Source of the DNA: Nocardiopsis coralli
GTDB lineage: Bacteria > Actinomycetota > Actinomycetes > Streptosporangiales > Streptosporangiaceae
NCBI RefSeq assembly: GCF_014892575.1
Contig: NZ_JADBGI010000005.1
Span: 62,001-126,000, forward strand
Direction of reading: 5' to 3'
Length of the DNA: 64,000 nt
This document shows positions 1 to 64,000 of this stretch, piece by piece. Position 1 is the first letter of the stretch. Every line of letters begins with the position of its first letter. Made by a program: the position numbers and the translations under genes. Under the pieces are notes generated by a model, which was not told the DNA's origin, did no database searches, and saw only the letters and a program-made list of their open reading frames with translations.

Positions 1-24
1 GGAGCGCATCCGGCACATCCGCAT

Positions 25-1443
25 GTGGACACGGAGATCGGTCTGTTCGGTGCGCGTGCCAAAGCTCGCGAGCTGGCGTCCAAGGTCAACCAGCTCGCCG
101 GTGAGAACATCTACCTCAGGAACAGCTTGCAACGGCTCGGGGTACTCGAGGCCGTCGAGCTCGAAGACCTTCGGGACCGGGTCCGGGAGGAGATCGCCGA
201 GCTGGAACAGGAGAAGGAGCGCAGGCGTGCTCGGATCGAGGACGAGATCCGGGCATCGGCGGAGCAGACCACCCAACAGCTGGTGCACTCGCGGGACGCC
301 CTCGAGAAGAAGGTCGCTCAGCTGGAGGCGGAGGAACAGCGCCGGTACGCCCGTGCCACCGCGGACATCAGGCAGCACGACCTGCGCCTGAACGAACTGC
401 GAGGTCAGATCGTCGCGTCCGAGGATCTGATCGCTCTCCAAGAGGCCGGAATCTACGAGTACTCCCACCCTCTGGACGACTCGGTCGCCTACAAGTCAGC
501 CCTCGCTGAGCTCAAGGACCGTACGAGGTCGATGAACCGCAAGGACGGCGGGGCGGTCGAAGCCACGACGTCCTTCACCATGAACGGATCCCTCACCGAG
601 GGGCGCAGAATGGTACGTGAGTTCTCCAAACTGCTCCTGCGTGCCTACAACAACGAGGCTGACAATCTGGTGCGTGGGATGAAGGCCTACAAGCTCCCCA
701 CCTCACGGGATCGGCTCATCAAGAGCAGGGCCACGATCGAGAAACTGGGCCGGTCGATGGACATCCGCATCTCCGACCCCTATCACCGGCTGCGGTTGCG
801 CGAGCTCGAACTGACCGCGGACCATCGGAACAAGCTGGCGGAGGAGAAGGAACGGGAACGCGAGGAGAAGGCCCGGCTCCGGGAAGAACGCCGGGCCCAA
901 GCCGAACTGGACCGCGAGAGGGCCCGGCTGGAGAAGGAACGGCGCCATTACGAGAACGCCCTTCTCGCGCTGAAGGACAAGGGCGACGACGCGGGGGTCG
1001 AGCGCCTGCAGGAGCAGCTCGACGGCGTCGGGCTGGCCATGGAGAACGTCGCCGACCGCGCCGCCAATGTCCGCGCGGGCTACGTGTACGTCATCTCGAA
1101 CCTGGGTTCCTTCGGGGAACGGATGGTCAAGGTCGGCATGACCCGCCGGCTGGAGCCCATGGACCGGATCCGCGAGCTGAGTGATGCCTCAGTGCCGTTC
1201 AATTTCGACGTGCATGCCCTGCATTTCTCCGACGACGCGGTGGGGGTCGAAGCGGAGATGCACCGCAGGCTCGCCGAGAAACGCGTGAACCGTGTCAACC
1301 TCCGTCGCGAGTTCTTCTACACCTCGCCCTCGGAGGTGCGTGACCTGCTCGGTAGCGTTGCGGGAGACCTCATCCAGTACGAGGAGGTCCCGGAGGCGAT
1401 CGAGTACCGGCAGAGTGCGAGAACGGCCGAGGAGAGGTCGTGA
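25..1443 (+). CDS. DUF4041 / T5orf172 (GIY-YIG-like) coiled-coil protein
   Basis: The protein is about 472 residues long. Residues 1-340 are rich in charged heptad-like Glu/Arg/Lys stretches, as expected of a coiled coil, and contain the DUF4041-type region that starts near LFGARAKARELA. The last 110 residues match the T5orf172/Mug113 branch of the GIY-YIG superfamily, with GYVYVISN, MVKVGMTRR and a final REFFYTS. Such proteins are common in phages and mobile regions; their biochemical role is poorly defined and a nuclease activity is only an inference. The GTG at 25 is the first start in the window and has no clear ribosome-binding site. The frame is open to base 1, so the true start may lie outside. 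The conserved part begins close to this GTG, so little is likely to be missing. A 15-bp hairpin follows at 1569. Family call is good; function is uncertain. Confidence 0.75.
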   Translation: MDTEIGLFGARAKARELASKVNQLAGENIYLRNSLQRLGVLEAVELEDLRDRVREEIAELEQEKERRRARIEDEIRASAEQTTQQLVHSRDALEKKVAQLEAEEQRRYARATADIRQHDLRLNELRGQIVASEDLIALQEAGIYEYSHPLDDSVAYKSALAELKDRTRSMNRKDGGAVEATTSFTMNGSLTEGRRMVREFSKLLLRAYNNEADNLVRGMKAYKLPTSRDRLIKSRATIEKLGRSMDIRISDPYHRLRLRELELTADHRNKLAEEKEREREEKARLREERRAQAELDRERARLEKERRHYENALLALKDKGDDAGVERLQEQLDGVGLAMENVADRAANVRAGYVYVISNLGSFGERMVKVGMTRRLEPMDRIRELSDASVPFNFDVHALHFSDDAVGVEAEMHRRLAEKRVNRVNLRREFFYTSPSEVRDLLGSVAGDLIQYEEVPEAIEYRQSARTAEERS

Positions 1444-1568
1444 GGTCTTCCCGGCGGGTTCTGTTTCCCATGTTTGGTTGAGTCCTGGTCTCCGCGGCCG
1501 GGGTGGAGCCGGGGGCGGCGCGGGCGGTGTCGGGGCACGCGATCTCGGTCCCACCCTGGATCCATGGA

Positions 1569-1606
1569 GCGGGGCGGTTCGCCTGAGGTAGGGCGAACCG
1601 CCCCGC
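1569..1606. terminator. 15-bp perfect GC hairpin
   Basis: Arms 1569-1583 and 1592-1606 are perfect inverted complements with an 8-base loop. The hairpin lies 125 bases after the DUF4041 stop and 135 bases beyond the tRNA-Arg 3' end, so it can serve as a terminator for either strand. There is no U-tract, which is usual for high-GC actinomycetes. Confidence 0.65.
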
Positions 1607-1741
1607 GCGACACGCCGAGGCCCTCTGTTTCGTGATCCCTCGGCAGCAGGGAACTGCACAGGGAACGGCACGGAGGCACGTCACGAGTCCTCTGGTCGCC
1701 CCCGGAGGGGGCGGGAGCCCCTGCTGTGCAGGGGATGTAGC

Positions 1742-1817
1742 TGGCGCACCCGGCAGGGTTCGAACCTGCGACCATCGGATTAGAAGTCCGGTGCTCTATC
1801 CACTGAGCTACGGGTGC
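1742..1817 (-). tRNA. tRNA-Arg (anticodon TCT), CCA encoded
   Basis: Read on the minus strand, the acceptor arm GCACCCG pairs with CGGGTGC, the D-arm is GCTC/GAGC, the anticodon loop is CTTCTAA and the T-arm is GCAGG-TTCGAAC-CCTGC. The discriminator is G and the terminal CCA is encoded (1742-1744). The anticodon TCT reads AGA/AGG arginine codons, which are rare at this G+C content. Pair 27-43 of the anticodon stem is a C-A mismatch. The 3' end points left, towards the DUF4041 gene. Confidence 0.95.
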
Positions 1818-1985
1818 TCGCTTGAAGTTGTCTCCACAGCGGCGGCGGGGCGGCGGGCCGAGCCGGTCGGGCCGACCGGCCGCGTCGTCGGCTCGGGGTG
1901 GGTGCCGTGCGCCGGGGTGGAGCGAAGCCGGTGGCGGTCCTGCGGTCGGGGTCCGTCCCGCGGTGCCGGGGGCTTCCGGGCAGAC

Positions 1986-1991
1986 ATTCTA
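1986..1991 (-). promoter_or_regulatory. Candidate -10 box upstream of tRNA-Arg
   Basis: The minus strand reads TAGAAT, a near-consensus sigma-70 -10 hexamer, about 170 bases upstream of the tRNA 5' end. I see no convincing -35. The rest of 1818-2199 holds no gene that I can support; it contains a relatively AT-rich stretch at about 2030-2125. Confidence 0.3.
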
Positions 1992-2199
1992 GGGTATTCC
2001 GTAGATGTCGCCCACAGGAGGGCAAAGCCTCTCAACTACCGTCATTCGTAGTTACGTCTCGTTACCACGTGTGTTCCACCAAATCGGTCGCTATGGGCCT
2101 CGCGCACCACGTTACCGGTGATTAACACCGGCGGGTGTGCTGACCCCGCGGCGTTTCGTGAAGTCGGCAGGGCCGCCCCCGCAGGCGACCCCGGGCGGG

Positions 2200-2256
2200 T
2201 CAGAAGACCCACCACTGGCCCAGGATCACCATCAGGGCCGCCAGGGTGGACAGCAT
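2200..2256 (-). CDS. Candidate 18-residue hydrophobic peptide
   Basis: A minus-strand ATG opens an 18-codon frame reading MLSTLAALMVILGQWWVF and ending in TGA. It has a possible -10 hexamer TAGAGT (2279-2284), a short leader and a weak purine run (AGTAGG) before the ATG. The peptide could form one membrane helix; two adjacent tryptophans near its end recall a trp leader peptide, but no trp gene is nearby. Reality as a gene is unproven; short ORFs arise by chance. I do not recognise a family. Confidence 0.35.
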   Translation of the reverse strand: MLSTLAALMVILGQWWVF

Positions 2257-2443
2257 GCTCGTGCCTACTTCGCGCTCGACTCTAGGGTGCCCTACGTGTA
2301 TGGGCGAACGCGTTGAGTAGCAAACGCGGGTTTGCGGTGCCTTGGGCGTCGCACTGTCGCGACTTGGCCCGGGGCACGGCGCGCTTGGTGTGCGGGTGGC
2401 GGGGCCGTGGTCCGGTGGTGGTTCACCCCGGCCCCGGGCCCGG

Positions 2444-2917
2444 TCAGCCGCTGAGGGACCGCACGTAGTTCACCTGTTGGTGGATGCGCTGCGCATCCAT
2501 CGGCGAGTTCGCGGGCACCACCGTGGCGTGGAAGTGGCCTTCGCGCTGCACCGTCACCTGGATGTGCCCGGTCGTGCGGGTCTCCTTGGCGAGCAGGAAC
2601 AGCAGTCCGAGCAGGCAGGTCCACAAGAAGGTCAGGATCGCGACCACGATCGCCCAGGCCGGGGTGGTGCGCTCGGTTCTGCTCATGTCGGTCACGGTCC
2701 AGACGCTGCCCCGGAGCGGGAAGCGGCCGGCCGGGGTCACCACCATGTGCTGCGAGACGGAGATGTCGCCGAGTGTGAGCAGCTGCGGGCCGGCGTCGCC
2801 CGCGCCGTACGGCTGGAGGGTTCCGCCGTCCACGCTGGGTGGCAGGCCCCACCCGCCGATGCTCGGGTCGGGGGGTTGGCGGGGGTCACCAGAGTGGGGG
2901 TCCGGTTGCTGGTACAT
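2444..2917 (-). CDS. Small membrane protein of unknown function
   Basis: The chosen ATG at 2917 gives 157 residues beginning MYQQPDPHSG. The frame could extend upstream, but that part is low-complexity Pro/Arg/Ala sequence and lacks family character. The first 45 residues are Pro/Gly-rich and probably cytoplasmic. A middle segment (LLTLGDISVSQHMVVTPAG, about residues 48-66) precedes one strong transmembrane helix, roughly TPAWAIVVAILTFLWTC onward at about residues 86-110. The last 45 residues form a small soluble domain with RTTGHIQVTVQREG. The layout resembles a widespread actinobacterial membrane protein without known function. It is transcribed away from the secreted acylase and shares no obvious operon. 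Confidence 0.65.
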   Translation of the reverse strand: MYQQPDPHSGDPRQPPDPSIGGWGLPPSVDGGTLQPYGAGDAGPQLLTLGDISVSQHMVVTPAGRFPLRGSVWTVTDMSRTERTTPAWAIVVAILTFLWTCLLGLLFLLAKETRTTGHIQVTVQREGHFHATVVPANSPMDAQRIHQQVNYVRSLSG

Positions 2918-3156
2918 GGCTCGATTGTGGCAGCGGGGGAGTGGTTCTGCAGGGGGTCGGGGAGGCGCCCGGGCTTTTGCCCTGGTCTCGGGCGGTACGG
3001 GGTTCCCATGTGGCCGGATGTGGTCAGGTTCCGGGTCGGGTTTCGGGGTGACCGCCGGAGCGTGTGCGCTGCGTGCGGGCGCGAACACACCAAACCTGTG
3101 AATGCGGAGCCCTGCGCACCCCGGCTCACCAGGCCTCCCCGAAAAACATGAAACTC

Positions 3157-3186
3157 TTTCGCGTTTTGGTTACCGCTGCGTAGCAT
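3157..3186 (+). promoter_or_regulatory. Candidate promoter of the acylase gene
   Basis: TTTCGC (3157-3162), an 18-base spacer and TAGCAT (3181-3186) resemble a sigma-70 promoter. Predicted initiation near 3193 leaves about 38 bases of leader before the ATG at 3231. The region 2918-3156 holds nothing else that I can support. Confidence 0.35.
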
Positions 3187-3230
3187 GCCGCTGATCCATC
3201 GCCCTCACCCCCAGGTGGTGACAACAGCAC

Positions 3231-6191
3231 ATGCTTCCCTCCCGCAGACGACGCCTGGGCGCAGCCGCCTCGGGTGTGGCGCTGGCCGTGGCAGCGGCCA
3301 CGATCAGCGCCGTGCCCGTCTCGGCCGGCACCGCCCCCGCACGGGCCCCCGAGCCCCCACAGGCCCCCACTCTCCCCGCCGCCCAGGACCGCGAGGACCA
3401 CTGCGCCCCCGACGGATGCCACGACATCCTCGGTCCCGGGCAGAACGGCAGCGCCACCCTCGTGGAGATCCTCGCCCACCAGGCGTTCGGCACCCGTCCC
3501 GAGCACTCCTCCAGCCAGCTGGACATGTACGACGACATCGTCCACAACTACGACGGACTCACCGGCGACGACCTGGACGACTACTTCCTCGACGCCGGCT
3601 TCGGGGCCGACCCCGACGACATCGGCGAGGAGTACCAGCCGCGGGACGACGTCACCATCACCCGCGACGCCTCGCACGGCATCCCGCACATCCACGGGGA
3701 CACCCGCGAGGGCACCATGTACGGCGCCGGGTACGCCGCCGCCGAGGACCGCCTCTTCCTCATGGACGTGCTGCGCCGCGTCGGCCGCGGCGAGCTGACC
3801 TCCTTCGCCGGCGGGGCCGAGGGCAACCGCGACCTCGAACAGGACCTGTGGCGCACTGCCCCCTACACCGAGGAGGACAAGCAGGCCCAGATCGACCGCG
3901 TCGCCTCCGCCGGTGAACGCGGCGAGCAGGCCCTGGACGATGTCGAGGACTACCTCGAGGGCATCAACACCTACATCGACGAGGCCGACTCCGACCGCAA
4001 CTTCCCCGGCGAGTACGTGCTCACCGGCCACAAGGACGCGATCACCAACGAGGGCGAGATCGAACCGTTCACCGCCCCCGACGTGGTCGGCATCGCCGCG
4101 ATGGTCGGCGGGATCTTCGGCGGCGGCGGAGGCGGCGAGGTCCAGTCCGCCCTGACCCGCGCCGGGTTCCAGGACCAGTACGGCGCCGAGGAGGGCCTGG
4201 CCGCCTACGACGCCTGGCGCATGGAGAACGACCCCGAGGCCCCCGCCACGGTCGACGGCGAGTTCCCCTACAGCCAGACCCCCGACGAGGCCGTGGGCGA
4301 GTCCGTGCCCGACGGCGGTTCGGTCGAGGGCTACGACATCGTGCACGACGAACACGGTTCCGCGGAGAGCGGTGAGACGGCCGACCCGCTCGCGGCCGCC
4401 GACACCGAGGCCGCCGGCGCCGACGCGGGCACCGTCGACGACCTCACCGACGAGCAGCGCGACGAGCTCGACCGCATGGTCGAGGAGGACGACCTCTCCG
4501 TCGCCGAGGGCCTGTTCAACGACGGTGTGCTCCCCGAGGGCTTCCTCGACCCGGGCGGGATGTCCAACGCCCTCCTGGTCTCGGCCGAGCACACCGAGAG
4601 CGGCAACCCCGTCGCCGTGATGGGGCCGCAGACCGGCTACTTCTCCCCGCAACTGCTCATGCTCCAGGAACTGCAGGGCCCGGGCATCAGCGCCCGCGGC
4701 GCCTCCTTCGCCGGCGTGAGCTTCTACGTCCAGATGGGGCGCGGCGCCGACTACGCGTGGAGCGCGACCTCCGCCAACCAGGACGTCACCGACACCTACG
4801 CGGTGCCGCTGTGCGAGACCGACGGGTCCGACCCCACCACCGACTCCCGCGCCTACGTCGACACGTCCGGCGAGTGCACGGAGTTCGAGGAGCTCAGCGT
4901 CACCAACGAGTGGTCGCCCACCATCGCCGACCAGACACCCGAGGGCGGATACACACTCACGTCCCTGCGCTCGGAGTACGGGCTCGTGGAGTCGTTCGCG
5001 ACCGTCGACGGCACCCCCGTGGCGCACACGAACCTGCGCTCGACCTACATGCGCGAGGTCGACTCGATCATCGGGTTCCAGCGCTTCAACGACCCGGACG
5101 ACATCACCTCGGCGGAGAGCTTCACCGAGGCCGCCTACGACATCGAGTACGCCTTCAACTGGCACTACGTCGACAACGAGGACATCGCGTTCGTCAACTC
5201 CGGGGCCAACCCGGTGCGGACCGAGGGCACCAACCCGAACATGCCCATCGACGCGACCTCGGACGCCGGTTGGTCGGGCTGGGACCCCGCGACCAACCTC
5301 GCCGACTACCACCCGCCGGAGGACCACCCGCAGGAGATCAACCCCGATCACCTGCTCAACTGGAACAACAAACCCGCGGACGGCTACACCTCGGGCTGGT
5401 CGCACGGGTCGGTGCACCGCAACGACCTGCTGGAGGCGCGCGTGGAAGCCGCGTTGGACGAGGGCCACGCCTTCACCCCGGCCTCCCTCACCGCGCTGTC
5501 CGTCGAGGCGGGCGTGGGCGACCTCCGTGCGCAGGAGCTCCTGCCGCTGCTGCTGGAGGTCATCGACACCGCCGAGGTGGACGACCCCGAACTCGCGGAG
5601 ACCGTCGAGGGCCTGCGTGCCTGGGTCGACGACGGTGCCCAGCGGCAGGAACCCGAACGCGACGCCGGCTCCTACGACCACGCCGAGGCGATCCAGGTCC
5701 TGGACGCATGGTGGCCGCTCCTGGTGCAGGCGCAGTTCGAACCGGGCCTGGGCGAGGACCTGTACGAGCAGGTCACCGCGGTCTCCCAGATCGACGAGTC
5801 CCCCTCGGGGCAGATCGGCGGCGGAGAACCGGGCAGCCCCAACCAGTCCCAGCCGCACCGGGGCTCGGCCTTCCAGCTCGGCTGGTGGTCCTACGTCGAC
5901 AAGGATCTGCGAACGGTCCTGGGCGAGGACGTCGACGGCGCCCTGCCCGAGTCCTACTGCGGTGACGGGGACGTCGACACCTGCCGCACGGTCCTGCTGG
6001 AGAGTCTCGCGGCGGCCGCCGACACCCCGGCCGAGGAGGTCTACCCCGGCGACGAGCACTGCGACGCCGGCGACCAGCTCTGCGCGGACTCGGTGATCCA
6101 CCAGTCCGTGGGCGGCATCGACATGTGGCCCGTGCACTGGCAGAACCGTCCCACCTTCCAGGTCGTCTACCAGTTCTCCGGCGGACGGTAG
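3231..6191 (+). CDS. Secreted penicillin-acylase-family amidohydrolase (Ntn hydrolase)
   Basis: This is a 986-residue exported protein. The N-terminus is a classic signal peptide: Arg-rich start, hydrophobic core and an Ala-Gly-Thr-Ala cleavage region near residues 33-38. Residues around 140-185 carry the alpha-subunit block HGIPHIHGDTREG and GYAAAEDRLFLMDVLRR. The autocatalytic cleavage site precedes Ser445 in DPGGMSNALLVS; this serine would be both nucleophile and new N-terminus of the beta subunit. Family members hydrolyse amide side chains of beta-lactams, acyl-homoserine lactones or lipopeptides; the substrate here cannot be read from sequence. At 986 residues it is longer than classical penicillin G acylases (about 850), with an acidic pre-domain (about 40-130) and an acidic spacer before Ser445. 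The gene is monocistronic and ends at a hairpin. Confidence 0.9.
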   Translation: MLPSRRRRLGAAASGVALAVAAATISAVPVSAGTAPARAPEPPQAPTLPAAQDREDHCAPDGCHDILGPGQNGSATLVEILAHQAFGTRPEHSSSQLDMYDDIVHNYDGLTGDDLDDYFLDAGFGADPDDIGEEYQPRDDVTITRDASHGIPHIHGDTREGTMYGAGYAAAEDRLFLMDVLRRVGRGELTSFAGGAEGNRDLEQDLWRTAPYTEEDKQAQIDRVASAGERGEQALDDVEDYLEGINTYIDEADSDRNFPGEYVLTGHKDAITNEGEIEPFTAPDVVGIAAMVGGIFGGGGGGEVQSALTRAGFQDQYGAEEGLAAYDAWRMENDPEAPATVDGEFPYSQTPDEAVGESVPDGGSVEGYDIVHDEHGSAESGETADPLAAADTEAAGADAGTVDDLTDEQRDELDRMVEEDDLSVAEGLFNDGVLPEGFLDPGGMSNALLVSAEHTESGNPVAVMGPQTGYFSPQLLMLQELQGPGISARGASFAGVSFYVQMGRGADYAWSATSANQDVTDTYAVPLCETDGSDPTTDSRAYVDTSGECTEFEELSVTNEWSPTIADQTPEGGYTLTSLRSEYGLVESFATVDGTPVAHTNLRSTYMREVDSIIGFQRFNDPDDITSAESFTEAAYDIEYAFNWHYVDNEDIAFVNSGANPVRTEGTNPNMPIDATSDAGWSGWDPATNLADYHPPEDHPQEINPDHLLNWNNKPADGYTSGWSHGSVHRNDLLEARVEAALDEGHAFTPASLTALSVEAGVGDLRAQELLPLLLEVIDTAEVDDPELAETVEGLRAWVDDGAQRQEPERDAGSYDHAEAIQVLDAWWPLLVQAQFEPGLGEDLYEQVTAVSQIDESPSGQIGGGEPGSPNQSQPHRGSAFQLGWWSYVDKDLRTVLGEDVDGALPESYCGDGDVDTCRTVLLESLAAAADTPAEEVYPGDEHCDAGDQLCADSVIHQSVGGIDMWPVHWQNRPTFQVVYQFSGGR

Positions 6192-6238
6192 GAGAGGTCA
6201 AGGCGAACGCACGAGGGTCCCGGACCTCCCGGGGCCCG

Positions 6239-6268
6239 GCCCGCGGCACCGGACGGCGTGCCGCGGGC
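6239..6268 (+). terminator. Terminator after the acylase gene
   Basis: Eleven-base perfect arms (6239-6249 and 6258-6268) flank an 8-base loop and are followed by a T-rich run (GTTTTCCTT). This is one of the few canonical intrinsic terminators in the window and separates the acylase from nfeD. Confidence 0.8.
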
Positions 6269-6389
6269 CACGTGTTTTCCTTCCCGCGGTCTCGGGAAGG
6301 CAACGGAGACCCGCAATCGGGTGCTTCGCCCCGCTTGCGTGGGTAGGCACACCAATACCCGACAAGAAGGCGGGAGGGTCGAGACGACG

Positions 6390-6896
6390 ATGCCGGCCTG
6401 GTTGATCTGGCTCATCCTCGCCGCGGGCCTGGGCGTGGCCGAACTCTTCACACTGACCTTCGTCCTCGGGCTCATGGCCACCGCGGCGCTGGTCGCCGCG
6501 CTCCTCGGCGCGATCGGCCTGCCCGTCGCCGTGCAGATCATCGGGTTCGCCGCGGCCACCGCGGCGGGACTCGTCTTCGTCCGCCCCCTCATCAAACGCC
6601 AGATGGACCGCACACCCGACGCACGTTCGGGCGCGGACGCGCTCGTGGGGCGCTCGGCCGTGGTCCTGCAGCCCGTCGACGGCGACCAGGGGCGCATCAA
6701 ACTGTCCGGCGAGGAGTGGTCGGCCCGCTGCATCGACGAGGACCTGGTCATCCCGGTCGGTGCCCACGTGGACGTCGTGGAGATCGACGGAGCCACCGCA
6801 GTGGTCTACCCGCGCGAGGCCCTTCCCGAGGGGTCCGCCCTCGAGGAGACCGGCCCGGAGGAGACCGACGACAACAACCAGTCGGGGCGTGCCTGA
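6390..6896 (+). CDS. NfeD-like membrane protein
   Basis: This 168-residue protein has three closely spaced transmembrane helices (about 4-65) followed by a soluble OB-fold-like domain (about 80-145) with the NfeD signature region GADALVGRSAVV and a conserved GEEWSA. NfeD proteins partner with SPFH/flotillin-type scaffolds at membrane microdomains; the next gene encodes such a scaffold, which strongly supports the call. The ATG at 6390 is preferred because the hydrophobic N-terminus begins there and a purine-rich GGGAGGG lies about 15 bases upstream; longer in-frame starts would add an Arg-rich leader not typical of the family. The acidic C-terminal tail (EETGPEETDDNN) is unremarkable. Likely co-transcribed with the next gene (64-base gap). 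Confidence 0.88.
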   Translation: MPAWLIWLILAAGLGVAELFTLTFVLGLMATAALVAALLGAIGLPVAVQIIGFAAATAAGLVFVRPLIKRQMDRTPDARSGADALVGRSAVVLQPVDGDQGRIKLSGEEWSARCIDEDLVIPVGAHVDVVEIDGATAVVYPREALPEGSALEETGPEETDDNNQSGRA

Positions 6897-6960
6897 CGCA
6901 CTCAGGGCGGTACCGGCCCAGGCCGGCAACCACAGCCAACCGAAGCCAGGTGATCACACG

Positions 6961-8046
6961 ATGGATCCGGCCATTCCCTTCATCATCCTCGCGGTCCTCT
7001 TCGTCGCATTGGCGCTGTCGGCGATCCGGATCGTGCCGCAGGCGCGTGCCTACAACATCGAAAGATTCGGCCGCTACATCCGCACCCTCAACCCCGGGCT
7101 CAACTTCCTCGTTCCGGGGGTGGACCGGGTCAACACCAAGTTCGACCTGCGCGAACAGGTCTTCAGTTCGCGCCCGCAGCCCGTCATCACCGAGGACAAC
7201 CTGGTCGTCAACATCGACACGGTGCTCTACTACCAGATCACCGCGCCGAAGGCCGCGGCCTATGAGGTCGCCAACTACATCCAGGCCATCGACCAGCTCA
7301 CCGTCACGACGCTGCGCAACGTCATCGGTTCCATGGACCTCGAACGCACGCTGACCTCCCGCGAGGAGATCAACACCCGCTTGCGCGGGGTCCTGGACGA
7401 GACCACCGGCAAGTGGGGCATCCGCATAAACCGCGTCGAGATCAAGGCGATCGACCCGCCGCCCACCATCAAGGAGGCGATGGAGAAGCAGATGCGGGCC
7501 GACCGCGACAAGCGGGCGGCGATCCTGCACGCCGAGGGTGAGCGGCAGTCCCGCATCCTCAAGGCCGAGGGCGCCCGGCAGCAGGCGATCCTGGAGGCGC
7601 AGGGTGACCAGCAGGCCGCGATCCTGCGCGCCGACGGTGAGGCCCAGGCCGTCGAGCGTGTGTTCCAGGCGGTGCACGACAACGACGCCGACGCCAAGAT
7701 GCTGGCGTACAAGTACCTGGAGACCCTGCCGGCGCTGGCGCAGGGCGAAGGCAACACGTTCTGGGTCATCCCCGGCGAGTTCACCGAGGCGGTCAAGAAC
7801 GTCACCCACGCCTTCGCGGGGGACGCCGCGCAGACCACGCCCTCCACGGAGAAGGAGCGCGGCACGGACGAACACGGCCAGCGGAGTATCACCGGCCCCG
7901 ATGCGACCCGCTCGTCCTCGGCACAGGCGGCCATGCATGCGGCCGAAGCCGCGGAGAAGGCCGTGGCCGACGCCCGCGACGACGTGCGCAGGGCCGGCGC
8001 CGGCGGGCCCACGACCCCGTCCCCGCGTGAGGGGGACGAGGGCTGA
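6961..8046 (+). CDS. SPFH/Band 7 (stomatin-like) membrane scaffold protein
   Basis: The protein has 361 residues: an N-terminal membrane helix (about 5-27), then an SPFH domain including VPQARAYNIERFGRY, PGLNFLVPGVDRV and RNVIGSMDLERTLTSREEIN. A coiled-coil stretch of AEGERQ/AEGARQ/AQGDQQ/ADGEAQ repeats (about 180-235) is typical of slipin/QmcA-type proteins and drives oligomerisation. The Ala/Thr/Ser-rich tail after residue 285 is probably disordered. Family members build cytoplasmic-face membrane microdomains and often modulate FtsH-like proteases. The upstream nfeD completes the usual two-gene module. An AGG-containing ribosome-binding site precedes the ATG. The gene converges on the kinase gene. 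Confidence 0.92.
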   Translation: MDPAIPFIILAVLFVALALSAIRIVPQARAYNIERFGRYIRTLNPGLNFLVPGVDRVNTKFDLREQVFSSRPQPVITEDNLVVNIDTVLYYQITAPKAAAYEVANYIQAIDQLTVTTLRNVIGSMDLERTLTSREEINTRLRGVLDETTGKWGIRINRVEIKAIDPPPTIKEAMEKQMRADRDKRAAILHAEGERQSRILKAEGARQQAILEAQGDQQAAILRADGEAQAVERVFQAVHDNDADAKMLAYKYLETLPALAQGEGNTFWVIPGEFTEAVKNVTHAFAGDAAQTTPSTEKERGTDEHGQRSITGPDATRSSSAQAAMHAAEAAEKAVADARDDVRRAGAGGPTTPSPREGDEG

Positions 8047-8148
8047 TCCCGGTGCCCGAGCGTTCGATCCTTCGGAGCAAGGGCCCGCCGCACGGCGGTG
8101 CCGGTGGCTCGGGTTCGGGCCGCGTCGCCAGGCCTGGGTCCGTACGGA

Positions 8149-8165
8149 CTCGGGCCCTGCCCGAG
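8149..8165. terminator. Weak hairpin between convergent genes
   Basis: CTCGGG (8149-8154) and CCCGAG (8160-8165) form a 6-bp stem with a 5-base loop. It is adjacent to the 12-base palindrome GTCCGTACGGAC (8138-8149). Together they may end both the SPFH and kinase transcripts. The rest of 8047-8263 is featureless GC-rich sequence. Confidence 0.35.
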
Positions 8166-8263
8166 AGCCGGTGCTCGAACGGACTCGAGCTGTCGCCGGT
8201 CCCGACGTGTTCGGGCCGGCCGGGGGCTTTCAGCGGCGACCGAGGTCCCCGGGCCCTGCCGGC

Positions 8264-10450
8264 TCAGTTCTCGTCGGAGATCTCGTGCACCGAGAAGGAC
8301 GAGAACATCACGTCGCTGGTCGCCTCGTGCCCCGGGGCGGCACGCGCCGTGATCCCGGTCTGGCGGCGGTCCTCCTCGTCCTCGGCGTCGTCGGGCAGCG
8401 GGTTGTCGTCCACCGCGGAAACCGCGAAGTCGCCGTTGACCCACAGGCCGAGTTCGAGGGTGTCCTCCTCGTCGTCGTACTCGCAGGCCAGCGTGACCGT
8501 GTTGCTCACCGCCTCGGAGGCGTCGTAGGCCGCGATCCCGGCGCGCTCGTCACTGTCGGGGTCGGGGGCGGGGAGCTCCTCCAGGTGCTCGTACTCCTCG
8601 AAACCGGACACGTCGGTGGTGGAGGCCAGCGCGTTGTCCCCGCTCTCGTCCGAGGAACGCCGGATCTCGGCCTGCTGCCCGTCGGCGCGGACCACACCGT
8701 CGTAACGCGTGAACTCGTCCTCGCCGTCGTTGCCCCAGCAGCGCACACCGAACGTGGACTCGTCGGGGCCCTCCAGCACGTGCGCGTCGGCCGTGACCAG
8801 CACCCGGTCGGGCAGCGCCTCGTCCTCGCGCACGAGCCACTCGCCCCGGGTCTCCTGGCTGGTGGGGTCCACGTGCAGCAGGGCCGCCTGCTCCTGCGGC
8901 CAGTAACCGTCGTCGTTCAGGCTCGCGCTGTCGAAGGAGCCCCGGATCCAGTCCGGGTGCGTGGAGAAGTCGGTGTTGTACAGCGACAGGGTGTTGTCGG
9001 GCACGGACGGCGGCCGGGTCAGCACGACCGCGGCGACCAGCACCATCACCAGCACCGCGGCGCCCCCGGCGAGCATCGTGAGGCGCTTGCGGCGCTTGCG
9101 GCCGGAGGGGTCGCCCCCGCCGGGCTGCTGCCCGGGACCGCCGGGACCGTGGGGGCCTCCGGGACCGCCCGGGCCTCCGGGGCCGGCCGGCGCCGCGAAG
9201 GCCTGCTGCCCCTGCGGAGGTGAGGGGTGCCCGTACGGGTGCTGCTGCGGGTGGGGACCGGCGTGCGGCTGGTGTCCCGGCGGAACCTGGCCCGGGCGCG
9301 GCTGCTGCGGCCCGCTCGGCGGCTGGTGCGGGGGCTGGGGGCCGGACGGCGCGAACCCCTGCTGCGCGGTGTAGGCCTGCGTCGGCGGGGTCGTGTACGG
9401 CGTGGTCGTCTGCCCCTGCGGCGGGGTGCCCGCGACCGGCTGCTGCGGTCCGCTCGGCGGCTGATCCGGTCCGCCCTGGGGCTGCTGCGGCCCGCTGGGC
9501 GCGCTCGGGGCCTCGGCACCGTGCGCGGCCGTCTCCTGCGGCGGGGCTCCCGGGATCGGCGCGCTGGCGGGCGGGGCCCACGACGTCGAGATCGTGCGGT
9601 TGACCTCGGACTCCTCCGGCTGCGGCTGCCCCGTGAGCCGGGCCAGGAGCTGCTGCGAGGTCGGCCGGTTGCGCGGATCCTTGTCCAGGGCCGCGACCAC
9701 CAGCTCCGACAGGTCCTGGTCCAACCCTTCGAGGCGCGGTTCCGCGGAGGAGATGTTGTGCAGCACGGCCGGCACCGTCGGGGCGTCGTAGGGCGCCGAA
9801 CCGATACCGGCGAAGGCCACCAGGCAGCCCCACGCGAAGATGTCCGCGGCCGCCGTCGGCTGCTCGCCCAGGATCAGCTCCGGCGCCATGTACGAGGGTG
9901 TGCCCATGAGCTGGCTGGACCGGGTGACCGCGCCCGCCGAGTCGTCCAGGGCCCGCGCGATCCCGAAGTCGATGACCTTGGGGCCCACCGGCGACAGCAG
10001 CACGTTCGCGGGCTTGAGGTCGCGGTGGATGATCCCGGAACCGTGGATCGCCGTCAGCGCCGCGGCCACGCCCATCGCCAGGCTCTCCAGGGTGCCGCCG
10101 GACATCGCCCCGTCGGCCCGTACGGCCTCGTCCAGGTTCGGGCCCGGAACGTACTCGGAGACGATGTAGAGCGGTTCACCCTCCAACCGGGCGTCGATGA
10201 CCCCGGCCGTGGAGAAGCGCGCCACCCGCCGGGCCGACTCGACCTCGCGCGCGAAGCGGCGGCGGAAGTCCTCGTCGTCGGCGAGGTCGGGGTGGATGAG
10301 CTTGAGCGCGACCTTGTGCCCGGCCCCGTCCTCGGCCAGGTAGACGGTGCCCATGCCACCGCGTCCCAGCCGGCTCGCCACGCGGTAGCCGTTGAGTTCG
10401 TGCGGGTCTCCTGCACGCAGGGGCTTGCCGCTGTTGTGGCCGTTGGACAT
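8264..10450 (-). CDS. Transmembrane Ser/Thr protein kinase (PknB-type) with unique ectodomain
   Basis: The protein has 728 residues. The kinase domain (about 20-272) holds the glycine loop GRGGMG (29-34), Lys50 in VALK, the catalytic loop HRDLKPAN with Asp144, DFG at 161-163 and the APE at 189-191, so it should be active. Residues 280-450 are a Pro/Gln/Gly-rich juxtamembrane linker. A basic stop-transfer stretch (RKRRKR) precedes one transmembrane helix (about 457-478). The outside domain (480-728) contains no PASTA repeats; it is homologous to the next gene upstream (10574-11599), for example LYNTDFSTHPDW here against LYATDFATNPQW there. Two starts are possible, GTG at 10453 or ATG at 10450; ATG is preferred. 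The pair is co-directional with a 123-base gap and probably forms an operon. Confidence 0.92.
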   Translation of the reverse strand: MSNGHNSGKPLRAGDPHELNGYRVASRLGRGGMGTVYLAEDGAGHKVALKLIHPDLADDEDFRRRFAREVESARRVARFSTAGVIDARLEGEPLYIVSEYVPGPNLDEAVRADGAMSGGTLESLAMGVAAALTAIHGSGIIHRDLKPANVLLSPVGPKVIDFGIARALDDSAGAVTRSSQLMGTPSYMAPELILGEQPTAAADIFAWGCLVAFAGIGSAPYDAPTVPAVLHNISSAEPRLEGLDQDLSELVVAALDKDPRNRPTSQQLLARLTGQPQPEESEVNRTISTSWAPPASAPIPGAPPQETAAHGAEAPSAPSGPQQPQGGPDQPPSGPQQPVAGTPPQGQTTTPYTTPPTQAYTAQQGFAPSGPQPPHQPPSGPQQPRPGQVPPGHQPHAGPHPQQHPYGHPSPPQGQQAFAAPAGPGGPGGPGGPHGPGGPGQQPGGGDPSGRKRRKRLTMLAGGAAVLVMVLVAAVVLTRPPSVPDNTLSLYNTDFSTHPDWIRGSFDSASLNDDGYWPQEQAALLHVDPTSQETRGEWLVREDEALPDRVLVTADAHVLEGPDESTFGVRCWGNDGEDEFTRYDGVVRADGQQAEIRRSSDESGDNALASTTDVSGFEEYEHLEELPAPDPDSDERAGIAAYDASEAVSNTVTLACEYDDEEDTLELGLWVNGDFAVSAVDDNPLPDDAEDEEDRRQTGITARAAPGHEATSDVMFSSFSVHEISDEN

Positions 10451-10573
10451 CACGGTGGGGGGTCCCTCGCATCATTGTTCGGATTCGCGGTCATCAGGGT
10501 ACCGAGGCGGCTGCCCCGGCGTGGTCGGGAGCCCTGACTCGGGCCGGGTGTTCGGGGCAGGTTCCGGGGCGGG

Positions 10574-11599
10574 TCAGGTCGTGTGTGGCCGGTCGCCGAC
10601 CTCGTACAGGCGGTAGTCCTCGAACAGCACCCGGAGCGGCCCCTCGCCCTGGCCCCGGTCGTAGGCGATGCGCTGCTTGCGCACGAGCTCGTGGCCGTCG
10701 TGGCCGGCCGGTGCGGCGTTCTCGTCGACCGCCTGCGCGACGAGCTGGTCGTTGACCCACGCCGTCACGGTGGTGCGCCCGGGGCTGTCGCCGTCGGGGG
10801 CCTCGGAGTCGCAGGAGAGCTTGACGTTGTTCGAGGCCGGGTCGTCGCCCTCGTCCGTGTCTCCGGTCACCGCCGGGTAGGGCTCGAACCCCGGAACCGG
10901 GCCGCTCGCGAGCTCCTCCGAGCCGTCGGTGTCGGGCGTGTTGCGGGTCAGGTCCGCGCGTTCTCCGTCGGCGCGTACCGAGATCCGGTAGGTGGCGTGG
11001 TGTACGGGGTCGTCGGAGGTGTCCTCGGGGTCGGTGCCGGGCTCGTGGTACTCGTCGGTGCACTCCACCCCGAAGGACAGGTACTCGTACCCCTCGAGGA
11101 TGCGCACGTCCGCCTCGACCATCAGGGACGGCGGCAGGTCGCCGTCGTCGACGCTCGGCACCAGGAACACCGCGCCGGACCACGGGTCGGACTCCTCGGC
11201 CGGGTCGTAGGCCATCACGTGCCCCTCGCCCGGGAGGTGGCCGGAGGCGTAGGGGTCCTCCTCCGGGTCGTGCACGCTGTCGCTCCACTGCGGGTTCGTG
11301 GCGAAGTCGGTGGCGTAGAGGCTCGTGAGGTCCTCGGGCGGCCCCTCGTCGCCGGAGAACACGAGGAACGCGGTGGTGCCGAGCAGGACGACCGCCGCCG
11401 CGCCCGCGCCGAGGGCCCAGGGCAGGCGTCGGCGCCCGCGCGCCGGGGGTGCCGGTCGGGGCGCACCTGGGTGTCCGGTCGGCGGGTGCGGCGGGTCCCA
11501 GGGGGAGGCGCCGCCCGGTGGCGGGGGTCCGGAGGGGCCGGGCGGGCCCGCGGAACCGGGGGAGTCGGCCGGCGGGGGACCGGCGCTGTTCGACGTCAC
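10574..11599 (-). CDS. Membrane-anchored paralogue of the kinase ectodomain
   Basis: This 341-residue protein has no kinase domain. Residues 1-55 are Pro/Gly-rich and presumably cytoplasmic, a basic patch GRRR leads into one transmembrane helix (about 59-82), and residues 90-341 form an acidic outside domain. That domain aligns over its length with the ectodomain of the kinase encoded downstream: LEGYEYLSFGVEC against LEGPDESTFGVRC, VRADGERADL against VRADGQQAEI, and shared ending EDYRLYEV against SSFSVHEI. Two cysteines in each could pair. The GTG at 11599 is chosen because GAGG lies 8 bases upstream; a GTG at 11635 would add 12 residues. Likely a co-sensor, decoy or substrate of the kinase; function is inferred from homology and context only. 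Confidence 0.75.
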   Translation of the reverse strand: MTSNSAGPPPADSPGSAGPPGPSGPPPPGGASPWDPPHPPTGHPGAPRPAPPARGRRRLPWALGAGAAAVVLLGTTAFLVFSGDEGPPEDLTSLYATDFATNPQWSDSVHDPEEDPYASGHLPGEGHVMAYDPAEESDPWSGAVFLVPSVDDGDLPPSLMVEADVRILEGYEYLSFGVECTDEYHEPGTDPEDTSDDPVHHATYRISVRADGERADLTRNTPDTDGSEELASGPVPGFEPYPAVTGDTDEGDDPASNNVKLSCDSEAPDGDSPGRTTVTAWVNDQLVAQAVDENAAPAGHDGHELVRKQRIAYDRGQGEGPLRVLFEDYRLYEVGDRPHTT

Positions 11600-11724
11600 T
11601 GCTGCAACCTCAGGGGTCGTGTCGGCGCGGTGCACGAGGGGCGGTCGCGCGGGATCGGTGCTGGTGTCGGCGCATGTGGGGTGCGGCGCGGAGAAACCGC
11701 GTCAAGAAGAAGGATGCCGAGCCT

Positions 11725-11740
11725 GTGGAAACAGTTCCAC
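11725..11740. repeat. Inverted repeat GTGGAA-ACAG-TTCCAC
   Basis: Perfect 6-base arms around a 4-base centre lie 18 bases upstream of the -10 box of the DUF6504 promoter. This position suits a second operator or activator site; no regulator is assigned. Confidence 0.35.
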
Positions 11741-11757
11741 GGTCGCCCCGATTTCGC

Positions 11758-11779
11758 TACTATGGGAACACCTGTTCGA
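11758..11779 (+). promoter_or_regulatory. Promoter with candidate LexA (SOS) box
   Basis: TACTAT (11758-11763) is a good -10 hexamer. Directly after it, GGGAAC-ACCT-GTTCGA (11764-11779) matches the actinobacterial LexA consensus TCGAAC-N4-GTTCGA at 10 of 12 fixed positions, with the right half perfect. The site would cover the transcription start, the classic place for repression. The next gene, DUF6504 at 11878, belongs to a family that I recall near translesion-polymerase cassettes, which fits SOS control. Confidence 0.55.
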
Positions 11780-11877
11780 ACGGCCGTCCTTCCCCGCGGC
11801 CGGGCCCGTCGGGCGCGCAGAGCGTGCCCCGGGTCGGAGTCCGAAGAAAGCCGGAGGCATCAAGACATGGGGGAGAC

Positions 11878-12147
11878 GTGAGCCGGTACTACGGGGCGCA
11901 GATCACGGTCGTGGAGGACGACGGGCGGCCGACCAGGTTCACCTGGGACGGGCGCGTGTACGGGGTGCGCCGCATCATCGACCACTGGGTCAACGTGCGC
12001 ATGGACTGGGCCCCCGTGCCCGGCGGCGGTGTGCCCGAGCGGTGGCACTGGCGCGTGGAGGCCGGGACGGTACGGGCGCAGGGGGTGTACGAACTACGCA
12101 AGGACGGAGCCAGCGGGCAGTGGTCGCTCTCCCGGGTGTGGGACTGA
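11878..12147 (+). CDS. DUF6504 family protein
   Basis: The 89-residue protein begins with a GTG preceded by GGGGGAGA at good spacing and reads SRYYGAQITV, RPTRFTWDGRVYGVRRIIDHW and ends YELRKDGASGQWSLSRVWD in shorter blocks. The Trp-rich core and closing RVWD are typical of DUF6504. From memory, relatives sit beside ImuB-like Y-family polymerase and DnaE2 genes in actinobacteria, hinting at a role in the mutasome, but no polymerase gene is present here. A candidate LexA box lies about 100 bases upstream. It converges with the GNAT gene. Biochemical function is unknown. Confidence 0.75.
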   Translation: MSRYYGAQITVVEDDGRPTRFTWDGRVYGVRRIIDHWVNVRMDWAPVPGGGVPERWHWRVEAGTVRAQGVYELRKDGASGQWSLSRVWD

Positions 12148-12375
12148 CGGCCGGGCTGCGGTGAATGGGGGCGGGGGTGAACGGGGCAGGGCCCCGCGGT
12201 TCCGAGGCAGCTGCGCCGACGGGTTCCGGGGTGTGCAGGATCCGGTGTGGCGGGGGCCGCGAGATCCGGTGATCCCGGGACGTTGGCCCAGGGGCTCAGG
12301 GCCCGGCTGATCCCGGTGCGGTGGTGCCGGGGTGCCGACCCGCGACCGAGCGCCCCGGACGTGCGCCGGACGGCC

Positions 12376-12957
12376 TCAGGGACGCGGGTCCGACGGCAGC
12401 AGGCTGTAGACGGCCAGGTCGTACCGGGTTCCGCCGTGGCCCGGCATGGCGCTGCGCTCCACACCCTCGAACGTGTACCCCGTGCGCTCCGGGATGCTGC
12501 GGGAAGGCGCGTTCCCCGTCGCCGCCTTGATCTCGACGCGGCGGAACCCCTGGTCCAGCGCCCACCGCGACACCGCAACGACCGCCTCGGTCATGTAACC
12601 CCGGTTGCGCGCCCACGGTGAGGACCAGTACCCCAGCTCCCCGTTCATCGCTGCCCAGCTGACGCGCAGCAGGCCGATCGCCCCGACCAGGCGGCCCGTG
12701 TCGGCCTCGGTCATCGCCCACTGCTGCCCCTCGCCGCGCGTACGCATGCCCGGGGAGACCTCGCGGCACCACTCCTCGGCGTCCTTGCGGGTGTAGGGGG
12801 TGTCGGGCGCGGGGATCGGGATCCACTTCTGCAGGTCGGGGTCGCTGCAGGTGGCCAGGACGTCGTCGATGTCGTCCTCGATGAAGGCCCGGAGCCGGAG
12901 CCGGTCCGTCTCGAGGACGACGGAGGGCAGCATCTTCTTCTCCTGGAGGTCGCTCAC
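12376..12957 (-). CDS. GNAT N-acetyltransferase (RimJ/RimL type)
   Basis: The 193-residue protein starts at a GTG (12957). It has the RimJ/RimL opening LETDRLRLRAF (residues 15-25), the segment TGRLVGAIGLLRV, then the acetyl-CoA-binding region GYWSSPWARNRGYMTEAV with the RGxxTEA motif, and the C-terminal RVEIKAATGNAPSRSIPERTGY block in which NxxS contacts the cofactor. Such enzymes acetylate N-terminal amines of ribosomal proteins, or small molecules including antibiotics; the substrate cannot be assigned. It is transcribed divergently from the bluB-cobT fusion across a 280-base intergenic region in which I see no clear operator or cobalamin riboswitch. Confidence 0.88.
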   Translation of the reverse strand: MSDLQEKKMLPSVVLETDRLRLRAFIEDDIDDVLATCSDPDLQKWIPIPAPDTPYTRKDAEEWCREVSPGMRTRGEGQQWAMTEADTGRLVGAIGLLRVSWAAMNGELGYWSSPWARNRGYMTEAVVAVSRWALDQGFRRVEIKAATGNAPSRSIPERTGYTFEGVERSAMPGHGGTRYDLAVYSLLPSDPRP

Positions 12958-13237
12958 GGCGAGTGGGTTCCCTTCGTTCCGGCGGTCGGGGTGGGGTCAG
13001 GCTATGGGGCGGAAAAGGGCAGCGCATCCCGTTTGCCCGGGCCGCTGCGTGTCGGCTTCGTCCCGTTCGTGGTGGTCTCCGGGAACGGGTGCGGGCGGTC
13101 TCTGGCACAGTTGTGGGTGACTTGGGCACCCGGACGGGCCGGGTGGCGCTGCCCGGGGCGCGGGCCCCTTCCTCCATCTTTTCCCCGCGCCGGACCGGGT
13201 GTGACGGGCAGCGGTCGACCTCTCCGGGGAGCGAAGC

Positions 13238-16200
13238 ATGACCGACGACGACCGCCAGGACAGCCGTCCGGGGCCGGGGCTCTCCGGGCTGCCCGGGGAT
13301 CCCGAGGACGGTGGTGCCGAGGCGGCGGGCCGTGCCGAGGCGCCGGGTGGTGCCGAGGGCGGTGCCCGCGGTGGGGACGAGGCAGGAGCGCTGCTCGGCG
13401 GACTGTTGGACGGGCTGCCCGAGAGCGGACGCGGTATCGGGGACCCCGGTGGTACCGGTGGTGCAGGTGGTCTCGGGGAGCCGGCGCCTGCCAACCCCTT
13501 CCGGACGTCCGAGCCGCCGGCGCACGCAACTCCCACGGACACACCGCCGCCGGACGCGCCGCCGCCCACCGGTCCGCCGGTGAGTACCGAGGCTGACCCC
13601 GACCCGCTGGGCCTTGCTTCGGCGACAGGTCCCCTGGCGCCCTCGCAGCAGACCTGGAGCCCGCGCGGTCTCCAGGGTGCGGACGGTGCGGGCGGCGCCG
13701 GGCCGGGCGCGGGGCCGCCCGACGGTGGTGCGCCGGTCTCCGGTGTCCCCGTAACGCCGGCAACGCCCGGACCGCTGGGAACCACGTGGGACGTAGGCGG
13801 GGCTGACGCGTCCGGTACACCTGCGTCCGGTCCGCCCGACACATCCGACGGGGCCGAGACGTACCCGGCTTCCCCGGCGTCTCCGGCTTCCACGTCCTTC
13901 CCTGCCGCTCCGGGCCTGCCGACGTCCGCGGGATCCGACCAAGATGCGCCCGGCGACGATGCGCCCGGCGACGATGCGCCCGGCGCCGATGCGCCCGGCG
14001 ACGATGCGCTCGGCGACGATGCGCCCGGCGCCGATGCGCCCGGCGACGATGCGCTCGGCGACGATGCGCCCGGCGCCGATGCGCCCGGCGACGATGCGCC
14101 CGGGGCCCCTGGAACGCGCCGTGCTCACGGACCGGAGGGGGACGTGCCCGGGGAGAGCGCCCTCGGGGGATCCGTGCCCGGTGATCCCGCGCTCGGGGAG
14201 CCCGTGCCTGAGGAGCCCGTGGCTGGAGAACCTGTTCCCGGGCCGTCTGTGCCCCCGGCGGAGGGGCCCACCTCCACCGGCCCCAGCACGCCCAGCGCGC
14301 CCGGCGCGCCTGAAGCGCCCGCGGGGCATGACACGCCTCCGGTGCATGAATCGTCCGGCGCGCGTGGGGCACACGCACGTCCGGATGCACCGGGGCCCGG
14401 GGACTCCACCGGTAGCGGTGACACCGGTGAAGCCGTCGGCACCACGGACACCACTGGCACCGCCGGCACCGGCGCGCACAGGCAGATGCCGCAGAGCACG
14501 GCCGGTGGGGGAACGGGTGCGGACCACGGTGACCGTGCGGGTCACGGGGACCACGTGGCCCACGTGAACCACGGGTCTCACGGTGAGTACGGGGTGCAGG
14601 GGGTCGGTGGCATCGCCGACGCCTCTTCCGGCGGTCTCAGCGACGGGGACCATGCGAACGACACCGGCCACTCGGGCGACCGCGACCAGGGAGGTCACCC
14701 CGGTCAACACCCCACGAACGTCGCGCCCGGCGGTGCGAGCACGCCTGGTGCGCCTTCCGGTCCTTCTGCCCCCGTGCATCCGACAGGCCGGCCGGACACG
14801 GCGGAGACCCGCGATGCACCAGATGCCCCCGAAGCGCAGGGGGCGCATGGTGTTCCTGCGAGCGATGGGAGCGGGGAGGCGTCCGAGGTGCGTGCCGAGC
14901 CTGCGGAACCGACGGCCGACGTGGCCCCCACGCCTACGACGTCCCCTGCGGGCGCCGCAGGGGCTGAGGATGCCGAGGACGCCGAGGGCTCCGTGTCCCC
15001 CGACATCCACGGGGAACCGAATCGACGCACCGAGCATGTCGAGACCGAACTCTCCGGGCGAGATCTGCCTGACGGCCCGGACCTCGATGGCGGGCACGAA
15101 GCGTCGGACGGGCCTGACGGGTCTGCCGCCGGCGGCGCGCCCACAGTTCCGGCCGCGCACACCGGTGGGAACGCCGGCGGGAACACCAGCGGCCTGCCTG
15201 CCGGGAAGACCGGCGCTCAGGACGCCGTGCGGAACACCGCCCAGGCCGAGAGCCAGAACCTCGATGCGGCCGTTGCCCAGCCCGGCACGGAGACCGGTAC
15301 CGCTGAGGGGGCCGTCGGTCCTACCGGTGGAAGCTCTGCTGCTGGGACCGACAGTGATGCCGACAGCCGCATCCGCGCAGGCGCCGGCTCCGGCCCCGGC
15401 GGGCACGCTGTTCCGACCGTCGCGGGCGGGCATGCGACGGGCTACGACCTCAATGTCGAGCCCCACGGCGTCGCCGAGCGAGCTCAGCTCGCCCAGGGCG
15501 CCCAGAGCGTCTCGCATGACGAACGGGGCGCGCAGGCCGCCGCCAATGCGGTGCAGGGTGCGGATGCGCCTGCCACACACGCTGCGCACGACGCGCGCAC
15601 CGAGCCTCTGGCGGAAACCGCGGATGCGGCGCCCGTCCCGAACCCTGCGCACGACGCGCAGAAGGCCGTGTGTGATGCGGTGACTTCGCCTGCGGAGCAG
15701 GCCCCGAACCCGACCCATGACTCGCGGGGAGCGGATGACGCCCGCGCCACGCACAATGTGTCGGACGTGCAGGTCGCGCATTCTGCGCGGGGCGCGGATG
15801 GCGCACGTGCCGCGCATGACCCGCATGACCCGCATGCTGCGCAAGGTGCCCTCGCTGCTGGCGTGCAGGACTCACGTGCCGACCGGAACCCCGACGCGAC
15901 CGGAACGCAGGGGAACCCCGGCACCCCTCAGCGGCCCGAGGCTCCTCAGACGTCCGACGGCCGTGATGCCTCCGAGGCCCTCGCGGCTCCTGAGCAGGCT
16001 GAGTCCCCTGCATCCCCTGAATCTCCCGAGCGACCCGCGTCACCGGTATCTGCGGAACCCGCAGCCCCTGAGAACCCTGCGCCCCCTGAGCAGTCCGCCA
16101 CCGCTGTGGTGCCTGTGGCCTCTGAGCCGCCGCATGCGCCTGTCGCGCCTGCTGCGCCCGTTGAAAGCAACGAGGCCGAGCCCTCTGCCGGCGCACATGG

Positions 16201-19200
16201 CGCGCACGGTGGAACTCGCGCCCCTGGTGGGGCAACGCCTTCTCGTGACGCGCCTCTGGGCACGGGTGAGCACCCGGGCCCGGGGACATCGGGGGCGTCT
16301 GGGCGTTCCTCCAGGTCCGATGCGTCCGAGCCGCCGCATGCGCCTGTTGAAATGGATGAGGCCGAGGGCCCCGCCGGTGCACATCACGTGCCTGGCCCGT
16401 TCAGCGCGCGCCAGGAGCACGGGACCCAGGACGCGCGAAGCGCTTCGGGTGAGCCCGGCGGCGCAGGTGGTGCCGTTGGTGAGGCCCCCCATGCCCCGAT
16501 GAACGCGCCCAGCGGACCCAGCGCGCCCGTCGAGCACGGGCGGCAGGCCGTGCAGGCCGCGACACGTGAGCCCGACGGCGCGGATGGTGCTGCCGCCGAC
16601 GACTCCGTCCCCTCCAGGCCCGCGCCGAGTGAGCCCGGGGCCGCTGGTACGCACGAGGAACACGGGGCGCAGGAAGCGCGTAGCGCGGCCGGCACTCCCA
16701 GCACGTCCGGCACGCGCGGTGCGTCCCGCACGCGCAGGCACGTGGTCGGGGAGAAACCGGCGGGCGAGCCTCGCGGAACTGGATCCGTGGCCCCCGGAAG
16801 GGCTGCGCCCACGGGCGAGCACGTGGGCGTGGGCATGTCCGGGGCGTCTGGGCGTTCCTCCAGGTCCGATGCGTCCGAGCCGCCGCATGCGCCTGTTGAA
16901 ACGGATGGGGCCCAGGGCCCCGCCGGTGCACATCACGTGCCTGGCCCGTTCAGCGCGCGCCAGGAGCACGGGACCCAGGACGCGCGAAGCGCGTCGGGTG
17001 AGCCCGGCGGCGCAGGTGGTGCCGTTGGTGAGGCCCCCCATGCCCCGATGAACGCGCCCAGCGGACCCAGCGCGCCCGTCGAGCACGGGCGGCAGGCCGT
17101 GCAGGCCGCGACACGTGAGCCCGACGGCGCGGATGGTGCTGCCGCCGACGACTCCGTCCCCTCCAGGCCCGCGCCGAGTGAGCCCGGGGCCGCTGGTACG
17201 CACGAGGAACACGGGGCGCAGGAAGCGCGTAGCGCGGCCGGCACTCCCAGCACGTCCGGCACGCGCGGTGCGTCCCGCACGCGCAGGCACGTGGTCGGGG
17301 AGAAACCGGCGGGCGAGCCTCGCGGAACTGGATCCGTGGCCCCCGGAAGGGCTGCGCCCACGGGCGAGCACGTGGGCGTGGGCATGTCCGGGGCGTCTGG
17401 GCGTTCCTCCAGGTCCGATGCGTCCGAGCCGCCGCATGCGCCTGTTGAAACGGATGGGGCCCAGGGCCCCGCCGGTGCACATCACGTGCCTGGCCCGTTC
17501 AGCGCGCGCCAGGAGCACGGGACCCAGGACGCGCGAAGCGCGTCGGGTGAGCCCGGTGGGGTTGTTGGCGAGACGCCCGAGCCTGTGCCCGCGCGTAGCG
17601 CGCCGGGGACCGCTGGTACGCACGAGGAAGACGGGACCCAGGACGCGCCCAGCACGTCCGGCGCAGCACCCCGCGCCCATGGGGACGGTCAGGAAGGCGC
17701 AGTACCGCACGCGGCAGCGACGCGCGTTGATGCGGACGCGGAACCCCTCGCGCGCACCTCCGCCGGCCAGGCCTACGCCGACGCCGAGCGCGAGGCGGTC
17801 TACCGCACCATCCGCGAACGCCGCGACGTCCGCGTCGGGTTCCGCCCCGACCCCATCGCCCACGACCTCCTCACCCGCATACTCGAGGCCGCCCACCAGG
17901 CACCCAGCGTCGGCCACGCCAAACCCTGGGACTTCCTCGTCGTCGACGACCGCGCCCTGCGCACCCGCGTCCACGACCTCGCCCGCGCCGAACGCGAGGG
18001 CCACGCGCGCTCCCTCCCGGGCACCCGCGCGCACGCGTTCTCCGGGCTCAAGGTCGAGGCGATACTCGAGGCCCCCCTCAACATCGCCGTCACCGTCGAC
18101 CCCACGCGCGGCCCCCGCCCCGCCGCCGGCCGCGACGCCCGCCCCATGAACGCCCCCTACTCCGCGGCGCTGGCCGTGGAGAACCTCTGGCTCGCCGCAC
18201 GCGCGGAGGGCCTCGGGGTCGGCTGGGTCTCCTTCCTGGACGAACGCGACGTCGCCCGCGCCCTCGACCTGCCCCCTCACCTCGACGTCGTCGCCTACCT
18301 CTGCGTGGGCCACGTCGACGAGTTCCCAACCGAACCCGAACTCGGCCTCGGAGGCTGGGCGAAGGGACGCCCCCTGTCCTGGGCGGTCCACCACGACCGC
18401 TACGGCCGCCGCGGCCTCCCGGGACGGGAACCCACGAGCTTGCTGGAGGAGACCATCGCCGCCATCGGAGCGCTCAGCGCCCGCGCCGTCGAGGAGGCCA
18501 GAGACCGCCAGAGCAGAATGGCCAAACCCCCGGGCTCCCTCGGTGTCCTGGAGGAGGTCTCCGTGCGCCTGGCCGGCCTCTCCGGCGAGTGCCCGCCCCC
18601 GATCCCCGAACCCGCCGCCGTAGCGGTGTTCGCGGGTGACCACGGGGTGCACGCCCAGGGGGTCACCCCGTGGCCGCAGGAGGTCACCGCGCAGATGGTG
18701 CAGACCTTCCTGTCGGGCGGAGCGGTCGTCAACGCGTTCGCCGCGCAGGTCGGTGCGGACGTCACCGTCGTGGACGTGGGCGTGGTCGCCGACCTCCCGC
18801 CGTCCCAGGGCCTGCTGCCCCGCAAGGTCGCCCGCGGCACCGCCGACCCCACCCAGGGCCCGGCCATGACCCGCCCGCAGGTCCTCCAGGCGCTGGAGAC
18901 CGGCATCGAGGTCGCCCGCGACCTGGTCTCCGCGGGCCACCGCTGCCTGATCACCGGCGACATGGGCATCGCCAACACCACCCCGTCCGCCGCCCTGGTC
19001 TGCGCCTACACCGGTGCTTCCCCCGAGGACGCCACGGGTGTGGGTACCGGTGTGGACGAGCAGACCCACAAGCGCAAGGTCGACGTGGTCCGCCGCGCCC
19101 TGGAGGCCAACCCGGTCGACGCCTCCGACCCGGTCGGAACCCTCGCCGCCCTCGGAGGACTGGAGCACGCCGCCCTGGCCGGGTTCGTGCTCGGCGGCGC

Positions 19201-19492
19201 CGCCATGCGCGTGCCGGTCCTCCTGGACGGTGTCATCGCGGGATCTGCCGCCCTGGCAGCCGCAGCGATCTCCCCGGAGTCGGTGAGCGCCTGCTTCGCG
19301 GGGCACCGTTCCTCCGAACCCGGGCACGCCGCCGCCCTCGACCACCTCGGACTGCGCCCGCTGGTGGACCTGGAGATGCGTCTGGGGGAGGGCTCCGGGG
19401 CCCTGCTCGCCCTGCCGATGCTGCAGGCCTCGGCGCGTGCCCTGCGTTCGGTGGCCACCCTCGAGGACTCCGGGATCACCGCCGCGCCCTGA
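13238..19492 (+). CDS. cobT: Giant BluB-CobT fusion with ~1,500-residue repetitive N-terminus
   Basis: This 2,084-residue frame makes and activates the lower ligand of cobalamin. Residues 1513-1720 are BluB, the flavin-destroying 5,6-dimethylbenzimidazole synthase (RRDVRVGF, PLNIAVTVD, GVGWVSF). Residues 1737-2084 are CobT, nicotinate-nucleotide:dimethylbenzimidazole phosphoribosyltransferase (KPPGSLGVLE, FAGDHGVHAQGVTPWPQEVT, and LEMRLGEGSGA containing the likely catalytic Glu). Residues 1-1512 are low-complexity Ala/Gly/Pro/Asp/His sequence with DAPGD pentapeptides and two and a bit copies of a 183-residue unit. All repeats are multiples of three and the frame never breaks, which supports translation. 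The ATG at 13238 has GGGGAG 6 bases upstream. An internal start near 17585 (GTG) for a normal-sized BluB-CobT remains possible. Followed by a hairpin and then the cysG-like gene. Confidence 0.85.
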   Translation: MTDDDRQDSRPGPGLSGLPGDPEDGGAEAAGRAEAPGGAEGGARGGDEAGALLGGLLDGLPESGRGIGDPGGTGGAGGLGEPAPANPFRTSEPPAHATPTDTPPPDAPPPTGPPVSTEADPDPLGLASATGPLAPSQQTWSPRGLQGADGAGGAGPGAGPPDGGAPVSGVPVTPATPGPLGTTWDVGGADASGTPASGPPDTSDGAETYPASPASPASTSFPAAPGLPTSAGSDQDAPGDDAPGDDAPGADAPGDDALGDDAPGADAPGDDALGDDAPGADAPGDDAPGAPGTRRAHGPEGDVPGESALGGSVPGDPALGEPVPEEPVAGEPVPGPSVPPAEGPTSTGPSTPSAPGAPEAPAGHDTPPVHESSGARGAHARPDAPGPGDSTGSGDTGEAVGTTDTTGTAGTGAHRQMPQSTAGGGTGADHGDRAGHGDHVAHVNHGSHGEYGVQGVGGIADASSGGLSDGDHANDTGHSGDRDQGGHPGQHPTNVAPGGASTPGAPSGPSAPVHPTGRPDTAETRDAPDAPEAQGAHGVPASDGSGEASEVRAEPAEPTADVAPTPTTSPAGAAGAEDAEDAEGSVSPDIHGEPNRRTEHVETELSGRDLPDGPDLDGGHEASDGPDGSAAGGAPTVPAAHTGGNAGGNTSGLPAGKTGAQDAVRNTAQAESQNLDAAVAQPGTETGTAEGAVGPTGGSSAAGTDSDADSRIRAGAGSGPGGHAVPTVAGGHATGYDLNVEPHGVAERAQLAQGAQSVSHDERGAQAAANAVQGADAPATHAAHDARTEPLAETADAAPVPNPAHDAQKAVCDAVTSPAEQAPNPTHDSRGADDARATHNVSDVQVAHSARGADGARAAHDPHDPHAAQGALAAGVQDSRADRNPDATGTQGNPGTPQRPEAPQTSDGRDASEALAAPEQAESPASPESPERPASPVSAEPAAPENPAPPEQSATAVVPVASEPPHAPVAPAAPVESNEAEPSAGAHGAHGGTRAPGGATPSRDAPLGTGEHPGPGTSGASGRSSRSDASEPPHAPVEMDEAEGPAGAHHVPGPFSARQEHGTQDARSASGEPGGAGGAVGEAPHAPMNAPSGPSAPVEHGRQAVQAATREPDGADGAAADDSVPSRPAPSEPGAAGTHEEHGAQEARSAAGTPSTSGTRGASRTRRHVVGEKPAGEPRGTGSVAPGRAAPTGEHVGVGMSGASGRSSRSDASEPPHAPVETDGAQGPAGAHHVPGPFSARQEHGTQDARSASGEPGGAGGAVGEAPHAPMNAPSGPSAPVEHGRQAVQAATREPDGADGAAADDSVPSRPAPSEPGAAGTHEEHGAQEARSAAGTPSTSGTRGASRTRRHVVGEKPAGEPRGTGSVAPGRAAPTGEHVGVGMSGASGRSSRSDASEPPHAPVETDGAQGPAGAHHVPGPFSARQEHGTQDARSASGEPGGVVGETPEPVPARSAPGTAGTHEEDGTQDAPSTSGAAPRAHGDGQEGAVPHAAATRVDADAEPLARTSAGQAYADAEREAVYRTIRERRDVRVGFRPDPIAHDLLTRILEAAHQAPSVGHAKPWDFLVVDDRALRTRVHDLARAEREGHARSLPGTRAHAFSGLKVEAILEAPLNIAVTVDPTRGPRPAAGRDARPMNAPYSAALAVENLWLAARAEGLGVGWVSFLDERDVARALDLPPHLDVVAYLCVGHVDEFPTEPELGLGGWAKGRPLSWAVHHDRYGRRGLPGREPTSLLEETIAAIGALSARAVEEARDRQSRMAKPPGSLGVLEEVSVRLAGLSGECPPPIPEPAAVAVFAGDHGVHAQGVTPWPQEVTAQMVQTFLSGGAVVNAFAAQVGADVTVVDVGVVADLPPSQGLLPRKVARGTADPTQGPAMTRPQVLQALETGIEVARDLVSAGHRCLITGDMGIANTTPSAALVCAYTGASPEDATGVGTGVDEQTHKRKVDVVRRALEANPVDASDPVGTLAALGGLEHAALAGFVLGGAAMRVPVLLDGVIAGSAALAAAAISPESVSACFAGHRSSEPGHAAALDHLGLRPLVDLEMRLGEGSGALLALPMLQASARALRSVATLEDSGITAAP
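13943..14105 (+). repeat. 15-bp (pentapeptide) tandem repeat inside the bluB-cobT frame
   Basis: Ten consecutive 15-base units plus a partial one encode DAPGD, DALGD or DAPGA in a roughly three-unit (45-base) higher-order pattern. All units keep the reading frame. Confidence 0.9.
16292..17560 (+). repeat. 549-bp direct tandem repeat inside the bluB-cobT frame
   Basis: Copy 1 covers 16292-16840, copy 2 covers 16841-17389, and a truncated copy 3 covers 17390 to about 17560. The period of 549 bases equals 183 codons. Copies differ by only a few bases, mostly near the start of copy 1 (EMDEAEG against ETDGAQG), so the duplication is recent or is being homogenised. Confidence 0.92.
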
Positions 19493-19527
19493 CCGAGCGG
19501 CCCCGCCCGCACACGCCAGCGAGATCC

Positions 19528-19555
19528 GCCCCGTACCCACCCCCAGGTGCGGGGC
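19528..19555 (+). terminator. Terminator after bluB-cobT
   Basis: Ten-base arms (19528-19537 and 19546-19555, one G-U pair) with an 8-base loop stand 35 bases after the cobT stop. It separates that gene from the cysG-like gene. Confidence 0.6.
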
Positions 19556-19612
19556 GTCTCACATCGTCCGAAGCGCCCCGATTTACCTGTGTGTTACACC
19601 TCTCTGACAAGG

Positions 19613-19636
19613 TGATACGTAGGAATCGCCGTATCA
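19613..19636. promoter_or_regulatory. Inverted repeat upstream of cysG-like gene
   Basis: TGATACG (19613-19619) and CGTATCA (19630-19636) are perfect 7-base complements with a 10-base spacer, in an AT-richer patch about 85 bases before the start codon. It could be an operator or a 5'-leader stem-loop. No cobalamin riboswitch core is present. Confidence 0.35.
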
Positions 19637-19718
19637 GCGCCGGCGGTGTGGGCCTCCGACCCACACGCACCCCGCCGACGTCGCCGGGGGCCGGCCGGAC
19701 GACCGAAGGGGAGCTCCC

Positions 19719-20999
19719 ATGACCTATCTCCTTGGTTTGCGCATGGCCGGACGCGACGTGCTCGTGGTCGGCGGGGGAAGGGTCGCCCAGCGCCGCATCC
19801 CCGTCCTCATCGAATCGGGCGCCCGGGTGCACCTCGTCTCCCCGGCCGTGTCCACTGCGCTGGAGGACCTCGCCGCCGCCGGGCACATCACGTGGGCCGC
19901 GCGCGGTTACGAACCCGGCGACGTCGCCGGCCCGGACGCCGCCGCCTACTGGCTGGTCCACGCCGCCACCGACGACCCCGCGGTCAACGCCGCCGTCGCC
20001 GAGGAGGCCGAGAACGCCCGCCTGTGGTGCGTGCGCGCCGACGACCGCCACGCCTCCGCGGCCTGGACGCCGGCCAGCGGAAGCGTCGGGGACGTCACGG
20101 TGGGTGTGGTCGCTTCCGGTGACCCCCGCCGCGCGGCCGGGCTCCGCGATGCCGTCACCGGGCAGCTCGCCGACGGGACCCTCGACGCCCGCCGCGGCCG
20201 CGAACGCCTCTCCGGTGTCGCCCTGGTCGGCGGCGGCCCCGGCGACCCCGGCCTGATCACGGTCCGCGGACAGCAGCTGCTCTCCCAGGCCGACGTCGTG
20301 GTCGTGGACCGCCTCGCGCCGACCTCCCTGCTCGACCGCCTCCCGGCCGACGTGGAGATCGTCGACGCCGCCAAGATCCCCTACGGCCGTTCGATGGCGC
20401 AGCAGGCGATCAACGAGGTTCTCGTCGACCGCGCCCGACAGGGCAAGTTCGTGGTGCGGCTCAAGGGCGGCGACTCGTTCCTGTTCGGCCGCGGTGGCGA
20501 GGAGGCGGCGGCCTGCGCAGAGGCCGGCGTTCCGGTCCTGGCCGTGCCCGGCGTGACCAGCGCGCTCGCAGCTCCGGCCGCCGCCGGGGTGCCCACCACC
20601 CACCGCGGTGTCGCCCAGAGCGCGCACGTCGTCTCCGCCCACGTGGCGCCCGACGATCCGCGTTCGACCGTCGACTGGGCCGGGCTCGCCGCCTCGGGCG
20701 GTACGGTCGTCGTACTCATGGGTGTGGAGCGCCTGGACAAGGTCGCCGAGGCGATGGTCACACACGGTCGCGACCCCGAAACCTCCGTCGCCGTCGTGCA
20801 GGAGGCCACGCTGCCTGGGCAGCGAACCGTGACGGGTACTCTGGCGACCATCGCCGCCGAGGCCCGATCGGCCGACGTGCGGCCCCCGGCGGTGGTGATC
20901 ATCGGAGAAGTGGTCAAAACAGCGCGGGAACTTGACATACTGCACACGGGAACCCAGTTCGAGACCCGTCGACTGGCGACCGGGCGCGATCTCCAGTGA
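19719..20999 (+). CDS. cysG: Bifunctional precorrin-2 dehydrogenase / uroporphyrinogen-III C-methyltransferase
   Basis: The 426-residue protein combines two steps on the way to siroheme and cobalamin. Residues 1-150 form the NAD-dependent dehydrogenase/ferrochelatase-like half with GGGRVAQRR (18-26). Residues 165-415 form the S-adenosylmethionine-dependent uroporphyrinogen-III methyltransferase with [13 protein letters not shown] (169-181), [18 protein letters not shown], the cobalt-precorrin-type [21 protein letters not shown] (read in two blocks) and MGVERL. The ATG follows GGGGAG closely. It is shorter than E. coli CysG (457 residues) mainly in the N-terminal half, so chelatase capacity is less certain. 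The preceding bluB-cobT gene places it in a tetrapyrrole locus, although a hairpin and its own upstream inverted repeat suggest separate transcription. Confidence 0.92.
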
Positions 21000-21068
21000 G
21001 ACCTCTCCGGCGGCGTCCGTCCGAGCCGGTGGGGACAGATCAGTACCGATGAGGAGGGCATACCGATC

Positions 21069-22961
21069 ATGACCCGGCCGTCGGCTGCACCGAACGCCAC
21101 CGGCTCCGGTGCCTCGGACCGGTTCGACCCAGGACCGGCCGCCACCTCCGACCAGACCACCGAAGGGCACCACGACGTGCCCGAGGCCGGAACCCCGTAC
21201 GCCGCCGGGCGCCGGGGCCCGACCGTCCCCATCCCCGCCGGGCGGGCCAAGCACCGCGCCCCGGCCGCCGACGACGGCCGCTTCGAACAGGTCCTGGAGT
21301 CACTGCGCACCCAGATCCGGGACCTCCGTTTCGCCGAGGGTCTGCCCGGTGCCGAGGAGGGCGCCGAGCTCCAGGCCGACGTCCTGGCGCAGCTCTCCGA
21401 CTACGTGCTGCCGCGTGTGCGCCGCCCCGACATCCCCCTGCTGATCGCCGTGGCCGGATCCACCGGCGCGGGCAAGTCCACCCTGGTCAACAGCCTGGTG
21501 GGCGAGCAGGTCACGACCACGGGCGTGCGCCGTCCGACCACGAACAGCCCGGTGCTGGCCTGCAACCCGGCCGACGTCGACTGGTTCAGCGAGTCGCACT
21601 TCATCCCGACCCTGCCGCGCGTGCGCCAGCAGGGTCTGGCGATGCCCGGTAAGGACGGCATGCTCGTGCTCGCCGCGAGCGAGGCCATGCCGCCCGGTGT
21701 GGCCCTGCTGGACACCCCGGACGTCGACTCCGCCGTCGCCGCCCACCACGAGTTCGCGTCCAAGTTCCTGGACGCCGCCGACCTGTGGGTGTTCGTCACC
21801 ACCAGCACCCGCTACGCCGACGCCCGTGTGTGGGAGTTCCTGCAGGTGGCCCGGGACCGCGACACCTCCCTGGCCGTGGTGCTCTCGCGAGTGCCGCGCA
21901 AGGGCCGCCGCCAGCTCCTCGACCACTTCGGAGCGATGCTGGAGGCCAACGGGCTCGGCAACGCCACCCGTTTCGCCGTTCCCGAGACCGACCAGATCTC
22001 CGGGGAGCGCTTCACCTCCAACGTCGCCGACCCGGTGCGCGACTACCTGGCCGACGTCGCGGGCGAGGCCGAACAGCGCGACCGCGTCTCCCGCCGTACC
22101 TTCATCGGTGTCATCGACAGCTTCGCCAAGCGTGTGCCCGAGCTGGCCCGCTGTGTGGAGGGCCAGATCGAGCTCTCCCGGCAGCTGGAGTCCGTCGTGG
22201 ACGACGCCTACGCCGGTGCCGCCCAGCGCATCGACTCCGGGTTGGGCGACGGCTCCCTCCTGCGCGGGACCCTGCTGGCGCGCTGGCACGAGGTCGCCGC
22301 CAGCGGTGAACTCGCCAAGACCCTGAAGATGCGCAGCAAGCGCGGCCGCAAGGCCAAGGCGCAGCAGGCCGAACGCGGACAGCGCGTCGCCTCCCTCGAA
22401 CGTGCGGTGCGTGACGCCCTGGAGGCCCTCGTGGTCTCGGCGAGCGAGCGTGCCTCCGACGAGGTCGAGGAAGAGTGGCGCACCGTCTCGGGCGGCGGGG
22501 ACCTCGCGGCGACGGCGCTCGAACAGCCCGGCACCGGGATGCTCACGCAGCAGATCCGGCAGGAGATCGCCGAGTGGCAGCGCGAGATCGCGGAGATGAC
22601 CGCGGCGAGCGGCGCCACCAAGCGCTCCGTGGCCCGGTTCGTCACCTTCGACCACGACGTCGTGGCGCTGGTCCTGATCATCGACCTGCTCGGTTACGAG
22701 CGCAGCCAGTCGGGGGGCGGAGCCCACGCCGCCGAGGCCTCCGGGCCCTCCCCGCAGCGCTTGCTCAAGGGGTTGTTCGGAGCACCGTCCCTGCGCAGCA
22801 TGGGCGCGACCGCGCGCGACAACCTGCGGGAGCGCATCGAGGGGCTGCTCCGTCGCGAGCGCCTGCCCTTCGACACCGCGCTCGCGTCGGCGGGGGTCCC
22901 GTCGGAGGACGCCGCCGTCCAGCTCTACCAGGCCACGTACAACCTTGAGATAACACGATGA
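21069..22961 (+). CDS. Dynamin-family GTPase, soluble partner (DynA-like)
   Basis: The 630-residue protein has a low-complexity leader (1-70) and a GTPase domain with the P-loop GSTGAGKST (130-138), switch-region LDTPDVDS (G3) and no canonical NKxD; the equivalent place reads LSRVPRKG. A helical region follows with basic stretches ([10 protein letters not shown]). No clear transmembrane helix is present. The stop overlaps the start of the next GTPase gene (ATGA), so the two are translationally coupled. In Streptomyces two adjacent dynamin-like genes, dynA and dynB, stabilise FtsZ rings at sporulation septa; a soluble first protein and a membrane-spanning second protein match that arrangement. 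The DynA assignment is an inference from architecture and gene order. Confidence 0.8.
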
Positions 22962-25900
22962 CGACTCAGTGGAACCCTGCGGGGCACCAGGGCGAGCCCG
23001 GCGCTGACGGCAACGGCAACGGGGAGGACGCGGGTACCGGTTCCCAGGCCGGTCCGCACGCGGACCAGCACGGGTCGGACGCGCCGTCCCCGGCCCAGGC
23101 GTCGGACGCCGGGCGCGCCGAGGCCGACCCCGGTCCCTGGCGCGTGTACACGATGCCGGTGCCCGAGAACCCCGAGCACGGTGACGAGGCGGGCGCGGAG
23201 GCCGAGCCGGAGGAACTGGGCTACGACGGGATCACCGGTTACCCGGCGCCCGCGGGGCCCGCCGGGCCCGGGGAGGGGGCCCAGCACCGTTCCACGGGCC
23301 GTCACGCTCGTCCGACGGGGCCGAGCGGCGGGCTCAGCCCGGAGGACGGGGACGACGACCCCGACGGTCTCGCGGGGTGGGTCGGCAGTCTCACGGAGGC
23401 GGCCGACGACACCCGGATCGCGGGCCGGACGACCGGGTCCTTCCCGGCGGTGTCCGGTCGCGAAGCCGGCCGAGCGCAGCGTTCCGGGGCAGAGGGTTCC
23501 TGGACGGAGACGGTTCGGCCCAAGACCCGGCCCGGTGAGACGCAGCCGGAACCCGGAGACACGGGGACGACCGGGGCGACCCCTGCGGAGGGGTCCTGGA
23601 CCGAGACGGTGCGCCCCTGGGCGGCCCGTCCCGAAGCCGGGGGCATCGGCCCCGACGCCTCCGCCGGAAGCGCCGGGACGGCCGAGCCCCAGAACCCGTG
23701 GCGCGACGACACGGATTCCTCCGGCGCAGAGGGGGCCCCGGGTACCGCCGGGGCCGACAGCTCCGAGCGTGTGAACGAGGGGCCTCGGGCCACCGGCGCG
23801 GGGGCCACAGGGGCCACAGCTGTCACTGGGGCCCTCGGGGGATCAGGCGCCCACGAGGCCACGGGCAGGCGGAGCCCCTGGCGCGACGACCCCGCTTCTT
23901 CTGACCCTGCCGGGGCCGGCGCGTCCGCGCCCTTGAACGCGGGTTCCGGGGGCACCGGGGGGCAGGGGTCCTGGCGTCAGGACACCCCGGCCGGCGGCAT
24001 CGCGGGCGCCCACGAGGCCGATGGAACTTCCGGCACCACTGGAGCTCCCGGTGTCTCGGACAGCTCGGAGGCCAATGGCGGGCAGGACCCGTGGCGCGAC
24101 GACCCCGCTTCCTCCGGAGCCGCAGGGCCCTCGGGTGTCCCCGATTCCGGTGCGTCCGCGTACGACGCCGAGCTCCCGTGGGCCAGCGGAGGCCGGGCCG
24201 CCGCGCGCGGCGCGAACGAGGCCGACGGGACCACTGGTGCCACCGAGGCCGACGGGCAGACCGACACGGCCGCCCGCAGCGCCTCCGCCGGCGCGACCGC
24301 AGAGGGCGGTCGCCCTTCCGGGGAGCCCTCGGGTGACCTGCTCGCCGACGACCCGGCGGATTCCGTCGACTCCACTGCGTCCGCAGCTTCCGACGCGTCG
24401 GCGCAGGACCAGGACGAGGACGCGGGCGAGAGCCGGCGCGGCCCGGACGAGGCCGAGCCGCTGCCGCACCGCGTCCCCGGCACCTCGCCCATGTCGGGCG
24501 CGTTCCGGGCCGTGAACCCCAACGCCGGCACCACCGGCAAGGCCGACGGCGACACCGGACCGAGCCCCTCGGCCCCGGCCGGGGCCGACGAGGACGGACC
24601 CGCCTCCGACGAGAACGACTACCGCCCGACCGACCACGACACCTGGCGTCCGGCCCGCGCCTCCACCCGCGAGGAACTGGTCGAACGCCTCGAAGCGCTC
24701 GGCACCCTGCAGGAGCTCGGCGAGGGCGAGATCCCCTCCAACGTGACCGAACGCTCCGCCCAGCTCCTGGAGCACGCCGGGGCCCGCCTGAACCTGTCCG
24801 GCGACCACACCGTCGTCGCCCTGGCCGGCGGCACCGGCAGCGGCAAGTCCTCCCTGTTCAACGCCTTGTGCGGGCTGGAACTGTCGCAGACCGGCATCAC
24901 TCGCCCCACCACCTCCAAGGCGCACGCCTGCGTGTGGGGGCACGAGGGCGCCGACGAACTCCTGGGCTGGCTCGGGGTCCCGCAGCGCTACCGCCACTCG
25001 CGCACGGGCGTGCTCGACTCCGGCAACTCCGAGATGAACGGGCTGGTCCTGCTCGACCTGCCCGACCACGACTCGGTCCGCAGCATGCACACCGCCGAAG
25101 CCGACCGGCTCATCGGCTCCGTCGACCTGCTCGTGTGGGTCCTGGACCCGCAGAAGTACGCCGACGCTGCCGTCCACCACCGTTACCTGGCCAAGATGGC
25201 CGGGCACGGCGCGGTGACCGTGGCCGTGCTCAACCAGGTCGACCGGGTCGGGAACGAGGAGCTCGAGGAGCTGCTCACCGACCTGCGGCGCCTGCTCGAG
25301 AGCGAGTCGGGTGTGCACCCGCGCATCATCACCACCTCGACCACCACCGACCAGGGCGTGGACGACCTGCGCGAGTTCCTGGTCGAGACCGTGCACGAGC
25401 GGCGTGCCCTGGTCGACCGCCTCGACGCCGACCTCGACGTCATCATCGGGGACTTCGAACCGTTCCAGGGCGAGGGCGAGATCCCCACGACCGTCTCGAC
25501 CGAGGTGCGTTCCTCCCTGCAGAAGGGGTTGTCGAACGCGGCCGGGGTCAGCGCGGTCGCCGACGTCACGGAGGCCAACGACGTGCGCCGCGGCCGGCGC
25601 AGGGTCGGGTGGCCGGTGGCGCGCCGGCTCGCCAAGCTGCGCAAGGATCCGTTGGCAGCGGTGCAGTTGGACTTCGTGCGCCGCGACACCGAGAACGGGG
25701 TGTCCGGACGGGTCGACGCGCACGAGGCCGAGCTGGAGAAGTCCCTGGTGGAGGCGGCCGACAACGTCTCCGAGGGCATGCCGTCGATGTGGCGCCGGCG
25801 TTTGCGCGCGGCGGCCCGTTCGGGTGTGGGCGAGCTCCCCACCGAGCTGGGCAAGACCGTCGACGCCGCCGTACGCGGGTCGGAGCGGACCCCCTCCTGG

Positions 25901-26290
25901 TGGGCCTTCGCGCGCCTGGTGCAGTACGTGCTGCTGGGTGTGGCCGGCGTGGGCGCTGCCTGGGCGCTGGTGTCGGCGGTGAGCTGGTTGGGCGGCGGCA
26001 TCACCGGGCTCCGGGTCTTCGACGACCCGGTCTTCATCGCCTACTCGGCTGCGGTCGTGGCCGCCTCGCTGGTGGTCGGCTGGCTCACGGGGGTGGGCTG
26101 CGGGAACCTCGTGGAGGTCGCGGCCGTCCAGCGGCGTGAGGAGATCGAACGCACCGCGGACGCGAGCATGCGCGAGATCGCCGGGGAACGTGTGGTGCGC
26201 CCGTTGGAGGCCGAGCTGGAACGGTTCCGGTCCTTCCGCCGGGCCTACGAGACCGCACGAGGGCCTGCCGAGCATGGTTCCGGGGGCTGA
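22958..26290 (+). CDS. Dynamin-family GTPase, membrane partner (DynB-like) with long repeat-rich N-terminus
   Basis: The 1,110-residue protein starts within the stop codon of the previous gene. Residues 1-560 are acidic/Gly/Ala-rich and probably disordered, with repeated tryptophan motifs: GSWTETVRP twice, and PWRDD three times (NPWRDDTDSS, SPWRDDPASS, DPWRDDPASS). The GTPase domain carries G1 GGTGSGKSS (624-632), G3 LDLPDHDS and a canonical G4 NQVD. After a helical bundle, two transmembrane helices lie at about 986-1010 and 1026-1048 (YVLLGVAGVGAAW and YSAAVVAASLVVGW), followed by a helical tail. This matches DynB-type bacterial dynamins that remodel or tether membranes during division. The N-terminal extension is much longer than needed for a GTPase. 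Ends at strong hairpins. Confidence 0.82.
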   Translation: MTTQWNPAGHQGEPGADGNGNGEDAGTGSQAGPHADQHGSDAPSPAQASDAGRAEADPGPWRVYTMPVPENPEHGDEAGAEAEPEELGYDGITGYPAPAGPAGPGEGAQHRSTGRHARPTGPSGGLSPEDGDDDPDGLAGWVGSLTEAADDTRIAGRTTGSFPAVSGREAGRAQRSGAEGSWTETVRPKTRPGETQPEPGDTGTTGATPAEGSWTETVRPWAARPEAGGIGPDASAGSAGTAEPQNPWRDDTDSSGAEGAPGTAGADSSERVNEGPRATGAGATGATAVTGALGGSGAHEATGRRSPWRDDPASSDPAGAGASAPLNAGSGGTGGQGSWRQDTPAGGIAGAHEADGTSGTTGAPGVSDSSEANGGQDPWRDDPASSGAAGPSGVPDSGASAYDAELPWASGGRAAARGANEADGTTGATEADGQTDTAARSASAGATAEGGRPSGEPSGDLLADDPADSVDSTASAASDASAQDQDEDAGESRRGPDEAEPLPHRVPGTSPMSGAFRAVNPNAGTTGKADGDTGPSPSAPAGADEDGPASDENDYRPTDHDTWRPARASTREELVERLEALGTLQELGEGEIPSNVTERSAQLLEHAGARLNLSGDHTVVALAGGTGSGKSSLFNALCGLELSQTGITRPTTSKAHACVWGHEGADELLGWLGVPQRYRHSRTGVLDSGNSEMNGLVLLDLPDHDSVRSMHTAEADRLIGSVDLLVWVLDPQKYADAAVHHRYLAKMAGHGAVTVAVLNQVDRVGNEELEELLTDLRRLLESESGVHPRIITTSTTTDQGVDDLREFLVETVHERRALVDRLDADLDVIIGDFEPFQGEGEIPTTVSTEVRSSLQKGLSNAAGVSAVADVTEANDVRRGRRRVGWPVARRLAKLRKDPLAAVQLDFVRRDTENGVSGRVDAHEAELEKSLVEAADNVSEGMPSMWRRRLRAAARSGVGELPTELGKTVDAAVRGSERTPSWWAFARLVQYVLLGVAGVGAAWALVSAVSWLGGGITGLRVFDDPVFIAYSAAVVAASLVVGWLTGVGCGNLVEVAAVQRREEIERTADASMREIAGERVVRPLEAELERFRSFRRAYETARGPAEHGSGG

Positions 26291-26308
26291 CCGAAGCGGT
26301 CGGTGAAC

Positions 26309-26339
26309 GGGGCCGGAACCGGCCCCGAGTACCGGTTCC
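26309..26339 (+). terminator. Overlapping inverted repeats after the dynamin operon
   Basis: GGGGCCGG/CCGGCCCC (26309-26326) and GGAACCGG/CCGGTTCC (26315-26322 with 26332-26339) are two mutually exclusive perfect hairpins 19 to 50 bases after the stop. A far stronger hairpin follows at 26417. Confidence 0.5.
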
Positions 26340-26416
26340 AGGAGCGGATCAAGGTCCGCAGGCGATAACAGAACACGACGAGCACGTCCGGTGGCCGGCC
26401 GGACGCTCGGACCGGC

Positions 26417-26455
26417 CCGGGGGCGGGCGGCACGACCGATGCCGCCCGCCCCCGG
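26417..26455. terminator. 16-bp perfect GC hairpin
   Basis: Arms 26417-26432 and 26440-26455 are perfect complements with a 7-base loop. It can end the dynamin operon on the plus strand, and on the minus strand it follows the candidate 8-residue ORF by 13 bases. Confidence 0.8.
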
Positions 26456-26468
26456 CTTCTGTGCGTCC

Positions 26469-26495
26469 TCAGACCCAGGTCAGACCCTTGCTCAT
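26469..26495 (-). CDS. Candidate 8-residue ORF (MSKGLTWV) with perfect Shine-Dalgarno
   Basis: On the minus strand AAGGAG (26503-26508) stands 7 bases before an ATG that opens MSKGLTWV and stops at TGA. A 16-bp hairpin follows 13 bases later. The combination of ideal ribosome-binding site, short frame and terminator is the layout of a leader peptide or a tiny secreted or regulatory peptide. No gene is visible downstream on that strand, so it would be an independent short transcript. Chance cannot be excluded. I do not recognise the peptide. Confidence 0.35.
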   Translation of the reverse strand: MSKGLTWV

Positions 26496-26691
26496 GGGTG
26501 CACTCCTTGTCGGTGGGGGTGGGCACGTACGGGGCGGCCGACCGGCGAGCCACGGTCCTCCGACTCTCCGGGCCGTCGTCCGCCCACGGCAGGATGCCCT
26601 AATCCACAGGCGATCCCAACCCCCTTCTCGGACGAGCTCCCCGGGAACCTTGCCCCTGCCTGCGCTGGCAGTACAATGGGCAATAAATGAA

Positions 26692-26704
26692 TTACTCAAC
26701 GTAA
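26692..26704. promoter_or_regulatory. BldD-like box upstream of the diguanylate cyclase
   Basis: TTACTCAACGTAA fits the published Streptomyces BldD consensus TNACNCWGNGTNA except at one position (A for G at position 8). ATTAC and GTAAT form perfect 5-base arms with a 5-base centre. It sits in the only AT-rich stretch of a 627-base gap, about 215 bases before the GGDEF gene and close to possible -10 hexamers TAATGT (26702-26707) and TAAAGT (26707-26712). BldD is the c-di-GMP-binding master regulator of actinomycete development, so a site here would link effector and maker. Confidence 0.45.
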
Positions 26705-26917
26705 TGTAAAGTGGGTCGTGTGTGGTCGACAATGATGCGGATGATGCTCTAGGGCGCGCAGGCGCAGAGGGGGTCATGGGGGTTGCCGTTCCGGCACTGC
26801 GGGGGAACTCGGTGCGATCACGTTCCGTCTGAGGGAGAACCTCTGGAGAGGGTGGGCCCATCACAGGGGTGAATGGGGCAGTCGACACGGAGTGAGTTCG
26901 GGAGGGAGGCGGGAGAC

Positions 26918-28915
26918 GTGAGCATCCCGGAGCAACCGGCGGCGGAACAGGCACACGGTGAACGCCCCGGCTGGCCGATCCTGCAGCAACCCCCGGGGTT
27001 CGTGGTCTACATGGGGCTGCTGGTGTTCGCCGTGCTGTTCCTCATCGGCGTGGCCGCGGCCCTGACCACACTCACCACCTCGGACGTGGTCACCTTCGCC
27101 GCGCTCACCCTGTGCGCGGCCGTTTCCGTCGAGGGCGTGCGCCGCCTCGGCCAACCGCGCGGGCTCTCGCACGACCTGTTGGGGGCCTGGTGGTTCCCCG
27201 TGGTCGTGCTCTTGCCGCCGATCTACGCGCTCCTCGTCCCGCTCCCGGTCTTCGTGCTGATGCAGTGCCGTGTACGGCGCGCGCGGGTGCACCGCCGTGT
27301 GTTCAATGCCTGCTCGATCGCGCTCTGCGGGTTCCTGGCCTCGGTGCTCTGGCACGGTGTGCACGCGGGCGACCCGATCGCGGGGCTGGGCGGTTCCGCC
27401 GGTTCCGCCGCCTCGCTCCTGACGGTCGGCGGGGTCTTGCTGGCGGTGTTGTGCTGTATGGCCTTCACCGGCCTCAACACCGCGCTGATCGCCCTCGCCG
27501 CCCGGATCAGCAACGGCCCCGAGCGGGTCCGGCGCACCAACGCCGACCGCGAGGCGGTCATGGTGGACGCCGTCGAATTATGTGTCGGGATCACCGTCGC
27601 CATCCTCGCCCAGCTCTCGCTGTTGCTGCTGGCCATCGCTCTGCCGCCGATCCTCCTGCTGCAGCGGAGCCTGATGTACCACCAACTCAGGGCCGCGGCA
27701 CGGACCGATCCCAAGACCGGATTGCTGAACGCCCCCACGTGGGAGCAGGCCGCCGTGAACGCGATCGCGCGGGCCCGCAGCACGAGGGGGCGTGCAGCCG
27801 TGCTCATCATCGACATCGACCACTTCAAGCGCGTCAACGACAGTCACGGACACCTCTTCGGTGACCAGGTGCTGCTCGGGGTCGCCACGACCATCGACCA
27901 GCAGCTGCGCCAGTCCGACCTGCTCGGAAGGTTCGGTGGCGAGGAGTTCGTGGTGCTGTTGCCCGGGGCGGACGTGGGTGAGGCCTCCCGGGCCGCTGAG
28001 CGCCTGCGCGCCCGCGTCGGCGGGATGGAGATCACCGTGGACGACGTACCGGTCGCGATCACCGTGTCGGTCGGCCTGGCGGTCACCGGGGAGCACGGGA
28101 ACGACCTCGTGGAGCTGTTGACCGCTGCCGACCTGGCCCTGTACCGCGCGAAGGAGACCGGGCGGAACCGGGTGTGCCTGCCTGCCGGGGGGCCCGGTCC
28201 GACGGGGGATTCCGTGGGGGAGCCCGAGGGCAAGGGCGAACCCGGTTCTGTGGGCGGTCCCGGTGTCGTGGGAACCTCCACCGACCACCCCGGTTCCGTG
28301 GAGTTGCGCGGGGTTCAGACGTGTCCTGCGGGGTGCGGAACGCAGGGGGCCGGTCCGGTCGGGGACGCCGGATCCGGGGAGGGCCCCGCCCCGTCGGTGC
28401 ACCCGGCGCACGGGCACGACGCGTCCATGCACCGTGCTGCCGAGCACCGGGCCGCGGACCGGTCGACGGCGCGCCATGAGGGCCACACCGGTCCGGTCGG
28501 ACGCATCCCGGGGCCACGGGAGGGCGGAGTACCCGAGGCGGTGGTCGCCGAGGTGGCCGTCGATGCGGTCGCCGGGGCTGCTGCCTCTGCGGTCGCGGAG
28601 CCGTCGGTGACGCCCGGGGCGCCGCCGCGCGTTCCGGGTGGCGAGCGCACGGAGCCCCCTGCGCCGAGGGCTTCGGTGGGCCCAAGCCCTTCCGTCGGCG
28701 AACCACGGTCCGACCTGTCGGAACAGGCGACCGGTGCCGACGCAGACATTCGTGGGGCTGCGTCCGACGGAGCGGCGACCGGGGACCCGGTCCGGTGTCC
28801 CGTGGGCGACCCCGCCGGGGACGTTGCGGACGCAGGACCGTCCGGGCACGTGCGGGACGCCCAAGGCCTTCGGGACGCCGGGGACGCCGGGGTCCCGGCC
28901 GGCGAGATCCCCTGA
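26918..28915 (+). CDS. Membrane diguanylate cyclase (GGDEF) with long disordered tail
   Basis: The protein has 665 residues from the GTG at 26918, which follows GGAGGCGGGAGA; an ATG at 26873 would add 15 residues without a better site. About six transmembrane helices occupy residues 28-245 (YMGLLVFAVLFLIGV, WWFPVVVLLPPIYALL, CVGITVAILAQLSLLLLAI). The GGDEF domain (about 262-415) contains DIDHFKRVND, GGEEF at 340-344 and a product-inhibition I-site RQSD at 331-334, five residues ahead. An active cyclase making c-di-GMP with feedback control is expected. Residues from about 425 to 665 are low-complexity Gly/Pro/Ala/Asp sequence with no domain. A BldD-like box lies upstream. A hairpin follows the stop. 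Confidence 0.9.
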   Translation: MSIPEQPAAEQAHGERPGWPILQQPPGFVVYMGLLVFAVLFLIGVAAALTTLTTSDVVTFAALTLCAAVSVEGVRRLGQPRGLSHDLLGAWWFPVVVLLPPIYALLVPLPVFVLMQCRVRRARVHRRVFNACSIALCGFLASVLWHGVHAGDPIAGLGGSAGSAASLLTVGGVLLAVLCCMAFTGLNTALIALAARISNGPERVRRTNADREAVMVDAVELCVGITVAILAQLSLLLLAIALPPILLLQRSLMYHQLRAAARTDPKTGLLNAPTWEQAAVNAIARARSTRGRAAVLIIDIDHFKRVNDSHGHLFGDQVLLGVATTIDQQLRQSDLLGRFGGEEFVVLLPGADVGEASRAAERLRARVGGMEITVDDVPVAITVSVGLAVTGEHGNDLVELLTAADLALYRAKETGRNRVCLPAGGPGPTGDSVGEPEGKGEPGSVGGPGVVGTSTDHPGSVELRGVQTCPAGCGTQGAGPVGDAGSGEGPAPSVHPAHGHDASMHRAAEHRAADRSTARHEGHTGPVGRIPGPREGGVPEAVVAEVAVDAVAGAAASAVAEPSVTPGAPPRVPGGERTEPPAPRASVGPSPSVGEPRSDLSEQATGADADIRGAASDGAATGDPVRCPVGDPAGDVADAGPSGHVRDAQGLRDAGDAGVPAGEIP

Positions 28916-28941
28916 CCGGAAGCGCGCGGCCGGTCGAACCC

Positions 28942-28975
28942 GGTCGGCCCCGGACGGAACGTGTCGGGGCCGGCC
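28942..28975 (+). terminator. Terminator after the diguanylate cyclase
   Basis: Eleven-base arms (28942-28952 and 28965-28975, one G-T pair) with a 12-base loop begin 27 bases after the stop. Confidence 0.65.
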
Positions 28976-29181
28976 GGGTTCCCGGGCGCAGGCCTGGCGG
29001 GCGACGCTCTGCGAGCTCTCCGCCCGCCCCGGCGGACGGTCCCCGGGGTCATGCTCTTTGAAGCATTCCGCTCCTGTACCGTCGCCCACCAGCGCCCTCG
29101 ACGGACGCGTCGGCGCGCGACTGTGTTTACGTGCAACGACCAGGACGCCTCTCGTTTCGCCCCTGTGAAGCCGATCAGGCC

Positions 29182-29210
29182 GGCCTTCGCGCACTGTCGT
29201 GCGCGAGGCC
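29182..29210. repeat. Hairpin in a 615-base gene-free stretch
   Basis: Thirteen-base near-perfect arms (one bulge) around a 4-base loop lie midway between the cyclase and the DUF4192 gene. Outside this and the terminator at 28942, I see no gene, riboswitch or tRNA in 28916-29530. Confidence 0.4.
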
Positions 29211-29530
29211 GCCTGTGCGGGCGCTCGCCGATGCGAAAGCCTTCTGCTGAACACCCCTGAGGCCGGCCCCGGCCCTGCCGGGCAGCTCCCCCGGAACACC
29301 GCCCGAGCCCTCTCGGGGTACCCCCGTCCGTCACGGGTGGACCCCTGCCCGAGGGCCACGCCGGCCGAATGAGCGACGTCGCCCCGGGGCGGTGAGCCTG
29401 CCTCGGAGGGACCCCTTGCGCCCCCTGGTGGGCGTTTCTTCGGGCGGCGTCGCTGACCTGCGCGCCAGCGTTGTCCACAGGCCGGGAGAACGCCATTGCG
29501 GGGCGATCCGGCGTCACTCACCGTGAGGTC

Positions 29531-31117
29531 ATGGCCTCACACCACACCCCTCACCCGATCGACCCCGACGACGGCTCCGAGCACGGCCCCGACCGGCCTG
29601 GGCGCGCAGATGCGCCCGGGCCGGGCCCCGAACAGGCGCCCGGGCACGAGCTCGAACACGAACGGGACCGCAGCCGCGAACCGGATCTGGAGCAGGAACA
29701 CGACACCGCCCAGAGCGATGCGTCCGACGGCGGCCGGACAGCCCGCGCTCGGGACGACGGACCCGCTGCGCCCTCACCCCTCCCGGGGCCCGACCCCGGG
29801 ACCCACCGCGGATCCCGTTCTGTGCCCGCGCCCGACACCCCCGTGGAGGGGCTGACCGGCCGGGCCCAGGGCGGTCCGATCAGCGGCTCCACCGACAGCG
29901 GTACCCCGGGCACCGGCCCGCCCGCCGAGCCCTCGTCCGAGCGCATCAGCCTGTCCTCGCCCAACGACGTCGTCGCGACCATGCCCTACCTGGTCGGGGA
30001 ACCGCCCGTACCCGGCCTGGTGGTGCTCACCCTGTGCGGCAGGAGCGTGCGCTCGGTCCTGTGCCGCGACCTCGGGCAGGCCGAGGCCGCAGACCCGCTC
30101 GCCTGCGCCGGGCCGCCTGTGGACAGCGCGGTCACCGAGGGCGCCGATGCCGTCATCGTGGTCGGGTACGGAACCGCGGCCCAGGTCTCCGGCCACGTGG
30201 GAGGTCTGGTCACGACGGCCGGACGGCGGGGCCTCAAGGTCCTGGAGGCCTTCCGGGTGCACGGCGGCCGTTACTGGTCGCAGGTGTGCGTGCGTCCCGG
30301 ATGCTGTCCGCCGGAGGGGACGGAGCTCGACCCCGACCGTTCCACCGGGCCCGCCGAGGCGGTCCTGCGCGGGCTGGCCCCGCGTCCGCCGCTGCGCACC
30401 GTGATGGACGGGATCGCGCGGGCGCGCCGGACCCTGGACCCGCCCGGGTCGCTCAGGGCCGAGACGGTCCGGGCTGCGCTCATGGACGCGGAGTCCGAGG
30501 CCGAACGCCTGCGCCGGTCCGGGGAGCGGGTCCTGCGCCGTTGCGGGGCGGCGGTCGTGCGGTCCGCGGTCGAGGCCGAGCGCACCGGGGCAGGTCCCCA
30601 CGGGGTGGAGGAGCTGATCCGGCTCGCCGTGTTCCTGCGAGAGCGTCCGGTGCGGGACACCGTCTGGGCCACGATCACCCCCGAGACCGCACGCACCCAC
30701 CTGGACCTGTGGTCCCGCGTCACCCGGGCGTCCCTGCCGGCCCGGGGTTCCGGGGCGGGCGAGCACGCCCCGTGGGCGGACACGGTCGACCGGGCCGACC
30801 AGGGCCCTGCCGCCGAGCCGGGCCGGCGAGCGCACACCGGGCACCCTGAGCACGGTGCCTCCACGGCCCAGGGCGCGAGCGCCGAAGATGCCGGCCACGC
30901 AGGGCACATGGCCGCCCGCGCGGACCGCGCCGCACCTGCCGCACTGGCTGCCGTCGCGGCCTGGCAGCTCGAGGACCTCGTCCTGGCCCGGGCGGCGTTG
31001 GAGGTCTCGCTGGAGGCGGATCCGCAGTACTCCATGGCGCTGCTCATGCAGCAGGCCCTCGACGTGGGGTTGCCCGCCGAACGGTGGATCGACCATCTTC
31101 ACGACCGCTCCGGTTGA
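29531..31117 (+). CDS. DUF4192 domain protein
   Basis: The protein has 528 residues. Residues 1-135 are acidic, His/Gly/Pro-rich low-complexity sequence. The DUF4192 domain covers about 135-400 with LSSPNDVVATMPYLVGEPP, LVVLTLCGRSVR, ADAVIVVGYG and VHGGRYWSQVCV. After another low-complexity insert (about 400-470) the domain ends with the characteristic AAVAAWQLEDLVLARAALEV and DPQYSMALLMQQAL. The fold and role of DUF4192 are unknown to me; the family is widespread in actinobacteria and generally single copy. The ATG at 29531 is chosen because it opens the clear low-complexity leader; GAGG lies only 2 bases before it, and a TTG at 29471 is an alternative. It converges with the metal-ATPase operon. 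Confidence 0.8.
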   Translation: MASHHTPHPIDPDDGSEHGPDRPGRADAPGPGPEQAPGHELEHERDRSREPDLEQEHDTAQSDASDGGRTARARDDGPAAPSPLPGPDPGTHRGSRSVPAPDTPVEGLTGRAQGGPISGSTDSGTPGTGPPAEPSSERISLSSPNDVVATMPYLVGEPPVPGLVVLTLCGRSVRSVLCRDLGQAEAADPLACAGPPVDSAVTEGADAVIVVGYGTAAQVSGHVGGLVTTAGRRGLKVLEAFRVHGGRYWSQVCVRPGCCPPEGTELDPDRSTGPAEAVLRGLAPRPPLRTVMDGIARARRTLDPPGSLRAETVRAALMDAESEAERLRRSGERVLRRCGAAVVRSAVEAERTGAGPHGVEELIRLAVFLRERPVRDTVWATITPETARTHLDLWSRVTRASLPARGSGAGEHAPWADTVDRADQGPAAEPGRRAHTGHPEHGASTAQGASAEDAGHAGHMAARADRAAPAALAAVAAWQLEDLVLARAALEVSLEADPQYSMALLMQQALDVGLPAERWIDHLHDRSG

Positions 31118-31163
31118 GGGCCGGCGCACGGGCCCGGTCTCCAGAGCCGATCGCGGGGCAGAT

Positions 31164-31199
31164 CGTGCACGGCACCCGGCCCCACGGGCACCGTGCACG
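31164..31199. terminator. Bidirectional terminator between DUF4192 and the metal ATPase
   Basis: CGTGCACGG (31164-31172) and CCGTGCACG (31191-31199) are perfect 9-base arms, and an inner CCCG/CGGG pair extends the stem. It lies between convergent gene ends at 31117 and 31205. Confidence 0.7.
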
Positions 31200-31204
31200 C
31201 CGGG

Positions 31205-33109
31205 TCACCCCTCCCAGGCCGAGCGCCGGAGCAGCCTGGCGCCGTTGAGCGCGACCAGGACCGTGGACCCCTCGTGGCCGGCCACGGCCAGACCCAGGGG
31301 CAGGGTGGCCACCAGATCCAACGTCACCAGCGTCACGATGAAGGTCGCGGCGATGGTCAGGTTGGCGATGACGTAACGCCGTGCCTTCCGGGACAGACGA
31401 ACCAGGTTCTCCAACGCCCCGAGCTCGTCGCGCACGATGATCACGTCGGAGGTGTCCAGGGCCAGGTCCGAACCGCGGCGCCCCATCGCCACCCCGGTGC
31501 CGGCCGTTGCCAGGGCCGGGGCGTCGTTGATGCCGTCCCCGACCACCAGGACGTGCTCACCCCGTGCCGACAGCTCGTCGACGATGCCGACCTTGTCCTG
31601 CGGCATCAGGGAGTGGTGCACCGTCCCGATCCCGGTGCGCTGGGCCACCGCCGCCGCGGTGGACGCGTTGTCCCCGGTGAGCAGTACGGCCGGGCTCCCT
31701 GTCAAGCGCGAGACCGCGCGCACCGCATCGGGTGCGTCGACGCGCAACCGGTCCACCAGCAGGATGGTTCCGATGACCTCGTCCCCGCACCGCACCTGCA
31801 CACGGGTGCCGGTGGTCGAGGTCCCACGCTCGGCCCGTTCCACGGTGACCGTTCGTCCGGAGACGCTGCCGGTGACCCCGCGGCCGGGAAGCGCTCGGAA
31901 CCCGTCGACCTCGGGCAGGGTCAGGCCCCGCTGAGTGGCCGTTTGCACCACAGCCCGGCCCAGGGGGTGCTCGCTGTGGCGTTCGACGGCCGCGGCGAGG
32001 GCCAGCACCTGGTCCGCGCCGTGGCCGGCGCCGGGCTCGACGGCACTGACCTCGGGCGAGCCCTCGGTGAGTGTTCCCGTCTTGTCGAAGGCGACCACGC
32101 TGGAGCGGCCGATGGTCTCCATGACGGTCGCCGACTTGACCAGGACGCCGTGCCGGCCCGCGTTGGCGATGGAGGCCAGGAGCGGCGGCATGGTGGAGAG
32201 CACCACGGCGCAGGGGGACGCGACGATCATGAACACGATCGCGCGCAGCAGGGCGTCTTCGAAGGTGTGGGCGAAGAAGAGCATCGGGACGGTCAGCACG
32301 AGCAGGGTGCCCACGACGACGCCGAGGGAGTAGCGCTGCTCGACCTTCTCGATGAACAGTTGGGTCTTCGCCTTGGTCCCGGAGGCTTCCTCGACCAGGG
32401 TGACGATGCGCGAGATGACCGACTCGGAGGCCGGTCGGGTGATCTCGACGGTGAGGGTGCCGGTGCCGTTGACGGTTCCGGAGAGCACCTCGTCGCCCAT
32501 GCCCCGGGTGACGGGCACCGATTCGCCGGTGATCGCCTGCTGGTCGACCTCGCTGACTCCTTCGACGACGGTCCCGTCACCGCCGATGCGTTCGCCGGGG
32601 CGCACGATGATGCGGTGCCCGGGTTCCAGGTCCCGGCCGGCGACCGTGGACGTGCTGCCGTCCTCGTGGAGCAGCTCGGCCTGTTCGGGGGCCAGTCCGA
32701 GCAGTGAGTCGACCGAGTCGGCGGTGCGCCGGGTGACGATCACCTCGAGCGCCCCGGAGGTGGCGAAGATGACGATGAGCAGGGCACCGTCGAAGACCTG
32801 CCCGATGGAGGCCGCTGCGATGGCGGCGACGACCATCAGCAGGTCCACGTCGAGGGTCTTCTCGCGCAGGGCGTTCAGGCCCGACAGTGCTTGCTGCCAG
32901 CCTCCGACGCCGTAGCAGGCCAAGTAGGCGGCCCACCACAGGAGCTCCGGGGCTCCACCCAGCTGCAGGCCCCAACCCAGGAAGAAGAGGACCAGGGCGC
33001 CCAGGGCCCAGCGCACCTCGGGCAGGGTGAGCGCGGTCGTGAAGATCGACGGGGGCCGGGCCAGGACGCGGCCGTCCTGGAGCGCGGGCGGGGCCTGGAG
33101 CCGGGTCAC
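31205..33109 (-). CDS. P1B-4-type metal-transporting P-type ATPase (Co/Ni/Fe/Zn exporter candidate)
   Basis: The protein has 634 residues from a GTG whose last two bases overlap the ArsR stop codon (GTGA). It has no N-terminal heavy-metal-binding domain. The P-type motifs are all present: TGES (194-197), DKTGT (342-346), the TGDN block and GDGINDAP. In the transport helices it carries SPC (298-300) in place of CPC, and HEGST (612-616) near the C-terminus. SPC together with HEG(G/S)T is the hallmark of the P1B-4 subgroup, whose members (CoaT, CtpD, CtpJ) export cobalt, nickel, iron or zinc. Translational coupling to an ArsR-family sensor upstream supports metal-induced efflux. Which metal is exported is not readable from sequence. 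Confidence 0.9.
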   Translation of the reverse strand: MTRLQAPPALQDGRVLARPPSIFTTALTLPEVRWALGALVLFFLGWGLQLGGAPELLWWAAYLACYGVGGWQQALSGLNALREKTLDVDLLMVVAAIAAASIGQVFDGALLIVIFATSGALEVIVTRRTADSVDSLLGLAPEQAELLHEDGSTSTVAGRDLEPGHRIIVRPGERIGGDGTVVEGVSEVDQQAITGESVPVTRGMGDEVLSGTVNGTGTLTVEITRPASESVISRIVTLVEEASGTKAKTQLFIEKVEQRYSLGVVVGTLLVLTVPMLFFAHTFEDALLRAIVFMIVASPCAVVLSTMPPLLASIANAGRHGVLVKSATVMETIGRSSVVAFDKTGTLTEGSPEVSAVEPGAGHGADQVLALAAAVERHSEHPLGRAVVQTATQRGLTLPEVDGFRALPGRGVTGSVSGRTVTVERAERGTSTTGTRVQVRCGDEVIGTILLVDRLRVDAPDAVRAVSRLTGSPAVLLTGDNASTAAAVAQRTGIGTVHHSLMPQDKVGIVDELSARGEHVLVVGDGINDAPALATAGTGVAMGRRGSDLALDTSDVIIVRDELGALENLVRLSRKARRYVIANLTIAATFIVTLVTLDLVATLPLGLAVAGHEGSTVLVALNGARLLRRSAWEG

Positions 33110-33528
33110 GTCTGCTCTTCCGGGGCGTCCGAGGAGGTCCCGGCGGGGCATCCGGGGCTCTTGCGCGGGTCCGCGGGCACGCCGGCTCGGTGGTGGGCGG
33201 GGGTTTCGTCCAAGGCGTGCTCGGCCTGGAAGACCGCCTGTGCGACCAGCTCGCGCACGTGCTCGTCCTGGAGGCGGTAGTAGACGCGGGTGCCGTGCTG
33301 GCGGGTGGCGACCACGCGGCCCCAGCGCAGCTTGGCCAGGTGCTGGGAGACGGTGGTGGGTGACTTGCCCACGGCCTCGGCCAGGTCGTTGACCGAGCGT
33401 TCCCCTTCACGCAGAGCCAGGACGATCCGGATCCGGGTGGCGTCCGACAGCAGCCGGAACACCTCCACGGCCAGGTCGACGTAGGGGCTGTCGAGTCCGA
33501 AACTGCAAGCCTTCTTATCTTCATTCAT
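33106..33528 (-). CDS. ArsR/SmtB-family metal-sensing repressor
   Basis: The 140-residue winged-helix protein has the helix-turn-helix region VNDLAEAVGKSPTTVSQHLAKL and wing GTRVYYRLQDEHV. The C-terminal helix DEHVRELVAQAVFQAEH resembles the alpha-5 metal site of SmtB/NmtR: Asp and His at positions 0 and +2 and His at +16, although +13 is Gln instead of His. A His-His pair (PAHHRAG) and a Cys near the start (KKACSF) may add ligands. The gene starts with an ATG only 6 bases after a -10 box, so the mRNA is probably leaderless. It ends by overlapping the P1B-4 ATPase start, forming a sensor-pump operon. NmtR-CtpJ of mycobacteria is the closest known arrangement. Confidence 0.9.
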   Translation of the reverse strand: MNEDKKACSFGLDSPYVDLAVEVFRLLSDATRIRIVLALREGERSVNDLAEAVGKSPTTVSQHLAKLRWGRVVATRQHGTRVYYRLQDEHVRELVAQAVFQAEHALDETPAHHRAGVPADPRKSPGCPAGTSSDAPEEQT

Positions 33529-33562
33529 ACGAAGATTCTAAGTCATCGCCCTGCAGTCGCAA
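33517..33562 (-). promoter_or_regulatory. Leaderless promoter and operator of the arsR-ATPase operon
   Basis: On the minus strand TTGCGA (33557-33562), a 16-base spacer and TAGAAT (33535-33540) place the transcription start at the A of the ATG. A perfect 6-base inverted repeat, ATCTTC/GAAGAT (33517-33522 and 33531-33536), overlaps the -10 and start codon, the expected position for autorepression by an ArsR protein. Confidence 0.6.
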
Positions 33563-33649
33563 CCCCCGGACCCCTCTTCGAAATACCCCACCATTCATGT
33601 AGGTTTAATTGAGATAAGAACGCCACAGGAGACCGACGAGGAGGGACCC

Positions 33650-34924
33650 GTGGCCCACCCCCTGCACATCGGCGCCGCCATCGACGGCGCCGGCTCCCAT
33701 CCGGCCGCCCACCGCTCGACACCCGCAGCCCCGTACGAACTCTTCACCGCGGCCCACTACGCCCACAGCGCCCGTCTCGCCGAGCGCGCGACCCTCGACT
33801 ACGTCACCCTCGACGACAGCTTCGCCGCACCCGGACGCCCGGGCGTTCCGGGGCGCCCCGACGCGCTGCTCACCCTCGCCGCCCTGGCCCCGGTCACCTC
33901 GGGGATCGGCCTGGTCCCCACCGTCACCACCACCCACACCGAGCCCTTCCACGTCTCCAAGGGCATCGCCTCGCTCGACCACGCCTCCCGGGGCCGGGCC
34001 GGCTGGCTCGTCGAGGTCTCCGACACCGAGGACGACGCCCGGCTCGTGGGACGCCGTCCGGTGGCCCCCGCCGAGGAGCTCTGGAACGAGGCCGGAGCGG
34101 TCGTCGACGCCGCCTCGGCACTGTGGGACAGCTGGGAGGACGGCGCGGAGATCCGTGACGTCGCCACCGGCCGCTTCATCGACCGGGACCGGCTCCACTA
34201 CGTCGACCACGAGTACGTGCGGCGCGAGGACGCTCGGCCGGAGGACGGCCCCCACGCGGAGGACACCGGCTGGACCGTACGCGGGCCCTCGATCACACCC
34301 CGCCCGCCCCAGGGCCATCCGGTGGTCTTCGTGCGCGCCGACACCGACGACCGGCTCCGGACCGCCGCCCGGTACGCCGACGCCGTGCTCATCCGGGCCC
34401 GGACCCCGGAACGCGCGGCGCAGCGCCGGGCCGAGGTGCACCGGGCCGTCCGGGGAGCGGGCCGCGACCCGGGGCAGGTCCGTGTGCTGGCCGACCTCGG
34501 CATCGTGCTCGACCGGGACCGGCGCATCGCCGAGGAACGCAGCGCCCGGCTCGATGCGCTCGTGCCCGGGGACGGCGCCCCCGAGACCGGCGCCCGCGGA
34601 ACCGGGATCTCCGGAGCCAAGCCCTCCGCGCCTTCCAGGCCGGCCGCCACCTTCGCCGGGACCCCGCGTGACCTGGCCCGCGAGATCGAAGCATGGTCCG
34701 AGGCCGTGGACGGTCTGACGCTGCGCCCCGCCGTCCTACCGGTCGACCTCGAGCGGTTCGCCGCCGACACCGTCCCGCTGCTGAAGGAGGCCGGGATCCT
34801 GCGCACCGCCCGCACCGCCGACACCCTGCGCGGGAACCTGGGCCTGCGCCGGCCCGCCAACCGTCACGCGCCCACCGCGCGCACCGCACCCACCGCCCCC
34901 GCCAGTGAAGGAGCCCCGCGATGA
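33650..34924 (+). CDS. Flavin-dependent luciferase-like monooxygenase
   Basis: The 424-residue protein opens with a GTG preceded by GAGGAGGGA. Its N-terminal two thirds follow the bacterial-luciferase TIM barrel: LHIGAAIDGAG, ARLAERATLDYVTLDDSF, TLAALAPVTSGIGLVPTV and ASLDHASRGRAGWLVEV. The central region ITPRPPQGHPVVFVRAD is the usual substrate/FMN loop. Such enzymes use FMNH2 from a separate reductase to cleave C-S or C-N bonds in organosulfur compounds or metal chelates. Start of the next gene overlaps its stop (ATGA). Several stretches, for instance RPEDGPHAEDTGW and the Pro/Ala tail, deviate from the family, so specificity is uncertain. Confidence 0.85.
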   Translation: MAHPLHIGAAIDGAGSHPAAHRSTPAAPYELFTAAHYAHSARLAERATLDYVTLDDSFAAPGRPGVPGRPDALLTLAALAPVTSGIGLVPTVTTTHTEPFHVSKGIASLDHASRGRAGWLVEVSDTEDDARLVGRRPVAPAEELWNEAGAVVDAASALWDSWEDGAEIRDVATGRFIDRDRLHYVDHEYVRREDARPEDGPHAEDTGWTVRGPSITPRPPQGHPVVFVRADTDDRLRTAARYADAVLIRARTPERAAQRRAEVHRAVRGAGRDPGQVRVLADLGIVLDRDRRIAEERSARLDALVPGDGAPETGARGTGISGAKPSAPSRPAATFAGTPRDLAREIEAWSEAVDGLTLRPAVLPVDLERFAADTVPLLKEAGILRTARTADTLRGNLGLRRPANRHAPTARTAPTAPASEGAPR

Positions 34925-36339
34925 GCGCCTCCGACCGCCGCACCGGCCGACGCATCCGCCTGGCCGCGCACTTCCCCGGCGTCAACAACACCACCGTGTG
35001 GGCCGACCCGCGCTCACACAGTCAGATCGGCTTCGGCTCCTTCGCCCACCTCGCCCGCACCGCGGAGCGCGGGGGGTTCGACTACCTCTTCCTCGCCGAG
35101 GGCCTGCGCCTGCGCGAACACCGCGGACGCATCCACGACCTCGACGTCATGGGCCGCCCCGACACCCTGACCGTCCTGGCCGCGCTGTCCGCGGTCACCG
35201 AGCACCTCGGTCTCGCCGGAACCCTCAGCGCCACCTACAACGAGCCCTACGAGATCTCCCGCCAGATCGCCACCCTCGACCACCTCAGCGGGGGCCGGGC
35301 CGCCTGGAACGTCGTCACCTCCTCCGACGCCTTCACCGGGGAGAACTTCCGCCGCGGCGGCTACCTCGACCACGCCGACCGCTACGAACGGGCCGAGTCC
35401 TTCCTGCGGGCGGCCCGGGCCTTCTGGGACTCCTGGGACACCGACGCGCTCAGCCCGCACACCGGGACGCGCGGCACCGCCCGGCCCGGGGCCGTGCACC
35501 CCGTGAGCCACCGGGACCGCTTCTTCGACATCGCCGGCAACGCCACCGTGCCCCGCCCGCCCCAGGGGCACCCCGTGATCATCCAGGCCGGAGACTCACC
35601 CCGCGGCCGCGACCTCGCCGCCGCCCAGGCGGACGTCGTCTTCTCCCGGCACGGCGGGCTCGAGGAAGGCCGTGAGTTCTACGCCGACGTCAAAGCACGC
35701 CTGCCCGCGCACGGCAGGGACGAGGACGATCTGCTCATCATGCCCGCCGCCACCCTCGTGCTCGGCGACACGGAGGAGGAGGCGGCCGAGCGGGCGCGGC
35801 ACATCAGGTACCAGCAGGTCAGCGGCGCGACCGCGATCCAGTTCGTCGAGCAGGTGTGGGGGCGCGACCTGTCCGACCACGACCCCGAGGGCCCCTTCCC
35901 CACGGTCGAACCCGACCTGGACACCGTCGTGACCCAGGGCAAGGCGGCGGCCCGCTTCCACGACCGTGCCGCCAAGGCGCGGGAATGGCGGGACCTGGCC
36001 GAGGCCGAAGGGCTCAGCCTCCGCGAGCTCGTGGTGCGCGTGTCGGCGCGCCAGACCTTCGTCGGAACCCCGCGGACCGTGGCCGACACGCTCGTCGAGC
36101 ACGTGGAGACCCGCGCCTGCGACGGGTTCGTACTGGTCCCGCACCTCACGCCGGGCGGGCTCGACGAGTTCGTGGACCGCGTCGTGCCGTTGCTGCGCGA
36201 ACGCGGTGCCCTGCGCACCGAATACGAGGGGGCGACGCTGCGGGAGAACCTGGGGCTGCGCCCGCGCCCGGCGCCCGACCGCGGTGCGACCCGAGAGCCG
36301 TCCGGGGCCGGAGAGCCGACACCCGTTCCGGGCCCCTGA
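34921..36339 (+). CDS. NtaA/SnaA/DszA-family FMN-dependent monooxygenase
   Basis: The 472-residue protein shows the full NtaA/SnaA/DszA pattern: LAAHFPGVNNTTVWADP, FAHLARTAERGGFDYLFLAEG, LTVLAALSAVTEHLGLAGTLS, EISRQIATLDHLSGGRAAWN, VVTSSDAFTGENF and the GHPVIIQAGDSPRGRDLAA block. Known relatives oxidise nitrilotriacetate (NtaA), EDTA (EmoA), dibenzothiophene sulfone (DszA) or S-modified cysteines (B. subtilis YtnJ). It is coupled by a 4-base overlap to the first monooxygenase and is followed by a bidirectional hairpin. No flavin reductase gene is adjacent. Together with the peptide-type ABC transporter across the FAD/NAD(P) gene it suggests import and oxidative cleavage of one compound class. 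Confidence 0.92.
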   Translation: MSASDRRTGRRIRLAAHFPGVNNTTVWADPRSHSQIGFGSFAHLARTAERGGFDYLFLAEGLRLREHRGRIHDLDVMGRPDTLTVLAALSAVTEHLGLAGTLSATYNEPYEISRQIATLDHLSGGRAAWNVVTSSDAFTGENFRRGGYLDHADRYERAESFLRAARAFWDSWDTDALSPHTGTRGTARPGAVHPVSHRDRFFDIAGNATVPRPPQGHPVIIQAGDSPRGRDLAAAQADVVFSRHGGLEEGREFYADVKARLPAHGRDEDDLLIMPAATLVLGDTEEEAAERARHIRYQQVSGATAIQFVEQVWGRDLSDHDPEGPFPTVEPDLDTVVTQGKAAARFHDRAAKAREWRDLAEAEGLSLRELVVRVSARQTFVGTPRTVADTLVEHVETRACDGFVLVPHLTPGGLDEFVDRVVPLLRERGALRTEYEGATLRENLGLRPRPAPDRGATREPSGAGEPTPVPGP

Positions 36340-36361
36340 CACTGGGGCGCGGCCCGGAACG
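36324..36361. terminator. Bidirectional terminator between convergent genes
   Basis: CGTTCCGGGCC (36324-36334) pairs perfectly with 36351-36361. The monooxygenase stop codon lies in the loop. It serves the monooxygenase operon and the opposing FAD/NAD(P) gene. Confidence 0.75.
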
Positions 36362-36397
36362 GCACACGTCCCGGAGCGCGCAGCGGACCGGGTGCGA

Positions 36398-38299
36398 TCA
36401 CGCAGCGCCCGGTCCGCCCGAACCGTCCGAACCGTCCGGGGCCAACAGCGTCCGCGCCAACCGGTCGTTCTGCCGGAAGAACCCGGCGTCGGTGCGGGGC
36501 CGCGAGAAACCGCCCGACCCCACCCCGCCGGCCACCATGATCCCGGCACCGAACAGCATGGGGTGGGCCCGCCCCTCGGAGTCCACCAGCCGCTGCTCCG
36601 GGTCGGTGTCGATGAGCCCGTCGTCGGCGCGGGCCCGCACACGCCCCCGCGCCCGCAGCGCGCTCAGCAGCGGATCGGTGGTGCGCTCCAGCGAGTACCG
36701 GGGCAGGCGTGCCTCGACCAGCGCTTCGGCCCGCACTGTGGCCCCGGTACTGTCCGACGACGCCTCGAACCCGCCGGGCACCGGTTCGACGGCCGTGTTG
36801 GCCCCCGTGAAGCGCAGGACCCCGGCGTCGGTCAGGGCCAGCAACTCCTCCAAGCGGGGCCCGGGCGGCCCGCTGGCCAGGAAGCTGAAGAACCCCCGGA
36901 ACCGGTCCAGGTCCTGCGTCAGGTTCTCCGGGGCGATCCGGCCGGCCGCGAGCGCCTCGGACAGCACCCCGAAGACCGACAGCAGCGCGAAGAAGACGGC
37001 CAGGTCGGGGCTGTGTTGCTCGTCCCTGCGCCGTTCCAGGTCGCCGCGCATGTACGTGCGCATCCAGTCCGCGAGCTCTTCGTGGCCGCCGAACCGGAGT
37101 CCCGCGAGCGGACGGTCGATGCGTTCCACGTCGAAGACGTCGTGCTCGTGCGGGACGGCCTCGGTCACCAGGTGTTTGAGCCCCGGCCCCTCCCAGTCCA
37201 GGGTCTCCAACCGGTCGAGGAACTCGCGGGCGGGGACGGCCAGGCGCTCGGGGTGCTGGGTGGCGAGCTCGTGGTAGTGGGCGTGGGTGATCTCGCGCAG
37301 GATCAGGGGCCACACGTCCTCGCCCAGGTTCCACTTCCCGCCCCCGGCCAGCACCTCGGGGGTCAGGTGTCGGGGCAGCGGCGGGCGCGCTCCGGGCAGG
37401 TCGTAGTGGAGCTTGGAATGGTACGGAACACCGCGCCGGGACCCCGCCCACAGCAGCGGTTCGCGCCCCGAGGGCCGGTACCGCAGCGTGCCGTCGGCCG
37501 ACCGCACGAACGTGCCGCCCCGCCCCGAGGTCAGCAGCACCACGGTGTCGACGAAGGCCAGGCCCAGGCCGCGCACCAGCACCCGCGCGCCGGGCGGGAC
37601 GCGGTCCAGGTCGGCGTCGGCGGTGGGCGCCGTCGGCAGGTGCACGAGGCCGTGATCATCGGCGTGGCGCGCCAGCCGCTCCTCCTCGTCGGTGGGGGCC
37701 GTGGGGGTGCCGCCCTGGGCGAGCACGACGGCGTCCGCGTCGAGGTGGCCGAAACCGGGTTCCAGCACCAGCCGGTGGCCGCCGCCGGGCAGGTCGAGCA
37801 GGTCGACGACGGTCGAGGGCAGCGCGCGTACCGACAGGTCCCCGCGTGCGCGGGCGGCCGTGTCGTGGAAGACCCAGGCGAGGTACCGGTTGAGAAGGCG
37901 CCGGGTGGAGAACCAGCCGGCGCTCACCCGGCGCGCCTCGGCCAGGTCGTGCTCGTCGGTGGTGAACCCCGGCGGGCGTTCGAGCCCGCCCGCGGCCAGG
38001 CGGGTGGCCCACTCGGTCAGGGTCGGGCCCTGGACGATGGGCCCGTCGCAGGTCACCGACGGGTCGGTGTACATCGTGCAGTCGCCTGCGGTGGTGTTCA
38101 TCCACAGGTGTTCGGACTGTTCGCGGCGCCAGATGCGGCCGGCCCCGGGGGGAAACGGGTCGAGGACGTGCACGTACACGCGCCGGCCGGGTGCCAGGAG
38201 GGGGAGGTTGGCGGCGATGCGTTCCAGGAGGGATGTGCTGCGGGGTCCGCCTCCGACGAGAGCGATCCGGTAGGGGCGGGCCTGGGCTGGGGAGGTCAC
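36398..38299 (-). CDS. FAD/NAD(P)-binding protein (FAD-NAD(P)-binding family)
   Basis: The 633-residue protein begins at a GTG without a strong ribosome-binding site. The N-terminus RIALVGGGPRSTSLLERIAAN is a dinucleotide-binding fold with the GGGPRS signature of pfam13454 proteins. Further family blocks are HVLDPFPPGAGRIWRREQS, WMNTTAGDCTMY, ADAVVLAQGG and near the end MLFGAGIMVAGGVGSGGFSRPRTD. Members are annotated as FAD/NAD(P)-dependent oxidoreductases or adenylate-cyclase-like proteins of uncertain activity; some occur beside luciferase-type monooxygenases. Placement between the monooxygenase operon (convergent) and ABC operon (divergent, sharing an operator-bearing intergenic region) indicates a common pathway. 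It might supply reduced flavin or modify the substrate; this is an inference. Confidence 0.82.
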   Translation of the reverse strand: MTSPAQARPYRIALVGGGPRSTSLLERIAANLPLLAPGRRVYVHVLDPFPPGAGRIWRREQSEHLWMNTTAGDCTMYTDPSVTCDGPIVQGPTLTEWATRLAAGGLERPPGFTTDEHDLAEARRVSAGWFSTRRLLNRYLAWVFHDTAARARGDLSVRALPSTVVDLLDLPGGGHRLVLEPGFGHLDADAVVLAQGGTPTAPTDEEERLARHADDHGLVHLPTAPTADADLDRVPPGARVLVRGLGLAFVDTVVLLTSGRGGTFVRSADGTLRYRPSGREPLLWAGSRRGVPYHSKLHYDLPGARPPLPRHLTPEVLAGGGKWNLGEDVWPLILREITHAHYHELATQHPERLAVPAREFLDRLETLDWEGPGLKHLVTEAVPHEHDVFDVERIDRPLAGLRFGGHEELADWMRTYMRGDLERRRDEQHSPDLAVFFALLSVFGVLSEALAAGRIAPENLTQDLDRFRGFFSFLASGPPGPRLEELLALTDAGVLRFTGANTAVEPVPGGFEASSDSTGATVRAEALVEARLPRYSLERTTDPLLSALRARGRVRARADDGLIDTDPEQRLVDSEGRAHPMLFGAGIMVAGGVGSGGFSRPRTDAGFFRQNDRLARTLLAPDGSDGSGGPGAA

Positions 38300-38313
38300 G
38301 CGACGAGACTAAT

Positions 38314-38339
38314 CCATACTTAGTAGGTAGTAAATATGG
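38314..38339. promoter_or_regulatory. Imperfect palindromic operator in a divergent promoter
   Basis: CCATA-N-TT ... AA-N-TATGG forms a 26-base dyad upstream of the FAD/NAD(P) gene, in an AT-rich island unlike its surroundings. The element TTAGTAGG inside it (38320-38327) recurs inverted as CCTACTAA (38390-38397) near the substrate-binding-protein promoter. One regulator could therefore control both transcription units. Confidence 0.5.
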
Positions 38340-38450
38340 ACAATCGGGCGACCGGGGCTTGCGGCGGGCTTCCCTGCGCGCCCATAATGCCTACTAATTC
38401 GATCTGGAATATCGGTTGATCGTCCACCCCCCATCCGAGGAGCCACCGCC

Positions 38451-40064
38451 GTGTCCCTCCGACCCGCGTCCGGGCCCGCACTCGCCCGGACCGCCCTCGC
38501 CCTGGCCCCGGTCCTCGTCCTCACCGGCTGCGGCACGGCCGGAGGCGAGACCGGCAGCCCCTCCGACGGCGGAACCCTCGCCTTCGCCCTGGCCGCCGAC
38601 CCCTCCTGCGTCGATCCCCAGCAGTCCGGCAACAACCAGGCCCTCAACGTCGGACGGCAGGTCGTCGACTCCCTCACCGACCAGGACCCCGAGACCGGGG
38701 AGATCGTGCCCTGGCTCGCGGAGGACTGGGAGGTCTCCGACGACGCGGACGAGTACACCTTCCACCTGCGCGACGGCGTGACCTTCTCCGACGGCGAACC
38801 CCTCGACGCCGAGGCCGTGCGCGCCAACTTCGACACCGTCTCCGAACTGGGAGCCCTGGCCGAGCTCGGCTCCAGCTACCTCGGCGGATACGCCGGGACC
38901 GAGGTCCACGACGACCTCTCCCTCACCGTGCGGTTCGACGACCCCAACGCCCAGTTCCTCCAGGCCACCTCCACCATGTCCCTGGGCCTGGTCTCGCCGG
39001 TCTCGCTGGAGGAGACCACACCCGAGCAGCGCTGCCAGGGCGAGTACGAGGGGTCGGGGCCCTTCACCCTCGACTCCTACGAACCCGAGCAGCAGGTCAC
39101 CACCACCGCGCGCGAGGACTACGACTGGAGTTCCGAACGCACCGAGCACACCGGCCCCGCACGGCTGGACGGCATCGACTTCCGCATCGTGCCCGAGTCC
39201 GGGGTGCGCACCGGGGCCCTGCTCTCCGGCGAGGTGGACGCCATCGCCGACATCCCGCCCCAGGACGAGGAACGCTTCGAGGGCGACGACGTGCAGGTCC
39301 TCACGCGCCCCAACCCCGGGATCCCCTTCAACCTGCACCCCAACCTCGCCTCGCCGACGTTCGACGACCCCGCGATCGTGCAGGCGCTCCAGCTCGCCGT
39401 CGACCGCCAGGAGATCGTCGACACCGTGCTCAGCGAGCGCTACCCCGTCGCCGCCGGGCCCCTGGCCGAGGTCACCGACCACGCAGCCGGCACCGGTGAC
39501 GGACTGCAGCACGATCCCGAGGCCGCAGCGGAGCTCCTCGACGAGGCCGGCTGGACCGAGGGCGGCGACGGGGTGCGCACCAAGGACGGCGAACCCCTCG
39601 AGCTCGACGTCATCTTCAGCCCACTGTTCAACGCCAACGAGACCGTGCTCGAACTCCTCCAGCAGCAGTTCCGCGACCTCGGTGTCGACCTGGAACTGCG
39701 CTCCATGACCCCCGCCGAGTACGACACCGTGCAACAAGACGGCGACTACGACCTGGCCTGGTACAACCTCACGCGCACCGATCCCGACGTCCTGCGCACC
39801 CTCTTCCACACCGAGTACGCCGACCGCACGGGGCTGGGGGAGGAGGACGAACTCGACGCCCTGCTCGCCGACCAGGCCGCGACCTCCGACCCCGGGGAAC
39901 GCGCCGACCTGGTCGAACAGGCCGAGAGCCACATCATCGAGGAGGGCTACATCGTCCCGGTCTTCGAGTTCGCCCAGATCCACGGCCTCGGGCAGCACGT
40001 GCACGGCGTCGAGTTCGAGGCGTCCTCGCGCCTGAGCTTCTACGAGGCCTGGACGGAGGACTGA
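38451..40064 (+). CDS. ABC transporter substrate-binding lipoprotein (peptide/opine/nickel family)
   Basis: The 537-residue protein starts at a GTG preceded by GAGGAG. A lipoprotein signal ends in LVLTGC with Cys27 as lipidated residue. The mature part is a cluster C (SBP_bac_5, DppA/OppA-like) protein: TFHLRDGVTFSDGEPLDAEAV read in blocks, FNLHPNLASPTFDDPAIVQA, ALQLAVDRQEIVDTV, and HDPEAAAELLDEAGW. Cluster C proteins bind oligopeptides, nickel, opines, glutathione or metal chelates such as EDTA (EppA). It begins the four-gene transporter operon, with TGATG overlap to the first permease. The gene context with two FMN monooxygenases makes a sulfur- or nitrogen-containing organic ligand likelier than peptides, but this is inferred. 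Confidence 0.9.
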   Translation: MSLRPASGPALARTALALAPVLVLTGCGTAGGETGSPSDGGTLAFALAADPSCVDPQQSGNNQALNVGRQVVDSLTDQDPETGEIVPWLAEDWEVSDDADEYTFHLRDGVTFSDGEPLDAEAVRANFDTVSELGALAELGSSYLGGYAGTEVHDDLSLTVRFDDPNAQFLQATSTMSLGLVSPVSLEETTPEQRCQGEYEGSGPFTLDSYEPEQQVTTTAREDYDWSSERTEHTGPARLDGIDFRIVPESGVRTGALLSGEVDAIADIPPQDEERFEGDDVQVLTRPNPGIPFNLHPNLASPTFDDPAIVQALQLAVDRQEIVDTVLSERYPVAAGPLAEVTDHAAGTGDGLQHDPEAAAELLDEAGWTEGGDGVRTKDGEPLELDVIFSPLFNANETVLELLQQQFRDLGVDLELRSMTPAEYDTVQQDGDYDLAWYNLTRTDPDVLRTLFHTEYADRTGLGEEDELDALLADQAATSDPGERADLVEQAESHIIEEGYIVPVFEFAQIHGLGQHVHGVEFEASSRLSFYEAWTED

Positions 40065-41107
40065 TGGGCCGCCACGCGCACGCGGTGGCGCGGCGTACCC
40101 GACCGGCAGGGTTCGGCACGGCAGGGCCCGGAACCGGAACGGTGACCCGCTACGTCCTGCGCCGCCTGTTCCAGGCCCTCCTGGTGTTGTGGGCCGCCTA
40201 CACCGCCACCTTCGCACTGCTCTACCTGCTGCCCAGCGACCCCGTCTCCCTCATGCTGCGCGGCGGGGGAGAGGAATCCTTCGCCACCCCCGAACAGGAG
40301 GCCGAACTCCGCGAACGGTGGGGCTTCGACCAGCCCCCGGCGATCCAGTACCTGACCATGCTCGGCCTCGCCCTGACCGGCGACCTGGGAACCTCCCTGA
40401 CGACCGGGCAACCCGTCGTCGCCGCGCTCGCCGAGGCCCTGCCGCCCACCGCCCAGCTCGCCGGCGCAGCGTTGGTGACCGCCGTGCTCCTGGGCGGGGG
40501 CGTGGCGGTGGCGGCCACCTACACCCGGTCGCCGCTCCTGGCACGGTTCCTCACCGCCCTGCCGCCGGTGGGGGTGGCGATGCCGACGTTCTGGGTGGGG
40601 CTCGTGCTCGTGCAGGTCGTCTCCTTCCAGTGGGGACTGCTGACCGCCCTCGGCGGGGAGACCAGCGCCGCCGGGCTCGTCCTGCCCGCCCTCACGCTGT
40701 CCCTGCCGGTCGCGGCGCTCATCGCCCAGGTGCTCTCCGACGGCCTGCGCGCCGAACTCGCCCGCCCCCACACCACGACCGCCCGCGCCAAAGGGGCCTC
40801 GCGCGCCCGCGTGCACCTCGCGCACGCGCTGAGCGGCGGCGTGCTGCCCACCCTCACCCTGGTCGGGGTCGTGACCGGGGAACTCCTCGCCGGGGCCGTC
40901 GTCGTGGAGACCGTCTTCTCCCGGCCCGGCATCGGACGCATCACCGCCACCGCCGTGGAGGCCCAGGACCTTCCCCTCGTCCAAGGGGTCGTCCTGCTCG
41001 CCGCGGTCGTCTTCGTCCTGGCCAACCTCCTGGTCGACCTCCTCCTGCCCCTGCTCGACCCGCGCGTGCGCATCGGTGCGCGCCGACCCGGCGGAGCCGC
41101 CGCATGA
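40064..41107 (+). CDS. ABC transporter permease, DppB-like
   Basis: The 347-residue permease starts within the stop of the preceding gene. After a basic leader (1-27) it shows the DppB/OppB opening TRYVLRRLFQALLVLW and LPSDPVSLML, a soluble loop with RERWGFDQPPAIQY, and five further helices. The inner-membrane coupling segment is around RAKGASRARVHLAHALSGG, close to the family EAA motif. The stop overlaps the next permease by four bases. The leader is longer than usual; a GTG at about 40142 (TRYVL) would give a normal-length protein. Confidence 0.88.
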   Translation: MGRHAHAVARRTRPAGFGTAGPGTGTVTRYVLRRLFQALLVLWAAYTATFALLYLLPSDPVSLMLRGGGEESFATPEQEAELRERWGFDQPPAIQYLTMLGLALTGDLGTSLTTGQPVVAALAEALPPTAQLAGAALVTAVLLGGGVAVAATYTRSPLLARFLTALPPVGVAMPTFWVGLVLVQVVSFQWGLLTALGGETSAAGLVLPALTLSLPVAALIAQVLSDGLRAELARPHTTTARAKGASRARVHLAHALSGGVLPTLTLVGVVTGELLAGAVVVETVFSRPGIGRITATAVEAQDLPLVQGVVLLAAVVFVLANLLVDLLLPLLDPRVRIGARRPGGAAA

Positions 41108-42024
41108 CCATCCCCTCCACGCCGAGCCCTTCAGCCCCGTCCGACGCTCCGGACGCACCCGACACAGCAGACACACCCGGAACGGCAGTCGCACCCGACA
41201 CCCCTCTGGCCGCGGTCCGTGCGCGGCCCGGGGCCGGCCTGTCGGCGGCGCTGGGCGTTTTCGTGCTCCTGGCCGGTTGGGCCCTGTGGCCGTCCCTGTT
41301 CAGCGCGCACGATCCCCTCACCGGCGACACCGCGCAGGTCCTGGTCCCACCCGGCACCGAGCACTGGTTCGGCACCGACCACCTGGGACGCGATCTGCAC
41401 TCCCGGGTCGTGCACGGGGCCTCGCTCACCCTGCGGGCCACGTTCCTCGCGGTCGGCCTGGGCGCGCTCGCCGGCGGCGCGCTCGGGCTGGTGTCCGGGT
41501 TCGCGGGCGGCCGGACGGACGGGTTCCTCATGCGGTGCGTGGACGTGGTGCAGGCCGTGCCCGGGCTCCTGCTGTCCATGGCCGTCATCACCGTCCTGGG
41601 GTTCGGGACCGTCAACGTCGCCGTCGCGGTCGGGGTGAGCTTCGTGGCGGCCTTCGCGCGTGTGACCCGCGCGGAGGTGCTGCGGGTGAGCACCGCGACC
41701 TACGTCGAGGCCGCCCGCGCGGGCGGGGTGCGGTGGGGCGGGGTCCTGGTGCGCCACGTGCTGCCCAACTCCGCCGGACCGGTGCTCTCCCTCGCCGCCG
41801 TGCAGTTCGGGCAGGCGGTCCTGGCCGTCTCCGCGCTGAGCTTCCTCGGGTTCGGGGCCGCCCCGCCCGCACCCGAATGGGGATCGCTCGTGGCCGAGGG
41901 GCGCGACTACATGGTGACCGCGTGGTGGCTGACGACCCTGCCCGGACTGGTCGTCGTGGCCACCGTGCTCTCCACCCACCGGATCTCCCGAGCCTTCGAC
42001 CCCGAGACGAGGCGCCCCGTATGA
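41104..42024 (+). CDS. ABC transporter permease, DppC-like
   Basis: The 306-residue protein starts with ATGA overlap. Residues 1-40 are Pro/Asp/Ala-rich. The family blocks are WPSLFSAHDP, TEHWFGTDHLGRDLHSRVVHGA, the EAA-type loop TYVEAARAGGVRWGGVLVRHVLPN in two blocks and the typical end FLGFGAAPPAPEWGSLVAEG. It is the second half of the membrane channel with the upstream permease. ATGA overlap to the ATPase gene continues the tight operon. Confidence 0.9.
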   Translation: MTIPSTPSPSAPSDAPDAPDTADTPGTAVAPDTPLAAVRARPGAGLSAALGVFVLLAGWALWPSLFSAHDPLTGDTAQVLVPPGTEHWFGTDHLGRDLHSRVVHGASLTLRATFLAVGLGALAGGALGLVSGFAGGRTDGFLMRCVDVVQAVPGLLLSMAVITVLGFGTVNVAVAVGVSFVAAFARVTRAEVLRVSTATYVEAARAGGVRWGGVLVRHVLPNSAGPVLSLAAVQFGQAVLAVSALSFLGFGAAPPAPEWGSLVAEGRDYMVTAWWLTTLPGLVVVATVLSTHRISRAFDPETRRPV

Positions 42025-43703
42025 CCGTTGTTCACAGGCCCACACCGCCCGATTCCACCGCGGCTGCCCCTGACGAAGCGGATGCCCTCCTGTCCGTGCG
42101 GGATCTGCGCGTGGACCATGCCACCCGCTCGGGGCGCCACCGGGCCGTGGACGGGGTGGACCTCGACCTGTTCCCGGGCGAGGTGCTCGCCCTGGTGGGG
42201 GAGTCCGGGTCGGGCAAGTCCACCACCGCCCGCGCGATCCTCGGGCTGTCCGGACGCGCACGGGTCGGCGGACGCATCCTCCTCCACGGGTCCGGGGGCA
42301 CTCGGACCGACGTGCTCACCGCCACCGAACGCCGCCTGCGCCAGGTGCGCGGAGGTGAGATCGGGTTCGTCCCCCAGGACCCCGCCGCCGCACTGAACCC
42401 GGTCCAGCGCGTGGGAGCGCAGGTCGCCGAGGCCGTGCGCCTGCACCACCGCACCGACCGGGCCGGCGCACGAACGAACGCGGTCCGCCTCCTGGGCGAG
42501 GCCGGTCTGCCCGACCCCGCGCGCATCGCCCTGCGCCTGCCCCACGAACTCTCCGGAGGCATGCGCCAACGGGTGCTCGTGGCCATGGCCCTGGCGGGCG
42601 GACCTCGCCTCCTGGTCGCCGACGAACCCACCAGCGCCCTGGACGCGACCGTGCAGCACCGCCTCCTCGACCACCTCGACCACCTGCGTTCCGAGCAGAA
42701 CCTGTCGATGCTCCTCATCACGCACGACCTGGGCGTGGCCGCGGACCGGGCGCACCGGATCGCCGTCATGTCCGCAGGCCGCATCGTGGAACAGGGACCC
42801 GCCGACGCGGTGTTGCACCGGCCGGGCCACACGTACACACGGGCCCTCCTGGAAGCGGCCCCCGGCCTGGACGACCCGACCGGGGCCGACGCGCCCCGAA
42901 CAGATCCGAATGCCAACGACGGCCCGCCCCTGGTCCGCGTCGAGAACCTGATCAAGGACTACGGCGGGCCCGAACCGGCGGTCGCCGGGGTCGACCTCAC
43001 ACTCGAGCGCGGGCGGACCTACGCCCTGGTCGGGGAGTCGGGGTCCGGCAAGACCACGACGGCCCGGACGGTGATCGGGCTGACCCGTCCCACGTCCGGT
43101 TCCGTGCTCTTCGACGGGGTGGACCTCACCTCGCTGCGCGGGTCGCGGTTGCGCCGGATGCGCCGCCGGTTCCAGGTCGTGTACCAGGACCCCTACGCGT
43201 CGCTGGACCCGCGCACGGGCGCGGCGGCCTCGGTCGCCGAACCGCTGCGGGCCTTCCGTGTGGGGGACCGCGCCTGGCGCAGGGCCCGTGCCGTGGAGCT
43301 CCTCGACCGGGTCGGTCTGCACGCAAGCACCGCCGACCGCCGGCCCGGGGAGCTCTCGGGCGGGCAGCTCCAACGTGTGGCCATCGCCCGTGCTCTCGCC
43401 CTCGAACCCGACCTGGTCGTGTGCGACGAACCGGTCTCCGCCCTGGACGTGCGCGTCCAGGCGCGCATCCTCGACCTGCTCGCCGAACTCCAACGGGACC
43501 TGGGCGTGGCCTACCTCTTCATTTCGCACGACCTGGCCGTCGTCCGCCGGGTCGCCCACCGGGTCGGTGTCATGCACCGTGGGCGCATCGTCGAGGAGGC
43601 CGACGTCCGGACCCTGTTCGCGGCACCCGAGCACGAGCACACGCACGAACTGCTGGCGGCCGTCCCGGGGCGGGCGCGCGCACACCGGGAGATACCGGTG
43701 TGA
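42021..43703 (+). CDS. Fused DppD-DppF-type ABC transporter ATPase
   Basis: The 560-residue protein carries two complete nucleotide-binding domains. The first has Walker A GESGSGKST (60-68), signature LSGGMRQRV and Walker B LLVADEPTSALD. The second has GESGSGKTT, signature LSGGQLQRV and LVVCDEPVSALD. A short linker (about 285-310) joins them. Fusion of DppD- and DppF-like subunits is common (for example GsiA). All catalytic motifs are intact. It closes the four-gene operon at 38451-43703. Confidence 0.93.
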   Translation: MTVVHRPTPPDSTAAAPDEADALLSVRDLRVDHATRSGRHRAVDGVDLDLFPGEVLALVGESGSGKSTTARAILGLSGRARVGGRILLHGSGGTRTDVLTATERRLRQVRGGEIGFVPQDPAAALNPVQRVGAQVAEAVRLHHRTDRAGARTNAVRLLGEAGLPDPARIALRLPHELSGGMRQRVLVAMALAGGPRLLVADEPTSALDATVQHRLLDHLDHLRSEQNLSMLLITHDLGVAADRAHRIAVMSAGRIVEQGPADAVLHRPGHTYTRALLEAAPGLDDPTGADAPRTDPNANDGPPLVRVENLIKDYGGPEPAVAGVDLTLERGRTYALVGESGSGKTTTARTVIGLTRPTSGSVLFDGVDLTSLRGSRLRRMRRRFQVVYQDPYASLDPRTGAAASVAEPLRAFRVGDRAWRRARAVELLDRVGLHASTADRRPGELSGGQLQRVAIARALALEPDLVVCDEPVSALDVRVQARILDLLAELQRDLGVAYLFISHDLAVVRRVAHRVGVMHRGRIVEEADVRTLFAAPEHEHTHELLAAVPGRARAHREIPV

Positions 43704-43744
43704 GGCGGCGCTCGCCGGCGGCCCTGGCACGGTCCCCGACGCCC

Positions 43745-43757
43745 TAGGCTGGAAGAC
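43745..43757 (+). promoter_or_regulatory. Near-leaderless promoter of ettA
   Basis: TAGGCT (43745-43750) stands 7 bases before the ATG, placing initiation at or one base before the start codon. The -35 is not well defined. Confidence 0.5.
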
Positions 43758-45422
<1,665 letters not shown>

Positions 45423-45433
45423 CACGGTGTGAA

Positions 45434-45455
45434 GGCCGCTCCGACCGGGGCGGCC
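45434..45455 (+). terminator. Terminator after ettA
   Basis: Nine-base arms (45434-45442 and 45447-45455, one G-T pair) with a GACC loop begin 12 bases after the stop. Confidence 0.7.
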
Positions 45456-45608
45456 GCACCGGGCACAGCACCGCCCGTTCCCGCCACGGCGGGTACGGGC
45501 CTCCGGCTGAGCGCACGGGGGTCCGGCCGATGCGGCCGGGCCCCCGGCGTGCGTGCGGGGTGACCATCGCCGCGGTCTTCGTCCCCCTTGCGCCGAGAGG
45601 GCGTGGCA

Positions 45609-45621
45609 TACCCTGGGGGCG
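45609..45621 (+). promoter_or_regulatory. Candidate leaderless promoter of the globin gene
   Basis: TACCCT (45609-45614) lies 7 bases before the ATG at 45622. A possible -35 TTGCGC is 15 bases further upstream. The nearest purines before the ATG are a G run and not a standard ribosome-binding site. Confidence 0.4.
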
Positions 45622-46146
45622 ATGACTTCCGCGCGTGATGACCACCAGAGCCAGGGCGAGCAGCCGGTACGCATGACGTTCTACGAGGCCGTGGGCGGGG
45701 AGGAGTTCTTCACCCGCCTGGTCGGCCGTTTCTACGAGGGCGTGGCCCAGGACGAAGAGCTCCGGGCCATGTACCCGGAGGAGGACCTCGGCCCTGCCGA
45801 GGAGCGGCTGCGCCTGTTCCTCATCCAGTACTGGGGCGGGCCGCGCACCTACAACGAACAGCGCGGCCACCCGCGCCTGCGCATGCGGCACTTCCCGTTC
45901 CGCATCGGTGCGCACGAGCGCGACGTGTGGCTCAAGCACATGCGCGCCGCCGTGGACTCGGTCGAACTCCCCGAACCGCTGGAGCGCCAGCTGTGGGAGT
46001 ACATGGTCATGGCCGCGCACAGCATGGTGAACGTGCCCGAGGAGACAGCGGCCCCGCAGGTGTCCGACCCGACCTCGGTGTCGGTCTCCGCCGATTCCGG
46101 CGACGACGATGACGACGGTGAGACCGTCACGATCTCCCTGAAGTGA
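45622..46146 (+). CDS. glbO: Truncated haemoglobin, group II (GlbO-like)
   Basis: The 174-residue protein has a 2-on-2 globin core (about 18-138): [48 protein letters not shown] (in blocks), the proximal-histidine segment [12 protein letters not shown] and ERDVWLKHM with the conserved Trp of group II. An acidic tail ([10 protein letters not shown]) follows. Group II truncated haemoglobins bind oxygen tightly and take part in redox or peroxide chemistry. Proximity of ettA is shared with mycobacteria as I recall. The ATG at 45622 has a -10 box immediately before it. The gene converges with the thioesterase gene. Confidence 0.92.
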
Positions 46147-46179
46147 CCGCCCCGCCCCGCGGTTCCCGGTGAGGTCGGT

Positions 46180-46626
46180 CTACGCGTAGTCGGCGAGGAA
46201 GGCGCGCTCGGCGGCGTCGAGCCTCCGGGCGCGCTGCTGGTCCACGTCGAAACCGACCAGCACGGTGCGGGCGCGCAGATAGACGGTGTTCTCGTCGAGG
46301 ATCTCGTAGGCCAGGGTGAAGCTGGAGTTGCGCACCTCGGTGACCCACAGTTCGACCCGGACCGGCTCGGTGCGCGGGAGCAGCGGAGCGAGGTAGTCGG
46401 CCTCCTGGCGTGCGACGACCATCGCCCCGAAGACCTGGTCGGTGTGGCCCTGCCCGAAGTGGAGGAACGAGATCCGGGCGTCCTCCAGGTAGGTGAGCAT
46501 GCGCACGTTGTTGACGTGGAACTGCGGGTCGAGGTCGGCGTAGCGGACCTGCTGCAGGTGCACGTGGCGCTGCGGCGTCCCGCCCTGCGTCTCGCTCGCC
46601 GCCGGTCCGGCCTCGGTCTGTGTCAC
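46180..46626 (-). CDS. Hotdog-fold acyl-CoA thioesterase (4HBT)
   Basis: The 148-residue protein starts at a GTG with AGAGGA upstream. The active-site helix RYADLDPQFHVNNVRMLTYLED follows the 4HBT pattern YxDxDxxxHVNN in which Asp is catalytic. Later strands read VRVELWVTEVRNSSFTLAYEI and VYLRARTVLVGFD. It probably hydrolyses acyl- or aryl-CoA thioesters; the physiological substrate is unknown. Palindromes lie about 65-90 bases upstream. It is downstream of and co-directional with the prolyl oligopeptidase gene, with a 188-base gap. Confidence 0.9.
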   Translation of the reverse strand: MTQTEAGPAASETQGGTPQRHVHLQQVRYADLDPQFHVNNVRMLTYLEDARISFLHFGQGHTDQVFGAMVVARQEADYLAPLLPRTEPVRVELWVTEVRNSSFTLAYEILDENTVYLRARTVLVGFDVDQQRARRLDAAERAFLADYA

Positions 46627-46690
46627 GTCGGGGATCCTCTCGTGGGTGCTCTCCGGGGGTGTCGGACGGTTCCGATTGTCTCAACACCCC

Positions 46691-46715
46691 CGGGAGAGAG
46701 TGTTACTCCCGAGTA
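46691..46715. promoter_or_regulatory. Overlapping palindromes upstream of the thioesterase
   Basis: CGGGAG/CTCCCG (46691-46696 and 46706-46711, 9-base spacer) overlaps TACTCCCGAGTA (46704-46715), a perfect 12-base palindrome. Either could be an operator for the thioesterase or a structure after the oligopeptidase gene. Confidence 0.35.
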
Positions 46716-46814
46716 GGAAAACGCTGTGTTGTTCCTCTCGGGGCTTCACTGTGCAGGTCAGAGGCGTGCGCGGCCGGTGGCCGTGCCCGGAACGGACGCC
46801 GGTGGAACCGGAGG

Positions 46815-48899
46815 TCAGGCCGTGGCCGCCCCGAGATGGTGCGCGAGGAACGCCAGCTGCTCGGAGTTGAGCGACACCCGCCGGCTCACCGAACGTGCGC
46901 TGTGCCCGACCTCGGACTCGCGCCTGAGCAGCACCGGGCTCTCCTCCGGCGCCGCCGACGTCGCCCACTGCATCTGCGCGCACAGCTTGCGGGCGTGCAG
47001 CGGGTCCACCCGGGTGTCGTTGTCGAAGACCGTGAACAGCGTCGCCGGGTACCGGGTCCCCTCGCGCACCTTGTGGTACGGCGAGTAACCCAGCAGCCAG
47101 CCCAGCTGCTCGGCGTCGTCGGCCGTGCCGTACTCGACGTTCCACAGCTGTCCCAGGCCGAAGCGCTCGTACCGCACCATGTCCAGCAGCGGCGCGGAGC
47201 ACACGGCCGCCGCGAACAGGTCCGGGCGCTGGGTGACCATCGCGCCGACCAGCAGCCCGCCGTTGCTCCCGCCCAGCACCGACAGCTGCCCGGGCGTGGT
47301 GACCCCGGTCGCGATCAGGTGCTCACCCGCGGCGATGCAGTCGTCGAAGACGTTCTGCTTGCGCTCGAGCATCCCGTCCCGGTGCCACTCCTCGCCCTCC
47401 TCCAGGCCGCCGCGCAGGTTCGCGACCACGTGCACACCGCCCGAACGCACCCAGGCCAGCGCCGTCGGGGAGAACGCCGGCGGCTGGGAGATCCGGAACC
47501 CGCCGTAGCCGTACAGGATCGTCGGCCGCGGCCCCTCACCCGCGTCGGCCGGCGCCACCACGAGCATCCGCACCGGTGTGCCGTCCCGCGACGTGTACGT
47601 CACCTGCTCGACCGAGACGTCCGGGACCTCGATCTCACCCGGCGCGTGCGCCCACGCCGTCACCTCGCCGGCCAGGGCGTCGTAGCGGTACACCGACGAC
47701 GGGTGGGTGGTGTCGGTGTAACCGAACCACGCCTCGTGCCCGCCCTCGCGCCGCTCGACGATCCCGCCGATCGCACCCAGCCCCGGCATCTCCAGCGCAC
47801 CCAGGCGCTCACCGGTGGCCAGGTCGTGGCGGGTGATCTCGCTGACCGCGTGCCGGGCCCAGGCCACCAGAAGTTCCGGCCGGTCCAGGTCGGGGCCGTC
47901 GAGGACCGCGTAGTCCTCCATGACCGCCTCGGGGTCCTCCGAGACCAGTTCGGTCCAGTCGCCGGGGGACGCGGGGTCGGCCACGCACAGGCGCCCGCGC
48001 GGGGCGTCGCGGTCGGTGAACAGATACAGGCGCCCGTCCCGGCCCACGTGCGGGCTGAGCGCGGCGTCCACACCCTCCTGCACGACCGTGAACTCAGGGG
48101 CGTCGGGAGGCGACACCGTCAGGTCGGCCAGGCGCACCTCGGTGGCGGCGGAGGTCCCGCGGGAGGTTGTGACCGTGAGCCAGCGCCCGTCCCGGCTGAG
48201 GGAGGGCAGGTGGAAGTCGGTCATGTCCCGGCCCGCGCCGAAGACCAGCGCGTCCTCCTCGGTCGGGGTGCCCAGGCGGTGCAGGTACACACGCCGGTGG
48301 TAGTGCTCCTCGCCCTCGGGGACCTCGTCGGCGGGCAGCCGGCGCACGTAGTAGAAGGCCGAGGAGTCCGGCAGCCACGCGACGGGGGAGTAACGGCCGC
48401 GGTCGATGGGGCCGTCCACGAGCTCACCGGTGTCGATGTCGACCACACGGAGCACCGACTCCTCGTTCCCGCCCTCGGAGAGCTGGTGGGCGAGCAGGCG
48501 CCCGCCCGGGTCGACCTTCCAGGCGTCGAGCGTGGTCAGGCCCTCGGGGTCGAGCGCGCCGGGGTCGACGAGCACGCGCTCCTGCCCGTCCTCGGACATG
48601 AGCAGCACGGCGTGTTCCTGGTCGGGGTCGCGCCGAAGGTAGAAGGACCGCGCGCCGACGTGCACGGGGGCGCCCACCCCGCCCGAGCCCATCAGGGCGC
48701 GCAGGTGGAGGGCGAACCGGTCCCGGCCGCTGTACTCGGCGCTCGCGCGCGCGTAGAGGGTGTCCTGCGCCTCGGCCCACTCCTTGGTCGCGGAGGAGTC
48801 GGCCTCCTCCAACCACCGGTAGGGATCGGAGACGGTGTGGCCGTGCAGGTTCTCGGTGAGGTCCAGCCGTTCGGCGGAGGGGTAGCGGAGTTCGTGCAT
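46815..48899 (-). CDS. Prolyl oligopeptidase family serine peptidase (S9A)
   Basis: The 694-residue enzyme starts MHELRYPSAERLDL; 58 extra upstream codons were rejected because they lack family sequence and a -10 box lies 7 bases before this ATG. Residues 1-400 contain the N-terminal DPYRWLEE motif and a seven-bladed propeller. The alpha/beta-hydrolase domain has the nucleophile Ser545 in GGSNGGLLVG, the Asp in DNDTRVDP and the His in EVGHSAR, so the triad is complete. The enzyme cleaves short peptides after proline in the cytoplasm; there is no signal peptide. Length fits the family (about 700). Confidence 0.95.
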   Translation of the reverse strand: MHELRYPSAERLDLTENLHGHTVSDPYRWLEEADSSATKEWAEAQDTLYARASAEYSGRDRFALHLRALMGSGGVGAPVHVGARSFYLRRDPDQEHAVLLMSEDGQERVLVDPGALDPEGLTTLDAWKVDPGGRLLAHQLSEGGNEESVLRVVDIDTGELVDGPIDRGRYSPVAWLPDSSAFYYVRRLPADEVPEGEEHYHRRVYLHRLGTPTEEDALVFGAGRDMTDFHLPSLSRDGRWLTVTTSRGTSAATEVRLADLTVSPPDAPEFTVVQEGVDAALSPHVGRDGRLYLFTDRDAPRGRLCVADPASPGDWTELVSEDPEAVMEDYAVLDGPDLDRPELLVAWARHAVSEITRHDLATGERLGALEMPGLGAIGGIVERREGGHEAWFGYTDTTHPSSVYRYDALAGEVTAWAHAPGEIEVPDVSVEQVTYTSRDGTPVRMLVVAPADAGEGPRPTILYGYGGFRISQPPAFSPTALAWVRSGGVHVVANLRGGLEEGEEWHRDGMLERKQNVFDDCIAAGEHLIATGVTTPGQLSVLGGSNGGLLVGAMVTQRPDLFAAAVCSAPLLDMVRYERFGLGQLWNVEYGTADDAEQLGWLLGYSPYHKVREGTRYPATLFTVFDNDTRVDPLHARKLCAQMQWATSAAPEESPVLLRRESEVGHSARSVSRRVSLNSEQLAFLAHHLGAATA

Positions 48900-48912
48900 G
48901 CTCCGAAGCCTA
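48900..48912 (-). promoter_or_regulatory. Leaderless promoter of the oligopeptidase gene
   Basis: On the minus strand TAGGCT (48907-48912) is followed by 7 bases and the ATG, the same geometry and hexamer as ettA. Nothing else is recognisable in the 305-base gap up to 49204. Confidence 0.45.
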
Positions 48913-49204
48913 TCCAGTCCTCCGAACCGTCCAGGAAAGGGTTTTGGGCGACACGGAATGGCCCGCGAAAACGGAGAACACACGGTTTCTGCGCGGTCCG
49001 GCGTAAATTGGGGTGGCGCCGGGACGGTCCCAACAAGCAGACTGAATGCGGGACGCAACTCGGCGGGAACCACCGGGAGGTCCGTGTGGCAAGGCGAACA
49101 GAATCACCGATCCTCGGGTCGGTGCACAAGGAGGTCTCCTGGCTGGCCGATCGGCTGGCCGGGGATGAGACACGGCCGTCGCGTCCGGCGGCCGGGGTGG
49201 GACG

Positions 49205-49756
49205 ATGAGTGCCCGGAACGGCGGGGCGGATGCCACTGCCGCCGCCCGGAGGCACGTGCTCCTGCTCAATGCCAGCTTCGAACCGCTCACGACATTGCCG
49301 CTGCGCAGGGCGGTCCTGCTCGTTCTACGCGAGAAGGCCGAGGTCGTGCACCGGGACGAGGCCGGGGCGCTGCTCCATTCGGCGACGAGGACCTACGAGG
49401 TGCCGTCGGTGATCCGGTTGCGGCGGTACATCAACGTCCCCCACGGACGGCGGGTGCCGCTGACACGGGTGGCGCTCATGCGGCGGGACCGGCACACGTG
49501 CGGTTACTGCGGAAAGCGGGCGGAGACCATCGACCACGTCATTCCGCGCAGCCGCGGTGGCGCACATGTGTGGGAGAACGTGGTGGCCGCCTGCAAACCC
49601 TGTAATCACCGGAAGGCCGACAAGTTCCTGGACGAGATCGGCTGGCAACTCAACGTCACCCCGAAGGTGCCCAAGGGTCCGCACTGGCGGTTGATCAACG
49701 GCGACCTGCACGGTGATCCACAGTGGGAGCCCTACACCGGGCACCTGGCGGCCTGA
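49205..49756 (+). CDS. HNH endonuclease
   Basis: The 183-residue protein has the actinobacterial HNH layout: LLLNASFEPLTTLPLRRAVLL at the start, then a zinc-binding HNH domain with CGYC (99-102), DHVIPRSRGG containing the catalytic His111, Asn125 and CKPCNHRK (130-137). It ends with the conserved VPKGPHW and DPQWEPYTGHL. Such proteins are single-copy and conserved across actinobacteria (Rv2469c in M. tuberculosis, as I recall) and are not tied to mobile elements. A role in DNA repair or nucleic-acid processing is plausible but unproven. A long hairpin after the stop separates it from ilvD. Confidence 0.92.
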   Translation: MSARNGGADATAAARRHVLLLNASFEPLTTLPLRRAVLLVLREKAEVVHRDEAGALLHSATRTYEVPSVIRLRRYINVPHGRRVPLTRVALMRRDRHTCGYCGKRAETIDHVIPRSRGGAHVWENVVAACKPCNHRKADKFLDEIGWQLNVTPKVPKGPHWRLINGDLHGDPQWEPYTGHLAA

Positions 49757-49828
49757 GCTTCAGGGGCCGGTGTCCTGCGTCCCGGCCGGCCCCGCTGTCA
49801 GCGCCCGAGGAACACACCACCGACCCAG

Positions 49829-49870
49829 GCTCCTGGGGGCACCCTTTTCACGGGGGCTGCCCCCAGGAGC
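49829..49870. terminator. Bidirectional terminator between HNH and ilvD
   Basis: Perfect 13-base arms (49829-49841 and 49858-49870) with a 16-base loop are followed on the plus strand by TTCGCTTTGT. Confidence 0.85.
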
Positions 49871-49899
49871 TTCGCTTTGTCCCGGGGCGTGCTCGGCGC

Positions 49900-51762
49900 C
49901 TACTTCTCGATCTGCTCCACGTCCCGCGCGGCGCCGGTGTGGGCCGAGGTGGCCATCGCGGCGTAGGCGCGCAGAGCCGCCGTCACCGGGCGCTCGCGGT
50001 CGACCGGGCGGAACCGGCCCAGCTCCTTCAGCAGGCGCTCGCGGCGGGTGTCGAGCTCGTCCTCGGGCACCTCCAGCACGATCCCCCGGTTCGGGATGTC
50101 GATGCTGATGGTGTCGCCGTCCTCCACGAGCGCGATGTCGCCGCCCGCGGCCGCCTCGGGGGAGGCGTGGCCGATCGACAGCCCGGAGGTCCCGCCGGAG
50201 AAGCGGCCGTCGGTGATGAGCGCGCAGGCCTTGCCCAGGCCGCGGCCCTTGAGGAAGCTCGTCGGGTACAGCATCTCCTGCATGCCGGGGCCGCCCTTGG
50301 GGCCCTCGTAGCGGATCACCACGACGTCACCGGGCTCGATCTCCTTGCGCAGGATCCCGTCGACGGCGTCCTCCTGCGACTCGAAGACCTTCGCGGGCCC
50401 GGAGAAGGTCCACAGCTCCTCCTCCACGCCGGCGGTCTTGACGATCGCGCCCTGCGGGGCGAGGTTGCCGAAGAGCACCGCGAGCCCGCCGTCCTTGGTG
50501 TAGGCGTGCTCGTATGAGCGGATGCAGCCCTGCTCCCGGTCGGTGTCCAGGCTGTCCCACCGTGTGCTCTGGGAGTAGGCCTTGGTGGTGCGCTTGCCGC
50601 CGGGTGCGGCGTGGAAGAGCTCGACCGCCTCGGGCAGCGGGGACTCGCCGGCGATGTCCCACTCCTCGATGAACTCACCGATGGTCTTGCCGTGCACGGT
50701 GGGCCGGCTGGTGTCGAGCAGGCCGCCGCGGGCCAGTTCGCCGAGGATCCCGGGGATGCCGCCCGCCCGGTGCACGTCCTCGATGTGGTACTTCTCCGTG
50801 TTCGGCGCGACCTTGCACAGGCACGGGACCCTGCGCGAGACCTCGTCGATCTCCGGCAGCCCGTAGTCGACGCCGGCCTCGGTGGCGGTGGCGAGCAGGT
50901 GCAGGATCGTGTTGGTCGAGCCGCCCATGGCCACGTCGAGCGCCATGGCGTTCTCGAAGGCCGCGGGGGTGGCGATCGACAGCGGCAGGACGGAGTCGTC
51001 GTCGTCCTGGTAGTAGCGGCGCGCGGCCTCCACGACGCGGTGCCCGGCCTTCTCGTAGAGGGCGCGGCGGGCGGTGTGCGTGGCGAGCACGGTGCCGTTG
51101 CCGGGCAGGGCCAGCCCCATCGCCTCGGTCAGGCAGTTCATCGAGTTGGCGGTGAACATGCCCGAGCAGGAACCGCAGGTCGGGCAGGCGTTCTCCTCCA
51201 TCTCGTCGAGCTCCTCCTGGGAGACGCTCTCGTCGGCGGAGGCGATCATCGGGTTGATGAGGTCGAGCTTCTTGACCTTGGTCGCGGTGCCGTCCACGAC
51301 GGTGACCTTGCCGGCTTCCATGGGCCCGCCGGAGACGAAGACGGTGGGGACGTTGAGGCGCATGGCGGCCAGCAGCATCCCGGGGGTGATCTTGTCGCAG
51401 TTGGACACGCACACCAGGGCGTCGGCGCAGTGCGCGTTGACCATGTACTCGACGGAGTCGGCGATGAGCTCGCGGCTGGGCAGCGAGTAGAGCATGCCCC
51501 CGTGGCCCATGGCGATGCCGTCGTCCACGGCGATGGAGTTGAACTCGCGGGGGACGCCCCCGGCCTCGCGGATCGCGTTCGCCACGACCTCGGCGACCTC
51601 GCGCAGGTGCACGTGTCCGGGGACGAACTCGGTGAAGCTGTTGGCCACGGCCACGATGGGCTTGCCGAAGTCCTCGCGCTCCACACCGGTGGCGCGCATG
51701 AGGGCACGCGCGCCGGCCATGTTCCTGCCGTGGGTGACGGTGCGTGAGCGTAGGGCTGGCAT
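49900..51762 (-). CDS. ilvD: Dihydroxy-acid dehydratase
   Basis: The 620-residue enzyme catalyses the third common step of valine, leucine and isoleucine synthesis. Iron-sulfur and active-site motifs are [20 protein letters not shown] and [13 protein letters not shown], with substrate-binding [19 protein letters not shown] near the start and the C-terminal [15 protein letters not shown]. Length matches E. coli IlvD (616). The ATG at 51762 ([19 protein letters not shown]) is preferred because GGGAG lies 9 bases upstream; an ATG at 51777 has no site. A 9-bp stem-loop stands about 67 bases upstream. Confidence 0.97.
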
Positions 51763-51828
51763 CGGGGAGACTCCCATCGTTACGGGGTGTGCGTGTTCCG
51801 ATGGTAATCCCTCGTGAGGGGCGCTTCG

Positions 51829-51866
51829 GTCTCATGAGTGAAGACGCTGCGTCCGAATCATGAGAC
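51829..51866 (-). promoter_or_regulatory. Stem-loop upstream of ilvD
   Basis: GTCTCATGA (51829-51837) and TCATGAGAC (51858-51866) are perfect 9-base arms; between them GACG/CGTC forms an inner stem. In the ilvD 5' region this may be an RNA leader structure or an operator. No leader peptide with branched-chain codons is apparent. Confidence 0.4.
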
Positions 51867-51942
51867 AGTCGGTCCGCGGTGGGTCCGGGGAGAGCTCCGC
51901 GCGCCCGTCCTGTTCACCGGAGGCAGGCCCCGGACATACCGA

Positions 51943-51981
51943 GGGCCCGGGTGCCACCTCGTCGTGGCCGGTCCCGGGCCC
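51943..51981 (-). terminator. Terminator after the NERD gene
   Basis: GGGCCCGGG/CCCGGGCCC (51943-51951 and 51973-51981) with an inner GCCAC/GTGGC stem lies 27 bases beyond the NERD stop on the minus strand. Confidence 0.7.
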
Positions 51982-52007
51982 GTGTCCTGCGTGCTTTCGT
52001 GCGGCCC

Positions 52008-52832
52008 TCAGTAACGGGCCGGCAGGGCCTTCTTCGCGGCCTGATAGATCTCCTCGATCTCCGTCTCGGTCAACCGGTCGCGTCCGCTGCGCAACCACTT
52101 GCGGACCTTGGTCCCCTGGATGATGTCCACCCCGCGCAGCCGGTGGCTGTCCCAGGGCATGCCGGGGCCGTAGATCGCCAGCGAGGCCCGGACCTTGATG
52201 TCGCGTCCGAGCTCGGCGCTGACGAGCTCTTCCGCGCGCTGGGCCTCCTCCAGGGCCTCGTCGATGCGCTCGTTCTTGGAGAAGCGACCGTGGTAGAGCT
52301 TCTCCAGCTTGTTGCGCAGAGGCAGGCGCTTGTCCCACGCCTCGGAGTCGATGGCGAACGCACCGCGCCGACCCACGATGAAGTGGTCGATCTGCCCGTT
52401 GCCGCCCGGCACGGCCCGGGCGTGCAGCACCCGGTACCCGAGCTGCTTCATGACCTTGAGCTGGACCTCGGTGCGCCGTTGTGCCGCAGAGGGTTTGCGC
52501 CAGCGGGGGATCTCCGACTCGCGCCGGGAGCTGTAGATCGTCCAGGCGATCATGACGATGATGCCCAGGGTCGCGCTGACCGCCCATTCCGAGGTGAGCA
52601 GGCCGAACACGGCGGTGACGGCCACGGCCGCGCCGATACGGATGATCCATTTGCGGGCGGACTGGCTCGATTTGAGCGCGCCGTACATCGATGCGCCCGA
52701 ATCGTCCTGGTTCTTACGTTGGTTGGGGAAAAAGAGGGTCTCGGGGTTGTCCGTCTCCCGGTTTCCAGACGCCTCTTCGGGGCCGTTCACTCGCGTTGCC
52801 GTTTCCACGTCGGACAGGTTAGTTCCATCCAT
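52008..52832 (-). CDS. Membrane-anchored NERD-domain protein
   Basis: The 274-residue protein has an acidic N-terminus (1-60), two transmembrane helices (about 63-79 and 84-100) and a NERD (nuclease-related) domain from about 114 (AAQRRTEVQLKVMKQLGYRVL, GGNGQIDHFIVGRRGAFAID in blocks). The PD-(D/E)XK core keeps Asp149 in IDH, but the usual (D/E)-x-K reads Asp162-Ser-Glu164, so the catalytic lysine is replaced. It may be inactive or use Lys168. NERD proteins of this type are often found as membrane proteins of unknown function. The gene has a leaderless-type promoter. Confidence 0.8.
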   Translation of the reverse strand: MDGTNLSDVETATRVNGPEEASGNRETDNPETLFFPNQRKNQDDSGASMYGALKSSQSARKWIIRIGAAVAVTAVFGLLTSEWAVSATLGIIVMIAWTIYSSRRESEIPRWRKPSAAQRRTEVQLKVMKQLGYRVLHARAVPGGNGQIDHFIVGRRGAFAIDSEAWDKRLPLRNKLEKLYHGRFSKNERIDEALEEAQRAEELVSAELGRDIKVRASLAIYGPGMPWDSHRLRGVDIIQGTKVRKWLRSGRDRLTETEIEEIYQAAKKALPARY

Positions 52833-52844
52833 ATCCGAGTCCTA
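52833..52844 (-). promoter_or_regulatory. Leaderless promoter of the NERD gene
   Basis: TAGGAC (minus strand, 52839-52844) is 6 bases before the ATG at 52832. No purine-rich ribosome-binding site exists between. Confidence 0.45.
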
Positions 52845-52986
52845 GTGCCTGACATCTCACACGGTTGTTTCCTCGCTCTTCTGTGTGCACGCGTGTGTGC
52901 GCAAGGAAACGGGGGCATGATCGTTGCTTCGTCGGTCTCTCTGGAGAAGCGGCGCCAACTCCAGTGGTGCCCCCTCTGGTGCCCGC

Positions 52987-53000
52987 TAACCTGAGGCCCC
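52987..53000 (+). promoter_or_regulatory. Near-leaderless promoter of the amidase gene
   Basis: TAACCT (52987-52992) is 8 bases before the ATG at 53001. Upstream, GTTTCCT/AGGAAAC (52867-52873 and 52904-52910) form an inverted repeat between the divergent NERD and amidase genes. Confidence 0.45.
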
Positions 53001-54428
53001 ATGACCCAGATCCACGACCAGACGGCACAGGGGTTGGCTGCATTGGTCCGCAGTCGTGAACTGTCCCCTGTTGAGATCACTGAGCATGTTCTGCGGCGGA
53101 CCGAACGGCACGATCCGGCCCTCGGTGCATTCGTTTCGGTCATGTCAGAAATGGCCATGGAGCAGGCTCTGAATGCGGAGAAGCGTGTCATGTCCGACGC
53201 GCCCGACCGGCTTCCGCCCCTGCTGGGGGTCCCGGTTCCGGTCAAAGACCTCGAACCGGTCGCAGGTGCACCCGTGACCCACGGGTCCCGACTGTTCCAC
53301 GACACCGTCGCACCCTCCGACGGCGGCGTCGTCACCCGGCTGCGCGCGGCCGGGGCCGTGATCACCGGCAAGACCAACACCCCCGAGTTCGGGTCGAGCT
53401 GTTACACCGAGAACGAGGTCGCCCCGCCCACCCGCAACCCCTGGGACACCGCGCTCACCCCGGGCGGCTCCAGCGGGGGAGCGGCCGCCGCGGTCGCCGC
53501 ACGCCTGGCCCCGGCCGCCCACGCCAGCGACGGCGGCGGATCGATCCGCATCCCCGCGAGCTCGTGCGGGCTCTTCGGGCTCAAACCCACCCGCGGCCGG
53601 ATCTCCGGCGCCCCGGCCCGCGCCGATCTGCTCGGGCTGTCCACCTCGGGCCCGCTGACCCGTACGGTCGCCGATGCCGCGCTCCTGCTGGACACCATGG
53701 CCTTCAGCGCGCCCGGCGACCCGTTCCGTGCACCCGAGCACCACGGCGGTTTCCTGCGCCACGTGGAGGAGGAACCAGGCCGCCTGCGCATCGGCACCTA
53801 CGCCGGGACCGGATCCGCGGGCGTGGAGCTCCACCCCGACGTGCGCACGGCCCACGAGGAGACCGTCGCGCTCCTCACCGGCCTGGGGCACGAGGTCGAA
53901 GAGGTCCCGGTCCCCTACGACACCCACTTCGGCGGGCACTTCGCGGAGGACTTCGGGGTGCTGTGGGCCGCCATGGCCTCGGCCGCGCCCGTCCCGCCCG
54001 AGCACGAGGACGTACTGACCCCGCTCAACCGGTGGCTGCGCGAACGCGCCCGCGCCACCCCCGCCCCGCGCCTGGTGCAGGCGTTGGGCCGCCTCCAGCA
54101 GGGGGTGCGCTCCTTCATGACCGCGACCGCGCAGTTCGACGCCCTGCTCGCCCCGACCCTGGCCCGCCCGCCGGTCCCGATCGGGCACTTCACCCAGGAG
54201 GGCCCCGAGCGCACCTTCGAGCTGATGACGCAGTTCTCGCCCTTCACGTCCCTCTACAACGTCACCGGACAGCCCTCGGTCAACGTGCCCCTGTACTGGA
54301 GCCCGGACGGCCTGCCCATCGGGTCGATGATCAGCGCTCCGGTCGGGGGCGAGGGGACCCTGTTGGCCCTGTCGGCCCAGCTGGAGCGGGCCCGTCCGTG
54401 GGCGCACCGGGTTCCGCCGGGGGTGTGA
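53001..54428 (+). CDS. Amidase (amidase-signature family)
   Basis: The 475-residue hydrolase has the Ser-cisSer-Lys triad: Lys82 in PVPVKD, cis-Ser157 in PGGSSGGAAAA and nucleophile Ser181 in DGGGSIRIPAS. The N-terminus follows the family (LVRSRELSPVEITEHVL, then HDPALGAFVSV), and the C-terminal block TSLYNVTGQPSVNVPLYW is typical. No GatB or GatA partner is present and the core differs from GatA, so a catabolic amidase acting on small amides or amino-acid amides is likely. Its last 98 bases are antisense to the end of the MFS gene. Confidence 0.92.
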   Translation: MTQIHDQTAQGLAALVRSRELSPVEITEHVLRRTERHDPALGAFVSVMSEMAMEQALNAEKRVMSDAPDRLPPLLGVPVPVKDLEPVAGAPVTHGSRLFHDTVAPSDGGVVTRLRAAGAVITGKTNTPEFGSSCYTENEVAPPTRNPWDTALTPGGSSGGAAAAVAARLAPAAHASDGGGSIRIPASSCGLFGLKPTRGRISGAPARADLLGLSTSGPLTRTVADAALLLDTMAFSAPGDPFRAPEHHGGFLRHVEEEPGRLRIGTYAGTGSAGVELHPDVRTAHEETVALLTGLGHEVEEVPVPYDTHFGGHFAEDFGVLWAAMASAAPVPPEHEDVLTPLNRWLRERARATPAPRLVQALGRLQQGVRSFMTATAQFDALLAPTLARPPVPIGHFTQEGPERTFELMTQFSPFTSLYNVTGQPSVNVPLYWSPDGLPIGSMISAPVGGEGTLLALSAQLERARPWAHRVPPGV

Positions 54429-55719
54429 CGCCGCCGTCCCGGGCGCCGGGGCCGTCCTCGACCGGGGCCGGCTCGACCGGGGGCCGTGCGGTCGGCGGTG
54501 GTGCGGTGGACGGTTCGGCGGGCAGGGGCACGAACAGGCTCATGCCCGCCGAGACCAGCAGCATCAGCGCGGCACCGGCCATCCCTCCGGCGATCCCGAA
54601 CCCGTCGATCATCGCGCCGACCATCGGGCTCGCCAACGCACCGCCCGCGCCGAACGCGCTGGCCATCCACCCGAAGGCCTCCGAGCGGCGGTTCGACGGG
54701 GCCAGGTCCCCGATGCGCCCCATGACCGCGGCTAGCAGCGGGGCCAGCGCCAGGCCGGACAGGAACAACAGGGGCAGGGTCCACAGCGGGGTGGGCAGAT
54801 GCAGCACCGGCGGCGCGAACGGCACGAGCAGCATCAGGCCGGCCGCCGCGGCCAGCGCACGCCTGGACAACCGGGGGCGGCCCGGCAGCGCTCCGGCGAC
54901 CGCGCCGCCCACGAGCGACCCCAGCGCCCACACCGAGGCCAGCACCATGACGTACTCCGGTGCGTCGAGCTCGTTCGCCCAGGCCACGATGGTCAGGTCC
55001 ATGCCGATGACCCCGCCGACCGTCAGGAACGCCATGACGAACAGCAGCGCCAGCGCCGGGATGCGCACCAGGCTCCGCCGCGGGCTCCCGGCCTCCTCGG
55101 CGTCCTCCTCGACCGGTGCCGGCCCGGTCACCCCGGCCCTGCGCAGGGCGAGGCAGAACCCGACGGAACCGGCCAGAGCCAGGGCCGCGAGCATGAGCAC
55201 CGCTTCCCGTGGGCCGGCCCAGGCCACCACGGCGGCGGTCGCGATGGGGGAGAAGACGAACAGCAGTTCCTGGGTGGTGGCCTCGGCCGCGTAGATGGCC
55301 TGGCGTTCCGGACCGCGCGTCAGGCGGGGCCAGAGACCGCGCACGACCTGGTTCGCCGGACTGCCGAAGACGCCCGTGACCAGTGCCAACGGGGCGGCCG
55401 CCCACCACAGCGAGCCCGGCATCAGCGCCATGGCGGTGAGCCCGGCCGAGAACACCACGCCGCACACCATCACCAGGCGGTCGCTGTTGCCCCGGTCGGC
55501 CATCCTGCCGCGCAAGGGCCCGACCAGCGCCATGCCCAGGGTGAAGGCGCCCGCGACCAGCCCCGCGTAACTGTAGGAGCCGGTCCACTCGACGACCAGG
55601 AAGGTCACCGCGATCATCTGCCCGGGCATGTAGAAACGCGCGACGAGCGACCAGACCAGCAGGGACAGGACGTGGGGGACGGCGAAGAGACGACGGTAGT
55701 TGGCCAACACCCTCGCCAT
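54331..55719 (-). CDS. MFS transporter
   Basis: The 462-residue protein has about 12 hydrophobic helices with MFS features: GPLRGRMADRGNSDRLV after helix 2 (the conserved loop 2-3), GVFGSPANQVVRGLWPRL, and a central cytoplasmic loop (about 195-225). The start MARVLANYRRLF at 55719 is preferred, with GGAG 9 bases upstream; the longer frame adds unrelated sequence. The last about 50 residues are Pro/Ala/Gly-rich and are encoded antisense to the amidase end. The substrate is unknown; relatives are annotated as drug exporters. Transcribed divergently from malQ. Confidence 0.88.
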   Translation of the reverse strand: MARVLANYRRLFAVPHVLSLLVWSLVARFYMPGQMIAVTFLVVEWTGSYSYAGLVAGAFTLGMALVGPLRGRMADRGNSDRLVMVCGVVFSAGLTAMALMPGSLWWAAAPLALVTGVFGSPANQVVRGLWPRLTRGPERQAIYAAEATTQELLFVFSPIATAAVVAWAGPREAVLMLAALALAGSVGFCLALRRAGVTGPAPVEEDAEEAGSPRRSLVRIPALALLFVMAFLTVGGVIGMDLTIVAWANELDAPEYVMVLASVWALGSLVGGAVAGALPGRPRLSRRALAAAAGLMLLVPFAPPVLHLPTPLWTLPLLFLSGLALAPLLAAVMGRIGDLAPSNRRSEAFGWMASAFGAGGALASPMVGAMIDGFGIAGGMAGAALMLLVSAGMSLFVPLPAEPSTAPPPTARPPVEPAPVEDGPGARDGGVTPPAEPGAPTDGPAPAGPTGPTGSPRPRPER

Positions 55720-55837
55720 GATCGCAGAGCTCCGGTGACCCGACCACAGGGTTTCCCGCCGGGCTGGGTGCGGGGGCCGTCCCACGCCGGGTCCGCCTCC
55801 TGTGTGATCGCAGCCCGGTGGGGCATGATCGATTGCT

Positions 55838-57877
55838 GTGAGGGACGTTCAGCTGGCCCACCTGGCCGAGCAGTACGGTGTCGCGACCGAGTACGAGGAC
55901 TGGCGAGGGCAGCGGGTCGCCGTGAGCCCCGAGACCGTCCGTGCCGTGCTCACCGCTCTGGGCGCGGACACCACCGATCCGGCGGCCGCCGCACGCGAAC
56001 GCGACCGGAGACTGCCCCCGGCCGTCGTCGTACGTGAGGGAAAGGCACCGGAGCTCGCGCTGCCCGACGGCGCCCACGGAACCGTGGAGACCGCCGACGG
56101 TGCCCTGCTGCCCCTGGGGCCCGGGCTGCCCCTGGGCGCGCACACCTTGCGGGTGACCGCCGCCGACGGTGAACACCAGGCGCCCCTGCTCGTGGTGCCC
56201 GACCGGATCGAACCCACCGCGCTGCGACGCCGACGCCGCCTGTGGGGCCTCATGACGCAGATCTACAGCGTGCGATCGCGGGCCTCCTGGGGCACCGGGG
56301 ACCTGCGCGACCTCGCCGAACTCACCGACTGGAGCGCCCGCGACCTCGGCGCCGACTTCACGCTCGTCAACCCGGTCCACGCCACCGAACCCCTGCCCCC
56401 GGTGGAGGCCTCCCCCTACCTCCCGGTCAGCCGCCGCTACGCCAGCCCGCTCTACATCCGCATCGAGGACGTGCCCGAGTACGCACGCCTGGACCCGGCC
56501 CAGCGCGAGGGGATCCAGCGCCTGGCCCGGCCCCTGCGCGAACGCGGCCGCACCGCCGACCTGCTCGACCGCGACGCCGTGTGGGAGGCCAAGCGCCAGG
56601 CCCTCGAGGTGCTCTTCCAGGTGCAACGCGCCCCGGGCCGCGAGGCGGCGCTGCGCACCTACCTCGAGCGTGAGGGCCGTCCCCTCGTGGAGTTCGCGAC
56701 CTGGAGCGCCCTGGCCGAGGACTACGGGACCGACTTCCGCACCTGGCCCGAACACCTGCGGGACGTGGGCCGCCACGCGGTCGGGCAGGAGGCGCTGCGC
56801 CGGTGGCCGACCGTGGAGTTCCACCGTTGGCTCCAGTGGATCCTCGACGAGCAGCTCGGCCACGCGCAGCACTCCGCCCTCGACGCCGGGATGGCCGTGG
56901 GGGTCGTGCACGACCTCGCCCTCGGCGTGCAGCCCGGGGGCGCCGACGCGTGGATGTACGGCGACGCCCTTGTTCCCGGGCTGCACGTGGGCGCGCCCCC
57001 GGACGAGTTCAACCGGCGCGGACAGGACTGGGGTCAGCCGCCCTGGCACCCCCGCCGCCTGGCCGAGCTCGGGTACGCGCCCCTGCGCCAGGTTCTGGGA
57101 CAGGCGCTGGCCCACGCCGGCGGGGTGCGCATGGACCACGTCATGGGCCTCTTCCGGGTCTGGTGCGTGCCCGAGGGCGCCCCGCCCGACCAGGGGACCT
57201 ACGTGCACTACGACCACGAGGGCACCGTCGGATCCCTGCTGCTGGCCGCACACCGCGCGGACGCCGTCGTGATCGGCGAGGACCTCGGCACCGTCGAACC
57301 GTGGGTGCGCGACCACCTCGACGACCGCGGGGTCCTGGGCACGTCGGTGCTGTGGTTCGAACAGGACCGCAGCGGCCGGCCCCTGACCCCGGACCGATGG
57401 CGCACCGACTGCCTGGCCACCGTCGCCACGCACGACCTGCCGCCGGTGGCCTCGTTCCTGTCCACCGAGCACGTCGAACTGCGCGACCGGCTCGGCCTGC
57501 TCGAACGGCCGGTCGAGGAGGAGCGCGCCGACGCCGAGGAACGGGTGGAACGCTGGCGCGCCCTGCTCGTGGAGCTCGGCCTGCTCGAGGACGACGTCGA
57601 CCCCGTCACCGATCCGGCTGCTGTCGTGGCCGCCATGCACGCTTATCTCGCACGTACGCCGGCCCGCATGGTCGGGGTCGCGCTCACCGACGTCGTGGGG
57701 GACCGCCGGATGCAGAACCAGCCCGGGACGAGCACCGAGTACCCGAACTGGCGGATCCCGCTCACCAGTGCCGAGGGCGAACCCGTGCTCGTGGACGAGC
57801 TGCTCGCCGATCCGCGTATGGTCGCCCGGATCCGGCGCACGGTCGGTCCCGTCGGCGGGGACGGCCAGATCCTCTGA
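55838..57877 (+). CDS. malQ: 4-alpha-glucanotransferase
   Basis: The 679-residue GH77 amylomaltase transfers maltodextrin segments in glycogen and maltose metabolism. Catalytic residues are Asp433 in RMDHVMG (nucleophile), Glu481 in IGEDLGT (acid/base) and Asp533 in THDLPP. Residues 1-130 form the actinobacterial N-terminal beta domain, and QIYSVRSRASWGTGDLRDL begins the barrel. Length fits E. coli MalQ (694). The GTG start is at 55838 and lacks a clear ribosome-binding site; CATGAT lies 8 or so bases before it, so the mRNA may be nearly leaderless. Confidence 0.95.
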   Translation: MRDVQLAHLAEQYGVATEYEDWRGQRVAVSPETVRAVLTALGADTTDPAAAARERDRRLPPAVVVREGKAPELALPDGAHGTVETADGALLPLGPGLPLGAHTLRVTAADGEHQAPLLVVPDRIEPTALRRRRRLWGLMTQIYSVRSRASWGTGDLRDLAELTDWSARDLGADFTLVNPVHATEPLPPVEASPYLPVSRRYASPLYIRIEDVPEYARLDPAQREGIQRLARPLRERGRTADLLDRDAVWEAKRQALEVLFQVQRAPGREAALRTYLEREGRPLVEFATWSALAEDYGTDFRTWPEHLRDVGRHAVGQEALRRWPTVEFHRWLQWILDEQLGHAQHSALDAGMAVGVVHDLALGVQPGGADAWMYGDALVPGLHVGAPPDEFNRRGQDWGQPPWHPRRLAELGYAPLRQVLGQALAHAGGVRMDHVMGLFRVWCVPEGAPPDQGTYVHYDHEGTVGSLLLAAHRADAVVIGEDLGTVEPWVRDHLDDRGVLGTSVLWFEQDRSGRPLTPDRWRTDCLATVATHDLPPVASFLSTEHVELRDRLGLLERPVEEERADAEERVERWRALLVELGLLEDDVDPVTDPAAVVAAMHAYLARTPARMVGVALTDVVGDRRMQNQPGTSTEYPNWRIPLTSAEGEPVLVDELLADPRMVARIRRTVGPVGGDGQIL

Positions 57878-57895
57878 CGCCGGGAACGCGCGCTG

Positions 57896-57908
57896 TAGCG
57901 TTGGGGAC
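57896..57908 (+). promoter_or_regulatory. Leaderless promoter of the alpha/beta hydrolase gene
   Basis: TAGCGT (57896-57901) stands 7 bases before the ATG at 57909. Although malQ ends only 31 bases upstream, this implies an independent promoter. Confidence 0.45.
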
Positions 57909-58562
57909 ATGGGTACCGAACAGGTGGTCTTCCTCCACGGTCTCGGCGCGGGCCCGGACTCCTGGGACGCGGAGCTCGCGGCACTGCCGGACGGTTTCGC
58001 CGGTTCCGCGCCGCACATCACGGGCCTCTCCGACCAGGGCGACGGGCTCTTCACGTTCGGCGCTGCCGCCGAGGAGGTCGTGGACGGGTTGGACCGGCGC
58101 GGGATCGGCCGGGCCCATCTGTGCGGGCTGTCGATCGGGGCGATGCTCTCGCTGTGGACCGCGCTGGAGTACCCGGACCGTGTCGCGTCCCTGGTGCTCT
58201 CCGGTGGCCAGGTGCGGCCCCCGCGGGCGGCGCTGGCCCTGCAGACCGCCGTCTTCCGTGTGCTGCCGGAAGGCCTCGCCGAGCCCGGGGGCATGGACAA
58301 GCGCCGGTTCCTCGCCGCACTGGAGGAGGTGGGGCGTGTGGACTTCAGCGAACGCCTCGCCGAGGTCGGCGTTCCTACCCTGGTGATGTGCGGGTCCTGG
58401 GACGTGGTCAACCTGCCCGCCGCGCGCACCATGGCCGAGGGCCTGCCGCACGCGCAGCTGCGGATCGTGCAGGGCGGAGGGCACGAGCTCAACGTCGGCC
58501 GCCCCGCGGACTTCGCCGCCGCGCTCCATCGTTTCTACGCCGGCCCCGCCGCCCCCGCCTGA
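57909..58562 (+). CDS. Alpha/beta-fold hydrolase
   Basis: The 217-residue protein has the oxyanion motif FLHGLGAGPDSWD (9-21), nucleophile elbow GLSIGAMLS and the C-terminal His in QGGGHELN; an Asp in GSWDVVNLP is the likely third triad member. It resembles 3-oxoadipate enol-lactonase-like esterases in arrangement (SLVLSGGQVR, VPTLVMCGSWD), but the cap (about 115-150) is short and the substrate is unknown. No signal peptide. The gene is followed by 813 bases without coding potential. Confidence 0.88.
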   Translation: MGTEQVVFLHGLGAGPDSWDAELAALPDGFAGSAPHITGLSDQGDGLFTFGAAAEEVVDGLDRRGIGRAHLCGLSIGAMLSLWTALEYPDRVASLVLSGGQVRPPRAALALQTAVFRVLPEGLAEPGGMDKRRFLAALEEVGRVDFSERLAEVGVPTLVMCGSWDVVNLPAARTMAEGLPHAQLRIVQGGGHELNVGRPADFAAALHRFYAGPAAPA

Positions 58563-58671
58563 TCCACAACACGGTCGCTCCGCGGCGATTGCCCTACTGG
58601 GCAAGGTGCCTGCGCGGTTCGCATTGCGGCCTGACAGGCCGAGCTCGGCCCGTAGGGCCGTTCCGGCGGGG

Positions 58672-59245
58672 GGTTCGTGCCTTCGGCACGGTCTTGCCCC
58701 TGGCCCGCCTGGGTCCCGTTGGACGACCCTGTTGGTTCGGGGTGGGACGCGCGGTGCCCCGGGCATGGCCCCCGGGCCATGAACCGGCTCCCTCGCATGC
58801 GGCCGTGACGGGACGTGAGGCCTCGCACCGACGGGCTGGCCCCGTGGGGGCCTTCCGCCCGGGGGTTCGTGCCTTCGGCACGGTCTTGCCCCTGGCCCGC
58901 CTGGGTCCCGTTGGACGACCCTGTTGGTTCGGGGTGGGACGCGCGGTGCCCCGGGCATGGCCCCCGGGCCATGAACCGGCTCCCTCGCATGCGGCCGTGA
59001 CGGGACGTGAGGCCTCGCACCGACGGGCTGGGCCCGTGGGCCCTTCCGGCCGGGGGTTCGCGCCTCCGGCACGGTCCGTGCCCCCGGTCCGCCTGGGTCC
59101 TGCTGGACGGCCCTGCTGGTTCCGGGCATCCCTGTCTTCAGTACGCCCATGCCCCGGGCCATGAACCGGCTCGTCCGCATACGGTCGTGAAGGGCGGGAG
59201 GTCGCGCACCGACGGGCTGGCCCCGTGGGGCCCTTCCGGCCGGGG
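58672..59245. repeat. Three tandem ~190-bp repeats in a gene-free region
   Basis: Units start at 58672, 58864 and 59055 (periods 192 and 191). The first two are nearly identical; the third is diverged. Each contains the strong hairpin CGTGCC-TTC-GGCACG or its relic, a GGGCATGG/CCGGGCCATG segment and a GGCCCC-GTG-GGGGCC type hairpin at the end. No frame here has typical codon bias on either strand. The rest of 58563-59375 holds a pepN terminator and no gene. Confidence 0.85.
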
Positions 59246-59331
59246 CGCTGCCTGCGAGGGCCGCACTCATCCGGCACCGTGCCTTCGGCACGGCCCTCGC
59301 CCCGGGAGAGCCCAGGGGTGCCCGGACACGG

Positions 59332-59363
59332 GCGGGGCCCGGTGGCGTGCCACCGGGCCCCGC
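59332..59363 (-). terminator. Terminator after pepN
   Basis: Arms 59332-59346 and 59349-59363 are perfectly complementary (a stem of 14 bp when the loop is CGTG), ending 12 bases beyond the pepN stop. Confidence 0.85.
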
Positions 59364-59375
59364 GTGCGTACGGCG

Positions 59376-61925
<2,550 letters not shown>

Positions 61926-62077
61926 GCCACGCTCCTTCCACGGCCGCCGTCGACGCCGGCCGGAGATCGTTGTCGGTAACGGATCGATCCTGCCACGCAC
62001 GGGTGCGGAATGCGCAACCGATCGGTCCGGTTGCCATCGAGGGAAACCCCTGTGCACGACTTCCGAGGAGTTGAGTG

Positions 62078-62701
62078 ATGAGCGAGGCGCACGAGCCGCA
62101 GACCACGGTCGCCGACATGTGGTTCGACCCCCTGTGCCCCTGGGCGTGGATCACCTCGCGCTGGCTGGTCGAGGTCGAGAAGGTGCGCCCGGTGACGGTG
62201 CGCTGGCGGGTGATGAGCCTGGCCGTGCTCAACGCCGGCCGCGAGCTGCCCGACGGCTACCAGGAGCTCATGGAGCGTTCCTGGGCCGCGGTGCGTGTGT
62301 GCACGGCCGCCGAGCAGCGTTTCGGCCCCGAGGTGCTGGGCCCGCTCTACACCGCCATCGGAACCCGGTTCCACAACCGCGGGGAGGCCCAGGACACCGC
62401 CACCCTGAAGGCCGCCCTGGCCGAGGCCGGGCTGCCCGAGGAGCTCGTGGAGGCCGCCGACAGCACCGAATACGATGAGCCCCTGCGCGCCTCGCACGCC
62501 GAGGCCATGAAGCTGGTCGGCGAGGACGTCGGGACCCCGGTCGTCCGGGTGGAGGGCGTCTCCTTCTTCGGCCCGGTCGTCAGCCCGGCCCCCCGCGGCG
62601 AGGAGGCCGGCAAGCTCTGGGACGGCGTGCGCGCCGTGGCCGGCACCGACGGCTTCTTCGAGCTCAAGCGCACCCGCACCCGCGACCCCATCTTCGACTG
62701 A
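62078..62701 (+). CDS. DsbA-family, mycothiol-type oxidoreductase with CPWA site
   Basis: The 207-residue protein has a thioredoxin fold with a long helical insert, like M. tuberculosis Rv2466c, a mycothiol-linked nitroreductase. The active site lies in FDPLCPWAWITSRW: one cysteine followed by Pro-Trp-Ala, so the resolving cysteine of a CXXC motif is missing. The cis-Pro loop is GTPVVRVEG and the following SFFGPVVSPAPRGEEAGKLWDG (in blocks) is family-typical. A monothiol mechanism with mycothiol is expected, by inference. The ATG at 62078 has GAGGAG 7 bases upstream; a GTG at 62075 directly precedes it. Confidence 0.88.
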   Translation: MSEAHEPQTTVADMWFDPLCPWAWITSRWLVEVEKVRPVTVRWRVMSLAVLNAGRELPDGYQELMERSWAAVRVCTAAEQRFGPEVLGPLYTAIGTRFHNRGEAQDTATLKAALAEAGLPEELVEAADSTEYDEPLRASHAEAMKLVGEDVGTPVVRVEGVSFFGPVVSPAPRGEEAGKLWDGVRAVAGTDGFFELKRTRTRDPIFD

Positions 62702-62735
62702 CCGAACCGAAGGCTCACCCGAAGGGAACACTGCC

Positions 62736-62891
62736 GTGTCCGGACCCGATGAGGACCGCGTCGTCGAACTCCTCGACGACCTCGACATCCTGCCCGACAC
62801 CACCAGCGACGAGCGCGGGTCGGGCTGGGGCGACGCCGACGACGACAGCACCGCACGGCTGCTCGAGGACCGCCCTCCCCACTGGGACTGA
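62736..62891 (+). CDS. Small acidic protein, 51 residues
   Basis: A GTG at 62736 with AGGGA upstream opens a 51-residue frame 34 bases after the DsbA-family gene: SGPDEDRVVELLDDLDIL, then DERGSGWGDADDD and the ending RLLEDRPPHWD. It is highly acidic, has good G+C codon bias and is followed directly by a 13-bp hairpin, so it looks like the second gene of a two-gene operon. I recall similar short actinobacterial proteins ending in RPPHWD, but no function. Confidence 0.75.
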   Translation: MSGPDEDRVVELLDDLDILPDTTSDERGSGWGDADDDSTARLLEDRPPHWD

Positions 62892-62897
62892 GCCGTA

Positions 62898-62935
62898 GGG
62901 CCGGGCCCGGGCCGACCACGGTCCGGGCCCGGCCC
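62898..62935 (+). terminator. Terminator after the dsbA-small-protein operon
   Basis: Perfect 13-base arms (62898-62910 and 62923-62935) enclose a 12-base loop, starting 7 bases after the stop. Confidence 0.85.
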
Positions 62936-63061
62936 CACTCGCGCCCCGGCGCGCCCGCCGCCCACACCCGACCCGACCACCGGATCCCCGTATCGGTGGG
63001 ATCACCGGTGCCGACCCCGCCCGTCTGGCCAAAGCCCGAGACGCTCTGGGACAGTGGCCCT

Positions 63062-64000
63062 ATGCGTTCCCTCTACATCGACGGCGCCTGGACGGACTCC
63101 GCCTCCGACGAGGGCCTCGAGGTCCTCGACCCGGCCACCGAACAGGTCATCGACACCGTTCCCGCGGGATCGGCCAAGGACGTCGACAGCGCGGTCGAGG
63201 CCGCCGCTGCCGCCTTCCCGGCCTGGTCCCGGCGCCCCTACGGACAGCGCGTCACCCACCTGGCCAAGGCCCTGGAACTCTTCGACGAGCGCGCGGAGGA
63301 CATCGCCGCGCTGCTCACCCGCGACATGGGCGCACCCGCCGGCTTCTCCCGCAAGGTCCAGGCCGGCCTGCCCCAGATGATGTTCAAGACCTACATCGAC
63401 CTCGTCGAGGAGCACGGCGAGCGCTACTTCACCGGTGAGCGCGTCGAGAACTCCCTCGTGGTGCACGAGGCCGTCGGCGTGGTCGGTGCGATCACCCCGT
63501 GGAACTACCCGCTCCACCAGATCGTGCTCAAGGTCGTGCCGGCCCTGCTCGCCGGCAACACCGTCGTGCTCAAGCCCACCGAGATCGCCCCGCTGGGCGC
63601 CTACGCGCTCGCCGAGATCTTCGACGAGGCCGGGCTCCCCGCCGGTGTGTTCAACCTCGTCTCGGGCACGGGCCCGGTCGTGGGCGAGGCCATCGCCGCC
63701 CACCCGAAGGTCGACATGGTCTCCTTCACCGGCTCCACCCGCGCCGGTACCCGCGTCTCGCAGGTCGCCGCCGAGACCGTCAAGCGCGTCGCTCTGGAAC
63801 TGGGCGGCAAGTCGCCGAACGTGATCCTGCCGGACGCCGACCTCACCCAGGCGGTCAAGCGCGGCGTCGCCGACGTCATGCGCAACACCGGGCAGAGCTG
63901 CAACGCCCTCACCCGCATGTTCGTCCACCGCGACTCCTACGACGAGGCCGTGGAACTGGCCGCCGCCTCGGCCGAGAAGTACGCGCCGGGCGACCCCACC
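63062..64000 (+). CDS. Aldehyde dehydrogenase, cut by the window edge
   Basis: The first 313 residues of an NAD(P)-dependent aldehyde dehydrogenase are present. They include VVGAITPWNYPLHQIVLK, LKPTEIAPLGAY, the cofactor loop VSFTGSTRAGTRV, the general-base Glu in VALELGGKSPN and the catalytic Cys in NTGQSCNALTRM. A complete family member has about 480 residues, so about 165 are missing. The GQSC variant resembles the DhaS/AldA-like group; the aldehyde is not assignable. The ATG at 63062 matches the usual start RSLYIDGAWTD. Confidence 0.95.
   Translation, partial: MRSLYIDGAWTDSASDEGLEVLDPATEQVIDTVPAGSAKDVDSAVEAAAAAFPAWSRRPYGQRVTHLAKALELFDERAEDIAALLTRDMGAPAGFSRKVQAGLPQMMFKTYIDLVEEHGERYFTGERVENSLVVHEAVGVVGAITPWNYPLHQIVLKVVPALLAGNTVVLKPTEIAPLGAYALAEIFDEAGLPAGVFNLVSGTGPVVGEAIAAHPKVDMVSFTGSTRAGTRVSQVAAETVKRVALELGGKSPNVILPDADLTQAVKRGVADVMRNTGQSCNALTRMFVHRDSYDEAVELAAASAEKYAPGDPT

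Follow-up and report, generated by a model that had tools for sequence, protein, structure and literature searches.

The gene at 13238..19492 of the window, by which we mean the whole 64,000-nucleotide stretch of Nocardiopsis coralli DNA analysed here, encodes a BluB-CobT fusion enzyme behind an N-terminal tail of 1,512 residues. We read this tail, with moderate confidence, as a disordered tether that carries a docking motif near its end and has been lengthened by neutral in-frame expansion.

Architecture and setting of the fusion gene

The gene, its two enzyme domains and its neighbours are located as follows.

12376..12957, minus strand: GNAT acetyltransferase gene, upstream and divergent
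13238..19492, plus strand: tail-BluB-CobT fusion gene, 2,084 aa, a single open frame from ATG, assigned by domain profiles
17774..18388, plus strand: BluB domain, 5,6-dimethylbenzimidazole (DMB) synthase, residues 1513-1717 (TIGR02476)
18479..19477, plus strand: CobT domain, nicotinate-nucleotide:DMB phosphoribosyltransferase, residues 1748-2080 (TIGR03160)
19719..20999, plus strand: gene with NAD-binding and uroporphyrinogen-III C-methyltransferase domains (CysG/CobA-like), downstream and co-directional

The earlier note had proposed a BluB-CobT fusion behind a long N-terminal region, and both proposals were borne out. As in actinomycete BluB/CobT fusions, the two domains lie in one uninterrupted frame with BluB first; the equivalog models scored 252 bits against a cut-off of 150 for BluB (residues 1513-1717) and 410 bits against a cut-off of 319 for CobT (residues 1748-2080). 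The BluB domain aligned with the solved BluB 2isj (2isj residues 20-220; E 6.6e-54) and retained the RRDVR and GWVS blocks, which we take to be the site of the catalytic residues, while the CobT domain matched PDB 1wx1 (E 2.2e-77) and retained the LGEG motif, whose Glu is presumably catalytic. Residues 1-1,512 are rich in Gly, Ala and Pro and poor in aromatics, are 2.6 times the size of the enzyme part (1,512 versus 572 aa), and gave no family match at E 0.001 when searched against Pfam and NCBIfam. The gene product is presumably cytosolic.

The fusion itself is already known. The characterised BluB/CobT2 of Propionibacterium freudenreichii (626 aa) likewise places BluB before CobT in one chain, and efficient metabolite channelling and coupled enzyme activity are reported for it in the excerpts of Deptula et al. 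2015 (PMC4657239) used here; it differs, as described there, in having no long tail, its BluB occupying aa 1-257, and in its proline-rich interdomain spacer of about 34 aa. The same excerpts mention a Streptomyces griseus BluB/CobT that shares the domain order of the window protein and has an additional N-terminal region "of unknown function".

The promoter would, we infer, sit between the GNAT gene and the fusion gene. A search of 12900-18000 for sigma-70-like promoters and terminators found none and is uninformative at this G+C. A tRNA (1745-1817) was the sole match to known RNA families in the window at gathering thresholds, and the window therefore holds no cobalamin riboswitch at those thresholds.

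Reading frame and conserved islands of the tail

The following features lie at the start of the gene and within its tail; L003, L140 and L142 designate relatives.

13226..13231, plus strand: Shine-Dalgarno-like GGGGAG upstream of the start; many congeners have the same GGGGAGCGA..ATG context
13238..13255, plus strand: N-terminus MTDDDR; MTxDDR or a near variant occurs in most congeners
13385..13435, plus strand: island 1, GALLGGLLDGLPESGRG, residues 50-66, containing LLDGLPESGRG; conserved in Nocardiopsidaceae-type sequences
13493..13504, plus strand: NPFR, a second conserved short motif, residues 86-89; conserved in relatives
13583..13642, plus strand: island 2, STEADPDPLGLASATGPLAP, residues 116-135; common to L140 and L142
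15398..15472, plus strand: island 3, GGHAVPTVAGGHATGYDLNVEPHGV, residues 721-745; common to L003, L140 and L142

The tail is apparently translated, and the evidence for this is comparative. Over the first 4,500 bp the sense frame is free of stops, and the remaining two forward frames have 8 and 50. Among 300 first-order Markov simulations of these 4,500 bp the longest stop-free run was 876 codons, and because none (0/300) reached 1,490 codons the open frame is unlikely to have arisen by chance; an open frame by itself is weak evidence at this G+C, as two antisense frames, of 1,182 and 1,166 codons, show. Codon-position G+C was 0.81/0.68/0.75 in the tail versus 0.79/0.54/0.92 in the enzymes, so that the tail shows the G+C3 bias typical of coding sequence only weakly, a point that counts against the tether reading. 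When tails of relatives were compared as nucleotides, 23 of 24 matches began in phase, and the mismatches within them numbered 145, 201 and 285 at codon positions 1, 2 and 3. Just 11 of 26 gaps within local tail alignments were multiples of three, which again counts against a tether; the phase and mismatch comparison is free of island-selection bias, and the gap count is not clean. In a six-frame control the true frame gave the best protein match of the tails in 6/6 species pairs, with frame -1 supplying the best wrong-frame match for L140/L142 (60.8 bits versus 94.0 in the true frame) and a narrower result for the window and L003 (52.8 versus 55.8 bits); that wrong frames match too, if less well, tells against the tether reading. 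The earlier note had held that frameshifts in the repetitive part of relatives would undermine a translated tail: two of 106 distinct sequences (L144 and L072) have frame breaks in the tail, which counts against the tether reading.

We define as "Nocardiopsidaceae type" the tail-bearing BluB-CobT sequences with an MTxDDR start, the LLDGLPESGRG island and NPFR in frame with the enzymes, all of which are present in the window protein. Island 1 was found, with some substitutions, in 46/46 distinct sequences of this type that reach it in frame. Its pN/pS was 0.215, against 0.994 and 0.980 in its flanks; the ratio was 0.08 for island 2 (three species), 0.28 for island 3 (four species) and 0.30 for the enzymes, pN being biased downward in the islands since they were picked as conserved protein. 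Islands 2 and 3 keep the same order within the clade. A single strong match to island 1 (E below 2e-5) was found in 39 of 40 Nocardiopsis genomes, and 36 of these 39 matches fall within the enzyme's own open frame or that of its BluB piece. Extra matches across the 40 genomes were never better than E 0.0055, and the window's own genome gave no second site, its next best match (E 0.6) being at chance level. NVIPFR, a motif of many congeners, was not found in the window, L003, L140 or L142, and several further tails also lack it.

Streptomycetaceae tails, which are rich in Ala, Pro, Glu and Val where the window tail is rich in Gly, Ala and Pro, have MTDTGQVPGEGLPE...DLLLLPGAQGAWG as their own N-terminal motifs in place of LLDGLPESGRG and NPFR. 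Measured over ungapped motif blocks, these had pN/pS of 0.30 (50/58 sequences) and 0.31 (58/58); the corresponding enzyme control gave 0.67 on 20 of 58 sequences that had not been aligned, and was set aside as unreliable. Because the islands stand at pN/pS 0.08-0.31 and island 1 is single-copy and specific, part of the tail is under selection.

Distribution and growth of the tail

The earlier note had treated the tail as extraordinary, but a survey of relatives did not support its being unique, since a tail proved to be the norm in two actinomycete groups. Nocardiopsidaceae-type tails have a median of 241 aa (n=43, the 46 island-1 sequences less four without a located start, plus L140) and span 101 to 1,512 aa among homologous enzymes, a fifteen-fold range; 39 of the 42 listed are at most 410 residues, and the window tail, about six times the family median, is the longest located. 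Streptomycetaceae tails run from 510 to 1,407 aa with a median of about 720 (58 distinct sequences with a located start). Sequences whose enzyme parts agreed over their initial 300 residues were treated as one. Rows in which the contig or fetched stretch ended before the motif were omitted (7 in the Nocardiopsidaceae-type survey and 22 in the Streptomycetaceae survey, some of them shorter fetches of genomes counted elsewhere), and five more rows of the Streptomycetaceae survey have no in-frame start motif, namely L072, whose frame is broken, and the tail-less L145, L146, L147 and L155. Nine fused enzymes from other lineages are apparently tail-less, going by visual inspection of where the nearest start lies and of a low G+C3 ahead of it; L155 is ambiguous, with an upstream G+C3 of 0.77-0.87. 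Because of these nine the tail is probably dispensable for catalysis, which we counted against the tether reading. In a tree of 20 Nocardiopsidaceae-type, 18 of the 58 Streptomycetaceae and nine tail-less sequences, each tail group formed a single clade; the deep forks, which bear on one versus two origins of the tail, are weak.

Two tandem repeats lengthen the window tail.

13943..14103, plus strand: 15-bp tandem repeat, 10.7 copies (DAPGD/DAPGA/DALGD), from TRF
16298..17536, plus strand: tandem repeat of a 549-bp unit (183 codons), copy number about 2.3; the copies differ at 4 of the 690 positions compared

That the repeats are in frame, as had been claimed, was confirmed: each of the six TRF rows in the tail has a period divisible by 3 (15, 18, 30), and the 549-bp unit, which exceeds TRF's 500-bp period limit, is a whole number of codons. 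The duplication is recent: the copies of this unit are 99.4% identical and differ by three nonsynonymous changes and one synonymous change. The enzymes of N. salina are 96% identical to those of the window (0.041 changes per site), and its tail measures 575 aa versus 1,512, so that sister species differ by 937 residues in the tail versus 4% in the enzymes. The start-to-start distance from island 2 to island 3 is 605 residues in the window, 231 in L140 and 268 in L142; the linkers between islands drift in length and have grown, and the islands have not. The tail is a clear example of rapid change in length within what is presumably a disordered part of a bacterial metabolic enzyme. For tail length against tail G+C3, the 43 Nocardiopsidaceae-type sequences gave a rho of -0.36 (p 0.018) and the 58 Streptomycetaceae sequences one of -0.21 (p 0.12); both values ignore kinship and for that reason were not used. 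A dynamin-like gene nearby (22958-26290) also encodes a low-complexity N-terminal region, about 608 residues long.

Possible roles of the tail

In the tether reading, the C-terminal part of one 2,084-residue protein would take FMN to DMB (BluB) and on to alpha-ribazole phosphate (CobT), and the first 1,512 residues would form a disordered tether. The family-specific LLDGLPESGRG...NPFR near the tether's far end would dock the enzyme onto a partner, which we guess to be the machinery for nucleotide-loop assembly, with CobU, CobS or CbiB at the membrane as candidates. Selection would act on the sparse islands only, the linkers would accept in-frame insertion, and repeat duplication in this species would have stretched the tail. 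The conserved start, the selected islands, the kept phase, the growing linkers, the sister-species contrast and the Streptomycetaceae motifs support this reading, as do, within the excerpts cited, the proposal of a membrane-associated CbiB/CobU/CobT/CobC/CobS complex (PMC8092220) and the toxicity of DMB, a flavin antagonist that inhibits growth of Salmonella (PMC10468695). Against it, cobU and cobS lie on a different contig from the fusion gene. Alternatively, the conserved motif may dock onto the enzyme itself. More tentatively, LLDGLPESGRG...NPFR and its Streptomyces counterpart could be an undescribed peptide that recruits the lower-ligand enzymes to a cobamide assembly complex, and the tail an entropic tether that may take any length from about 100 to 1,500 residues in homologous enzymes; if so, nature has provided a length series for testing disordered tethers in a bacterial pathway. 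An oddity thereby becomes a testable family of homologous B12 enzymes that have a peptide near the N-terminus in common and differ fifteen-fold in tether length, and the partner of LLDGLPESGRG, once found, would bear on the idea that a complex carries out the late cobamide steps.

Neutral expansion would explain the tail without any job for it, slippage and unequal recombination lengthening a translated stretch in which selection just preserves an open frame and solubility. The near-identical 549-bp copies, with mostly nonsynonymous differences, the island-1 flanks at pN/pS of about 1, the unequal tails of the sister species and the low-complexity stretch of the dynamin-like neighbour all fit this account; the low ratios of the islands and the single-copy island 1 do not, and as the whole explanation we think it rather unlikely. 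For the extra length neutral expansion stays likely, and the selfish coding expansion suggested in the earlier note holds to that extent and fails for the conserved islands. Far less probable is a translation start near 17585, just before BluB, which would make the long frame an untranslated or unused leader. The weak G+C3 signature and the apparently tail-less enzymes of other lineages speak for it, but the 13238 start, with its Shine-Dalgarno context, and in-frame islands as far as residue 745 are conserved under purifying selection, and phase is kept. An additional internal start may exist besides 13238.

Targeting to a Family 2 encapsulin shell is similarly remote. The genome has two adjacent SrpI-like shell genes, and several Family 2 cargo types, in the excerpts of PMC8346489 used here, carry disordered terminal extensions, a feature that likens the Family 2B cargo to the fusion enzyme. 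However, GPTGLGT, the consensus of terpene-cyclase cargoes, occurs neither in the window tail nor in any of the 46 Nocardiopsidaceae-type or 58 Streptomycetaceae tails, whereas a cyclase-like gene near the shells, serving as positive control, has it twice; and the shell genes lie on contig C14, the fusion gene on C45. Such targeting is thus not supported, in a motif test that is not exhaustive, as the same excerpts give no identified motif for desulfurase and polyprenyl-transferase cargoes. A surface tether, also suggested earlier, is not supported either, as nothing in the general searches made here pointed to one. The suggested phase-separating scaffold, in which the tail would drive condensates that concentrate the pathway, suits a long, low-complexity, repetitive region with a net charge of -136 over 1,500 residues, but those residues include 10 aromatics and 4 Lys and no elastin-like VPGxG, leaving few of the usual stickers, and most listed Nocardiopsidaceae-type tails are short; we consider it improbable. 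We attach as little weight to the exact tail length being an assembly artefact at the 549-bp repeat. The genome is a draft of 80 contigs and the copies are nearly identical, but drafts usually collapse repeats rather than multiply them, and without the extra 549-bp copies the tail would still measure about 1,280 residues.

Frame, enzymes and composition of the fusion gene

The features of the fusion gene and its surroundings are as follows.

13238-19492, + strand: tail-BluB-CobT gene, an uninterrupted frame of 2,084 residues
Residues 1513-1717: BluB domain (TIGR02476, above the curated cut-off)
Residues 1748-2080: CobT domain (TIGR03160, above the curated cut-off)
13943-14103, inside the tail: 15-bp repeat, 10.7 copies
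16298-17536: 549-bp unit, about 2.3 copies, which differ at 4 of 690 compared positions (1 difference synonymous)
Next after the fusion gene: CysG/CobA-like tetrapyrrole enzyme gene (family matches)

Judged from sequence, BluB and CobT are both complete at the C-terminal end of the protein, and they align with the solved structures 2isj (BluB, E 6.6e-54) and 1wx1 (CobT, E 2.2e-77). The earlier note's description of one chain carrying both enzymes behind an unbroken N-terminal region, with repeats in multiples of three, was thus borne out by the two family matches, the open frame and the 15-bp and 549-bp periods. The genes cobU and cobS are neighbours on another contig of this genome, the cobS match scoring less than the curated cut-off of its model. 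Besides the fused CobT, the genome has a stand-alone CobT-like gene (L002, G000:C1:137582-138493) 37% identical to it, and a similar gene (39%) occurs in the congener G034.

No Pfam or NCBIfam family matched residues 1-1512 at E 0.001. Gly makes up 17%, Ala 18% and Pro 13.5% of the first 1,500 residues, which carry a net charge of -136 and include 4 Lys and 10 aromatics. A His-rich stretch at about residues 391-480 (7-8 His per 60 residues) is largely without counterpart in N. salina by pairwise alignment. Long frames come cheaply at 75% G+C, and the fusion gene is overlapped by two antisense frames (1,182 and 1,166 codons). When the first 4,500 bp were simulated 300 times with a first-order Markov model, the longest run without a stop reached 876 codons (median 333), and not one simulation attained 1,490.

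Comparative evidence for translation of the tail

Comparison among relatives indicates that the tail is translated. A Shine-Dalgarno context and an MTxDDR start recur among congeners. The peptide LLDGLPESGRG (island 1), with some substitutions, is kept in frame by all 46 distinct Nocardiopsidaceae-type sequences long enough to include it, a count that leaves out 7 rows ending before it and L144, whose frame is broken. Its pN/pS was 0.215, compared with 0.994 and 0.980 in the roughly aligned flanks. One strong match per genome (E < 2e-5) was found in 39 of 40 genus genomes; in the other, G032, the enzyme sits at a contig end. Island 1 lies in the enzyme's open frame in 36 of these 39. That count includes G005 and G028, whose enzyme is split or broken and whose island shares the frame of the BluB piece. 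Of the other three, G017 has island and enzyme on different contigs, G013 has the island but no enzyme was found in it, and G008 has a broken frame.

Two further islands keep their order within the clade of the window, N. salina (L003), L140 and L142: one at residues 116-135, with a pN/pS of 0.08 in three species, the other at residues 721-745, with 0.28 in four species. Neither value exceeds the 0.30 of the enzymes. A phase and codon-position test, on matches not selected for protein conservation, agrees with translation: nucleotide matches within tails begin in phase in 23 of 24 cases, mismatches at codon positions 1/2/3 number 145/201/285, and in all 6 pairs the best protein match came from the true frame. 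Streptomycetaceae tails have N-terminal motifs of their own (pN/pS 0.30 and 0.31). In these otherwise low-complexity tails (e.g. L027, L081), MTDTGQVPGEGLPE, DLLLLPGAQGAWG and RSLADRGPAG recur, the last in 33 of 58; a GLPE(N/S) piece of the motifs resembles the Nocardiopsidaceae island, in sequence only.

Against translation or constraint stand several results. Only 11 of 26 gaps inside within-tail matches are multiples of three, other frames also give protein matches, weaker than those of the true frame, and G+C3 is 0.75 in the tail versus 0.92 in the enzymes (similarly low tail values are 0.75 in N. salina and 0.76 in S. acidiscabies L081). The frameshifts in relatives that the earlier note had named as evidence against a long tail do occur, in 2 of 106 distinct sequences with a conserved start or island visible (46+1 and 58+1); one is L144, from G008, which also has a break in the enzyme frame, and the other is L072, from Streptomyces sp. 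P3.

Lineage distribution and lengthening

The tail is a family-wide trait, and the window's version of this known architecture is extreme in length. The genome is a Nocardiopsis of 6.4 Mb in 80 contigs, with N. salina YIM 90010 as nearest named relative (96% identity over the enzymes). The enzyme pair or its pieces are present in 39 of 40 genus genomes, its own included; in the remaining one, G013, the BluB part alone was matched, and weakly. Across the class sample, 212 of 296 genomes matched at E 1e-60, many over the CobT part alone. Tails with a located start span 101-1,512 aa in the Nocardiopsidaceae type (median 241, n=43) and 510-1,407 aa in Streptomycetaceae (median about 720, n=58 distinct), and in other lineages nine fused loci, L145-L152 and L155, seem by eye to begin near BluB, L155 ambiguously. 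Both tail-bearing groups come out as single clades in a tree built from 47 enzyme sequences, where the window clusters with N. salina, L140 and L142. No longer tail than the window's was located; set against 42 others, it has a log-length z of 5.4.

In the enzyme tree, a distance of about 0.02 changes per site separates the window, and likewise N. salina, from the node they share; their tails are 1,512 and 575 aa long. Islands 2 and 3 begin 605 residues apart in the window, 231 apart in L140 and 268 apart in L142. Counted from the beginning of island 3, the enzyme follows after about 790 residues in the window, 240 in L003, 214 in L140 and 190 in L142. By these spacings, it was the linkers that lengthened, not the islands, and the 549-bp unit is a recent contribution.

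A dynamin-like GTPase gene (22958-26290, + strand), adjoined by a second at 21069-22961, has a low-complexity N-terminal stretch of its own, of about 608 codons. Ahead of the GTPase part, the open frame measures 608 codons in the window and 486 in the N. salina gene; the range over 14 other loci is 267-564. Growth of this kind is therefore not peculiar to BluB-CobT; the six-fold excess is.

A possible tether and the encapsulin alternative

The BluB/CobT fusion enzyme has been characterised from P. freudenreichii, and an N-terminal region of unknown function was noted in the S. griseus enzyme (accessible part of PMC4657239). A literature search, with most subscription papers outside its reach, found no paper on the N-terminal region and no study of this architecture's extreme length variant.

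We consider the tail real and presumably disordered, and a motif close to its end is under selection. It would probably serve as a disordered tether whose linker length is nearly free and which carries a docking peptide toward its far end; composition and conservation suggest the disorder and the docking, and any partner would be a guess. Alternatively, the tail might be an encapsulin-targeting extension, as this genome has two Family 2 shell genes and several Family 2 cargo types carry disordered extensions (PMC8346489, in part). However, GPTGLGT, the consensus of cyclase cargoes of Family 2 encapsulins (same source), occurs in 0 of 46 Nocardiopsidaceae-type and 0 of 58 Streptomycetaceae tails, whereas a cyclase-like gene near the shells has two copies. 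For other cargo types of this family no motif has been identified, so this absence only makes the encapsulin reading less likely. The shell genes are adjacent and SrpI-like (L168, G000:C14:58000-76000), and the nearby cyclase-like gene, of 754 aa, is geosmin-synthase-like by its two motifs alone.
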